Part shown: piece by piece, positions 1 through 48,094 of the stretch
Position numbering within the stretch: the first letter of the stretch is position 1
Layout: each line of letters opens with the position of its first letter
Source of the DNA: a candidate division WWE3 bacterium GW2011_GWC2_41_23
GTDB taxonomy: Bacteria > Patescibacteriota > WWE3 > UBA101185 > UBA10185
Assembly (NCBI GenBank): GCA_000996895.1
Contig: LCBB01000012.1
Coordinates: 1-48,094 of the forward strand
DNA length: 48,094 nucleotides
Direction of reading: 5' to 3'
Position numbers and translations under genes: made by a program
Notes under the pieces: model-generated
What the model saw: the letters and a program-made list of their open reading frames with translations, nothing else
The model's database searches: none
Told to the model about the DNA's origin: nothing

Positions 1-91
1 AACTTACGTTTCGGAGATTGCCCTCCGTCCCCCTGCTCTGTACAGTCTGGACTTTCCTGGCCTAAAAGGCCCGGTTCGCCTGCTTCCCGTG
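1..91 (-). ncRNA. rnpB: RNase P RNA (bacterial), 5' portion, truncated by window start
   Basis: Reverse complement reads ...GGGCCUUUUAGGCCAGGAAAGUCCAGACUGUACAGAGCAGGGGGACGGAGGGCAAUCUCCG..., containing the RNase P-type AGGAAAGUCC core and following ACAGAGCAGG. A -10-like TAGAAT lies upstream at 97-102 (-). Confidence 0.8.
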
Positions 92-254
92 GCCGTATTC
101 TACCACCTTTGACACCAAAAAGTGCTTTTCTACCTTTTTTTATCTGTTGCAGGGAGGTAACCTTGTGTCCCGGATGAAAAGTGCTGCGAAGAGACAACCC
201 CTCTGTATTCAGAGTGGTGGTCGATGAGCGACATGCATGTGATATTATTACTCC

Positions 255-1325
255 ATGATCGAGCCATTAGATCCAAACAAATATCACGTTTTAACTCCGG
301 CGGCCAAGAAAAGAATTATACTTGCCGGACTTTTTTTTGTATTAATTGTTGTACCGTTTCTTCTCAGAGCGTATTACCGCGTGGCAATAAACAGACCGTC
401 CCAATCAGGCAAGGAAGTAAGCGTCGAAATCATGAGGGGTGAAGGAGTTTCCGACATCGCAAGAAACCTTTTGGATAAGGGGGCAATAAATTCCGATTTT
501 CTTTTTAACGTTTATGTTTACACAGGAAAGCTGGGAAATAAGATTCAGGCCGGAACATATAAAATACCCGCGGGTTCTAATCTAAAACAAGTTGTTGAAA
601 TCATTCAACACGGGACAAACGATCTTCAACTCACCTTTCTTGAAGGTTGGCGTGCCGAAGAATTTGCGCGCCTTGCGACGAACAATCTCGACAACATAGA
701 TTTTCAGGAGTTTGTAAATTTGGCAAAAGACAGAGAGGGATTTCTTTTTCCCGACACTTACAGTGTGAATAAGGACATTCAGGAAAAAGAGTTGTTAGAT
801 ATGTTTATTGCTAACTTCAACGAAAGAACTAAGGAAATTCTTACAGAAACCAATCTGACCAGAGTAGGTCTAACCAAAGAACAGGTAATAATATTTGCTT
901 CAATGATTGAGCGCGAAATACACACCGAAGAAGACAGGCCGGTGGTGGCCGGAATCATTATTAAACGATGGCGGGAAGACACGAAGCTCGATGTGGACGC
1001 GACCACTCAATATGTAGCCGCGTGGCAGGATATTTGTGGTGCTCCGGAAAGATGTGTTCCTCCTTTTGAGGATATAGAAAGTTTTGACTGGTGGCCGTCA
1101 ATCCTTACACAGGATGATTTGGAATTGGACAGTCCGTACAATACCAGAAAGAACTTAGGATTACCACCGGCGCCGATTTCCAACCCCGGCTTAAGTGCCA
1201 TCGAGGCGGTTTTGAATGCCAAAGAAAGTCCGTATTACTTTTACCTTACGGATTCGGAAGGCGCAATTCATTACGCTACTACGTTGGACGAACACAACTC
1301 TAACACCACAAAATATATTCAATAA
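255..1325 (+). CDS. mltG: MltG/YceG-like endolytic murein transglycosylase
   Basis: N-terminal TM, LysM-like segment 'AGTYKIPAGSNLKQVVEIIQHG', 'EGWRAEEFA', 'FLFPDTYSV', 'ASMIEREI...AGIIIKRW', 'PYNTRKNLGLPPAPISNPGLSAIEAVLNA'. Confidence 0.93.
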   Translation: MIEPLDPNKYHVLTPAAKKRIILAGLFFVLIVVPFLLRAYYRVAINRPSQSGKEVSVEIMRGEGVSDIARNLLDKGAINSDFLFNVYVYTGKLGNKIQAGTYKIPAGSNLKQVVEIIQHGTNDLQLTFLEGWRAEEFARLATNNLDNIDFQEFVNLAKDREGFLFPDTYSVNKDIQEKELLDMFIANFNERTKEILTETNLTRVGLTKEQVIIFASMIEREIHTEEDRPVVAGIIIKRWREDTKLDVDATTQYVAAWQDICGAPERCVPPFEDIESFDWWPSILTQDDLELDSPYNTRKNLGLPPAPISNPGLSAIEAVLNAKESPYYFYLTDSEGAIHYATTLDEHNSNTTKYIQ

Positions 1326-1729
1326 TTTTGCGGGATATTGTTAAGGGCGTTGTCTATCATTTCTCTTGTAACGCAAAAACCCACTTCTCTAATTATTTTT
1401 TCGTTAATAAGAATGGGGGCATTCAGCATTTTACAAATTTTTAGTGCTACCAGAGGTGGTATGTTAATGTCCGTATATTTACTTCCCTGATTTATTGTCA
1501 GGTAAGTATAGAAAACACCGTCTTGAAATTTATATATTTTTGCGGATATGATCTCAGTCTTTAAAGTTGTGAGAACGTGCCGTAAAATTGTACACAGATC
1601 GGGGTACACAAAGTTAACTGCGTCTTTTAATTCCATAGGTACAAGTACTTTCGGATTTTTGCACAAAAAGTAAGCGGTCCGTTTGTCATTGCCGGGTATG
1701 GTAGTGATATACTTTGCTTCCTTATACAT
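1319..1729 (-). CDS. Bifunctional nuclease-like (DUF151/BFN) protein, tentative
   Basis: 'ISAKIYKFQDGVFYTYLTINQGSKYTDINIPPLVALKICKMLNAPILINEKII' resembles the DUF151 pattern; convergent with mltG. Confidence 0.5.
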   Translation of the reverse strand: MYKEAKYITTIPGNDKRTAYFLCKNPKVLVPMELKDAVNFVYPDLCTILRHVLTTLKTEIISAKIYKFQDGVFYTYLTINQGSKYTDINIPPLVALKICKMLNAPILINEKIIREVGFCVTREMIDNALNNIPQNY

Positions 1730-1770
1730 TTCCCCGATGTTAGAATATAGCTGTATAATTTACTTACTTT

Positions 1771-2196
1771 ATGCAACTGCTCAAAGATATTTATAATAAC
1801 GCCGAAGGCCTGAAAGGGCGCAGACTGATCACTATCACCGCAGTGCTCTCAATAGCCTTTCTGGGAATCGGCATTTTCATCGGTTATCTTAACAACCTCA
1901 TATTAAAACAAAGTGAAGTTTCGACCGAAACCGTCTTACCGCCTCCTGTGGTAGATACTTCGGTGATTCTTGAAGGACGTGTTTCTTATACTAATCCCGA
2001 ATACTATCCCGGTGACGAGATTTCGTATGTTCTGACGGACTCTTCCGGCAAAGAAATCTCTTTGCTTAAGGCGGAAGATGATAAGTTAGCGCTAGCCGAA
2101 GGTTTAAATGTTAAAGTAAAGGGTGTAAAGATGACCACTCGGGCAGGAACAAACTATTTATTGGTTAAGGAGGTTATTATAAATGCCGCAAATTGA
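1771..2196 (+). CDS. Membrane-anchored hypothetical protein
   Basis: N-terminal TM then small extracytoplasmic beta-rich domain; stop overlaps the ftsE start. Confidence 0.6.
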   Translation: MQLLKDIYNNAEGLKGRRLITITAVLSIAFLGIGIFIGYLNNLILKQSEVSTETVLPPPVVDTSVILEGRVSYTNPEYYPGDEISYVLTDSSGKEISLLKAEDDKLALAEGLNVKVKGVKMTTRAGTNYLLVKEVIINAAN

Positions 2197-2869
2197 ATTT
2201 GTTAACGTTTCCAAAGAATATGACCCCGGTAAAAAAGTATTGGACGATGTCACGTTTAAAGTTGAACCCGGCGAGTTTATGTTTGTAGTAGGGCCGTCCG
2301 GAGCCGGTAAATCAACAATCATCAAATTGCTTACCAAAGAGGAAACACCGGAAGGCGGAGACATCCTATTTAACAGTGAGAGCGTTTTGAATATTCCGAA
2401 AGAATCCGTACCGGGTTTGAGAAGAAAGATCGGCGTTGTGTTTCAGGACTTCAGGCTTCTGGACTCAAAAACTGTCTTTGATAATGTTGCCGTAGCTTTG
2501 GAAGTTGCCGACTCCAGTTTAGAAGAAATAAGAAGCATCGTACCCAATGTTTTAAATATGGTGGGTTTGACGGATAAAATGTTTAAATATCCGAAACAGT
2601 TGTCCGGAGGAGAAAAGCAGAAAGTTGCCATTGCGCGCGCGTTGGCCCACGAACCTGATGTTATTTTAGCGGACGAACCGACAGGAATGATTGACCCTGA
2701 TTCCGTGGACGATGTATTGGAAGTGTTGGAAAAAATAAATTCTCTTGGTACCACGATTCTAATGGCTACACACGACCAGGAGATTGTAAATGCAATGAAG
2801 AAAAGAGTGCTTCGTATTGAAAAGGGGCGGGTAGTTTCAGACAAGAAAGGGGGCAAATACCGTGCCTAA
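2183..2869 (+). CDS. ftsE: Cell-division ABC transporter ATP-binding protein FtsE
   Basis: Walker A GPSGAGKST, LSGGEKQKVAIARAL, Walker B ILADEPTG; followed by ftsX. Confidence 0.93.
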   Translation: MPQIEFVNVSKEYDPGKKVLDDVTFKVEPGEFMFVVGPSGAGKSTIIKLLTKEETPEGGDILFNSESVLNIPKESVPGLRRKIGVVFQDFRLLDSKTVFDNVAVALEVADSSLEEIRSIVPNVLNMVGLTDKMFKYPKQLSGGEKQKVAIARALAHEPDVILADEPTGMIDPDSVDDVLEVLEKINSLGTTILMATHDQEIVNAMKKRVLRIEKGRVVSDKKGGKYRA

Positions 2870-3749
2870 CAATTGGTCAATTTTCATAGCGAATATAAAA
2901 AAGGAAAAGTTGCTGAGTGTGTCGAATATTTTAATAATGACCGTTACGTTTGTTTTGCTTGGGTTGTTGATAAATATTGTTGTATTTTCACAAACCGCGC
3001 TTAGGTATCTGGAAGATCAGGCGCAGGTAACGGTTTTTTTCAAAGACGATTTTACCGAAGCTAAGATTGGTGAACTTAAAGACAATCTATCCAAAGATAA
3101 GAGGGTTTCTGCTTTGGTTTATGTTTCAAAAGAAGACGCGCTTAGAATATTCAGGGAAATAAACAAAGACGAGCCTGTTTTGCTTGAGTCCGTTTCAGCA
3201 AGCATACTGCCGGCCAGTTTGGAAGTCCGGGCAGGTAATATTTCCAATTTGAAACCTTTGGCTGAAGAGCTGAAGATAATCGATGGGGTGGAAGAAGTGA
3301 GATACTTTGAGGATGTAGTGTCTCGTTTCAAATTCTGGAGCACGGTCGTCTATATTGTAGGTACCCTGCTGGTTTTGACATTCCTGGTGATTTCTTACTC
3401 GGTGATAATAGCTGCTTTAAGAACAACAATAAATTCCAGGGGTGTTGAGTTTGAGATAATGAAAATCGTCGGAGCCTCGGACGACTATGTTAAGGTTCCG
3501 CTTGTACATCACGGGGTCTTTTTCGGACTTTTTTCGTCATCTATAGCTTCGGTAATAATGATTTTGCTGGGAGTAGGAATCACGCTTACCAATGTTTTTC
3601 CCAAAGGTTTGGGCGTGGCCTTTCTACCGGGTGTTTTTATAGCGCCGTGGGTTTTTTCAATAATCCTTACCCTCATCTTGCTTCTGTCAGGTTTCCTTTT
3701 GGGTTACCTCGGGAGCTCGGCTGCAATAAAGAAATACCTGAATTATTAA
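2862..3749 (+). CDS. ftsX: Cell-division permease FtsX
   Basis: Four-TM topology with large first extracellular loop ('QAQVTVFFKDDFTEAKIGELKDNL...VSKEDALRIF'); adjacent to ftsE. Confidence 0.92.
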   Translation: MPNNWSIFIANIKKEKLLSVSNILIMTVTFVLLGLLINIVVFSQTALRYLEDQAQVTVFFKDDFTEAKIGELKDNLSKDKRVSALVYVSKEDALRIFREINKDEPVLLESVSASILPASLEVRAGNISNLKPLAEELKIIDGVEEVRYFEDVVSRFKFWSTVVYIVGTLLVLTFLVISYSVIIAALRTTINSRGVEFEIMKIVGASDDYVKVPLVHHGVFFGLFSSSIASVIMILLGVGITLTNVFPKGLGVAFLPGVFIAPWVFSIILTLILLLSGFLLGYLGSSAAIKKYLNY

Positions 3750-3753
3750 AGTT

Positions 3754-5007
3754 ATGTTAAGAAAAAATGCGTTGTTATGGGTTTTACCCTTAATATTTTT
3801 TCTGGTCCCATTTATTTATGTGTTGGGTCAGACTACGTCGAATCCGGACGATGTTGAGGAATTAGAAGAAAAGATCGAAAAATATGAAAAGAAGATAAAC
3901 GAACTTCAGGGCCGCGCGAGTACTCTGGCAAACGAAATTGAATATATGAATAGCCAGATTGGTTTGACTGAGCTTAAAATTCAAAATTCTGTAGCAAAAA
4001 TAGCAAAAACTGAGAAAGAGATTCAGAAATTGGCCGTTGACATTGAAGATTTAAAATTACGAATTCAGAAATTGGAAAAATCCATCGATTACCAAAAAGA
4101 TGTATTGTCGGCAAGGATACGGGAAAGATACAAATCCAAGGACGAAAACACGATGGTTGTCTTGTTCGGCTCAGCCACGTTGGACACCATGGTTCAAAAA
4201 GTAGAGTACCTCAAGGCAATGGAAAGGTACGACAACAAGTTGCTGATTGAAATGGGTGACACCAAGACCAGATACGATATGCAGAAGAACCTGTTCGAGC
4301 AGAAAAAAGAAGAAGAGGAGAAACTCAAGGCCCAGCTACTGAATGAAAAGGCATCGCTGGATATTTATAAAGGGCAGTTGGACGCTCAAAAAGAAGATAA
4401 AAAACGTTTGCTTGATTCCACACAGAACGATGAAGCTAAATATCAGGGTCTTTTGGAAGATGCTTTGCGTGAGCTACGACAAATTCAGGGTGCGGCCAGC
4501 GTAGTTATCAGGTCGGGAAATGCAGTGGATGTTGAGAAAGACGAAGTAATCGGTACCATGGGTAGCAGCGGAAATTCGACAGGCCCTCATCTGCATTTCG
4601 GTGTGTATAAGTATAGTGTCGACGATTTTCAGGACCACGAAAGCTGGAGCTGGTATTACAGCAACTATGTTAATCCCCTTGATAAATTAGAGCCAAAAAC
4701 CGTGTATTGGGGAACCGGCTGCAGTAACGACCCAAGCGGTAGTGTAAAATCCGGGAAAGGTGACTGGAACTGGCCCATGGCAAGTATTACGGTCACACAA
4801 AACTATGGAAGCAAGACTTGCTACAACTGGATGTACGGTGGTAAACCGCACCCAGCATTAGATCTCGTTGGTAAAGGAGACATTTCGGTGCGTGCCGTAG
4901 AAGACGGAGAAGCTTACTTCTGCCGTAACTGCCTCGGGGACGGTGGTAATGGAGTTTTCATTTTCCACGAGGATGATTATATGACTGTGTATTGGCACCT
5001 GAGATAA
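3754..5007 (+). CDS. EnvC-like coiled-coil protein with M23 peptidase domain in permuted motif order
   Basis: N-terminal signal/TM and long coiled coil; 'GTMGSSGNSTGPHLHFGV...NPLDKL' (aa ~266-312) precedes 'PMASITVTQNYG...HPALDL...GNGVFIFHEDDYMTVYWHL' (aa ~341-416). Confidence 0.85.
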   Translation: MLRKNALLWVLPLIFFLVPFIYVLGQTTSNPDDVEELEEKIEKYEKKINELQGRASTLANEIEYMNSQIGLTELKIQNSVAKIAKTEKEIQKLAVDIEDLKLRIQKLEKSIDYQKDVLSARIRERYKSKDENTMVVLFGSATLDTMVQKVEYLKAMERYDNKLLIEMGDTKTRYDMQKNLFEQKKEEEEKLKAQLLNEKASLDIYKGQLDAQKEDKKRLLDSTQNDEAKYQGLLEDALRELRQIQGAASVVIRSGNAVDVEKDEVIGTMGSSGNSTGPHLHFGVYKYSVDDFQDHESWSWYYSNYVNPLDKLEPKTVYWGTGCSNDPSGSVKSGKGDWNWPMASITVTQNYGSKTCYNWMYGGKPHPALDLVGKGDISVRAVEDGEAYFCRNCLGDGGNGVFIFHEDDYMTVYWHLR

Positions 5008-5053
5008 TTTCTATTCTGTTCAGATAAAATTTTCCTTAATTTTGTGTCTTTAG

Positions 5054-5620
5054 ATGCATATTATCTTTGTGAAAATAATAATTCTTGCAGTTGTGTTGTT
5101 GATGTTCTTTGATACCACTCATGCGGCCCCTATTTATTCAGGTCGTTGCGTGTACTCCGGAGGAATATTTAAGATTGAACTTCCGGGAGACGACGGCTAC
5201 CACGTAGCAGTAAAAAATGAACACTCCTCAATAGAGTTTTATGAAACAGCTGTAAAAGATGCCGACAAACTTTTACCGGGGTTGGCAGGAAAATTTCCTT
5301 TATCCAAACTAAACTATATAAAAATCACTTCCGTCAGCGGGCCTTATCTTAAATTAATTTTTGATATTTATGACGGGAAGGGCATACCAATTTCCTCTAT
5401 AGATTCGGGGGAAATTTGTAATCTTAGCTGGTTCCGTGAAAAACATGGAAGTTTTGAGCGATACTATCAGGAAAAAGAACCTCCCGAAATTGAAGAAACT
5501 GTTTTGTTCGCCATGCCCGAAGAAAAAGATAACAATACAAGGGCAGCAGTATTCTGCCTCGCTTGTTTCACCTTGGGAGGGTTTATGGGTTTCAGGACGC
5601 CAAAAATGATAGAATACTGA
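5054..5620 (+). CDS. Secreted/membrane hypothetical protein
   Basis: N-terminal signal-like segment and C-terminal hydrophobic stretch. Confidence 0.5.
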   Translation: MHIIFVKIIILAVVLLMFFDTTHAAPIYSGRCVYSGGIFKIELPGDDGYHVAVKNEHSSIEFYETAVKDADKLLPGLAGKFPLSKLNYIKITSVSGPYLKLIFDIYDGKGIPISSIDSGEICNLSWFREKHGSFERYYQEKEPPEIEETVLFAMPEEKDNNTRAAVFCLACFTLGGFMGFRTPKMIEY

Positions 5621-5621
5621 G

Positions 5622-6005
5622 GTGCAAAAAGGACTTCAAAAATATCAAAAGTGGGTTCCTGCGGTGGCGCTGATGCTTATAATATCAGTGTTTTCCTCCA
5701 TCAAAGGTCCTTATATAGATGCTGTAGGTTTGGGAAAAGAAAGTTATCACATAAACGCTCACTTTTTCCTTTTTGTTGCCCTGTGTATCTCTTACTACTA
5801 CGCAACAGGTAAGGTAGCATTGTCGGTTGTTTTAACTACGATATTCGGAATATTCGACGAAATGCACCAGATTTTCACACCCTTCAGGAACGCAAGTTTT
5901 TTTGATCTTCAGGTAGATAGTTTAGGAGCGTTGATCGGAGGCGCTTTCTCATGGAAATTGTGGCCGCTAATACGGAACAAACGCAAAAATTCGCGCAAGA
6001 AATAG
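5622..6005 (+). CDS. VanZ-like membrane protein
   Basis: 'FGIFDEMHQIFTPFRNASFFDLQVDSLGALIGG' matches the VanZ-like signature. Confidence 0.85.
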   Translation: MQKGLQKYQKWVPAVALMLIISVFSSIKGPYIDAVGLGKESYHINAHFFLFVALCISYYYATGKVALSVVLTTIFGIFDEMHQIFTPFRNASFFDLQVDSLGALIGGAFSWKLWPLIRNKRKNSRKK

Positions 6006-6388
6006 CTTTAAAACTAAAGCCCGGTAATACTGTGGCTTTGTACGGAGACTTAGGCGCGGGTAAAACAACTTTTGTTTCTATGGTTACAAAAGCGTTAGGA
6101 TTTTCCGACAGAGTTCAGAGCCCGACCTTTGTTGTTTCAAGAATTTATAGCGGGGGCGGTTCAAGTTCTGATATAAAATATGTGCACCATCTAGATCTTT
6201 ATAGAATGCATGATTCCGGCGATGTAAAAGAACTGGGAATGGAGGACTATCTTAATCAATCCGATTCCGTAACTTTTATTGAATGGCCGGAGGTTGCTGA
6301 AAAATACTTGCCGGAAAAAACAATCAGAATTTTTTTTGAAATCCTGTCCGAAAATGAAAGGAAAATACATGTTCAAAATTTACATTGA
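5951..6388 (+). CDS. tsaE: tRNA t6A threonylcarbamoyladenosine biosynthesis ATPase TsaE
   Basis: 'GDLGAGKTTF', 'SPTFVVSRIY', 'HHLDLYR', 'VTFIEWPE'. Confidence 0.92.
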   Translation: MEIVAANTEQTQKFAQEIALKLKPGNTVALYGDLGAGKTTFVSMVTKALGFSDRVQSPTFVVSRIYSGGGSSSDIKYVHHLDLYRMHDSGDVKELGMEDYLNQSDSVTFIEWPEVAEKYLPEKTIRIFFEILSENERKIHVQNLH

Positions 6389-6722
6389 TTCGAGGTTAAG
6401 AAAACAAACTACGGTGTCTCTTTTAAAAAAGTATTTTATCTTTTGGATCAAGATAGACAGCTTAACTTTAGAAGCGGATCCTGTTGATGTCCTTGCCGAG
6501 ACGTTACGTAGAAATAATCTCAGGACAGACCGGATAGAAGTTTACGAAGCTTACCCGGGACCGGGATCTTACACAGGTTTAAAAATGGGGCACGCAGTTG
6601 TTAATGTTTTAAACTGGGTCTACAAAGGTGTGCCTGCAGCTAAATTACCGTTACCAAAATACGGTTCAGAACCGAACATAACGCTTCCAAAAACCAAAAA
6701 GAAGGCCGAAAATAAGGTATAA
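6369..6722 (+). CDS. Short TsaB-like protein
   Basis: 'VYEAYPGPGSYTGLKMGHAVVNVLNWV' resembles the TsaB GPGSFTGLRIG motif; start revised to ATG 6369, about 117 aa. Confidence 0.65.
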   Translation: MFKIYIDSRLRKQTTVSLLKKYFIFWIKIDSLTLEADPVDVLAETLRRNNLRTDRIEVYEAYPGPGSYTGLKMGHAVVNVLNWVYKGVPAAKLPLPKYGSEPNITLPKTKKKAENKV

Positions 6723-6730
6723 TGACGAAT

Positions 6731-7687
6731 ATGAAAATATTAGTAACAGGAGCCGCAGGCTTTATAGGATCGCACCTGTCAGAACGATTGAAATCTCTTG
6801 GTCACGATGTTGTGGGAATTGATAATTTCAACACTTACTATTCTCCCGAACTCAAGAAACTAAACGCCAAAGACCTTGAGGAGCAAGGAGTAACTGTTGA
6901 AATGAGAGATTTGGCTGCTGATGATTTGACCGATATTTTGGAAGGTGTGGAAGCAGTATTTCATCTTGCGGCACAGCCCGGAATTTCTGCAGCAACCCCA
7001 TTCGATACTTATTTAAGAAATAATCTTGTCGCGACACATAACCTATTGGAGGCGGTGCGAAAGATAGATATTAAGATGTTTATAAACATATCTACCTCTT
7101 CTGTCTACGGAATGCACGCGACAGAAGACGAAACAACTTCGCCCAAGCCGACTTCTTATTACGGTGTTACCAAACTTGCTGCCGAACAGCTCGCTCTTTC
7201 TTATCATAGGGATAAGAATTTACCCGTTGCTTCAGCTAGATTGTTCTCTGTTTATGGCGAACGGGAGCGTCCTGAAAAGTTGTTTCCGAAACTTATATAT
7301 TCAATTCTTAAAGAAGAGCCTTTTCCTTTGCACAGGGGATCACAGAAACACGCCCGAAGTTACACTTATGTGGGTGATATCGTAGACGGTCTCGTGCTTA
7401 TTATGGATAAATTTGACGCGTGCAACGGTGAAATATTTAATTTGGGAATTGACCAGTCAATGACTACCGGTGACGCGATTAAAATTGTAGAAAAACTTTT
7501 GGGTAAAAAGGCTATTTTTGAGAATAAACCAAAACGTCCCGGAGATCAAAAAGAAACCTACGCCGATATAAGCAAAGCTATAAGGGTTCTAGGTTACCAT
7601 CCTCTCACAACACCGAAGCAGGGTTTGGAAAAAGAAGTAAAATGGTTTAAGGAGAAAATATGGAAAAAAATAGAACTGTATCAATAG
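6731..7687 (+). CDS. NAD-dependent epimerase/dehydratase
   Basis: 'MKILVTGAAGFIGSHLSERL', 'STSSVYG', 'YYGVTKLAAEQL'; start revised from 6722 to 6731. Confidence 0.92.
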   Translation: MKILVTGAAGFIGSHLSERLKSLGHDVVGIDNFNTYYSPELKKLNAKDLEEQGVTVEMRDLAADDLTDILEGVEAVFHLAAQPGISAATPFDTYLRNNLVATHNLLEAVRKIDIKMFINISTSSVYGMHATEDETTSPKPTSYYGVTKLAAEQLALSYHRDKNLPVASARLFSVYGERERPEKLFPKLIYSILKEEPFPLHRGSQKHARSYTYVGDIVDGLVLIMDKFDACNGEIFNLGIDQSMTTGDAIKIVEKLLGKKAIFENKPKRPGDQKETYADISKAIRVLGYHPLTTPKQGLEKEVKWFKEKIWKKIELYQ

Positions 7688-8673
7688 AAGGAGCAATTTC
7701 AACGGGAAGAACCGTTTCAATTGTTATTCCCTGTTATAACGAAGAAAAAAATATAAATAGGACAATTGAGGGTTTGCTGGAATTGGAAAGACAGTCGGGT
7801 GAGACATTTGAAATAATTGCCGTCAACGACGGTAGTAAAGATGGAACATGGGGCGTGATTAAAGAATATTCTGAGAAGTTTCACAATGTTATAGGCGTCA
7901 ATCTTATGGCAAATTTCGGACAAAGCGCTGCTTATATGGCCGGTTTCGACACTTCTACGGGGGATTATGTTGTTACAGTATCGGCAGATATGGAAACCCC
8001 TCTGGAAAACATTTCTGAGGTAATTAAATATCTTGACGAAGGTTACGATTTTGTAAATACACACAGGGTAGGAAGATGGGGAGATGAAAAAGCAGGGCGC
8101 CAAGTAAAAAGCGGATTAGCCAACAAAATAATTACAAAAATTTCCGGTGTAACTATGCAGGATAGAGGCTCGGGTATGAAAGGTTTCAAGCGGGTACTGA
8201 TAGAAAATCTCCGTTTATATGGGGAGATGCACCGTTTCATTCCCGACTACGTGAAAGTATACGGAGCTAAAATGATTGAATTCGAAGTAGAATTCAAAGA
8301 TCGTGAGTTTGGGGAGTCTTACTACAAAGGTCATAAAAGAACAATTAAGGTTTTGTTAGACCTCGTTACCTTATTCTTTATGCTTTATTTCTCTACAAAA
8401 CCCTTTAAAGCTATGCCAGGTCGACTTTTCGGCTTTGCAGGAGCACTAATTGCGGGTTTGGGAGGGTTGGGGGCTTTTTATCTCTTTACGCTGAAACTAA
8501 TGGGGCAGAATATAGGAGACAGGCCTTTGCTTATCTTGTCCGTTCTGTTAATAATAGTTGGTATTCAGTCGATGATGATGGGAATGATAGGCGAGTTAGG
8601 AATGAGAACATACTTTGAATCTTCAGGCAGAAAAACCTATATTGTGCGGCAGACCGCTAAAAAAGGCGACTAA
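7660..8673 (+). CDS. Family 2 glycosyltransferase (DPM/ArnC-like) with C-terminal TMs
   Basis: 'VSIVIPCYNEEKNI', 'AVNDGSKDGT', 'VVTVSADMETP', two C-terminal TMs. Confidence 0.92.
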   Translation: MEKNRTVSIEGAISTGRTVSIVIPCYNEEKNINRTIEGLLELERQSGETFEIIAVNDGSKDGTWGVIKEYSEKFHNVIGVNLMANFGQSAAYMAGFDTSTGDYVVTVSADMETPLENISEVIKYLDEGYDFVNTHRVGRWGDEKAGRQVKSGLANKIITKISGVTMQDRGSGMKGFKRVLIENLRLYGEMHRFIPDYVKVYGAKMIEFEVEFKDREFGESYYKGHKRTIKVLLDLVTLFFMLYFSTKPFKAMPGRLFGFAGALIAGLGGLGAFYLFTLKLMGQNIGDRPLLILSVLLIIVGIQSMMMGMIGELGMRTYFESSGRKTYIVRQTAKKGD

Positions 8674-8769
8674 TATTAGCCGATTTCCGGGTTTTAGATG
8701 AAGGTTGCATGTACAGTGCCCCTTGTGTAACATAGATGGATACAAATTTGTTTTGACAGGAGGTGTTTT

Positions 8770-9507
8770 ATGGAAAATTCTAAAAATTCGAACATTATTC
8801 AGTTAGTACTTGTTGCGGCATTGGTTGGAGCAGCTTTTTACATCGGTAGTTTGTCCTCTAAAGTTGGAAGGTTAGAAAAGGTAGATGCGAATTCCGGAAC
8901 TCCTTCACAGGGAGCGGAGGCACCAGCTACTTTTGATTCTGTAGCATTAGCATCATCTTTGGGTTTAGACTCAAAGGCCTTCAAGACCTGTGTCGACAAC
9001 CGTGATACAAAAGCGAGAGTTGAGGAAGAAGAGAAAGGCGGACAGGTTGCCGGTGTACAAGGAACTCCCGGTATAATTATGTTAGATACCAAGACCGGAA
9101 ATTCCGCAATCATACCAGGAGCAGTTGATTCCAATACGATGCAGCTTTTTCTTGATAACGTGTTAGCCGGGAAAGACACTACACTTGGTACTCAAACGAT
9201 CAAACTTGGAAAAATCGAGGAACTGATAGCTCTGAGCGACGCAGATTATGTTAGGGGTGACAAATCATCCCGAGTATTGTTATTTGAGTATTCGGATTAT
9301 GACTGTCCCTTTTGCAAGAGAGTTCACCCCACATTGCAGAAGTTGTTAGACGATAACGCCGGTAAGGTAGCCTGGATTTACAGACAATTCCCGTTAGATC
9401 AATTACACCCGACCGCCAGATCCAAATCCGAAGCTGCGCTTTGTGCAGGTAAGCTTGGTGGGAATGATGCCTTCTGGGCATTTTCCGACGCATTGGCAAA
9501 ACTCTAA
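8770..9507 (+). CDS. Membrane-anchored DsbA-like thioredoxin-fold protein in permuted motif order
   Basis: SD aggagg; TM; 'LASSLGLDSKAFKTCV...GVQGTPGIIM...IPGA' (DsbA C-terminal half, aa ~58-134) precedes 'VLLFEYSDYDCPFCKRVHPTLQ...FWAFSDALAKL' (catalytic half, aa ~169-245). Confidence 0.88.
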   Translation: MENSKNSNIIQLVLVAALVGAAFYIGSLSSKVGRLEKVDANSGTPSQGAEAPATFDSVALASSLGLDSKAFKTCVDNRDTKARVEEEEKGGQVAGVQGTPGIIMLDTKTGNSAIIPGAVDSNTMQLFLDNVLAGKDTTLGTQTIKLGKIEELIALSDADYVRGDKSSRVLLFEYSDYDCPFCKRVHPTLQKLLDDNAGKVAWIYRQFPLDQLHPTARSKSEAALCAGKLGGNDAFWAFSDALAKL

Positions 9508-9520
9508 GATATCTACATTT

Positions 9521-9540
9521 GCGGGGGTGAAAACCCCCGC
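9521..9540 (+). promoter_or_regulatory. Perfect 8-bp hairpin with GAAA tetraloop between the dsbA-like gene and VKOR
   Basis: GCGGGGGT-GAAA-ACCCCCGC, 10 nt before the VKOR ATG; no U-tract. Confidence 0.75.
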
Positions 9541-9549
9541 CCGTTAATA

Positions 9550-9990
9550 ATGACTACATCGAAATATTTATTTACCGCAAAAATACTAGCCGCGATCGGG
9601 ATAGGGCTAGCTTTGTATTTATATGTGAGTTTTATTACCCAACCTGTGTATAGCTTGTGTACGATAAGTGACACTATAAATTGCGATGCGGTTATAAGCG
9701 GGGAAGTGTCGAGAACCTTAGGAATACCTACATCCCTGTATGGGCTGATAGGATATATAGTAATCTTGGTGGCAGCTTTTCTTGGCAGGAAAAAATTAAT
9801 GCTCGGGGTCGCTATTTTCGGAACTTTATTTTGTTTGCGAATAACTTTCATCGAGATTTTTCAGATTGGAGTAATCTGCCCCGTGTGTTTGTTGTGTCAG
9901 GTTGATATGCTGGCTTTACTTACTGTATCCTACTTTGCCTTGAAGAAGAAAAATGCAGCAATCCAAACTTCTGAAATAGAGTCTGTATAG
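9550..9990 (+). CDS. Vitamin K epoxide reductase (VKOR) family protein
   Basis: 'LCTISDTINCDAVISGEVSRTLGIPTSLYGLIGY' and 'CPVCLLC'; multi-TM. Confidence 0.92.
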   Translation: MTTSKYLFTAKILAAIGIGLALYLYVSFITQPVYSLCTISDTINCDAVISGEVSRTLGIPTSLYGLIGYIVILVAAFLGRKKLMLGVAIFGTLFCLRITFIEIFQIGVICPVCLLCQVDMLALLTVSYFALKKKNAAIQTSEIESV

Positions 9991-10008
9991 TAATACCCTC
10001 CCAATTTG

Positions 10009-10014
10009 TATAAT
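10009..10014 (+). promoter_or_regulatory. -10 box of probable leaderless promoter
   Basis: TATAAT, then 6 nt, then ATG 10021. Confidence 0.55.
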
Positions 10015-10020
10015 AAACTC

Positions 10021-11631
10021 ATGTTCGGAAACTATCCTGTAAACGACGATTGGGTTTTCTTGTGGCAGGTAAAGGCTTTTGCCTCAGGAATTTTTAAAAT
10101 AAACACCGAGCTCGACCCCTCATTTGTTGCTCAGGGATTTTTAGGGTTGCTTTGGTCAAAGATATTCGGTTTGGATTACATTAACCTTCAGATTTTAACT
10201 TTTCTAATTTCAATAGGAACAGCCTTTGTTGTTTATAAAACTTTACTGTTGCTCGGGAGCAGAAAAACGTATGCTGCTGCCGGAGCCTTAACCCTTTTAT
10301 TCAATCCCATTTTTTTTGCGTCTTCTTTCACTTTTATGACGGATAATTACCTTCTCTTTTTTCTGTCCGTCGCAACCTACTTTTTTGTCCGGTATTTTTC
10401 CTCTAAGACACACAAGGACTTAATTTTAGGAAGTTTTTTCGGTATGCTGGCTGCGGCAACCCGCCAAAACGGTATTTTGATATTTCTACCATTTCTCATA
10501 TTGAGCATTGTTTCTTTTAGAAAAGAGAAATGGGCAACCCAAGCTATGAGGCTATTAATTCCCGCCCTTTTTATTATCCTATCTATTGCCGTTGCGTTTT
10601 TGTGGCCAAGATTTGGGACAAATAAGAGATTTTTGGAGCCGGAAAATTTAGCAGGGCGTTTACAAATTTTACTTTATGCTCCTCAGTATTTCCTTATATT
10701 CCTATCCCCTGTGTTTATAGGAATTAAGGGTCAGTTGAAAGGTATCTGGAGAAAATCTTTAGCGGTAATTATTACTGCCTCAGCCGCCCTTTACCTTTTT
10801 AGGACAGATCTTTTTCCAATGGGAAACATGCTCTACATTGAGGAGCTTTACGCAAAATCGGATTTTAGATCTAACTTTAGTCTCTTTGATAATATTTTTG
10901 CCAAGTTATTTTTCGCCATAATTTGGGGTTTAGGGTTTACTAAAGTTCTTTTTTACATAATTATCAAATTTAAAAATAGATTGCAGTTAAATAGTTTGCG
11001 GAGACAGGAATTATTTTTGCTTATCTCTTTTGCACTTAATCTCATAATACTATCCGTGTCTTCCGATATGTACGACCGTTACCTTATGCCGTCATTCCTA
11101 TTTTTACTTTTATTTGCATTCGGACGGCTAGGGGCGGGTTACTCTATAAATAAGATTTGTGTATATTTAGCCATTACACTACTTGCAGTCATTTCGATTG
11201 TATTGCAGTGGGATTTTTCAGCGCGTAACACTTTGATGTGGAAACAACTGGAGGAACTTAGACAGAAGACCGGTATGAGTACGCAAATAGATTTCAACGA
11301 TACCTATATAAATCACATAGCAGTGAGAGAATCGGGGGATTTTACTGGACTTGAGTCGAGACGCGGGAGTTTTGATCCCTTGTGTTTTATCCAGGATTAC
11401 ACTCTGGATAGCAGTTCTGAATTTTCGAAGAAAGTAGAGAGTCTTGGCAGGGTCATTTCATCGAAAACATTGGAAAATCCCAAACCGATAGGTGTGAGGA
11501 AGAAAACTCTTCCCAGGATTAAAAATAATCTGGACAACCTGTTATTTAATGAGGAGTATTCGACTTTACTGTACGGTCTTGTTGGGAAAAAGACGTATGT
11601 CGGGAGTTTCTGTGTGAATGACAGCGATTGA
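10021..11631 (+). CDS. Polytopic membrane glycosyltransferase (GT39/GT83-like)
   Basis: 'NDDWVFLWQVKAF' and many TMs. Confidence 0.7.
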   Translation: MFGNYPVNDDWVFLWQVKAFASGIFKINTELDPSFVAQGFLGLLWSKIFGLDYINLQILTFLISIGTAFVVYKTLLLLGSRKTYAAAGALTLLFNPIFFASSFTFMTDNYLLFFLSVATYFFVRYFSSKTHKDLILGSFFGMLAAATRQNGILIFLPFLILSIVSFRKEKWATQAMRLLIPALFIILSIAVAFLWPRFGTNKRFLEPENLAGRLQILLYAPQYFLIFLSPVFIGIKGQLKGIWRKSLAVIITASAALYLFRTDLFPMGNMLYIEELYAKSDFRSNFSLFDNIFAKLFFAIIWGLGFTKVLFYIIIKFKNRLQLNSLRRQELFLLISFALNLIILSVSSDMYDRYLMPSFLFLLLFAFGRLGAGYSINKICVYLAITLLAVISIVLQWDFSARNTLMWKQLEELRQKTGMSTQIDFNDTYINHIAVRESGDFTGLESRRGSFDPLCFIQDYTLDSSSEFSKKVESLGRVISSKTLENPKPIGVRKKTLPRIKNNLDNLLFNEEYSTLLYGLVGKKTYVGSFCVNDSD

Positions 11632-11643
11632 TATACTAGTCAC

Positions 11644-13134
11644 ATGGCAATATCTTTTCGTGAGTTTTTATTAAAAATATTTGAAAACGAAAAATTAATA
11701 CTCACCGCTTTTTTTATTTTTTGTGTTTTTTCATTCGTATATAAACTCGACGCTCCCTATTTTTTTACCGACGAGATACTTTATACAGATGCCGGGAATG
11801 AGTATGTCGCGTCAACCTTCACAAAAAACTTACAGCACCCCTTACTGGCGAAATACATTGTGGGGGGCGTATCACTTTTCGGACCAAAAGATGTATATCT
11901 CAGTAATGTTTTTTATCTCAGACTGCCTTTTGCTTTAATGGGCGTTATTTCCTGCTATTTAATCTACCGTATTATTAGGGACAAATACGAAAATTTTTAT
12001 TTGGCTTTATTCGGGGCTTCTTGGTATCTGTTTTTACCTTTTACATACACAGCCACAAGGATGGTGATGATGGAAGCTCCCATGCATTTATTCTGGTTGT
12101 CTTTTCACCTGTTTTTCTTAAGAGCCCTCGCAAACGGGGTTTTAAAAAACTATCTGATTGCAGGAGTTTTTATCGGTTTGGGTTTGGGTACCAAAATGCC
12201 CACCATCATACTGTTTCCTTTTTCGCTTGTCGTTTTCTTTCTTTTTTCCAAAAGAAAATTTACGGATTTGCTGGCGATGTATTCGGTTGCAGGAATCACC
12301 TTCGTTTTAACTTACGTTCATTACCTTTTTGTTACAAAGCTATGGGGTTTAAAACAGCTTTATCTGGCGTTTAGAGACACCATACTAGCTAGAAACCAGG
12401 AGGGAAAAGAACACATCGTCAACGACGTAGTTTATAAAACTTCTCCTTGGTGGTATTACCTATACCATGTTAAAGAAAAATACCATTTTATACAGGTTAC
12501 AGTAACAGTATTAGGCATAACATTTGCTAGCATAAAAAGAAAGAAATTTGTCACCTACTGGTTGTTGTTTTTCTTATTTGAAACCGTATTTTTTCAGTTA
12601 ATCCCGCTCAAGGCAGAAAGATATATTTCCACACTCGAAATTTCTTTACCGTTTTTGGTCGTTATCGGGACAAGGTGGTTTTTGCGCAGGGATTTTTTAG
12701 GAAACAACAAAACAGCAGTTTATATACTGGTCGGAGTAATTTTAGTATTTTATGCGCAGGTGTTTGCGCAGAGAGTTGCACAGGAACCCACAGGCTACCA
12801 CGCGTTAAGAAATTACATTGAAAAAGAAACTCAGGGATTTACTGAGTTTAAAAGAGTATATATCTACGGTTCGGTGCGAAGTGCACGTTGGTATAAGCAG
12901 AATACCGCGGAAAATATGTTTGAATTTAGTAAAAATCTTGAGGAGGTGTGTCCACAGTTAAACGAATTTACTTATGTATTTTTTGATAAAAAAGATTTGG
13001 TAACGGCGGGTAATACCGTCGATATTTATAGTCTGGTTCGGAAAAATGCGGAAAAATACTACAGGAATGATATAGAAGGATTTGAGGGATACGTGAAAAA
13101 GGAGGGAGTTGCCATCTCCGTTTCATGTTTGTAA
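11644..13134 (+). CDS. Polytopic membrane glycosyltransferase (GT39/PMT-like)
   Basis: 'FTDEILYTDAGNEYVASTFTKNLQHPLLAKYIVG' (catalytic D/E loop) and TMs. Confidence 0.8.
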   Translation: MAISFREFLLKIFENEKLILTAFFIFCVFSFVYKLDAPYFFTDEILYTDAGNEYVASTFTKNLQHPLLAKYIVGGVSLFGPKDVYLSNVFYLRLPFALMGVISCYLIYRIIRDKYENFYLALFGASWYLFLPFTYTATRMVMMEAPMHLFWLSFHLFFLRALANGVLKNYLIAGVFIGLGLGTKMPTIILFPFSLVVFFLFSKRKFTDLLAMYSVAGITFVLTYVHYLFVTKLWGLKQLYLAFRDTILARNQEGKEHIVNDVVYKTSPWWYYLYHVKEKYHFIQVTVTVLGITFASIKRKKFVTYWLLFFLFETVFFQLIPLKAERYISTLEISLPFLVVIGTRWFLRRDFLGNNKTAVYILVGVILVFYAQVFAQRVAQEPTGYHALRNYIEKETQGFTEFKRVYIYGSVRSARWYKQNTAENMFEFSKNLEEVCPQLNEFTYVFFDKKDLVTAGNTVDIYSLVRKNAEKYYRNDIEGFEGYVKKEGVAISVSCL

Positions 13135-13233
13135 TAACTGTAACTTTAGGAATCGCGTTTTCGGTAGTAGTAAGTCAAAGCGCTCAAATTACCGTAATTT
13201 TCAGGAACACACCGAAACCCTTTTTAAAGGTAC

Positions 13234-13267
13234 TTGACGAAATTTGTTTCACTAGATAACATTGTTA
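13234..13267 (+). promoter_or_regulatory. Promoter with operator-like palindrome for padR operon
   Basis: TTGACG (13234-13239), 17-nt spacer, TAACAT (13257-13262); TAACA-T-TGTTA palindrome 13257-13267 overlaps the -10. Confidence 0.65.
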
Positions 13268-13273
13268 CTTAGT

Positions 13274-13705
13274 ATGATTAAACAAAATAAAAATAATATA
13301 CAACACAAGTGTAAAAATACCGATGGAGTAAAATGCCCGGCAAAATCTGAACTTGTAAATAAAAAGTTCGGTTACCCCGAGCGTGGGTGGATACAGCTTC
13401 TTATTTTGAAGAATATTTATGACGCTCCTCTGTACGGTTATGATTTAATGAAAAACCTAAAAACTGCTTCGACTAGAACTTCTAAAATCAAAAGTGGATC
13501 TATGTACACAACACTTAGAAGAATGGAAGAACAGGGTTTATTAAAATCAAAATGGGATGAGAGCGACATCGGTCCTGCAAGAAGAACGTATTTTCCTACC
13601 CGCAAGGGCAAAGATTATCTTAAAAATTGGTTACGGATAATAAATGATAGAATCGGTATCGTTAATGATTTAATCAAATTTTATAAGGATAGTTTTCATG
13701 AATAA
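13274..13705 (+). CDS. PadR-family transcriptional regulator
   Basis: 'LLILKNIYDAPLYGYDLMKNL...SGSMYTTLRRMEEQGLLKSKW...PARRTYFPTRKGKDYL'; start revised to ATG 13274. Confidence 0.92.
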   Translation: MIKQNKNNIQHKCKNTDGVKCPAKSELVNKKFGYPERGWIQLLILKNIYDAPLYGYDLMKNLKTASTRTSKIKSGSMYTTLRRMEEQGLLKSKWDESDIGPARRTYFPTRKGKDYLKNWLRIINDRIGIVNDLIKFYKDSFHE

Positions 13706-14915
13706 CTTGAGAGCGTCATTTTTTTTGGCATACAAAGGAATTGTAAAAGGTAATATGGGGACCACGCTTCTCACCGTAGCAGTGATGACCCTGGCTTTTA
13801 TTAATCTTCTTTTCTTGTCTTCTATTCTTTTGGGGCTCGTGAACACAATGAATAGGCAGGGAATTAATAATCTTTACGGAAACATAGTCATTGAACCTGA
13901 AGATAAGAAATCTCTTATTGTCAACTCAAAAAGAGTTACTGATCTTGTGGAGAGTGTGCCCGGGGTGACCGCCAGTTCCAGACATTATAAAGCAGGTGGA
14001 TTTTTTACTTTCGATAAATATAAAAACGGACAAAATGTAAATACGGGGCGTTATTCCGTGCTTTCCATAGACCCGAGCGTTGAAAAAAATGTCACTGACA
14101 TAAGTGATGCTATGATCGCCGGTGATTACCTTGACGACAATGATAGGGACAAAATTATTATAGGAAAGGATATATCCGGGGGTTATGAAGGGTCTTTTGA
14201 GAAAGAATCTCTAGGAGGCGTTGTTCCGGGAGACGAGGTGGTTGTTCTGTACGAGAATGGTATCGAAAGAAAATATACAGTTAAGGGAATTTTTAATTCA
14301 AAGTTTGTTCAGTCCGATAAAAACGCATTTATCACAAATAGAGAGATGGAATCTATACTGGGTGTGTCGAATGGTGCGCACGAGATAATAATCAAAGTAG
14401 ATGAAAGTCAACCCGAGAGTCACTACATAACGAAATTCAAAGATATGGGTCTGAAAGAGAGTATCTATCCTTGGAATGACTACATGGGCATGACCGCAAG
14501 TTTTACCCAAAGTTTTACTCTGATACGAACGTTACTTTCCGCTATCGCGCTGTTGGTTGCGGGAATAACAATCTATATTGTTGTCTATATAAATATTTTA
14601 AATAAAAAAAGACAGATAGGTATATTGCAGGCAATCGGTATTGATAAGGTAATAATTGTCAGATCTTACACCGTGCAAGCTTTATTCTACGCAGCATCGG
14701 GCATTATTTTGGGGCTCTCTATTTTAAGATTATTGCTCGTGCCGTACTTCGCCGGGCATCCTTTGGAATTTCCGGTCGGAGATGTTCGTTTGGAAGTTGT
14801 GGCTAGCGAAATTTTAATAAGTATAGCAGCCTTATTGTTCGCCGGTTTTATTTCAGGCTATATGCCTGCAAAAAAACAAACTGACAAAACAATATTGGAG
14901 GCGATTTGGGGGTAA
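13698..14915 (+). CDS. ABC transporter permease (FtsX/MacB-like)
   Basis: N-terminal TM, periplasmic domain, 'NKKRQIGILQAIGIDKVIIVRSYTVQALFYA'. Confidence 0.9.
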   Translation: MNNLRASFFLAYKGIVKGNMGTTLLTVAVMTLAFINLLFLSSILLGLVNTMNRQGINNLYGNIVIEPEDKKSLIVNSKRVTDLVESVPGVTASSRHYKAGGFFTFDKYKNGQNVNTGRYSVLSIDPSVEKNVTDISDAMIAGDYLDDNDRDKIIIGKDISGGYEGSFEKESLGGVVPGDEVVVLYENGIERKYTVKGIFNSKFVQSDKNAFITNREMESILGVSNGAHEIIIKVDESQPESHYITKFKDMGLKESIYPWNDYMGMTASFTQSFTLIRTLLSAIALLVAGITIYIVVYINILNKKRQIGILQAIGIDKVIIVRSYTVQALFYAASGIILGLSILRLLLVPYFAGHPLEFPVGDVRLEVVASEILISIAALLFAGFISGYMPAKKQTDKTILEAIWG

Positions 14916-15625
14916 TTACTATGTCAACAATGTTAAAAGTAGAAAATGTAACAAGGACGTTCGGAACAAAAGTTCTAACCCATGCTCTAAAGGGGGTCTC
15001 TTTTGAGATAAAAAAAGGCGAGTTTGTGATAATTATGGGAAAAAGCGGTTCCGGTAAATCAACGTTACTTCACCAGATGGGGCTTTTGGATACCCCGACA
15101 TCCGGAGAAATTTACATAGCAGATAAAAATATAAAGGAGCTTAGTACCGGACAGCAAACCGAGTTTAGGCTGACGACACTTGGGTACATATTCCAGGAAT
15201 ACGCTATTTTGCCCGAGCTTACGGCAATAGAGAATGTATATTTGCCCATGATGGTCAACACAAAATCAGAGGGTACACCAAAATCTGAGAAAGCGAAGGA
15301 AATGCTTGAAATGGTTGACTTGGGGCACCGGTTGAATCACTACTCAAATGAGTTGTCAGGAGGGGAACAACAGAGAGTTGCTATTGCCCGTGCTTTAATT
15401 AATTCTCCTCAAATATTGTTCGCGGACGAACCCTGCGCAAACTTGGATACGCTATCGACCAAAACAGTTCTCGGTCTTTTGGAAAACCTAAATAAAAGTA
15501 TTGGTCAAACCATTGTAATGGTTAGCCATGATCCGGATGATCAGAGATACGCTGACCACGTGATTTGGTTGGAAGATGGACTAATCAAAAGTGATAAATA
15601 TAAAATTAAAGGAGAACTAATATGA
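14906..15625 (+). CDS. ABC transporter ATP-binding protein (LolD/MacB-like)
   Basis: GKSGSGKST, LSGGEQQRVAIARAL, ILFADEPCANLD. Confidence 0.94.
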   Translation: MGVITMSTMLKVENVTRTFGTKVLTHALKGVSFEIKKGEFVIIMGKSGSGKSTLLHQMGLLDTPTSGEIYIADKNIKELSTGQQTEFRLTTLGYIFQEYAILPELTAIENVYLPMMVNTKSEGTPKSEKAKEMLEMVDLGHRLNHYSNELSGGEQQRVAIARALINSPQILFADEPCANLDTLSTKTVLGLLENLNKSIGQTIVMVSHDPDDQRYADHVIWLEDGLIKSDKYKIKGELI

Positions 15626-16647
15626 AAGAAAAAATTAAAGGAAAAATAAATAAAAAAAGTATTTTGGTTGTACTAGGTTTAATGGTTGTCGGCGGCTTGT
15701 TCTTTTTGACAAAAATAAAAGGAACCGACAGCGAGAATTATTACACGGTTGAGAAAAAAGATATTGACTTAGTAATTGAGTCGCGAGGTTTTGTCCAGTC
15801 AGATGAAAACGCCGAACTATATTTCAAGATCATTGACAGGATAACCGAAGTTTACGTTGACGAGGGGGATTGGGTAAGAAAAGGGGATCCCCTTGTTGCT
15901 CTATCGAGCTATTCTACAAATTTAGACATCAAGTACGCGAAGGACACTCGTGACGTAGCGTTGCTGGAAAAGGATCTTTTCGTAGAGAAGTACCAAAATG
16001 ACGTTGATGAGGTTGGTGGGAACGACGAATATCAAATTCAGCTAAGAACATATGATGAAAAAGCAAGTAAGGCTGAATCCCAGTACCAAAAAGCATTAAT
16101 AAATACTTCTGATACCGTGTTAACGGCACCTTTCGATGGCAATGTCAGCAAGGTAATGGTAGAAAAGGGAGAGTTGTCTTCCCTCACCAGACCTGCAATA
16201 GAAATACAAAATATCGGTATTTTAAGTGTTTACGCCAACGTTTCGGAGGTAGATATTGAGTATGTAAACATCGACGACAAGGTGGAAGTTATGTTTGACG
16301 CGTTTCCGGACAAGAAATATATAGGGAAAGTTACAAAAATTAACCCCGCCGCTCAGATAGTACAAGGTATCGCATACTACAGAGTGACTGTTGTACCGGA
16401 AGCTGTTCCCGAAACATTAAAGGTGGGTATGAACGCTGACATAGACATACAAGCTGAGTCTAAAAAGGATGTTGTGACCTTGCCTTTATACATAATCAAT
16501 GATTTGCGGGTAGACACAGGAGAGATAACGCTAGCAACCAACGAAGGCACAAAAAATGTCAGAGTAAAATTAGGACTAAGAAGTTATTCAGAGGCCGAAA
16601 TATTGGAAGGTGTGAATGAGGGTGATAAGGTTGTTTACTTGCAGTAA
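15622..16647 (+). CDS. Efflux periplasmic adaptor subunit (HlyD/MFP family)
   Basis: N-terminal TM, 'VYVDEGDWVRKGDPLVAL', 'TAPFDGNVSKVMVEKGE'. Confidence 0.9.
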   Translation: MKEKIKGKINKKSILVVLGLMVVGGLFFLTKIKGTDSENYYTVEKKDIDLVIESRGFVQSDENAELYFKIIDRITEVYVDEGDWVRKGDPLVALSSYSTNLDIKYAKDTRDVALLEKDLFVEKYQNDVDEVGGNDEYQIQLRTYDEKASKAESQYQKALINTSDTVLTAPFDGNVSKVMVEKGELSSLTRPAIEIQNIGILSVYANVSEVDIEYVNIDDKVEVMFDAFPDKKYIGKVTKINPAAQIVQGIAYYRVTVVPEAVPETLKVGMNADIDIQAESKKDVVTLPLYIINDLRVDTGEITLATNEGTKNVRVKLGLRSYSEAEILEGVNEGDKVVYLQ

Positions 16648-16662
16648 TTTTCTTTCTAATGG

Positions 16663-16736
16663 TCGGGGTGACAGGACTCGAACCTGCGGCCTTTCGCACC
16701 CCATGCGAACGCGCTAGCCAACTGCGCCACACCCCG
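16663..16736 (-). tRNA. tRNA-Pro (anticodon GGG)
   Basis: Reverse complement CGGGGTG...GCGC...TTCGC-ATGGGGT-GCGAA...GCAGG-TTCGAGT-CCTGT-CACCCCG-A forms a full cloverleaf. Confidence 0.93.
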
Positions 16737-16789
16737 ATGCCTACGAGTCAAAATTTACCAACCTTTTTGCTTGCGACAGAGCCTGGTTT

Positions 16790-16833
16790 TAAAAAAGAAA
16801 AGGCGGCAAAAACTTTTTTAGGGTTTGCCGCCT
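16790..16833 (-). terminator. Intrinsic terminator overlapping the 3' end of the upstream minus-strand CDS
   Basis: Minus strand AGGCGGCAAA-ccctaaaaaagtt-TTTGCCGCCT followed by TTTCTTTTTT. Confidence 0.8.
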
Positions 16834-17189
16834 AGGGTTGTGCCAAAGCGCTTTTTAAGTTCTTCAAACGTTTTGGCCTTATCTGAAGGAATATGCGTGG
16901 GGTTTCTCCTTGGTTTTGCAAGTTTCGTTTTAGAAAGAAACCCCCAGTTGGTGACAACTTCGTCGATTTTAAGTTTGTTCATCAACCTGGTCGGATTCCT
17001 ATTCGAAATGAAACCGTAGTCCATGTCGGTTAAGGAACCCGTGTCGACAGCTTTTGCTCCCCAGCGCAGTATCTTTTCGTAGGTTAAGTTAACCTCACTG
17101 CGGGTAGCCTGCCTACTTAGTCTGACCCACCACTTGTACATCGAACTTACTCCATTTCCGTCCGCCGAGGCGGTACTTGGAACGTACAA
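16818..17189 (-). CDS. Hypothetical protein
   Basis: Open frame ending in the terminator; actual start probably internal, after the 17113-17355 ORF. Confidence 0.5.
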   Translation of the reverse strand: MYVPSTASADGNGVSSMYKWWVRLSRQATRSEVNLTYEKILRWGAKAVDTGSLTDMDYGFISNRNPTRLMNKLKIDEVVTNWGFLSKTKLAKPRRNPTHIPSDKAKTFEELKKRFGTTLGGKP

Positions 17190-17355
17190 GGCTCTGGAGA
17201 GCGTCGTACACCTCTTTCGGTTTTTGAATCTCCGAGATGGTCACGCGGCCATCGTCTTGCAGAGTAACGAGCGCACGTTTGTCCACAGACCAAACATAAC
17301 GCGCAAGTCTTTCTACCGTAGTAACAGACAAAGGTGGACCTTTCATTTCAATCAT
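17113..17355 (-). CDS. Hypothetical protein
   Basis: SD-like ggaggag upstream of the ATG; basic small protein. Confidence 0.5.
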   Translation of the reverse strand: MIEMKGPPLSVTTVERLARYVWSVDKRALVTLQDDGRVTISEIQKPKEVYDALQSLVRSKYRLGGRKWSKFDVQVVGQTK

Positions 17356-17424
17356 TTCTCCTCCTCTCTTCTATTTTTCCATTCTCGAACTCGAATATTA
17401 CACGATAAAGTGTGAAAATGAAAA

Positions 17425-18072
17425 TCAGCGGGTTTTTAACAGGGTTATACGGTATATTTGTCTTGGTTTACCGAAAGCTAGTTTTTTAGCCCAATTCGAG
17501 CCAATATTGGTGAGTTTCTCCTTAGGAAAAAGCTCGATCTTATCCAACTTTATTGTACCCGATACCCCCTCAAATGCCTTTATAATGACATTTTCAACAT
17601 ATCCTTGGGAAAGTTCTGGAAGCTCCAATCTGTCGGATTCAGAAGGTTCCGAATCGGGCGAATATCCCAGTATTATTTCCAGCTCCCCAAAAGGCTTTAA
17701 TAGCGCCGTTATCTTATTCATAGCCTCCTTAGCCGGATTCACGATTTGTCCCAAAAGCGACCCCCAGGGGAGAATGATGCTTACTTTATCAGCAATTTCC
17801 GTCATGGTAATTGGTAAGTTTTCTAGGGAAGATACCAAGAATACAGCGTTATTAAGTTTTTTCCTCACGGATTTCACGGAATATTCGCGAAGCTGCTTTT
17901 CTACCGGATCCACGCCGACAAATAGGGTACTTTGGTCGCGCAGGGCCGACTCATACACAAATCTTCCGTCCCCCGTACCTAGATCCACGTGTATTTTATT
18001 GTATTTGGCGGCCAATTCTCTTAGCTCTTCTACCGAAATATCAATTGTCTTATTACCTTTTACCCACTTCAT
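17425..18072 (-). CDS. KamB/NpmA-like 16S rRNA (adenine-1408-N1)-methyltransferase homolog
   Basis: 'MKWVKGNKTIDIS', 'VHVDLGTGDGRFVYESALRDQSTLFVGVDPV', 'SIILPWGSLL', 'SNWAKKLAFGKPRQIYRI'; start revised to ATG with A at 18072. Confidence 0.8.
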   Translation of the reverse strand: MKWVKGNKTIDISVEELRELAAKYNKIHVDLGTGDGRFVYESALRDQSTLFVGVDPVEKQLREYSVKSVRKKLNNAVFLVSSLENLPITMTEIADKVSIILPWGSLLGQIVNPAKEAMNKITALLKPFGELEIILGYSPDSEPSESDRLELPELSQGYVENVIIKAFEGVSGTIKLDKIELFPKEKLTNIGSNWAKKLAFGKPRQIYRITLLKTR

Positions 18073-18082
18073 GCGGTAATGA

Positions 18083-18089
18083 TAGAATA
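18083..18089. promoter_or_regulatory. Overlapping divergent -10 elements (truB/methyltransferase)
   Basis: Plus TAGAAT (18083-18088), 6 nt, then GTG 18095; minus TATTCT (18084-18089), 11 nt, then ATG 18072. Confidence 0.5.
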
Positions 18090-18094
18090 AGGCC

Positions 18095-18904
18095 GTGTAT
18101 AAAGCAAAAGATAACATTTTAGCCGTCTGGCAGCCTGTCGGAGTATCGACAAACCGCCTTTCCCAGATAGTGGGCGAGCGGTACGGTACACTTTCAAGTC
18201 ACACCGGTACTTTAGATCCTATGGCTGAGGGGGTGGTAATAATTTTATTAGGGGACACCCGTCTTAAAAAGTATGAATATGCGCATTGGCACAAAGTTTA
18301 CGAGTTTGAAATTATTTTCGGTATCTCGACGGATTCTTTTGACGCGATGGGTTTTATTAACAATCAGAATAAAAAAGTTCCTTCCAAAAAAGAGGTTCAG
18401 AAAACCTTGCAGGATTTTATTGGTTCCTATTCCCAACACGTGCCGATGTATTCAGCGGTAAAAGTAAAAGGAAAAAAACTTTTCGAAAGAGCGCACGCCG
18501 GGGAGGTTTTGGAAAGCACACCTGTGAAAAAAGGAGAGATTTTCGAGCTACGTTTAAAGAGATTCAGCGAAGTTTCTTTTAAAAGCTGCGCCAAAAATAT
18601 TTTAAAAAGGATTAGTCTGGTCAAAGGAGATTTTAGGCAGGAGCTGCTAATTTCGCAATGGCAAAAATTTATTGGTAAAGACAAAAAAGTTATTAAAGCA
18701 AAATTCGAGGTAGAGATGTCGAAGGGACTATACGTCCGTTCTCTTTCTCAGGATATTTGCAAAAAGCTCGGTTGCTTAGGATTTACTTATTCAATAATAA
18801 GAACCAGAAATGGAATTTATGGTAAGCAGGAGTCCGTAACCCCGGAAAAGCTATTTGGCTCCCGGCACAATTTCGACAACTTTGTTTCTGGAATTAAATC
18901 CTGA
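18095..18904 (+). CDS. truB: tRNA pseudouridine(55) synthase TruB
   Basis: 'VWQPVGVSTNRLSQIV', 'SHTGTLDPMAEGVVIILLGDTRLKKY', 'FEIIFGISTDSFDAMG'; GTG start. Confidence 0.88.
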   Translation: MYKAKDNILAVWQPVGVSTNRLSQIVGERYGTLSSHTGTLDPMAEGVVIILLGDTRLKKYEYAHWHKVYEFEIIFGISTDSFDAMGFINNQNKKVPSKKEVQKTLQDFIGSYSQHVPMYSAVKVKGKKLFERAHAGEVLESTPVKKGEIFELRLKRFSEVSFKSCAKNILKRISLVKGDFRQELLISQWQKFIGKDKKVIKAKFEVEMSKGLYVRSLSQDICKKLGCLGFTYSIIRTRNGIYGKQESVTPEKLFGSRHNFDNFVSGIKS

Positions 18905-19078
18905 AACGATGCTTATCCTGTTTTTAGCGATACCGAAATAATCGGACAGTGCGTCAACCAACTCGTTATTTGCTTCGTTTTCCTTTGCCGGTGCTTTTAC
19001 CGAAATTCTGAAAATTCCATTAGATTGTTCAATATTTGGTTCTTTAGCCCCCGGCTTTAAAAGTACATGGATTCTCAT
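18851..19078 (-). CDS. DUF167/YggU-family protein
   Basis: 'MRIHVLLKPGAKEPNIEQ...VSVKAPAKENEANNELVDALSDYFGIAKNRISIVSGFNSRNKVVEI'. Confidence 0.88.
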   Translation of the reverse strand: MRIHVLLKPGAKEPNIEQSNGIFRISVKAPAKENEANNELVDALSDYFGIAKNRISIVSGFNSRNKVVEIVPGAK

Positions 19079-19133
19079 ACGTCTATTTATGATAATATAT
19101 TTTGGCGATAATTTTAATTACCAGGAGGAATTT

Positions 19134-19467
19134 ATGAATTTAGACATATTTACAGGAAGAGTTGAACGGAGTAAGGGCTGCATACCAGGAGTCTCTCGAA
19201 AATGACCCCGCTTACCAGGAATTACAGGAAGAAGTAGCCAAATTTAGAGAAAACTCTAAAGATAAAAAAGTACAGGTAACCTCAAACCAGACGATGAAAG
19301 CTATGGCCGACCAGATGAAAGAGCTCAAGACCGAAATTAGTGAAAATAAGGACATCCTTGGTCAGGAGTTGGCGGACTACTACAAAGAGAGTGGTTCGAT
19401 GGAGATTACCGATGAAGACGGGAATGTGAAGAGAATAGTATTTTCGGTAAAACTTGTAAACGGGTAA
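19134..19467 (+). CDS. Small hypothetical protein with apparent frameshift near its 5' end
   Basis: SD ccaggaggaattt-ATG(19134) reads MNLDIFTGR... then stops; the long frame continues from ~19144 (...YLQEELNGVRAAYQESLENDP...). Confidence 0.5.
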
Positions 19468-19523
19468 TACCGGCTGGCAAAGCCTATTGCCAAACCGTCC
19501 TTTTATGAGAGAATATCAATGTT

Positions 19524-19607
19524 ATGAGTATAAGAAAAAAGAAAAAAGACGCACAAAAAAATAAAATGATCCGAAAACACAGAAAGAAGTTCCGAAGAGT
19601 CAGTTAA
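19524..19607 (+). CDS. 27-aa highly basic micropeptide (possible small ribosome-associated type)
   Basis: MSIRKKKKDAQKNKMIRKHRKKFRRVS; below the supplied ORF length cutoff. Confidence 0.4.
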   Translation: MSIRKKKKDAQKNKMIRKHRKKFRRVS

Positions 19608-20384
19608 TCACTTTTTTATTGTATTTCCGCCAAATCTTCTATCCCTGGTATTGAAATCCTGTATCGCTTTCATTAACTCATTTTCATCAAAATCGGGCAT
19701 ATGAACGTTGGCGAAGTAAAGCTCGCTGTACGCAGCCTGCCAGGGCAAAAAGCCACTTAAACGTTTTTCCCCCGAGGTTCTAATTAAAAGGTCGGGGTAT
19801 GGGTAAAGTTGTTCTTTAGTGTCGAAGTAGTTTTTCAAAAGATAAAGAGGGTATTTATCGGCGTATTTGGCTGTAACGTTCTTAAGATCTTCTGTTTTAA
19901 CCACGCCCGCTTCGATGTCTTTAACCACTTCTTCTACTACTCTTAAAATCTCATCCTGACCGCCGTAATCTATAGCCATATTAAGATCATAGTTGGTGTA
20001 ATTCTTGGTCTCTTCTTCAGCCTGAATAATCCTATTTCTCAGCGCTTCCGGCATTCTGTCTTTTCTCCCAAGGTGATAGATTCTGACCCCATATTTGTGG
20101 GCGTCATTAATATTGTCTGAGATGTAACTTTCAAAGATTTTCATTAAGTAGGACACCTCTTCGTCCGAGCGGTTCCAGTTCTCGGTTGAAAACCCCCAAA
20201 ACGTTAGTGTGTGTACACCAAGTTCCCTGGATACGTGCATGATGTTCTTAACGGCCTCAAAACCTCTCCTGTGACCTTCAAACGCGGGTAAGCCGTGTTC
20301 TTTAGCCCATCTACGGTTGCCATCAGGAATTATAGCTATGTGGTTTGGAATATTAAGTTGTTGGACGGTCTCTTCTTTGTTCAT
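19608..20384 (-). CDS. uppS: Isoprenyl transferase (undecaprenyl diphosphate synthase)
   Basis: 'HIAIIPDGNRRWAKEHGLPAFEGHRRGFEAV', 'FSTENWNRSDEEV', 'PDLLIRTSGEKRLSGFLPWQAAYSELYF'. Confidence 0.95.
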   Translation of the reverse strand: MNKEETVQQLNIPNHIAIIPDGNRRWAKEHGLPAFEGHRRGFEAVKNIMHVSRELGVHTLTFWGFSTENWNRSDEEVSYLMKIFESYISDNINDAHKYGVRIYHLGRKDRMPEALRNRIIQAEEETKNYTNYDLNMAIDYGGQDEILRVVEEVVKDIEAGVVKTEDLKNVTAKYADKYPLYLLKNYFDTKEQLYPYPDLLIRTSGEKRLSGFLPWQAAYSELYFANVHMPDFDENELMKAIQDFNTRDRRFGGNTIKK

Positions 20385-20419
20385 ACTTGTTCAAAAATTG
20401 CCGTAACCCGTCCATTTTA

Positions 20420-20902
20420 CTATAACAGCGATTGTATGTCCCGCAGAACCTCACCGGCGTGCTCGGCGGGCTTTACGTTTTCGTATATTTTGGCTATTTT
20501 GCCGTCCGGGCTAATTAGGAAAGAAGTCCGGCGCGTTCCAAAAAAACTTTTCCCCATAAAGCTTTTCATTGCCCAAACACCGTATTCTTCAACAACTTTT
20601 TTGTCAGAGTCTGAAAGAAGCGTAAACGGCAGCGAGTGTTTTTCCCCGAACTTTTTATGGCTTTCTATTGAATCGGTGCTAACTCCAACTACTTCGGCTC
20701 CGGTCTTTTTAAATTCTCCCCAAGCGTCTCTTATGACGCAGGCTTCCGTGGTGCAGCCGGGCGTATTGTCTTTCGGGTAAAAATAAATCAGTAACCATTT
20801 ACCTAAATATTCTTCTGACGTTCTTACTTTTCCGTTTTGGTCGGGGAGCGAGAACGCGGGAGCCAAATCGCCCACACCTATCTTTTTATTTTCTTGAGTC
20901 AT
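20420..20902 (-). CDS. bcp: Peroxiredoxin, Bcp/PrxQ type
   Basis: 'APAFSLPDQNGKVRTSEEYLGKWLLIYFYPKDNTPGCTTEACVIRD'. Confidence 0.93.
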   Translation of the reverse strand: MTQENKKIGVGDLAPAFSLPDQNGKVRTSEEYLGKWLLIYFYPKDNTPGCTTEACVIRDAWGEFKKTGAEVVGVSTDSIESHKKFGEKHSLPFTLLSDSDKKVVEEYGVWAMKSFMGKSFFGTRRTSFLISPDGKIAKIYENVKPAEHAGEVLRDIQSLL

Positions 20903-20923
20903 ATTTTGTATACCGGCTAAATA

Positions 20924-21289
20924 CTAAAGATTCAGGTCGTCCAGGTCAGTGTCTTTGATGAGTGTGTCCATTTCATCGATGTTTATTTTGTCAATTTCTT
21001 CGATTTGTTCCTCAGTGGTTTTTTCTTCTACAACTTCCTCTTTCTTTACCTCTTCTGTTACTTGTTCTCCCTGTATTTGCTGAGCGGGTGTCTTTCCCTT
21101 TATGACTGTTTGGTATATAAACAAGCCTATGGCAGCCAATATTACCAGGAATCCGATAACCAAAAACACTTTCAATCCCTTACCCGTACTATATTTATTT
21201 AGTTCTTCCTCAACCGGTTTTGGTGTGTTCCAATCGGGCATTTGTTCTGTCTGCGGCTGTTCTATAGGTGTATTAGTTTGTTCTTCCAT
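20924..21289 (-). CDS. Single-TM hypothetical protein
   Basis: Internal TM, acidic C-terminal tail; SD aaggagg. Confidence 0.55.
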   Translation of the reverse strand: MEEQTNTPIEQPQTEQMPDWNTPKPVEEELNKYSTGKGLKVFLVIGFLVILAAIGLFIYQTVIKGKTPAQQIQGEQVTEEVKKEEVVEEKTTEEQIEEIDKINIDEMDTLIKDTDLDDLNL

Positions 21290-21309
21290 ATTTTTCCTCC
21301 TTAATTAAA

Positions 21310-21963
21310 TTATTCCTGCTCCTCTTCGGGCTCATCTTCTGTTTCTTTTTCCTGTTGCTGGTTAAGCTTTTCTGTTCTTATTTGTTCTCTCATTGCCGCT
21401 AAATCGGGTTTTATATCCGTAAGGTAAAATTCTTTAATCGCCACAATGCTTAAATGAGTTGCGTTCAAATCCGCTCTGGCGTCTTTTAGAGCTTGCACAA
21501 AATCGATGTCCGAGGCTTCACAGGAAGCTCCTTTTAACGCGTCGAGTTTGGCCAAATAGTTTGCGTAGTTGGTGTTCAGCTCGCTGACAAGTTCACCAAG
21601 TCTAACAACATCTGCTTCCAGGGCGGCGATATTATCTCCGGTATAGCCATCTTCTTTCAATTTACTTATAAGGTTTTCGAGTTTGTTTCCGAGACCGAGG
21701 TATACACCCTGATGTCTTTTCTCCAGGTTTTTGTATTGGGCTATTTTTTCCGTAATCCGCTGAGTAGCAAGTTCGCATCTTCTTTCCTGATTTTCAGCCC
21801 TGTTTAGTTGCGCACGCGGGGCATCCAATTTGGGAAGGTTTTCATCCTGAAGATTTTTACCTTCGCTGGCGGGAAGTACATTTTGAGTTGCGGAGGTAAA
21901 TATAAGGGGCAAAACAAATACTAAAGGAATAACAAGTAACTTTGTGAAATTATTGATTTTCAT
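21310..21963 (-). CDS. Secreted coiled-coil hypothetical protein
   Basis: Signal peptide-like N-terminus; helical; -10 TATAAT then 6 nt then ATG. Confidence 0.6.
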   Translation of the reverse strand: MKINNFTKLLVIPLVFVLPLIFTSATQNVLPASEGKNLQDENLPKLDAPRAQLNRAENQERRCELATQRITEKIAQYKNLEKRHQGVYLGLGNKLENLISKLKEDGYTGDNIAALEADVVRLGELVSELNTNYANYLAKLDALKGASCEASDIDFVQALKDARADLNATHLSIVAIKEFYLTDIKPDLAAMREQIRTEKLNQQQEKETEDEPEEEQE

Positions 21964-21970
21964 AGGGTTA

Positions 21971-22555
21971 TTATATGGATAGTTTGGTCAGTTTTGCAAA
22001 CTCGGAAGCCGTCATAAATTCGGGTGTGGGGTGGTCAATGTAGTTCGGATTTGGTTCGATGTCTGCGGTTCCATCATTTTTTACCAAATAAAATGCCATT
22101 CCGTGAAGATCTTCTATTTCTTCGTAATCCGCGGGGGTGTGACCGTGTGTCCAATTGTCGAGAGTAATCAAAGGGTCGTTGCCTATATTACTTAAAGAAT
22201 GCCCCCACTCCTGTGTTATAACCGTTTTGTCACCGGGCAGTATGCTGACAATGATAAACCTATCAACTTTATTAGGAACCCACGAACCATCTTCAAAATG
22301 CTTCTTTTGTAAAAGGAGTATTCCTTTTCCGTTAACTACACGGTAAGTTTCTTCGTGAGGATCGTTATGATAGTGGCCGAACGTTTTAACAAACTCCTGT
22401 CCATATGTTCCGGGCGACAGAATAGTCATGTTTTCCCACTGATTTCCCTGAGTTATGCCGGAGAATACCCAATAAGCGAAGTCCGGCCCTTTTTCTTCGG
22501 GACTTAGCAATACGGGGGCCAGCTCTTCTTTTGTCCTTACGGTTTTTATTTGCAC
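21971..22555 (-). CDS. Cupin-type glucose-6-phosphate isomerase
   Basis: 'GTYGQEFVKTFGHYHNDPHEETYRVVNGKGILLLQ', 'GDKTVITQEWGHSLSNIGNDPLITLDNW'. Confidence 0.8.
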   Translation of the reverse strand: MQIKTVRTKEELAPVLLSPEEKGPDFAYWVFSGITQGNQWENMTILSPGTYGQEFVKTFGHYHNDPHEETYRVVNGKGILLLQKKHFEDGSWVPNKVDRFIIVSILPGDKTVITQEWGHSLSNIGNDPLITLDNWTHGHTPADYEEIEDLHGMAFYLVKNDGTADIEPNPNYIDHPTPEFMTASEFAKLTKLSI

Positions 22556-22564
22556 GGGCAGCAG

Positions 22565-23257
22565 TTAGTACTTAACCAGAACATTAACATTTCCGGTTGT
22601 TTTTAATTCATCGATGTAGCTTCCGTACATTTGACTCATTTTGTTTTGTTGCAGACTTTCTTTGACTAAGGAGCGTCCTTGAGGGTCATCGGCAATCTCC
22701 GGAAAGCTTTCTTTATTTTCTTCAATATATGCCGTTATTTCTTCTTCCGTTACCGTGACTTTATCCTGTAACAATTTTTCTATCAAAGCTATATGTTTAA
22801 CCTGATCCCGAAATTCGGTTTGTGACATCCCGTTCTGTGCGAGAAATTGATCCATAGTTTGTCCGCTTTGAACAATCCCGTCTTCTATTGACTTTATCTT
22901 TAAGTTAATTTCATCTTCGGAAATAACGATGTTTTTGGATACAGCTTCATTAGCGATTAACCTTTTTTCTATTAGATTGTTTAAAGCTTGTTCACCGAGT
23001 TGGGTTTCAAGGACTTTAGTGACTTCCCATCTGAATATGGGTTTTCCTTGAACTGTTGCTGCTATAAAAAGGGATTTATAGTTGTAAATAAGGGCACCGA
23101 GACCAAGAACCAGAAGAGCTATAACGAGCCCCTTATTTTTCTTTAATTCCTGCCCTATAAAATTTGATGCCTCTTTGAACTTTACCGGCTCTGTGTTTCC
23201 GGACTTTACGAGTACTTTTTCCTCTTCATGACTTTGTATTTTTTCTTTTTTATCCAT
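22565..23257 (-). CDS. SurA N-terminal domain-like membrane-anchored protein
   Basis: TM then 'VQGKPIFRWEVTKVLETQLGEQALNNLIEKRLIANEA'; no parvulin domain seen; start revised to 23257. Confidence 0.78.
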   Translation of the reverse strand: MDKKEKIQSHEEEKVLVKSGNTEPVKFKEASNFIGQELKKNKGLVIALLVLGLGALIYNYKSLFIAATVQGKPIFRWEVTKVLETQLGEQALNNLIEKRLIANEAVSKNIVISEDEINLKIKSIEDGIVQSGQTMDQFLAQNGMSQTEFRDQVKHIALIEKLLQDKVTVTEEEITAYIEENKESFPEIADDPQGRSLVKESLQQNKMSQMYGSYIDELKTTGNVNVLVKY

Positions 23258-23292
23258 TGCGAAAGTATAACACAAAAATATGTGCTTATAGT

Positions 23293-23751
23293 TTAATTTA
23301 ATACTACTATGCTTAGATTCAAGATTGCGGCAAAACCAACCCACATTATGTAAGGAATAAGCAGCTTGCCTGCCATCGGTGAAAACTTTTTAAAGCTCTT
23401 TGCAGTTAAGATTATGACTAGCTCAAGTATCGCAATGTCGGCTAAAGCTATCGCGGGTTCTTTCATACCGAAAAATATCACGGACCACAGTGTGTTTAAG
23501 GTTAACTGTATGGCGTAAAGTATCAACGCTTTTGATTTTTCCTGTTGTGCGTATTCTTTTTTCCACACCAGATAAAGAGCTACCGCCATCAAAATATATA
23601 GAATGCTCCACATAGGACCGAAAATCCAATTCGGGGGATTGAAGAAGGGTTTATTTAAACTCGCGTACCACGTATTTATGTTAGGTGTTGTAAAATACGA
23701 ACCCAGCGCCGCAGCTGCGAAAGTTACTATAAAAGATATTATGAGTTTCAT
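23293..23751 (-). CDS. TspO/MBR family protein
   Basis: 'TWYASLNKPFFNPPNWIFGPMWSILYILMAVALYLVWK', 'LNTLWSVIFFGMKEPAIAL'. Confidence 0.93.
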   Translation of the reverse strand: MKLIISFIVTFAAAALGSYFTTPNINTWYASLNKPFFNPPNWIFGPMWSILYILMAVALYLVWKKEYAQQEKSKALILYAIQLTLNTLWSVIFFGMKEPAIALADIAILELVIILTAKSFKKFSPMAGKLLIPYIMWVGFAAILNLSIVVLN

Positions 23752-23833
23752 TTATGTCCGTCCGTTAATAAATATCCGGTCTGCATTTATTATACATTTT
23801 TGAGGGATCGTTATCCGTTATATAATCAACAGG

Positions 23834-24571
23834 ATGAAGTTTATTAAATTCGTTCTGCCTACGGTTATAGTTTTTCTCTACCTGTATCTGTCGTACGCAG
23901 GTTTCTATAACAAAATGAAAGGAATGAACTTGCAAAGACCGAACGGTGAAAATTTTTTAACATTCGAAAATCCTAACAATAGCGGTACGGTAAAGTATAT
24001 TGCGTTAGGGGACAGTTTAAGTGCAGGTGTTGGCAGCGAGAAAACTGAAACAACCATCGTTTATCAGTTCGCCTCAAATTTATCCAAGGATTATGGAAAA
24101 GTTGCCGTGCTGAATCTGGCTTTACCCGGCGGTACTACGGAGGATGTAATAAAAGATCAATTGCCCCGCGCCATTAATGAAAAACCTGATTACGTCACAC
24201 TTTTAATCGGGATAAACGATATTCACAACAAATTTACCGACGGACAATTTACGGCAAATTATTCTTATATACTGAACGAGCTGTTAACAAAAACGGAAGC
24301 ACGGATTGTTGTGATAAATCTGCCGTATTTAGGGTCACCCAAGGCTGTACGTTTTCCCTACAACTGGATGTTGAATGAGAGAACCAAAGAGTTTAACGGC
24401 AAGATTTCGGGAGTGATTTCGAAATTGAGTAACAATCGTATAAGGCTGGTAGATTTATATGGAAGAACGTATAAAACTTTTAATAAAGATCCGAAGAGCT
24501 ATTCCCCGGATCTTTTTCATCCGTCAGAGGAAGGTTATTTAGAGTGGAGCCGGATTATAAATGAGGATTAA
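23834..24571 (+). CDS. SGNH/GDSL hydrolase, membrane-anchored
   Basis: 'YIALGDSLSAGVGSE', 'VTLLIGINDIHN', 'SPDLFHPSEEGY'. Confidence 0.9.
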   Translation: MKFIKFVLPTVIVFLYLYLSYAGFYNKMKGMNLQRPNGENFLTFENPNNSGTVKYIALGDSLSAGVGSEKTETTIVYQFASNLSKDYGKVAVLNLALPGGTTEDVIKDQLPRAINEKPDYVTLLIGINDIHNKFTDGQFTANYSYILNELLTKTEARIVVINLPYLGSPKAVRFPYNWMLNERTKEFNGKISGVISKLSNNRIRLVDLYGRTYKTFNKDPKSYSPDLFHPSEEGYLEWSRIINED

Positions 24572-25673
24572 TATTGCAGATCCGGTTTTTCAAACAACTC
24601 TTTTTATTATATTTTTTGCGTTGTCCGTGGTTTTAACTCTTAAAAAAGACACCAAACCTTATGAAATGGATCACGAACACACCGATGAATTGAAGGGCGT
24701 GGCAATTTTGATGGTAGTTTTTTCCCACGTAGGGTATTTTTTGGCCAATGATGCGCGCTTTTTATTTCCTTTATCTATCGCTGCGGGTGTGGGGGTTAAC
24801 ATCTTTTTATTTTTGTCGGGATTCGGGCTTACAAGCTCGGGTTTGAACGCCCCGAAGACGTGGAAAGAATTTTATGTAAAACGGTTGAGGATCATTTTTG
24901 TACCTATGTGGGTTGTGCTGGCCGCCGTTTTGGCCCTGGATTATTTCCTGTTAGGAAAGACTTATGAACTTTCGGTAATTATTAAGAGTTTCCTGGGCTA
25001 CTTTCCGGTTGCTGATATTTACACTTCAATAAATTCCGCACTGTGGTATTTTACGTTTATCCTGTTTTACTATCTAATGTTTCCTATCGTGTTCCGTAGG
25101 GATCGGCCCTTGTTTTCGGCTTTTATAGTGTTGCTGCTGGGGTACGTGCTTACCCGACTTTCTCTGCCTGTAACCAAAGATTTACTAAAACTTTATCAAC
25201 TTCACATTCTATTATTTCCGCTGGGAATGGTCTTTGCGTGGTTAAACACGAAGGAGCCGGGGGTAAGATTTCAGGAAGTTTTATTAAAATTTTTTCATAA
25301 ACCTATGCTGGCTGGTGTTACACGTTATCTGATAGTGGCGGGTTTGTTGTTTGCATTCGGCTACACAGCCGTACATTCAGGGGTAGGTAAGGGTGTAATG
25401 GCAGAGCAATTGTCGAGCATCGTAACCATGCTGGTACTGATAGCGGCATTTTTATTAAAGAACGTTCATTCTGAATTGTTGGTTATTTTCGGTAAATATT
25501 CTTATGAAATATATTTATTACATTGGCCGATTATGTACAGACACGATTTTATTTATAAATATTTACCTGCTTCTTTCGGAACTTTGTTTTATTTAGTTTT
25601 TTTTGTTTTAGTTGGGATTGTATTGAATAAATTTGTCCGCAAAGTTCTTGAACCCGGTGCAGTTAAAAAATAG
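24561..25673 (+). CDS. Acyltransferase family 3 membrane protein
   Basis: 'ELKGVAILMVVFSHVGYF', 'NIFLFLSGFGLTSS', 'LWYFTFILFYYLMFP', 'YSYEIYLLHWPI'. Confidence 0.9.
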   Translation: MRINIADPVFQTTLFIIFFALSVVLTLKKDTKPYEMDHEHTDELKGVAILMVVFSHVGYFLANDARFLFPLSIAAGVGVNIFLFLSGFGLTSSGLNAPKTWKEFYVKRLRIIFVPMWVVLAAVLALDYFLLGKTYELSVIIKSFLGYFPVADIYTSINSALWYFTFILFYYLMFPIVFRRDRPLFSAFIVLLLGYVLTRLSLPVTKDLLKLYQLHILLFPLGMVFAWLNTKEPGVRFQEVLLKFFHKPMLAGVTRYLIVAGLLFAFGYTAVHSGVGKGVMAEQLSSIVTMLVLIAAFLLKNVHSELLVIFGKYSYEIYLLHWPIMYRHDFIYKYLPASFGTLFYLVFFVLVGIVLNKFVRKVLEPGAVKK

Positions 25674-25746
25674 TTAACGTTGACTTATCAAAACGGACAT
25701 GCGGTTAGATTTAAATCAATTTAACTTTATTTTCTAAAGACGCGCC

Positions 25747-27135
25747 TCAAACAATAGATCTGCCCATTATGTAATAAGCCTTTGTTTCCGCATCCCCCAT
25801 CGAGAATGTTTTTCGGGGAGTAACGCCTTCTCGTGCGACTGTTTTAAATAACCCGCCTTTGTCTATTGCAGGTAGGAAAAAACCTATGTTTCCCTCTTTA
25901 GACGAGTCCCTTACTGTTGTTTCTATTCCATGAAGGTAGTCTATTGTTGCATTCTGGTTACTTTTTAGGTAATCATCTAAAAACATTTGTAAGCTCCCGA
26001 CTGTTATAGAATGTATGCCGGGTTTTACTTTGGCGGTAGAGAAAATCTGGACACCATTCTTTATATAGCTTAGCCAAAACACCTGGTAGTTTTCAGGTTG
26101 GTTTTTTTCATTGGTTATTTCAGCAAAATTATTTGTTTTTAATTCAATCGGTTCTACTTCACATTCAGATCCTAAATTTTTGTAAAACACCCTCATCTTT
26201 TCTAAAAATATTTCCACATCACCTACATTGAACAAGACTCGGTGAATTGCTTCAAACTCCAAAGCATCGTCGTACACATTGATTATTTCTGCCATGGCAT
26301 ATCTAGCGGGGTTGTTTTCCCATTGTTTGTTTTCACCCATCAGACTATTTTTGGTTTTTTCCCAGACTGCCTTTGCGGATGCAAGCGAGTGATTGCCATC
26401 ACCCGTTGCCAACACAATCGCAGGTTCGATTTCTTCTAATCCGTGTTTGACGGAAAAAGCCCGGGGATCCCCAAATTTTTCTATACAAGAAAAGATGGTG
26501 TTTTCAAGTTCTTGTGAAGTAACGGCATAACCTTCAGCATGTCCACCACCCATCATTAGATCAAAATCATAAAGTTTAGTATGTGCTGACAAATTCTTAC
26601 CCAATGGTTCAATAAGGGTCCTTTCAGGGTCATCCACAAGCATTAAAATATGAGGGTATTCTAAAGGTGCCCCCTCTCTAATTTTCATTCTTATGGGAAG
26701 CCTTTCTTCGACAATGCCCTCTGTCGGTCTTATTGCCGGTTTATCTCCTTTAGTGTACGAATAGGCTTCCAGATCCAATAAGGCAACTAATCCTTGTCTG
26801 ATTTTCCCATTCGATAAAGTTCTTCTTGTATATATAAAATAGTTTTCACTGATTCTATCCTCTATTACCCCCTGCGTTAAATAATCGTCCATGTTTTTAT
26901 GAATAGTGTTAATTCTATTTTCTATGTTTTGTTTATCTTTCAAGTAATATTCCGGAAATATTAAATTAAGTGTGGAAGGATCTTTTCCGACATAAGACTC
27001 AACTTTTTGCCAATAGGTTTCGTTTGGAGATGTAAATTGGTCGCATGCGATGACCGCCCATTTGTTTAAATCAATTTTTTCGTTCGGTAAAATTATTCTT
27101 GGCTTAGAGATTATTTGTTGTTTCATAGTTAGCAT
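25747..27135 (-). CDS. DUF1015 family protein
   Basis: 'WAVIACDQFTSPNETYWQKVE', 'VLATGDGNHSLASAKAVWE'. Confidence 0.85.
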   Translation of the reverse strand: MLTMKQQIISKPRIILPNEKIDLNKWAVIACDQFTSPNETYWQKVESYVGKDPSTLNLIFPEYYLKDKQNIENRINTIHKNMDDYLTQGVIEDRISENYFIYTRRTLSNGKIRQGLVALLDLEAYSYTKGDKPAIRPTEGIVEERLPIRMKIREGAPLEYPHILMLVDDPERTLIEPLGKNLSAHTKLYDFDLMMGGGHAEGYAVTSQELENTIFSCIEKFGDPRAFSVKHGLEEIEPAIVLATGDGNHSLASAKAVWEKTKNSLMGENKQWENNPARYAMAEIINVYDDALEFEAIHRVLFNVGDVEIFLEKMRVFYKNLGSECEVEPIELKTNNFAEITNEKNQPENYQVFWLSYIKNGVQIFSTAKVKPGIHSITVGSLQMFLDDYLKSNQNATIDYLHGIETTVRDSSKEGNIGFFLPAIDKGGLFKTVAREGVTPRKTFSMGDAETKAYYIMGRSIV

Positions 27136-27321
27136 CCTTCATATTTAAAAATTAATTCAGTCTCATTTAAAATACTCGGTAAGTCTGTTTTTATCAAGTT
27201 GCGGTGTGAAAAGGTTAGCTTCTAATAAATGTATGCCTTAAAAAATAAGATAGTATGAGAAGTGTGTACTATTTTAAGTAATAAAGTCCAATGTCTGATA
27301 AAACCCACAATCGATTAACCA

Positions 27322-27350
27322 TTGACAAGTACTACAATTAGTTGTAGTGT
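27322..27350 (+). promoter_or_regulatory. Promoter with inverted-repeat operator in its spacer
   Basis: TTGACA (27322-27327), 17-nt spacer, TAGTGT (27345-27350); IR ACTACAA-ttag-TTGTAGT at 27331-27348. Confidence 0.65.
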
Positions 27351-27357
27351 ATGAACT

Positions 27358-27528
27358 ATGATAACTACTACCGATAAACAAAGAACAACTCTTTTTATGA
27401 AACCATCTATTGTTATGCAAGCCAGGGCTCAGGCAGTTGTTGAGAAAGTAACGTTGACTATTCTAGTGGAAAAAGCCCTAATCCGGTATTTACCCAAAGA
27501 AACCGTGATTAAAAAGATCGAAGTATAA
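27358..27528 (+). CDS. 56-aa ribbon-helix-helix-like protein
   Basis: MITTTDKQRTTLFMKPSIVMQARAQAVVEKVTLTILVEKALIRYLPKETVIKKIEV: beta strand then two amphipathic helices. Confidence 0.65.
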   Translation: MITTTDKQRTTLFMKPSIVMQARAQAVVEKVTLTILVEKALIRYLPKETVIKKIEV

Positions 27529-27603
27529 TCGCGGCCTAACTCTTAAACCCGGATTTATTTTGAATCAGATATAAAGATTGAATGTGTAGCTGTTTTTGGA
27601 AAT

Positions 27604-27858
27604 TTGAAAGTTGGTGAAGAGCATATGACAACAGTAGTAAACAACCCGGCACCGGAAAAAGAAAGCAGTGGTAGTGGATTTTTTGCCGGAGTTGTACTAA
27701 TTATAATTTTCCTTGGAGTGGTATTGTATTTTGCTATTCCCGCAATAAGGAATATGCAAAATCAACCGATTCAAGTTAACGTACCCGCCCCACAGATTAA
27801 TGTGGAAACTCCTGAAGTAGTAGTTCCTGATACTCAGCCCGCTCCGGTATCTCAGTAA
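27604..27858 (+). CDS. Small single-TM protein
   Basis: TM 'GFFAGVVLIIIFLGVVLYFAI', Pro/Val-rich tail; effective start probably ATG 27625. Confidence 0.6.
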   Translation: MKVGEEHMTTVVNNPAPEKESSGSGFFAGVVLIIIFLGVVLYFAIPAIRNMQNQPIQVNVPAPQINVETPEVVVPDTQPAPVSQ

Positions 27859-27926
27859 TCGATCAGAGAAGGAAGATGTTAGGAATTTTAGGTGTAAGAA
27901 ATTTGTAAAGAAGTAGGTGAACAAAT

Positions 27927-28175
27927 ATGGGTATATTACTATGGATAATTTTTGGAGCTTTGGCAGGATGGATTACATCGGTGATCATGAAGACTAATTC
28001 CAGACAAGACACCATTATGGATATCGTTTTAGGTATAGTCGGCGCCGTGGTAGGTGGTCTTCTTATGGGTATGGTTGGACAGTCGGGTGTTACCGGTTTC
28101 AACCTATACAGCCTGATTGTTGCGGTAATCGGAGCAATCGTGGTTGTTTACGTAGTGCGACTTGTACGTAAATAA
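27927..28175 (+). CDS. GlsB/YeaQ/YmgE-family stress membrane protein
   Basis: 'GILLWIIFGALAGWITS...DIVLGIVGAVVGGLLMG...VTGFNLYSLIVAVIGAIVVV'. Confidence 0.9.
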   Translation: MGILLWIIFGALAGWITSVIMKTNSRQDTIMDIVLGIVGAVVGGLLMGMVGQSGVTGFNLYSLIVAVIGAIVVVYVVRLVRK

Positions 28176-28213
28176 AAATAAAAGTATTTTGTAACAAATT
28201 AAAGTGGAAGCAG

Positions 28214-28672
28214 GTGATAAATATGGCAGAAATAACAAAAGAAACAATAATTACGGAGAATGATAACACGGAAACTTTAGGAACAACTCCGGGCGCAATC
28301 ATTACTAATTCGGGAGACAGTAGTACTCCGGTTATGGCTACGCAAGTTCAAACTTCAGCGACTAAATCACAAACCAGTGAATATTTGATCTACTACATCT
28401 TCGGTGCTTTAGAGATTCTATTAGCCTTTCGTCTCGTTCTAAAATTGATGGGAGCAGGAACTACAAGCGGATTTGTGCGCTTTATCTACGGATTAACCGG
28501 GTTCTTCATTCTACCGTTTGAAGGAATATTTCAAAGAGCGGTAACTGAAGGTATAGAAACCGCATCAGTTCTTGAACCGGCAACAATCGTGGCAATCATT
28601 GTGTACGCTTGTTTGGCTTGGGGAATTGTTAAGTTGGTTCAGATATTTTCAGGGGAAAAACGGCAAGGATAA
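28214..28672 (+). CDS. YggT-like membrane protein
   Basis: 'IFGALEILLAFRLVLKLMGA...FVRFIYGLTGFFILPFEGIF'. Confidence 0.75.
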   Translation: MINMAEITKETIITENDNTETLGTTPGAIITNSGDSSTPVMATQVQTSATKSQTSEYLIYYIFGALEILLAFRLVLKLMGAGTTSGFVRFIYGLTGFFILPFEGIFQRAVTEGIETASVLEPATIVAIIVYACLAWGIVKLVQIFSGEKRQG

Positions 28673-28725
28673 CTTGCTGTTTGCCCGGCCTTCTTGAAAT
28701 ACGTTATTAATTTTGGAGGCGAAAA

Positions 28726-28974
28726 ATGACTATTATTTATTGGATTATATTTGGACTAATTGCCGGGAGCATAGCAAATTTTATTGCTCCTAATTCCCAG
28801 GGAGGCATTGTAGGATCAATAATACTTGGGATAATCGGTGCAGTAGTGGGCGGTTACCTTGGCCAAAGGTTTTTTGATGTTGGGGTTACCGGATTTAATG
28901 TGATGTCTTTTGTAGTGGCAGTTGCGGGGTCATTGCTTGTAATTTTTGTTGGAAGGTTGATATTGCGCGGGTAA
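28726..28974 (+). CDS. GlsB/YeaQ/YmgE-family stress membrane protein (second copy)
   Basis: 'IIYWIIFGLIAGSIANFIAP...GIVGSIILGIIGAVVGGYLG...VTGFNVMSFVVAVAGSLLVI'. Confidence 0.9.
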   Translation: MTIIYWIIFGLIAGSIANFIAPNSQGGIVGSIILGIIGAVVGGYLGQRFFDVGVTGFNVMSFVVAVAGSLLVIFVGRLILRG

Positions 28975-29053
28975 TAACGGTACGTTCGAGTCACACCGGC
29001 AATCCCGTACTCATCTCGCCCCCGTTCTCGAAAAGTAGTACTATCAGAATAGT

Positions 29054-29671
29054 ATGAAAATAAGACTGCTACCTGCCGTCGCTGTATTGGTTGTTTTTTC
29101 CTTAAATTGTGTGTATGCCCAGGATTATTCAGTATCAGGCCACAAGATAATACTTGATGCCGGTCATGGGGGCGCTGACCCGGGCACTACCCAATGCGCG
29201 GGGTTGTATGAAAAGGACGCAAATCTTGATATAGCATACAAGCTAAAAGTTTTGTTAGGGGTAGCCGGTGCCGAGGTATACATGACCAGAACGGATGACT
29301 CTACTTTGAGTAATGAAGATAGATACACTTACGCCAATTCAACTGATGGCGAGGTTCTAGTTTCAATACACCTTAACGGTTCTACAGACCATTCGGTTAA
29401 TGGAACAAAAGGCTTATACTCCAAACCTAAAAAAGACAAAGCTTTTACATCATCCGTGCATAGCGCAATGTCATCAGATCTTGGAGTAAAGGATCTCGGG
29501 ATAACCAATTTTATGAGTGGTGTGATTTTAAAATTCAGCAGACCCGCAACTATTCAGGAATCCGTTTACCTGTCTAACACACAGGAATGTGAGATGTTTA
29601 AAGCCGGAACAAGAGGAAACGATGTAGCAGTGGCCTTATTCAATGGATTAAACAATTGGTTTGAGAATTGA
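29054..29671 (+). CDS. N-acetylmuramoyl-L-alanine amidase (Amidase_3)
   Basis: 'KIILDAGHGGADPGTT', 'YMTRTDDSTLSNEDRYTYANS', 'VSIHLNGS'. Confidence 0.93.
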   Translation: MKIRLLPAVAVLVVFSLNCVYAQDYSVSGHKIILDAGHGGADPGTTQCAGLYEKDANLDIAYKLKVLLGVAGAEVYMTRTDDSTLSNEDRYTYANSTDGEVLVSIHLNGSTDHSVNGTKGLYSKPKKDKAFTSSVHSAMSSDLGVKDLGITNFMSGVILKFSRPATIQESVYLSNTQECEMFKAGTRGNDVAVALFNGLNNWFEN

Positions 29672-29697
29672 TTTTTTTTACAAAGGGGGTGTAAATA

Positions 29698-30395
29698 TGA
29701 AAAAAGTATATATTTCAATTTTCTCTGTAGCATTGGTAGCTTTACTTACAGTAACTGCACGCGCGGCCAGTAATCAAGGTTCGGGATCACAGGGAACCGG
29801 TCAAGTTATGCAAGGATCGGGAACTACACAACCGGTACAGAATCAGAATCAAGTACAGACACAAAATCAAGGCGAGGAGCAACAACTCCAGGTTGGTACC
29901 CAAGAACAACAAGGAACGGACACGCAAAAGAGTGTAGGTAATAATTCGCAAGGAGCAGGTTCCGGGGCCCAAAGAGTGTTGAACGATTCCATGAGTTCAG
30001 TTGCTCAACAAGTGCAGAAGTTATTGAGTACTCAGTCAGCTGCAGGAGGCATAGGCGATCAGGTAAGGGAGTGGGCAAAAACTCAAGACCAGTCTCAAAT
30101 AAGAATTCAGGCGCACGTAACCAAGATCGAAAGTAAGACAGGTTTGGCAAGATCCCTTTTCGGTCCTAACTATGGATTGTTAAACGCATTAAAACAGGAA
30201 ATGCAGCAAAACCAAGTAAGAGTGCAACAACTTGAGGAACTTAAACTTAAGCTAACAAATCCAACTGATATAACAAATGTTCAAGAAATGATTGCGTTAC
30301 TCCAGCAGGAGAGCACAGCTTTGCAAGAAAAGATATCATCAGAAGAAGCTGCCGGTGGTGTATTTGGGTGGTTAGTTAAGCTGTTTACAGAATAA
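29698..30395 (+). CDS. Secreted Gln/Gly/Thr-rich hypothetical protein
   Basis: SD agggggt, signal peptide, low-complexity N-terminal half, C-terminal helices. Confidence 0.6.
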
Positions 30396-30420
30396 AAGTT
30401 TTGTACGGGCTTTGTATTAA

Positions 30421-30450
30421 AAAATATCCCGCATTTCGGCGGGATATTTT
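30421..30450. terminator. Intrinsic terminator (symmetrical)
   Basis: AAAATATCCCGC-atttcg-GCGGGATATTTT perfect 12-bp stem. Confidence 0.88.
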
Positions 30451-30613
30451 AATTGTTTTAATTTATGGATTTATTATTCAGCACATCTTTGGAGTGCAGC
30501 TAGATAATTTTGTTGCGAGAAGTTTATAAGCACGGTAAACATCCCAGAACCTTTTTTCCGGAGTGCGGTCAGGTCAGTAATTTAAACCTTATTGGCAATA
30601 AGTAAGAACCTAT

Positions 30614-30655
30614 TTGACAAATATCACGAACTTGCTATTATGAATATGTATTCAT
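30614..30655 (+). promoter_or_regulatory. Promoter plus operator-like IR for DUF5320 operon
   Basis: TTGACA (30614-30619), 16-nt spacer, TATTAT (30636-30641); IR ATGAATA-TG-TATTCAT (30640-30655). Confidence 0.7.
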
Positions 30656-30684
30656 TACAAGATTGAAATAAGGAGGTGATATAG

Positions 30685-30957
30685 ATGCCATATTTTGATG
30701 GAACAGGTCCTCAAGGACAAGGTCCGATGACAGGCAGAGGTTTAGGCCCCTGTGGTGGTGGAAGAGGTTTTGGAAGAGGTTTTGGAAGGGGAAGAAGAGT
30801 GGGTTTTGGAAGAGGTTTTGGAAGGGGTCTCAGATTTTGGTTGGCTCCGGAAACGAAAGCAGAAGTTAAAGAAGATTTAAACCTATACAGAAAAGACTTG
30901 GAAGAAGAATTAGAGAAGGTAAAAGCTGACCAGCTAAAACTTGAGGAGGAAAAATAA
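30685..30957 (+). CDS. DUF5320-type Gly/Arg-rich protein
   Basis: Strong SD aaggaggtgat; 'MPYFDGTGPQGQGPMTGRGLGPCGGG' then GFGRGFGRG repeats and a helical tail. Confidence 0.75.
   Translation: MPYFDGTGPQGQGPMTGRGLGPCGGGRGFGRGFGRGRRVGFGRGFGRGLRFWLAPETKAEVKEDLNLYRKDLEEELEKVKADQLKLEEEK
30766..30827 (+). repeat. Two identical 26-bp direct repeats inside the DUF5320 gene
   Basis: ggttttggaagaggttttggaagggg at 30766-30791 and 30802-30827. Confidence 0.9.
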
Positions 30958-30959
30958 AA

Positions 30960-31001
30960 GCGAACCCCTACCTGTGTTGTTAAAACATAGGTGGGGTTCA
31001 C
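30960..31001 (+). promoter_or_regulatory. Intercistronic hairpin between DUF5320 and DUF134 genes
   Basis: gcgaacccctacctgtg...cataggtggggttcac: long stem with one bulge, weak U-tract. Confidence 0.6.
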
Positions 31002-31028
31002 CCGTATATTAATTTTAACAGAAAGTCT

Positions 31029-31313
31029 ATGACAAGACCAAGAATAAAACGTTGCTTAAAATTTAACCCGAATGTTGATTACTTTAAGCCCAGGGGAATA
31101 CCTCTCAGGGAATTAGAGGAAGTTGAACTTTTAGCCGATGAAATAGAGGCTGTAAAACTGTATTTGGTTGATGGTTTAGATCAAACACAATCTGCTGAAA
31201 AAATGGGTATATCACAGCCTACATTTGCCAGAACCGTAGATTCAGCATGTAAAAAAGTTGCTGAGGCTCTAATTAAAGGTAAGGCAATAAAAATAAATAA
31301 AATAGATGAATAA
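31029..31313 (+). CDS. DUF134 family predicted DNA-binding protein
   Basis: 'MTRPRIKRCLKFNPNVDYFKPRGIPLRELEEVELLADEIEAVKLYLVDGLDQTQSAEKMGISQPTFARTVDSA'. Confidence 0.9.
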   Translation: MTRPRIKRCLKFNPNVDYFKPRGIPLRELEEVELLADEIEAVKLYLVDGLDQTQSAEKMGISQPTFARTVDSACKKVAEALIKGKAIKINKIDE

Positions 31314-31319
31314 ATCTAT

Positions 31320-32438
31320 ATGAAAACAAAGAACCCGCTAAAACTGTTATCAGTTTTTGTACTTTTTCTTTTATTTTTAGTCCCCGAAAAAATATCCGCT
31401 CAGAACGTAGATAACCCACCTTCACAAAAAACATACGAGGGAATTGTTAAAAGCGTAATAGAAGAGACTAAAAATACTAGCGGAGGTTATTATCAAAAGC
31501 TCGAAGTTGAGATAATTGATAAAGATCAAAAGGGCAATATTCTGAATATTGAGAATGGTTCCGGGGACACGCCAGTTTCCCAAAAATACAAAAAAGGTGA
31601 TGCATTAGTATTAACGGGATTTCAGGATCAAAATGGTGAGCTGCATTTATATGTAAGTGACTATATTAGGAGAGGACAGTTAATGTCCCTGTTTATAATA
31701 TTTCTTATATTATCTATTGCTATTGCCGGTAAGAGGGGTGCAACGTCCTTTGTGGGAATGCTAATAACATTTTTTATTATATTTTCTTTTGTGCTACCAA
31801 AAATTAGTACCGGATCAAGCCCGATTCTTATTATTCTTCTTTTTTCAATCATTGCCATCCCGATTACCTTCTATCTTTCTCATGGTCTTAATACCAAAAC
31901 AACCGTTGCCATTGTAGGGACTGTTATTTCACTTGGTATAACAGTTGTTCTATCTGCTATATATGTAGGAAGCGCCAAGCTCACTGGTTTTACGACCGAT
32001 GAAGCTTCGTTTTTGCAAATAATGAAAGGGGGAACTATTAATATGCGAGGCATTCTTTTGGCTGGAATAATAATTGGTTTTTTGGGCGTTCTGGACGATA
32101 TTACGGTATCGCAATCAGCGATTGTTTTTCAGTTGAAAAATGCAAATAGAAGACTGGGTTTCTCAGAACTTTATAGTAGGTCAATGGATGTAGGTAAAGA
32201 CCATATTGCTTCAATGATAAACACTTTAATTTTGGTTTATACAGGTGCGTCACTTCCCCTACTGTTGCTATTTACTGATACAACCAGGTCATTTAGCGAG
32301 GTAGTTAACTATGAAATAATCGCTTCAGAAATAATTAGAACTTTGCTAGGAAGTATAGGTTTAATTATTGCTGTTCCAATAACCACTTTAATTGCGGTTT
32401 TTATTGCGGATACTTATGAAGGAGGGGAATCAAGATGA
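31320..32438 (+). CDS. YibE/F-like multi-TM protein
   Basis: Signal, small soluble domain, TMs, 'GVLDDITVSQSAIVFQLK', 'GKDHIASMINTLILVYTGASLPLLLLF'. Confidence 0.85.
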   Translation: MKTKNPLKLLSVFVLFLLFLVPEKISAQNVDNPPSQKTYEGIVKSVIEETKNTSGGYYQKLEVEIIDKDQKGNILNIENGSGDTPVSQKYKKGDALVLTGFQDQNGELHLYVSDYIRRGQLMSLFIIFLILSIAIAGKRGATSFVGMLITFFIIFSFVLPKISTGSSPILIILLFSIIAIPITFYLSHGLNTKTTVAIVGTVISLGITVVLSAIYVGSAKLTGFTTDEASFLQIMKGGTINMRGILLAGIIIGFLGVLDDITVSQSAIVFQLKNANRRLGFSELYSRSMDVGKDHIASMINTLILVYTGASLPLLLLFTDTTRSFSEVVNYEIIASEIIRTLLGSIGLIIAVPITTLIAVFIADTYEGGESR

Positions 32439-33625
32439 AAGTATTAAAATATGGGGCCGTGTGGAGTTCTGACTGCTTAATCGCAATAGTTATGGTAACG
32501 GTTGTATTGTTTGGTTTCTTCTCAAAAGCTTCGTATGCTCAAAATCAAGTCAACGATAAAAACGAGGTTATACTATATGTATTTTATGGTCAGGGATGTC
32601 CTCACTGTGCGGCTCTACTATCTTTTTTAGACAAAGTTAAAGCAAATTATCCTACGTTAAAAATCTATGAGCACGAAGTTTATCAAAATGATGAGAATAG
32701 AAAGCTATTTGAAGAGTTAACTGCTAAATTTAATACTACGGTAGAAGGTGTGCCCACGGTATTTATTGATGATAAGGGGATCGTTGGGTTTAGCCAGGAA
32801 ATCTCCGACTCTTTGGAAAATGAGATTAATAGGTGTTTATATGAGAAGTGCATAGATCCAATTGAAAAAGTATCTACAAATGTTGAGAAGGCTATAGACA
32901 AGCCTTTCACGTCTTCTGAAGAAAATGTAGTTGTTAAGAAACTAACCATACCTCTAGTTATTGGCGCAGCCGCCGTAGATGCAATTAATCCCTGCGCCTT
33001 TGCTGTTTTGATAATTTTAATGACCGCAGCTTTATCTATTGCTGATAAAAAACGTGCGTTGAAATTTGGACTGGCTTTTACTATTTCTATTTATATTTCA
33101 TATTTCTTGATGGGCTTAGGATTATTTTCCGTCCTCCAAGCTTCTGGTTTAAGTCATAACTTTTATATTTTTGTAACTATTCTTGCAGTTATAGTCGGTT
33201 TGCTTAATATCAAAGATTATTTTTGGTACGGAAAGGGGGTATTAATGGAAATTCCCCTGAGCTGGCGCCCAACGATGAAAAGCATTATCAAACGGGCGAC
33301 GTCTCCATTAGGAGCCTTTTTAGTCGGTTTTGCTGTTTCCTGTTTTGAACTTCCCTGTACCGGAGGTCCTTATATTGTTATTTTGGGGTTGTTAGCAGAA
33401 GAGGTTACAAGAGCGACGGGCATAACATACCTACTTTTATATAATTTAGTTTTTGTCGCTCCATTAATCATTCTTTCCATAATTATCTATAAAGGTTTGG
33501 CAACCACGGAGAAATTGGAAAGTATAAGACAAGGCAAAATAAAAGTTTTGCATTTAATCGCAGGGATACTAATGCTGGTAATTGCTGGAGCAATGATTTT
33601 GTCAATAACCAATGGCCAAGTTTAG
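32435..33625 (+). CDS. Thioredoxin-like domain fused to CcdA-like membrane domain
   Basis: 'VFYGQGCPHCAALLSFLDKV...VEGVPTVFIDDK' then TM 'DAINPCAFAVLIILMTAAL...SCFELPCTGGPYIVILGLLA'. Confidence 0.88.
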   Translation: MKVLKYGAVWSSDCLIAIVMVTVVLFGFFSKASYAQNQVNDKNEVILYVFYGQGCPHCAALLSFLDKVKANYPTLKIYEHEVYQNDENRKLFEELTAKFNTTVEGVPTVFIDDKGIVGFSQEISDSLENEINRCLYEKCIDPIEKVSTNVEKAIDKPFTSSEENVVVKKLTIPLVIGAAAVDAINPCAFAVLIILMTAALSIADKKRALKFGLAFTISIYISYFLMGLGLFSVLQASGLSHNFYIFVTILAVIVGLLNIKDYFWYGKGVLMEIPLSWRPTMKSIIKRATSPLGAFLVGFAVSCFELPCTGGPYIVILGLLAEEVTRATGITYLLLYNLVFVAPLIILSIIIYKGLATTEKLESIRQGKIKVLHLIAGILMLVIAGAMILSITNGQV

Positions 33626-33698
33626 TTTCAAGTCCGAAGCATTAGGGTCTGGACCCCACCTCAGAAATTATACTCCTCGTCATGGACGACGTTTGAAC

Positions 33699-33968
33699 CT
33701 ATTTTTTCCAGTTTGTAACTCGTTGATTTATCTTAAAGATTACTAACGATACTATAAAATAGATTATTAAAGAAAAAGCTAGCATCAGGAAAAACAAACC
33801 AATGGTATTAATCTCTCTCAAAGAACCAATTAATAAATCTATTGGTTTATACCAAGTTACATATTGTCCTCCGTTATACTGCTCTCTAAATAATGGAAGA
33901 CAGAGAATGATAACTGTAATTAGGACATTAAGTAATTTAGGTTTTAAAAAGCTAAAATTAACTCGCAT
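33699..33968 (-). CDS. Small two-TM hypothetical membrane protein
   Basis: Two hydrophobic stretches flanking a loop; no family recognised. Confidence 0.45.
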   Translation of the reverse strand: MRVNFSFLKPKLLNVLITVIILCLPLFREQYNGGQYVTWYKPIDLLIGSLREINTIGLFFLMLAFSLIIYFIVSLVIFKINQRVTNWKK

Positions 33969-34084
33969 TTATCATTATTATATCCCAGAGGTTCTAATGT
34001 CCTACTCGGGGTGAGGCTAGCTCTCCGGGCTAGAACCTTGAGCTTTGCCTATAGGCAAGTGGGTAGGGCAGAACATTGAGATTC

Positions 34085-34110
34085 TGGTGATGAAACAGGG
34101 ATTTGAACCA
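34085..34110 (-). other. tRNA 3'-end-like fragment (T-loop plus acceptor 3' strand plus CCA)
   Basis: Minus strand GGTTCAAATCCCTGTTTCATCACCA; no matching 5' acceptor found nearby. Confidence 0.4.
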
Positions 34111-34270
34111 ATAGTTATTCATAGAATATGACGCCATCAAAGAAAAATACACGGTTCGGATCTAGGTTTTTGAAAGGGGGTATTTGCTAGCCTTGAAAGT
34201 CTGTTTGAGGCTTCGTGGTCACTTGCGTGCCCATTCTGGCTGAGCATGTCGGTCTAGAACCTTCCAACTC

Positions 34271-35103
34271 CTAATTGACTATGTATCTCTTACCTTCTTC
34301 AACTGCGTATTTAACAAATTGCAAAGATTGTTTATATATTTCTGGCTTTGCAGGTTGTTTAACTGAAATAGAAGTATCTTTTCTTTCTTCCCAGCAGTAA
34401 TCTATTAAAGGAATCCACTTAGAATCTAAATTTACCTTGGCCCAGGTAATTCCAACAAGTTTTGAGCTAATCTCTCCTTTATCTAAATCATGAAGGATAC
34501 GACAAAAGTTTAATACCAAATATGATTGGTAAAATCTATTTTCGTATTGTTTTGGATTTTTTAATAAATATTCTCCCCACCCGATAAGAGTATCTTTAAT
34601 CTCCCTACGTAAGGTGTTAGGAGATATTGGTTCTATCAATGATTTTGGATCTGGTCCAATTACTGCTTTCCCCTTCTCTCTTACTGTCCATCTTGTTACT
34701 AATGTATTACAATGGTCAGATCTCTCGATGGTAGGATGACCGTTATTAAAATACCAAAGCTCTTTGTTTTTCTGATCATTAGTTATGGGAAATGGAGATG
34801 ATGTCTTTCTTAATATATTTTTTGGAAAATAAGAGTACTCAAGTCTTTTAACCCATCGATTGTCTTGATTATAGGTATTAGTATGCACATACTGAACTTT
34901 TTTAACCTCTTCCTCAGTTAATTCTTTATTTACAACTACAATAAAATCAACATCACTAGTTAAATCAAAATCACCTAGTACTAGGGATCCTTGTAAATAC
35001 AATCCAACGAAATTTTCCCCTAACACATTTTGCAAGTTCTTTGCAAGTTTGGCCATCACGGAATCAAGTTCCGGATATTGTGTTTTTAAATTGTTTGTTT
35101 TCA
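34271..35103 (-). CDS. Nucleotidyltransferase of AadA/DUF4111 type
   Basis: 'VGLYLQGSLVLGDFDLTSDVDFIVVV', C-terminal helical domain; start revised to MKTNNLK (A at 35103). Confidence 0.75.
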
Positions 35104-35110
35104 TAATAAA

Positions 35111-35129
35111 TTGGCTGGGGGACAGGGAT
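35111..35129 (-). repeat. 19-bp exact duplicate of the tRNA-Gln 3' end
   Basis: tggctgggggacagggatt at 35111-35129 equals 35264-35282. Confidence 0.9.
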
Positions 35130-35263
35130 TTGGTCACGCATAAAATTCTGCTGAATTTTTGCTCGACCCCGGCTCGGCGCCGTCGCGCCTGCGCCATTCA
35201 AATCCTCTAATTCCTCAATCTATAAAATTTGTCCACCACCACAAGGGTGTTGATCAAATTTCA

Positions 35264-35337
35264 TGGCTGGGGGACAGGGATTCGAACCCCAATTTTTGCA
35301 TCCAGAGTGCAAAGTCCTACCATTAGACGATCCCCCA
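35264..35337 (-). tRNA. tRNA-Gln (anticodon CTG), CCA encoded
   Basis: TGGGGGA...TTGCA-CTCTGGA-TGCAA...GGGGTTCGAATCCC...TCCCCCA-G-CCA. Confidence 0.92.
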
Positions 35338-35491
35338 ATAGAGCGGTTATTGCCTGAAACCGCCATTATTGAAACATAAGCCCGTCCGGTAAACTATAAC
35401 CGGCCAGCCCAACAATACCCGAACCGTCCTTCCCAATAACATCCGAAATCTTTTCGTTGTCGTATTGACCGCAATGAGATAAAATCAACCT

Positions 35492-36061
35492 ATGATAAGC
35501 ACGCAACATAAGGAGCAAAGGGTAGCCGTTTTTGTAGACGTTCAGAACATGTACTATTCCGCTAAGAATTTGTACGGGGCAAAGGTTGATTTCAGCAAGG
35601 TTTTAAGCGTGGGTGTAGGTCCCAGGCGTTTGGTCAGAGCTTTCACTTACGTTATAAGAGCGGACGTCGGCGCCGAGCGCGAATTTTTCGAAGCTCTCCA
35701 CAAAATCGGTTATGAAGTAAGAGAAAAAGAACTTCAGATATTCTACGGAGGTTCCAAAAAGGGCGATTGGGACGTCGGGCTTTGTATGGACGCCGTCAGA
35801 TTAATTCCTAAAATAGACGCGATGGTTTTAGTTTCAGGTGACGGAGATTACACCGACCTTTTGGAATATGCGAGAAGCCAGGGTGTCCGCACCGAAGTAA
35901 TTGCCTTTAGTAAGACAGGTTCAAGCAGACTGTTCGGGACCGCCGATCAGACCACGGATATGTGTGAGGCTCCCGAGAAATTTTTAATCGGAAAATCCAA
36001 GTTCACTTTGTTGAACGGATTTAACTCACCTGCAAATGCCAACACTCCAGCAAAAAATTAA
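35492..36061 (+). CDS. NYN/LabA-like (DUF88) PIN-fold protein
   Basis: 'RVAVFVDVQNMYYSAKNLYG', 'KGDWDVGLCMDAVRLIPKIDAMVLVSGDGDYTDLLEYARSQGVRTEV'. Confidence 0.92.
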   Translation: MISTQHKEQRVAVFVDVQNMYYSAKNLYGAKVDFSKVLSVGVGPRRLVRAFTYVIRADVGAEREFFEALHKIGYEVREKELQIFYGGSKKGDWDVGLCMDAVRLIPKIDAMVLVSGDGDYTDLLEYARSQGVRTEVIAFSKTGSSRLFGTADQTTDMCEAPEKFLIGKSKFTLLNGFNSPANANTPAKN

Positions 36062-37793
36062 AGACCTGGCTTTTTCTTCAGTGTCCAAGAGAATTCTTTT
36101 CTTCGTGTACTTTCTGTTGCTTGTCGCAACCTTTTATCATATCTATTACGCCAAAAGAATCATTCCGGGGGTAACGGTTGGAGATGTGTCTTTAGGCGGG
36201 AAGAATTTAGCTCAAGCCCAAAGTGCGTTAGAAGCCCGCGAAAAAACTTTGGACAAGAAAGTTACGCTCAAGTACGATGGAAAAGAATACGCCGTGAAAG
36301 CCGAAGATATCGATCTCACTTACGATTGGGAAGGAACTGTTTTACGGGCGTTTGAAATAGGACGAACCGGTAATATTCTACGTGATTCAAAAGATAAAAT
36401 TGCAGGTTTGGTAAAAAATCTGAGTATTCCTGCATACCACGACCACTCTGACGAAAAATTAATTAGTGTACTTTCCGAGGCTAAAAGTTTGTTTAATGTT
36501 ATCGCTCAGAACGCCGGTGTAAAAATGGAAAAAGGGAAGTTGGTCGTGACTCCTGAAAGTGAAGGTAAAAAAGTTTTAGATGATGCATCACACACGACTG
36601 TCATCCAGGCTTTTGACAATTTAAGTTTCGGAGACAAAGAACTTCCCGGCAAAAAAATAGTTCCGAAGATTTCCACAGCCGAAGTTACCGCGTTGTTGCC
36701 TCAGGCAGAAAAAATTATAAACAACGAGATTACGGTTAAAGATGGGAGCAAGACCTGGAAATTAACATCGGAACAGCTTTTAGGATACATAACTTTTCAG
36801 AGAGATAAAGAAAAAAATCACGTTGAGATAGATATATTAAAGCCCCGACTAGAGGCTTTTGTAGAGGAATTAGAGCAGGAAGTAAATCAACTTCCGCGTG
36901 GCCAGGTTACAAGTATGAACAGTAATAAAGTAACTGGGTTTGTATTAAGCAAAGAGGGCAGTGAGGTAGATAGAGAAAAATTTATCGCCGCCTTCCGCGA
37001 CGCTTATTTTAATTCGAAAAGCAGTATAGAGATTCCGAAATCTTCAGTTTCCGGACCTTTGGATAAAGATAAGTACGGAATACTTGAATTACTGGGGGAA
37101 GGCAAGTCTACTTACAAAGGCTCTGCGGCAGGTCGTATACATAATCTAACTTTGGCGGCCGAAAGGGCGAGCGGAGTTTTAGTCGCTCCGGGGGCAATAT
37201 ATTCTCTGAACAATTCCGTAGGAGAAATTGATGCGAAAACAGGTTATGACATTGCTTACATAATTAAAGATGGAAGAACTGTATTAGGCTCGGGTGGAGG
37301 AGTTTGCCAAACTTCTACCACTTTGTTCAGAGCGGTTTTGAATACCGGATTGCCCATCGTGATGAGATACCCTCATGCATACCGCGTCAGTTACTACGAG
37401 CAGGATCAGCCGGTCGGTTTTGACGCCGCAATTTATCAACCCTCATGGGATTTAAGATTTAAAAACGATACGGACAATTATATTCTCGTGCAAGCGGAAG
37501 CGGATATTGCAAGTTACGCTTTGAAATTCCAAATATTCGGGACACCCGACGGCAGAAAAGTTGCCGTTACTGAGCCGGTAGTTTCCAATCAAAGTCCTCC
37601 TCCCCCGGCTTTGTACCAGGATGATCCTACGCTGGCAAAGGGTGTTACAAAACAAGTTGATTTTCCTGCTTGGGGAGCGAAGGTGACCTATTCCAGAACC
37701 GTTACCAGGGGGGATGAAGAGTTGTTCGTGGATAATTTTGAGAGTAGGTATCAACCTTGGCGCGCGGTGTATTTAGTGGGAACGAAAGAATAG
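36036..37793 (+). CDS. VanW family protein with peptidoglycan-binding-like domains
   Basis: TM, 'IPGVTVGDVSLGGKNLAQAQSAL', 'GAIYSLNNSVGEIDAKTGY...GGGVCQTSTTLFRAVLNTGLPIVMRYPHAYRVSYY'. Confidence 0.93.
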   Translation: MPTLQQKIKDLAFSSVSKRILFFVYFLLLVATFYHIYYAKRIIPGVTVGDVSLGGKNLAQAQSALEAREKTLDKKVTLKYDGKEYAVKAEDIDLTYDWEGTVLRAFEIGRTGNILRDSKDKIAGLVKNLSIPAYHDHSDEKLISVLSEAKSLFNVIAQNAGVKMEKGKLVVTPESEGKKVLDDASHTTVIQAFDNLSFGDKELPGKKIVPKISTAEVTALLPQAEKIINNEITVKDGSKTWKLTSEQLLGYITFQRDKEKNHVEIDILKPRLEAFVEELEQEVNQLPRGQVTSMNSNKVTGFVLSKEGSEVDREKFIAAFRDAYFNSKSSIEIPKSSVSGPLDKDKYGILELLGEGKSTYKGSAAGRIHNLTLAAERASGVLVAPGAIYSLNNSVGEIDAKTGYDIAYIIKDGRTVLGSGGGVCQTSTTLFRAVLNTGLPIVMRYPHAYRVSYYEQDQPVGFDAAIYQPSWDLRFKNDTDNYILVQAEADIASYALKFQIFGTPDGRKVAVTEPVVSNQSPPPPALYQDDPTLAKGVTKQVDFPAWGAKVTYSRTVTRGDEELFVDNFESRYQPWRAVYLVGTKE

Positions 37794-37796
37794 AAA

Positions 37797-38213
37797 TTAG
37801 CGCCTAGACATCTTCAAACTAACAATTGTATATTCATCGTCCGGCTGTTTTGTTACCGTTATTGTAGCTAACAAATCCTGATCATTATAAGTTGTAACGT
37901 AAATTCCATCTTCTCTTCTATCCGACTCCGGTGTCCAGTTTTTATCACTGAAAACATTTTGGTAGAAAGCCATCACTTCTTCCGGTGATTTTTTCGTTTG
38001 AAAAGTTGTTTGATGCGAGTCAAGAGTTCTGCTCGAACAAATTATTTCCGAGCTTATGGGCATAGGAAGATCCGATTCTTGTGAAACTTTCGCGCCTTTA
38101 ACGTCTCCGTTTTGAATTTTGGGATTATACTGGGCAAAACCGGCGTAACTTCCGGCAAAGGCAAATATTAGTACTGCAAGTATAGGTATCAACTTTTTAA
38201 AATCTCCGGGCAT
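37797..38213 (-). CDS. Membrane-anchored/secreted hypothetical protein
   Basis: N-terminal TM; 'TTFQTKKSPEEVMAFYQNVFSDKNWTPE'. Confidence 0.6.
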   Translation of the reverse strand: MPGDFKKLIPILAVLIFAFAGSYAGFAQYNPKIQNGDVKGAKVSQESDLPMPISSEIICSSRTLDSHQTTFQTKKSPEEVMAFYQNVFSDKNWTPESDRREDGIYVTTYNDQDLLATITVTKQPDDEYTIVSLKMSRR

Positions 38214-38330
38214 TTTGTAACCTTATTATACACGATTTTAGAGGGCGGTTTAGCGCAAGGTGTTAGTCAAAAAGCAGTTTTGTTGGTAGAATTTGTGGGA
38301 TTTGTGCTGGGTATTGCCTGCCGGATGCTT

Positions 38331-38405
38331 GGCCCCATCGTCTAACGGCTAGGACGGCGGATTCTCATTCCGTAAATCGGGGTTCGATTCCCCGTGGGGT
38401 CACCA
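38331..38405 (+). tRNA. tRNA-Glu (anticodon CTC), CCA encoded
   Basis: GGCCCCATCGTCTAACGGCTAGGACGGCGGATTCTCATTCCGTAAATCGGGGTTCGATTCCCCGTGGGGTCACCA. Confidence 0.95.
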
Positions 38406-38414
38406 GTAAGGATA

Positions 38415-38930
38415 TCACTCAATCTCAGGCGTAAGGTCCGTTACTCCCATCAGTTTCCTCCGCCTGTCCTCCCGCTCATCCTGTTCCCGCTCCAACCGTG
38501 CCATCCAGCCTTCGCGGGGACTTCTTTTAACCCGCACTTTTTTTGGTGCTAACTCAGCTTCAGGCTTTGCTTTTCCGTGAAGAATTAAGTCCAATACTTC
38601 AGCCGGATATTTTTCTTTGGCGGCAAGATATTTCTCGTATGTTTCGAGCATTTCGTCTTCTGTTTTTATTTTATCGGGGGGATGCGAGAGAGTGTCGTTA
38701 TCCGCAACCCATTTCTGTGCAGCCTTTACCGCAACATCCATGTGGCTGAACGGTTCTCGTCCCCTTTCCTTATTTAGCTCTTCTTCAGCCTGCAAAACGT
38801 ATTTTGCTCTGATTATATTTATTCTTGGAAGGGGCTCTGTCGCAGGTGCTTCGGGTGTCGCGTCCGCAATAGATGTGACCTCTTCCTTTGACGCGTTATT
38901 ATCTTCCGACTTATCCGGAAATGCTTCCAT
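38415..38930 (-). CDS. Hypothetical protein
   Basis: Track frame extends to 39050 and overlaps the upstream gene; probable start MEAFPDK at 38930. Confidence 0.5.
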   Translation of the reverse strand: MEAFPDKSEDNNASKEEVTSIADATPEAPATEPLPRINIIRAKYVLQAEEELNKERGREPFSHMDVAVKAAQKWVADNDTLSHPPDKIKTEDEMLETYEKYLAAKEKYPAEVLDLILHGKAKPEAELAPKKVRVKRSPREGWMARLEREQDEREDRRRKLMGVTDLTPEIE

Positions 38931-38947
38931 CTGAGTGTAAATTTCGC

Positions 38948-39868
38948 TCACAATGTTTGAACCGGTTTCGATCGTTTGCGTATTATTTTTTTGATAATTA
39001 CGAATACCGCGACCGCTCCTAAAATTATCGGCAAATAAACGGCAAGCCAAATTGCGAATGAACCGATATCCTGCAATGTTCCTAACATAGACCTGACCGC
39101 TTGTTTAAATATAACCTGAGGTCTCCACGACTGTGCGGGGGTGTAGGGTAATCCAAGTTCGTCGGTTGAAACATAGATAGTGAGTTTACTTGTCTTGGTC
39201 GTCCCATCCATATATTGCAGTTGTCCTTTGTACGAATCGATCTGGTCTTGGATTTGGTTTAAAGCTTGTTGGACAGTCAACATTTCGTTTACAGTAGTGG
39301 CTTTTTCCAGTATCGCTAACATTCGAGATCTTTGTGCTTCCAAATCTCCCAGACGTCTTTCGATATCCACGTACTGATCCGTAACATCGTGTCCGTCAAC
39401 GTTTTCGGATACAACTTTCACGGCGATACCCCGGAGATATTTAGACATCTCTTCTACTTTCTCCGAAGGAACTCTCAGTTGAAGAATAGCAGTTTCTCCG
39501 TACTCTGTTCTGTTGATGTTGGTGTTTACCATGTAACCTGCCATCTGAAGTGTTTTTTCCTTTATCATTTCAACCGTTCCGGTTACGTCTTTTACGAGTA
39601 ACGAGAAATTAGAATTGACGACTACTTTTCTGTTTGTGATGTCAGGTTGTGGGGTAGCTTCACGGGTATATTTGTAATTGCCGTCGCTTAACTCCATCAG
39701 TGGAGCAGCACCGTATGAATCTACCGCGTAGCTTTCGTTTACTCCCATCATAGTGTTACCGCCCAACAGAGTTCTCGGGATTGAATTTATTACCCACCAC
39801 CCGGCGCCAATTAAAAGGAGAGTGAGAAGCTTGTTTCTTTTTATCCAATCTATAATTTTATTTATCAT
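38948..39868 (-). CDS. DUF4349 domain protein
   Basis: 'NRKVVVNSNFSLLVKDVTGTVEMIKEKTLQMAGYMVNTNI', 'DVTDQYVDIERRLGDLEAQRSRMLAILEKA', C-terminal TM. Confidence 0.88.
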   Translation of the reverse strand: MINKIIDWIKRNKLLTLLLIGAGWWVINSIPRTLLGGNTMMGVNESYAVDSYGAAPLMELSDGNYKYTREATPQPDITNRKVVVNSNFSLLVKDVTGTVEMIKEKTLQMAGYMVNTNINRTEYGETAILQLRVPSEKVEEMSKYLRGIAVKVVSENVDGHDVTDQYVDIERRLGDLEAQRSRMLAILEKATTVNEMLTVQQALNQIQDQIDSYKGQLQYMDGTTKTSKLTIYVSTDELGLPYTPAQSWRPQVIFKQAVRSMLGTLQDIGSFAIWLAVYLPIILGAVAVFVIIKKIIRKRSKPVQTL

Positions 39869-39920
39869 AGGTTAATATTCTTACCGTGAGGTTTTTGTGT
39901 CAAGGCGCCGAAGCAAGTTT

Positions 39921-40214
39921 TTACAGCCACTTCTTTTTAGGCAAATCTTTCACACGTTCTACGGGAGTGGTTTTATTCTTTTTAATAATCTTTTTCCTGG
40001 GTTTTTTAGTAAGATGCTCGATTTCTTTTAATGTGGCAAATATTCTTGCCGTAATAAGTTGTTCTTGTGAAACCCAGTAGTCATAGGCAAAATTTTCTCT
40101 CAGGTCTTTGTTTTCTTCAGCTGCCAGACCTTTCTCAAAGGTAGCTTCCTCAAGTTTTTTGCGTTGCTCAGAAAGGCGTTCTCTTAAATGGTCGACCTTT
40201 TCCTCTTTGTTCAT
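39921..40214 (-). CDS. Small helical hypothetical protein
   Basis: MNKEEKVDHLRERLSEQRKKLEEATFEKG...; revised start follows -10 TAAAAT by 7 nt. Confidence 0.55.
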   Translation of the reverse strand: MNKEEKVDHLRERLSEQRKKLEEATFEKGLAAEENKDLRENFAYDYWVSQEQLITARIFATLKEIEHLTKKPRKKIIKKNKTTPVERVKDLPKKKWL

Positions 40215-40245
40215 AAAGGGAATTTTAGCATGTAAACGTATCTTT

Positions 40246-40971
40246 TTAGAGATGTTTGAAGTTGTGGAGAACAATGCCTGCCGCAATGCTGAGGTTCAGA
40301 GAATCTATATCAGTAGAGAAGTTTATTTTAATATTTTCACCCAGCGCCAGTTCTTTTGCCGAGAACCCTGAAGATTCACTTCCAAATACGAAGGAGCATT
40401 TTTCAGGATCAGAGACTTTTTTCTGCGCTAATTCTTCCAAAGTAACTGTCCCTTTTGGGGTAAACAAATATAGTTGCCTATTGTACTTGCCTGCGTAATC
40501 TTCTAACTTATCGAAATATTCAAAATTTATTGCAAACACACTTCCCATCGATGCCCGGATAACTTTCGGGTCGAATATATCTACGGCAGGGCGAATCAGC
40601 GCAAGGTTCTTATACCCGAACGCGTGCATTGTCCTTATAATTGTGCCTAGATTTCCCATATTCTCAGGATTAGTCAGGACGACGTGGGATTTATTGTCGG
40701 ACAGCGGTGTTACATATTTAGAAAATCTCGCCCCCGCGTAGACGTTTTCTTTTCCGGAAAGTCTCATCAGAACTTTTTGTCCCTCCTCGATTCTTACATT
40801 GTGTTTATTAGCAAGTTTGATTATTTCTTTAACCCCGAGGTTATTTTGTCCTTTGGGGTTGATAAAAACCTCGATAATGCTTTCAGGTTTGTATTTGAAC
40901 AGTTCGATTGTAGGGTAAACACCCAGGCAATAGGAGTTCGATTGATTTTTGTCGTAGTTTCTTAATTTCAC
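40246..40971 (-). CDS. SpoU/TrmH-family RNA 2'-O-methyltransferase
   Basis: 'VVLTNPENMGNLGTIIRTMHAFGYKNLALI', 'RASMGSVFAI', 'SFVFGSESSGFS', 'DSLNLSIAAGIVLHNF'. Confidence 0.92.
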   Translation of the reverse strand: MKLRNYDKNQSNSYCLGVYPTIELFKYKPESIIEVFINPKGQNNLGVKEIIKLANKHNVRIEEGQKVLMRLSGKENVYAGARFSKYVTPLSDNKSHVVLTNPENMGNLGTIIRTMHAFGYKNLALIRPAVDIFDPKVIRASMGSVFAINFEYFDKLEDYAGKYNRQLYLFTPKGTVTLEELAQKKVSDPEKCSFVFGSESSGFSAKELALGENIKINFSTDIDSLNLSIAAGIVLHNFKHL

Positions 40972-42161
40972 TGCCTGAACTTGATCGAACTGAGTATATT
41001 ATCGATTGTTGTCTTAAATTCCGGGCTTCCTTCTTTTACGCCTATCAATATGACTTGGGGCTCTCCTTTAGAACTGGTCGTATTCACAAAGATGTAATAA
41101 GCATCTTTCCAGCTATAACCTGTTATTTTCACGGCAGACTCTCCATTATATGTATATCTTTCTTCAATTCCTTTCGGGGGATATCCTTTAGCGGCAAAGA
41201 AGTCATCTGACATTTTGTTAATTTCGGTTTGTAGCGCACTCTCAAAAGTCGCCTCTTTAGTTATTTGTTTGACTGCAATAATTACCCCGGCCTCTTTTTG
41301 ATTTTCCTCACACATAGAAAGTATTACCCGGTAGGTAGTTTCTGTAGGCATGGGTATCGAGCAGTTATTTACAAGATGAGATGGATACTCGAACGCGACC
41401 CCACTTTGGGCGTCTAATACTGATTTAAGAAACTCAGTAATCTCAAATCTTTGTGGAAGTAAAGTTATTGTATTGATTATTCCAATAGTAGTCGTTTCGT
41501 ATTGTTGCCTGAAACCTATGTCTCCCTTGAAGAATCTTGAGACCTCGAAAAATTTACCACCGAAACTAATGTAGTAGTTTCTGTAGTAGCCGTTGCAGTA
41601 GTCAATTTGATAATAAAGAGAATCATACTGACCCATCTTACCGGCGCCAATACCTGAGTAAATTGCTGATTCGGGGCATACGGTTCTCATCGCTTCCAAT
41701 CTGGTCGCGGCGAATTGATTTAGATCTCTAATCTTTGTGGAGAAAACGGTAATCGTTACTTTGTATCCTTCAAGAAATTCGAAATTGTTGTCTTTCGAAT
41801 ACAACACCTCAATTTTACCCTCACCCTTTTCTGTGTCGAAAGACTCCGTCAATTTTGTTTCAACAGGATATCTGAAGGAAATTTGTAAAGTTGTGTTGGA
41901 ATACTCTTTTTCTGTTTCCGGATTTTCTTCAGGAGTGATTACGACCGGTATCTCTGCCGGAGGGTTGGAAACGAAACGTACCCGGTCCTGTATCATTTCT
42001 TTGCGGATTTTTAAGGCAAACACCGTTAACGCTATAAGCGCAGAGAGCGCCACTATAGCAATGGCGACCTTCTTAATAAAATTTCTTTTGTGATGAAGAA
42101 TAATTTCTTCTTTTTGTTGGATGCTGAGATTTTCAAATTCCGGGCTGTTTATTTTTTCCAT
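40968..42161 (-). CDS. Membrane-anchored hypothetical protein
   Basis: N-terminal TM 'KKVAIAIVALSALIALTVFALKI' and two possibly related extracytoplasmic segments. Confidence 0.6.
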   Translation of the reverse strand: MEKINSPEFENLSIQQKEEIILHHKRNFIKKVAIAIVALSALIALTVFALKIRKEMIQDRVRFVSNPPAEIPVVITPEENPETEKEYSNTTLQISFRYPVETKLTESFDTEKGEGKIEVLYSKDNNFEFLEGYKVTITVFSTKIRDLNQFAATRLEAMRTVCPESAIYSGIGAGKMGQYDSLYYQIDYCNGYYRNYYISFGGKFFEVSRFFKGDIGFRQQYETTTIGIINTITLLPQRFEITEFLKSVLDAQSGVAFEYPSHLVNNCSIPMPTETTYRVILSMCEENQKEAGVIIAVKQITKEATFESALQTEINKMSDDFFAAKGYPPKGIEERYTYNGESAVKITGYSWKDAYYIFVNTTSSKGEPQVILIGVKEGSPEFKTTIDNILSSIKFRQ

Positions 42162-42203
42162 GATATGTAAATGATATCACTTCATGAATTGTCATTGTAA
42201 ATG

Positions 42204-42232
42204 TTGACAAATGTCTCAAATAAATATGTAAT
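42204..42232 (+). promoter_or_regulatory. Promoter for H1-like peptide transcript
   Basis: TTGACA (42204-42209), 17-nt spacer, TGTAAT (42227-42232). Confidence 0.65.
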
Positions 42233-42286
42233 TAAAGTGTAATGAATGGAAATAAATTTATTTCTGTCCAATAATTATTTTTCTTT

Positions 42287-42310
42287 AGAACACACTATGA
42301 AGTGTGTTCT
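42287..42310 (+). promoter_or_regulatory. Perfect 10-bp hairpin in leader of H1-like peptide gene
   Basis: AGAACACACT-ATGA-AGTGTGTTCT. Confidence 0.75.
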
Positions 42311-42338
42311 GATTTTATTTTGTAGGAGGTGATCTTTG

Positions 42339-42437
42339 ATGCCAGTAAAGAAAAAAGCAAAGAAAGTTGCAAAGAAAGTCGTAAAGAAAGCAAAGAAAAC
42401 CGTTAAGAGAAAAGCGAGAAAAGCAAAGAGGAAGTAA
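42339..42437 (+). CDS. 32-aa histone H1/AlgP-tail-like Lys/Ala/Val peptide
   Basis: Strong SD taggaggtgat then ATG; MPVKKKAKKVAKKVVKKAKKTVKRKARKAKRK. Confidence 0.72.
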   Translation: MPVKKKAKKVAKKVVKKAKKTVKRKARKAKRK

Positions 42438-42508
42438 TAGTCTTCCGGTAGGAAGTAATTATCCTCTGTGCGGAGGGAGAAACTGCCCTCAATTAACGAA
42501 AATTCTTT

Positions 42509-42547
42509 TCGAAAGTGGCTTCGCAAATCGGAGCCGCTTTCTTTTTG
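42509..42547 (+). terminator. Intrinsic terminator
   Basis: GAAAGTGGCT...AGCCGCTTTC followed by TTTTTG. Confidence 0.8.
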
Positions 42548-42573
42548 TAAGCGTAATTTTTAGTTTGAAATTT

Positions 42574-43161
42574 TTAGAGACCCAGCATTCCGGAATTTTT
42601 TTTCATTGAGCTTAGAGTCATCGAAACGAAATCATTTAAACTTACACCCAGTTTCTGCTCACATTGAGAAATTTGTTCGCGGTCTACTTGTTTTGCGAAT
42701 TCTTTTTGCTTAAATTTTTTCAGAACCGAATCGACCGTGACCTGCTCGAGTTTCTTTTCGGGCATAACTAAAGCCACCGCGACAATAAAGCCCGTAAGCT
42801 CGTCGCAACACTCTAAAGTCCATTCCAGACGGGTCTCAGGCTCCCGAAGCTTAGTTGTTTTTGAATTGTGCGAACGGAAAACTTCTAAAAGATCGGGTTC
42901 GACTTCGTAATTTTCGAGCCACTCGAGAAGTTCGATTGTGTGTCTGTCCGGGCTGTCTTTTGTTATTTCCCAGTCGGCGTCATGAAGTATGCCTGCAATT
43001 TCCCACTGCTCTTTGGTAAGTTTTCCGGAAGTGGGGAAAAAATCGTAAAAATCTGCCAACACCTTTCCGACCGCATAACAGTGCCTTCTTAAATTTTCAT
43101 TTTTCATTTTTTCGTGAAGGAGATTTAACGCCTCGGATTTGTTTAATTCTTTTTTATACAT
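42574..43161 (-). CDS. HD-domain protein
   Basis: 'RRHCYAVGKVLADF', 'WEIAGILHDADWEI', 'FRSHNSK'. Confidence 0.82.
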   Translation of the reverse strand: MYKKELNKSEALNLLHEKMKNENLRRHCYAVGKVLADFYDFFPTSGKLTKEQWEIAGILHDADWEITKDSPDRHTIELLEWLENYEVEPDLLEVFRSHNSKTTKLREPETRLEWTLECCDELTGFIVAVALVMPEKKLEQVTVDSVLKKFKQKEFAKQVDREQISQCEQKLGVSLNDFVSMTLSSMKKNSGMLGL

Positions 43162-44675
43162 TATTCAAGCCCGTAGATACCTTTTGTAACCGAATCTATC
43201 TCGTGTCTAAGCTGAGGAAAAGGGACTCCCTCTCTCGCGGAAACATTTTCTAAAAACCAGAACACCCTTTCCGAATGTCCATAACCAAGTGTCGGGGGCA
43301 TTCCGTATTCAAGCATCTCCACAAAATCTATGTCTAAAAATTGAGCTTCGGCGTCTCCGCTGTCTCTCATTGACTGTTGTTCTTTAAATCTTTCATATTG
43401 ATCGACGGGATCGTTCAGCTCGGAAAATCCGTTGCCAAGTTCTCCTCCCGCTACGATTGGGTGAAATCTCATTGCATATTTGGGGTTAGACGGATTGGCT
43501 TTGGCCAAAGGAGACAAGAATTTTGGCTCATTTACAACAAAAGCGGGTCCCTGAATGTCTTTTCGGATGGTTTTCCAAAGACTGTCCACACCGCGCCCGA
43601 AGTTCATATTTTTGTCTATTTTTATGTGTTTTTTTTCAAGGATTTTTTTGGCATCGTCGAAATCGGAGTTAAAAATATCGAGACCAAACTTTTCTTTGAA
43701 AATTTCAGAATAATCAATTATTTCCCACTCTTTTCCAAAATCAACGTTGAATCCTTTAATCTCAAACTTTTGAGTTCCATAAACTTCTTCCGCGACATAG
43801 CGGAAAAGATTTTTAATAAACTTCATGCCGTCATTCCAGTCGGCATATGCCCAGTAGAATTCCATGGCGATGTGTTCGGGCAAATGTTCGTCGGAAATTC
43901 CTTCGTTTCTAAAGCGGGGCCCTATTTCATAAACTTTTTCGTAGCCCCCGCCAATTAAACGTTTTAAATAAAGTTCCTGGGAAATTCTTAAATAAAAATC
44001 CTGGTCCAGAACATCCATGTGTGTAACAAACGGGTTGGCATCAGCACCGCCGGGGGTCGTTTCCAAAACGGGAATGTTCATTTCCATAAATCCCTGCTTT
44101 TTGAAAAAGTCGCGGTGAGCTTCCCAGAATTTCGATCTTCTTATAAATCTTTGGTAAACGTCGGGGTTTATATTTGTATCAATGTAGCGTCTTCGTAGCC
44201 TGGTTTCTTTATCTTTCAAACCATCCCACATATCAGGAAGGGGCCTGAGCGATTTTGTGAGTATTCTTATTGAAGTTACCTCTACGGATACTTCACCTCT
44301 CTGTGTTTTGGTTAGAATGCCTTTACCTTCGGCAAAATCACCCGAGTCGAGAAGATTGAGTTCTTCAAATCCTATTTCGCTTTTTGTGTGATCCGGGTTA
44401 AGAAGAGCATCTTCTTTTATATATAGTTGTATTTTTCCGGTGGCGTCTTTGAGATCGATAAAAGCAAGTTTTCCGTGTTTTCTAATTGAGACGATTCTTC
44501 CGGATGCAACTACTTCATTACCTTCGAGCTTTTCAAAGGATTCGTGGAAAACAATATTTGAGTGTGATTTGTATGAAGTAGGGGGAAACGGATCTACACC
44601 GAGAGTTTTAAGTTTTTCCAACTTTTCTATCCTGACTTGTCTGAGTTCTGATAAGGTTGCCATTAACTTATTCAA
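43161..44675 (-). CDS. lysS: Lysyl-tRNA synthetase, class II
   Basis: 'RKHGKLAFIDLKDATGKIQLY', 'RRRYIDTNINPDVYQRFIRRSKFWEAHRDFFKKQGFMEMNIPVLETTPGGADANPFVTH'; start may be MATLSELR at 44663. Confidence 0.95.
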   Translation of the reverse strand: MNKLMATLSELRQVRIEKLEKLKTLGVDPFPPTSYKSHSNIVFHESFEKLEGNEVVASGRIVSIRKHGKLAFIDLKDATGKIQLYIKEDALLNPDHTKSEIGFEELNLLDSGDFAEGKGILTKTQRGEVSVEVTSIRILTKSLRPLPDMWDGLKDKETRLRRRYIDTNINPDVYQRFIRRSKFWEAHRDFFKKQGFMEMNIPVLETTPGGADANPFVTHMDVLDQDFYLRISQELYLKRLIGGGYEKVYEIGPRFRNEGISDEHLPEHIAMEFYWAYADWNDGMKFIKNLFRYVAEEVYGTQKFEIKGFNVDFGKEWEIIDYSEIFKEKFGLDIFNSDFDDAKKILEKKHIKIDKNMNFGRGVDSLWKTIRKDIQGPAFVVNEPKFLSPLAKANPSNPKYAMRFHPIVAGGELGNGFSELNDPVDQYERFKEQQSMRDSGDAEAQFLDIDFVEMLEYGMPPTLGYGHSERVFWFLENVSAREGVPFPQLRHEIDSVTKGIYGLE

Positions 44676-44687
44676 TCAGAAACGGCT

Positions 44688-45158
44688 TTAATAATCAATC
44701 TTAAGAATAGTGTAGGTAAGCTTTCCCATGGGAGCTTCTACCTCGATTTTATCTCCGACTCTTTTTCCGACCAACGCGGAACCTAAGGGAGATTCGTGAG
44801 ATATTTTCTTTTCGAGAGGATTTGCTTCGGGGGCTCCTACGATGTGATATTCAATTTCTTCGCTTTCGACTTTTATCTTAACTATGGCGCCCACACCGAT
44901 GACGTCCTTTTTTCCGGTATCGTCGGAAATTTGAGAAGTTTTAATAACTTCCTCAAGTTCGGAAATTCTTCCTTCGATATAGGACTGTTCCTGTTTGGCT
45001 GCGTCGTACTCGGAGTTTTCGGAGATATCACCCATTTCACGGGCTTCTTTTATTCTCTGGGCAACCTCGGTTCTTTTGGCACCACTCAACTCGGCTAATT
45101 CAGTCTTAAGTTTTGTGAGACCTTCTTTTGTAACATAAATAACATCTTTTTTATCCAT
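44688..45158 (-). CDS. greA: Transcription elongation factor GreA
   Basis: 'YVTKEGLTKLKTELAELSGAKRTEVAQRIKEAREMGDISENSEYDAAKQEQSYIEGRISELE'. Confidence 0.95.
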   Translation of the reverse strand: MDKKDVIYVTKEGLTKLKTELAELSGAKRTEVAQRIKEAREMGDISENSEYDAAKQEQSYIEGRISELEEVIKTSQISDDTGKKDVIGVGAIVKIKVESEEIEYHIVGAPEANPLEKKISHESPLGSALVGKRVGDKIEVEAPMGKLTYTILKIDY

Positions 45159-45344
45159 ATGCTTTTATTTCCTTGTCTTTTGAGACTTCAAAAAAATTTC
45201 CCCCAACCTATGACTCGAGGGGGAGAAGCTCTTCGAACGCTATATATTTAACACAAATAAAGAGGGGTGTCAAATGATCAGAACTCTAGGTTACGTTGTT
45301 ATCTCGACAAATTGTAGGCGTTTGGGGGTGTTATAATGCATAAT

Positions 45345-47138
45345 ATGGTGCCGGATTTTGAAATGAAAAAAGAGTGGAATTTCGGTCTTTTATACCGCAA
45401 TGCCGACAAAAAAGACCTTGAAGCCGAGCTTGTAAATTTGGACTTTTCCGCAAAATGGAAGGGCAGAACCGACTATTTGGAAGATCCCGAGGTCCTAAAA
45501 CAGCTTCTGGACGAGGATGAACGCATTTCCGCTACTATAGGTACTTCCGGGAAGCCAGGATATTATTACTGGCTTAAGTACCAGCTCGAGCAGCAAAACA
45601 GTGAAATAAAGGCGGAATTAAGCAAAATCGACGATATCGGCACGTTTTTGGAAAACGAGCTTGAGTTTATTACCCAGGGAATTTCCAGAATACCGGCCGA
45701 AAAACAGCCGCTGTTCTTAAACTATCCGGGGCTATCCGGATATAAACACCTATTACAAAGGTTGTTCGACTCCGCGAAATATTTGTTGACCGAACCGGAA
45801 GAGAAGATTTTGAACCTTACGGCTAAAACCGCGCAAGGTAATTGGGTGAGTATGATTTCCGACTTTCTATCCAGGGAAGAAAGAAAAATTTTAGATGAAG
45901 CCGATAAGGAAAAGGAAGCTAATCTTTCCGAAATTTTGGAAGCTATAAATAGTACAGATAAAAAAGTTAGAGATGCAGCCGGTGTTGCTCTGAATGATAT
46001 TTTTGCAAAACATGCTCCCGCTGCAGAATACGAACTCAACTCCGTTTTGCACAATAAAAAAGTAACCGACGAATTAAGAGGTTTCTCGCGTCCCGACATG
46101 TCCCGTCATTTGGCAGATGATATAGACACGGAAGTGGTAGATAGTTTGATAGAATCTGTAACTTCGAGATTTGATATCTCCCAAAGATTTTATAAATTAA
46201 AGGCTAAGTTGCTGGGCGTGGAAAAACTCCAATATCATGAGAGGAATGTGGATTACGGAAATTCGGGAGAGAAGTATGATTTTAATAAAACGGCAGGATT
46301 AGTTTCCAAGGTTTTTAACGCACTTGATTCTGAGTTCGGTACAATTTTTGAAAACTTTTTAAGAGAAGGAAAGATCGATGTCTTTCCTAAAAAAGGAAAA
46401 GAGTCGGGAGCCTTCTGCGTTCACATGGAAAAAGACCTACCGGTTTTTGTAATGCTTAACCATACCGACAGATTGAATGATGTAACTACCCTGGCTCACG
46501 AAATGGGGCACGCGATTAACTTTGAGCTGATGAAAAAAGAACAGAATGCTCTAAACTGTGGAACTTACACTTGCACCGCCGAGGTCGCCAGCACATTTAT
46601 GGAAGACTTCGTCTTAGATGAGATTGAAAAAGGAGTTGATGAAGCAAGACGTCTGGAGATTTTGATGGAAAGATTAAACGGAGATATTTCTTCAATCCAG
46701 AGACAGGTGGCCTGCTACAACTTTGAAAAAGATTTGCACACTATATATAGGAGTGAGGGATTTTTACCTTTGAAAAGAATCGGTGAGCTGTTTTTAAAGA
46801 ACATGGGGGCTTATATGGGTGAGGCTGTGGAGATGTCGCCGGGAGCCGAAAATTGGTGGGTTTATTGGAGTCACATCCGCAGTTACTTTTATGTTTACTC
46901 TTACGCTTCGGGAGTAATGATCTCGAAATCCTTAAAAAACATGGTTGGGGACGATTTGGGTTTTGTTCAAAAAGTCAAAAATTTTTTGAGCATGGGTACT
47001 TCAGTGTCACCCCGCGAATCATTTGAAGAGTTAGGAATTGATATTGCCGATAAGGGGTTTTGGATGAAGGGTTTGGAAGAACTGGACTCAATGGTGGCGG
47101 AAGCGGAGGAACTGGCACGGAAGCTGGGGAGGGTTTAG
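45345..47138 (+). CDS. M3 family oligoendopeptidase
   Basis: 'TTLAHEMGHAINFELMKKEQ', 'YTCTAEVASTFMEDF'; start revised from 45336 to 45345. Confidence 0.92.
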   Translation: MVPDFEMKKEWNFGLLYRNADKKDLEAELVNLDFSAKWKGRTDYLEDPEVLKQLLDEDERISATIGTSGKPGYYYWLKYQLEQQNSEIKAELSKIDDIGTFLENELEFITQGISRIPAEKQPLFLNYPGLSGYKHLLQRLFDSAKYLLTEPEEKILNLTAKTAQGNWVSMISDFLSREERKILDEADKEKEANLSEILEAINSTDKKVRDAAGVALNDIFAKHAPAAEYELNSVLHNKKVTDELRGFSRPDMSRHLADDIDTEVVDSLIESVTSRFDISQRFYKLKAKLLGVEKLQYHERNVDYGNSGEKYDFNKTAGLVSKVFNALDSEFGTIFENFLREGKIDVFPKKGKESGAFCVHMEKDLPVFVMLNHTDRLNDVTTLAHEMGHAINFELMKKEQNALNCGTYTCTAEVASTFMEDFVLDEIEKGVDEARRLEILMERLNGDISSIQRQVACYNFEKDLHTIYRSEGFLPLKRIGELFLKNMGAYMGEAVEMSPGAENWWVYWSHIRSYFYVYSYASGVMISKSLKNMVGDDLGFVQKVKNFLSMGTSVSPRESFEELGIDIADKGFWMKGLEELDSMVAEAEELARKLGRV

Positions 47139-47170
47139 AATGCGTTCTACTATATCAGAAGTATTTTAAA

Positions 47171-47464
47171 CTACGAAATAGATTCTTGCATGTAATCTAC
47201 GACAATTTCGATTATCTTCTTCACATTTTCATTACAATTCTTAAATTTGATTTTATCTAACACGACAGCACCCTGCTCCCGAAATAGACCACTCAGAAGA
47301 GCATGTATAAAAGATTGGGTCACCGCTTGAACACCTTCAAAATCCAAGATCACGTCTTTTCCGTTTTTCAAAGCGGGGGCTATTTCATTAATTCTCAAAT
47401 CTCTCGCTAAGTCTTTGTTTTCAGCAAAACTTGTAGTGAGGGAAAAAAGCTTCATCTCTTTCAT
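47171..47464 (-). CDS. DUF4325 STAS-like domain protein
   Basis: 'IAPALKNGKDVILDFEGVQAVTQSFIHALLSGLFREQG'; overlaps the upstream ATPase stop. Confidence 0.75.
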   Translation of the reverse strand: MKEMKLFSLTTSFAENKDLARDLRINEIAPALKNGKDVILDFEGVQAVTQSFIHALLSGLFREQGAVVLDKIKFKNCNENVKKIIEIVVDYMQESIS

Positions 47465-48093
47465 ATAAATATAGCTCTTTTATAAATTTCCTTTTTTCTC
47501 GTTTTTATGGCTTCCGAAATCGTTTTTCTAATAAGTTCTAATAGATTTGAAAATTCCTCCGTTGAATCAAGACTTATATCTATGCCCACAGCAGTGCCCT
47601 GCCAATAAGGAAAATCCTCTCCACCGGAGTGGTTGTCTTTAAACGGGTCTGCCGACAAAGTCACCCGCTTTGTACGTTTTGTCCTTAAGAGTTTGTACAT
47701 TGCGTTACCGCTGTAAATCATAAAGAAGTTTCTGTTTACTTTAGCGATCGATTTGATAAAAAACAGTCCGGCCCCGGCATTGTAATCTGTACCTCCTAAA
47801 TTCCTGGTAGTTCCTGTTATACCCGGAGTAAGAGCTAGGCCGATTGCCTCCAGGTCAGAGTCTGCATTGTGGGAAACACTAATAGTATTTTGTATACCTA
47901 CCCCTGTATCCACAATACCAAGCCGGATAGTGTTAGTTTTCTGATAATACTGCGCACAAAAGAGAGCTCCTATTTTCGAGTCAGCGTGTTCAAACACATT
48001 TGCGCCTAATTCGCTTATTATGTACTTTATAGGTTCTGCTTGTATTGGATCCAGGTGTAGTAAGGGAACCATATCCTGAATAAATTTAGTCAA
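47461..48093 (-). CDS. GHKL-type ATP-binding protein, truncated by window end
   Basis: N-box 'KYIISELGANVFEHADS', G1 'LGIVDTGVGI', 'NAGAGLFFIKSIAK'. Confidence 0.8.
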   Translation of the reverse strand: MTKFIQDMVPLLHLDPIQAEPIKYIISELGANVFEHADSKIGALFCAQYYQKTNTIRLGIVDTGVGIQNTISVSHNADSDLEAIGLALTPGITGTTRNLGGTDYNAGAGLFFIKSIAKVNRNFFMIYSGNAMYKLLRTKRTKRVTLSADPFKDNHSGGEDFPYWQGTAVGIDISLDSTEEFSNLLELIRKTISEAIKTRKKEIYKRAIFI

Positions 48094-48094
48094 A

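Follow-up and report, generated by a model that had tools for sequence, protein, structure and literature searches.

A naturally occurring, circularly permuted DsbA-like protein encoded beside VKOR in a WWE3 bacterium, and the apparent recurrence of its permutation in Patescibacteria

Results

The locus and its genes

The window analysed in this study is a stretch of 48,094 nucleotides (contig LCBB01000012.1) from the candidate division WWE3 bacterium GW2011_GWC2_41_23. Its forward strand, on which all features described below are located, contains at positions 8770-9507 a coding sequence for a permuted DsbA-like protein of 245 amino acids (ATG at 8770, stop codon at 9505-9507). Inspection of the protein sequence by eye revealed an N-terminal hydrophobic segment (residues 9-27; 8794-8850), which is predicted to serve as a membrane anchor; the same sort of segment precedes the canonical-order paralogues. 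The anchor is followed, up to approximately residue 52, by a low-complexity linker with low pLDDT in both AlphaFold2 models obtained for this protein.

The first part of the domain is the cis-Pro half (residues 53-135; 8926-9174), delimited by its match to positions 125-187 of the Pfam DSBA profile and by the elements of the structural model. It comprises helices alpha4-alpha6, two strands and a C-terminal helix (modelled helices at residues 57-63, 68-76 and 81-93, strands at 101-106 and 112-116, and a helix at 121-133), and corresponds to the C-terminal half of canonical DsbA. This half carries a non-catalytic cysteine in alpha5 (Cys74; 8989-8991) and Gly98-Thr99-Pro100 (9061-9069), which at the sequence level is the motif of the cis-Pro loop. 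A second linker (residues 136-158; 9175-9243) leads from the old C-terminus to the old N-terminus; across all permuted proteins its counterpart is 12-38 residues long and poorly conserved. The CxxC half (residues 159-245; 9244-9504), delimited by positions 4-85 of the Pfam Thioredoxin_4 profile and by the model elements, corresponds to the N-terminal half of canonical DsbA and consists of a beta strand, the CPFC helix, another beta strand and helices alpha2-alpha3 (strands at residues 169-175 and 200-206, helices at 180-195 and 216-244). The catalytic motif CPFC (Cys179 and Cys182; 9304-9315) is placed by the model at the start of helix 180-195, i.e. with the CxxC at a helix N-terminus. The partner of Cys74 in a second cysteine pair is Cys225 in alpha2 (9442-9444).

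The downstream gene (9550-9990) starts 42 nt past the stop codon and encodes a membrane protein of the VKOR family (146 aa; Pfam VKOR, E 7e-19), the predicted reoxidation partner of the permuted protein; the two genes are thus direct neighbours, as the original prediction had stated. Between them lies a strong hairpin (GCGGGGGU GAAA ACCCCCGC; window positions 9521-9540), with a folding energy of -18.5 kcal/mol for a 56-nt region (z -3.8) and no T-run. It is conserved in the genus, with G-U pairs kept in locus L004, and is possibly an mRNA element situated between both genes.

Two complete halves in inverted order

The Pfam profiles matched the protein in two separate, inverted stretches, both scoring above the curated cut-offs. 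Residues 57-125 were recognised by the C-terminal part of the DSBA profile (positions 125-187 of 191; E 6.6e-13), and residues 158-240 by the N-terminal part of Thioredoxin_4 (positions 4-85 of 165; E 1e-17). The same two non-collinear stretches were obtained with phmmer against PDB sequences, on the entries 4n30, 3gyk and 6mhh. The protein is therefore not a canonical DsbA, in which the CxxC half precedes the cis-Pro half, and its inverted chain order places it among circularly permuted variants: its halves are complete, the old termini are joined, the new ones lie elsewhere, and the whole is predicted to form one fold. Almost no part of the DsbA domain is absent from the open reading frame.

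The original prediction had read the open reading frame as anchor, cis-Pro half and CPFC half, in a clean permutation rather than a truncation. Both the coordinates of this layout and the inversion of the halves were borne out, the anchor being a predicted one. The permuted order is kept in three further congeneric WWE3 species (loci L002-L004) at 79-89% identity, which takes it far beyond chance, and one of the four congeneric genomes with the gene is a complete chromosome (CP006914, RAAC2_WWE3_1). The gene is under strong purifying selection, with a whole-gene dN/dS of 0.04-0.10 for all congener pairs (approximate values, the synonymous sites being near saturation).

The local order of halves revealed by Pfam would look the same if the gene were a fragment of a longer, tandem DsbA-DsbA protein, left by truncation or mis-assembly. 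The gene, however, has the same ends in four species, including that with the complete chromosome, which speaks against both truncation and mis-assembly. Moreover, no assembly break was seen, its start, stop and downstream gene are intact and its dN/dS is low, no further DsbA half was found upstream or downstream of 8770-9507, and tandem forms with three or four halves (CNC, NCNC) were absent among the collected permuted and canonical proteins. We consequently rejected this explanation, whose probability is negligible.

Predicted structure

Two AlphaFold2 models were built. The first, from six permuted sequences only, reached a mean pLDDT of 68.9; in the second, canonical half-proteins were added as separate unpaired rows and the mean pLDDT was 85.7, with values of 93-98 for the ten-residue blocks between residues 61 and 245. 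The second model is one compact DsbA-like domain, i.e. a thioredoxin fold with an inserted helical domain, and it indicates, as had been anticipated, that the two halves complete a single fold. Its best match in the PDB was 1UN2, the engineered E. coli permutant DsbA(Q100T99), with E 2.2e-4 over 207 columns spanning the whole domain (TM 0.55 of target and rmsd 5.6 A, a moderate fit); the lower-confidence first model likewise ranked 1UN2 first (E 0.026). Natural DsbA structures, by comparison, aligned with the second model over about 90 columns, approximately one half. In a search that depends on sequence order, a circular permutant is expected to show just this pattern, a full match to 1UN2 and a one-half match to ordinary DsbAs. 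DsbA2 and BdbD are among the closest relatives of solved structure that were found. The predicted DsbA fold of the permuted protein is well supported.

Linkers of 12-38 residues would also allow domain swapping, in which each active site of a dimer or oligomer would combine the cis-Pro half of one chain with the CxxC half of another. We regard this as quite improbable, since the monomer model is confident throughout and DsbA(Q100T99), the protein in 1UN2, reportedly preserves the global fold (this being the title of the work of Manjasetty et al. from 2004).

1UN2 has the order of halves of the WWE3 protein. It differs in being laboratory-made, whereas the WWE3 protein is natural, probably membrane-anchored, only 14% identical to it and equipped with a second cysteine pair.

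The break point and the second cysteine pair

The break falls within the helical insert in every permuted protein, usually in the loop between alpha3 and alpha4. In most of them the chain ends shortly past the alpha3 helix (FWxFxDxxx) and the domain starts at the alpha4 helix (LAxxLGLD). By our own count on the E. coli sequence, we take the common break to be equivalent to Thr99/Gln100 of mature E. coli DsbA, the site of the engineered DsbA(Q100T99), and the break in 1UN2 (LFEGVQKT/QTIRSASD) presumably lies in the same alpha3/alpha4 loop as the natural one. Three proteins (L108, L136 and L137) are broken one helix later, with the LxxxAxxxGL helix placed at the C-terminus.

The CP[FY]C motif, the GTP motif and both additional cysteines are present in 34 of 34 permuted proteins. 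Among 69 canonical proteins, 61 have both of these cysteines, eight have neither and none has only one. This all-or-none co-occurrence, together with alignment via the canonical relatives, identified Cys74 as the partner of Cys225; in these relatives the pair aligns with two cysteines of Wolbachia alpha-DsbA1. The latter is reported to have a structural disulfide within its helical domain (PMC3853704), and M. tuberculosis DsbA, whose partner is VKOR, has an alpha2-alpha5 disulfide, Cys140-Cys192 (PMC3792642, PMC3853704). By analogy, Cys74 (alpha5) and Cys225 (alpha2) probably form a structural disulfide, which would staple the helices beside the new termini.

Distribution in Patescibacteria

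Profiles of each half were run on all fetched loci to sort the proteins by the order of their halves. The collected set comprises at least 34 distinct permuted (cis-Pro first) and 71 canonical-order proteins; the former come from at least 17 family-level groups of Patescibacteria, as sampled, plus Colwellbacteria. Within Patescibacteria the permuted form is thus spread over many groups and has apparently emerged repeatedly; by the initial scan it appeared confined to this phylum. In the genome of one congener (G001), canonical paralogues are found alongside the permuted protein. The canonical DsbA/BdbD-like proteins of Patescibacteria (e.g. L049-L055 and the G001 paralogue) resemble the permuted ones in their predicted anchor, active-site motifs and second cysteine pair, and in identities that reach about 60% for the CxxC half and about 40% for the cis-Pro half; they differ in having their halves in the usual order.

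Several individual cases were also recorded. Genome G386 contains a second permuted DsbA-like gene (C5:118585-119277, minus strand), with inverted Thioredoxin_4 matches and an unusually long middle segment of about 106 residues. In locus L123 (G258:C1) a permuted gene (3989-4783, minus strand) lies beside a canonical one on the same strand (3226-3894), followed by VKOR. The DsbA of L016 (QIGN01000136.1), a contig labelled Hyphomicrobiales, groups with Patescibacteria in the tree described below, and the contig is probably mis-binned.

Partners and function

The source genome (837 kb, 96.7% complete) has no PF13462 or PF01323 match other than the permuted protein, which is thus the only DsbA found in it. 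A single VKOR was detected, adjoining the permuted gene, and no DsbB was found in this genome. The presence of VKOR and its genetic linkage, as in VKOR-dependent DsbA pathways, hold within the window's genus. The active-site motifs, the putative anchor and the neighbouring VKOR, in a genome where neither a second DsbA nor DsbB was found, lead us to infer a tethered thiol oxidase which would be recharged by VKOR.

Proteins with this fold may also act mainly as isomerases, reductases or holdases instead of net oxidases, and CPFC dipeptides are found in several Dsb types. We consider such a role unlikely here, because the protein is the sole DsbA type found in the genome and lies beside the sole VKOR, which fits an oxidase pathway; the relatedness to DsbA2 and BdbD points in the same direction.

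A survey of related genomes had been suggested for the same order of halves next to VKOR. The order recurred widely, as described above, but the adjacency did not extend beyond the window's genus: it was limited to genomes G000-G003, while in G258 VKOR is near, with the canonical DsbA between. The genomes that encode the other permuted proteins have VKOR at another site, have DsbB, or yielded neither of the two (VKOR was searched for with Pfam, a profile made from the window's own VKOR being too narrow for distant VKORs). A general linkage of permuted proteins with VKOR is therefore unsupported, and the permutation is not tied to this partner. Given the lack of a consistent partner, we favour a permutation that was nearly neutral over one that brought a new, special role.

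Number of origins

A tree was calculated for 103 proteins, whose halves had been rearranged to canonical order (168 columns; its bootstrap values were unsettled). In the alignment of the halves, trimmed cis-Pro halves replaced the full-length ones, the last helix of which was misplaced. The tree contains 15 changes of order, and its well-supported branches force at least four; trees of the single halves gave 19 and 15 changes. Grouping all 34 permuted proteins into one clade was rejected under the model used (lnL -291, AU p 1.6e-52). A grouping of the window clade and the f4 clade, which belong to one class, was also rejected, at a cost of 95 log units (p 2.6e-5; groups picked after seeing the tree). 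Within the window's own family, monophyly of the permuted proteins was not rejected (p 0.22), and these may share one origin.

One ancient permutation could in principle lie behind all permuted proteins, in which case weak resolution, horizontal transfer or gene conversion would account for their scatter in the tree. The shortness of the alignment and the many open forks of the tree leave some room for this explanation, as does the monophyly that stands within the window's family. It is nevertheless contradicted by both rejected groupings and by the minimum of four changes, as well as by the two break positions, one helix apart, which argue for more than one permutation event; we give a single origin only a small chance. 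Several independent origins of the permutation among related bacteria therefore seem to be the better reading, with the caveat that horizontal transfer is likely. The two halves often have different canonical proteins as their closest relatives, but at identities insufficient for a decision on hybrid descent from a pair of diverged paralogues.

Discussion

We interpret the gene at 8770-9507 as encoding a DsbA-like thiol:disulfide oxidase that is tethered to the membrane, circularly permuted by nature, folded as one domain and reoxidised by VKOR, with a permutation of repeated origin, and we place the probability of this reading at roughly 0.88. In the mechanism that we propose, a flexible linker would join the old termini, the new ones being placed between alpha3 and alpha4 of the helical insert, and the two halves would assemble into one DsbA domain (a thioredoxin core with a helical cap), in which, as in ordinary DsbA, the CPFC active site would face the Thr-cis-Pro loop. 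Outside the membrane, the permuted DsbA would oxidise cysteines in exported proteins; the adjacent VKOR would reoxidise it in turn, with electrons passing to quinone. The permutation itself probably originated by duplication followed by partial deletion, and probably more than once in Patescibacteria.

Several known systems resemble this protein in part. M. tuberculosis DsbA (Rv2969c) and Wolbachia alpha-DsbA1 likewise have the DsbA fold and a structural disulfide located among its helices (PMC3792642, PMC3853704), and Rv2969c partners VKOR (PMC3792642), but both have the canonical order and low sequence identity to the WWE3 protein. Engineered DsbA permutants have been described by Hennecke et al. 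1999 and Manjasetty et al. 2004 (as cited in PMC3281007 and PMC2213659). In the same pathway, VKOR has been proposed to be a circular permutant of DsbB, arisen via gene duplication and deletion (PMC4555120); this precedent concerns a membrane quinone reductase and not a thioredoxin-fold oxidase. No report of a natural DsbA permutant was found in the searchable open-access literature. Profile annotation labels such proteins DsbA, which masks the permutation.

It is fairly probable that the DsbA of Patescibacteria constitutes a natural hotspot of circular permutation, in which the loop of the helical insert, known to be cuttable artificially, was cut several times independently, perhaps by virtue of a pre-existing alpha2-alpha5 disulfide staple, with the permuted form becoming the sole DsbA in some lineages. 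To our knowledge, few well-studied enzymes have natural circular permutants, and a permutation that seems to recur is rarer still. Evolution appears here to have arrived repeatedly at a permutation that had been engineered in the laboratory in E. coli DsbA, and the proteins collected offer a natural test of which features render a loop cuttable, such as nearby termini, a disulfide staple and modular membrane anchors. Since the permuted protein is the sole DsbA found in some lineages, oxidative folding in an ultra-small cell probably depends on it entirely.
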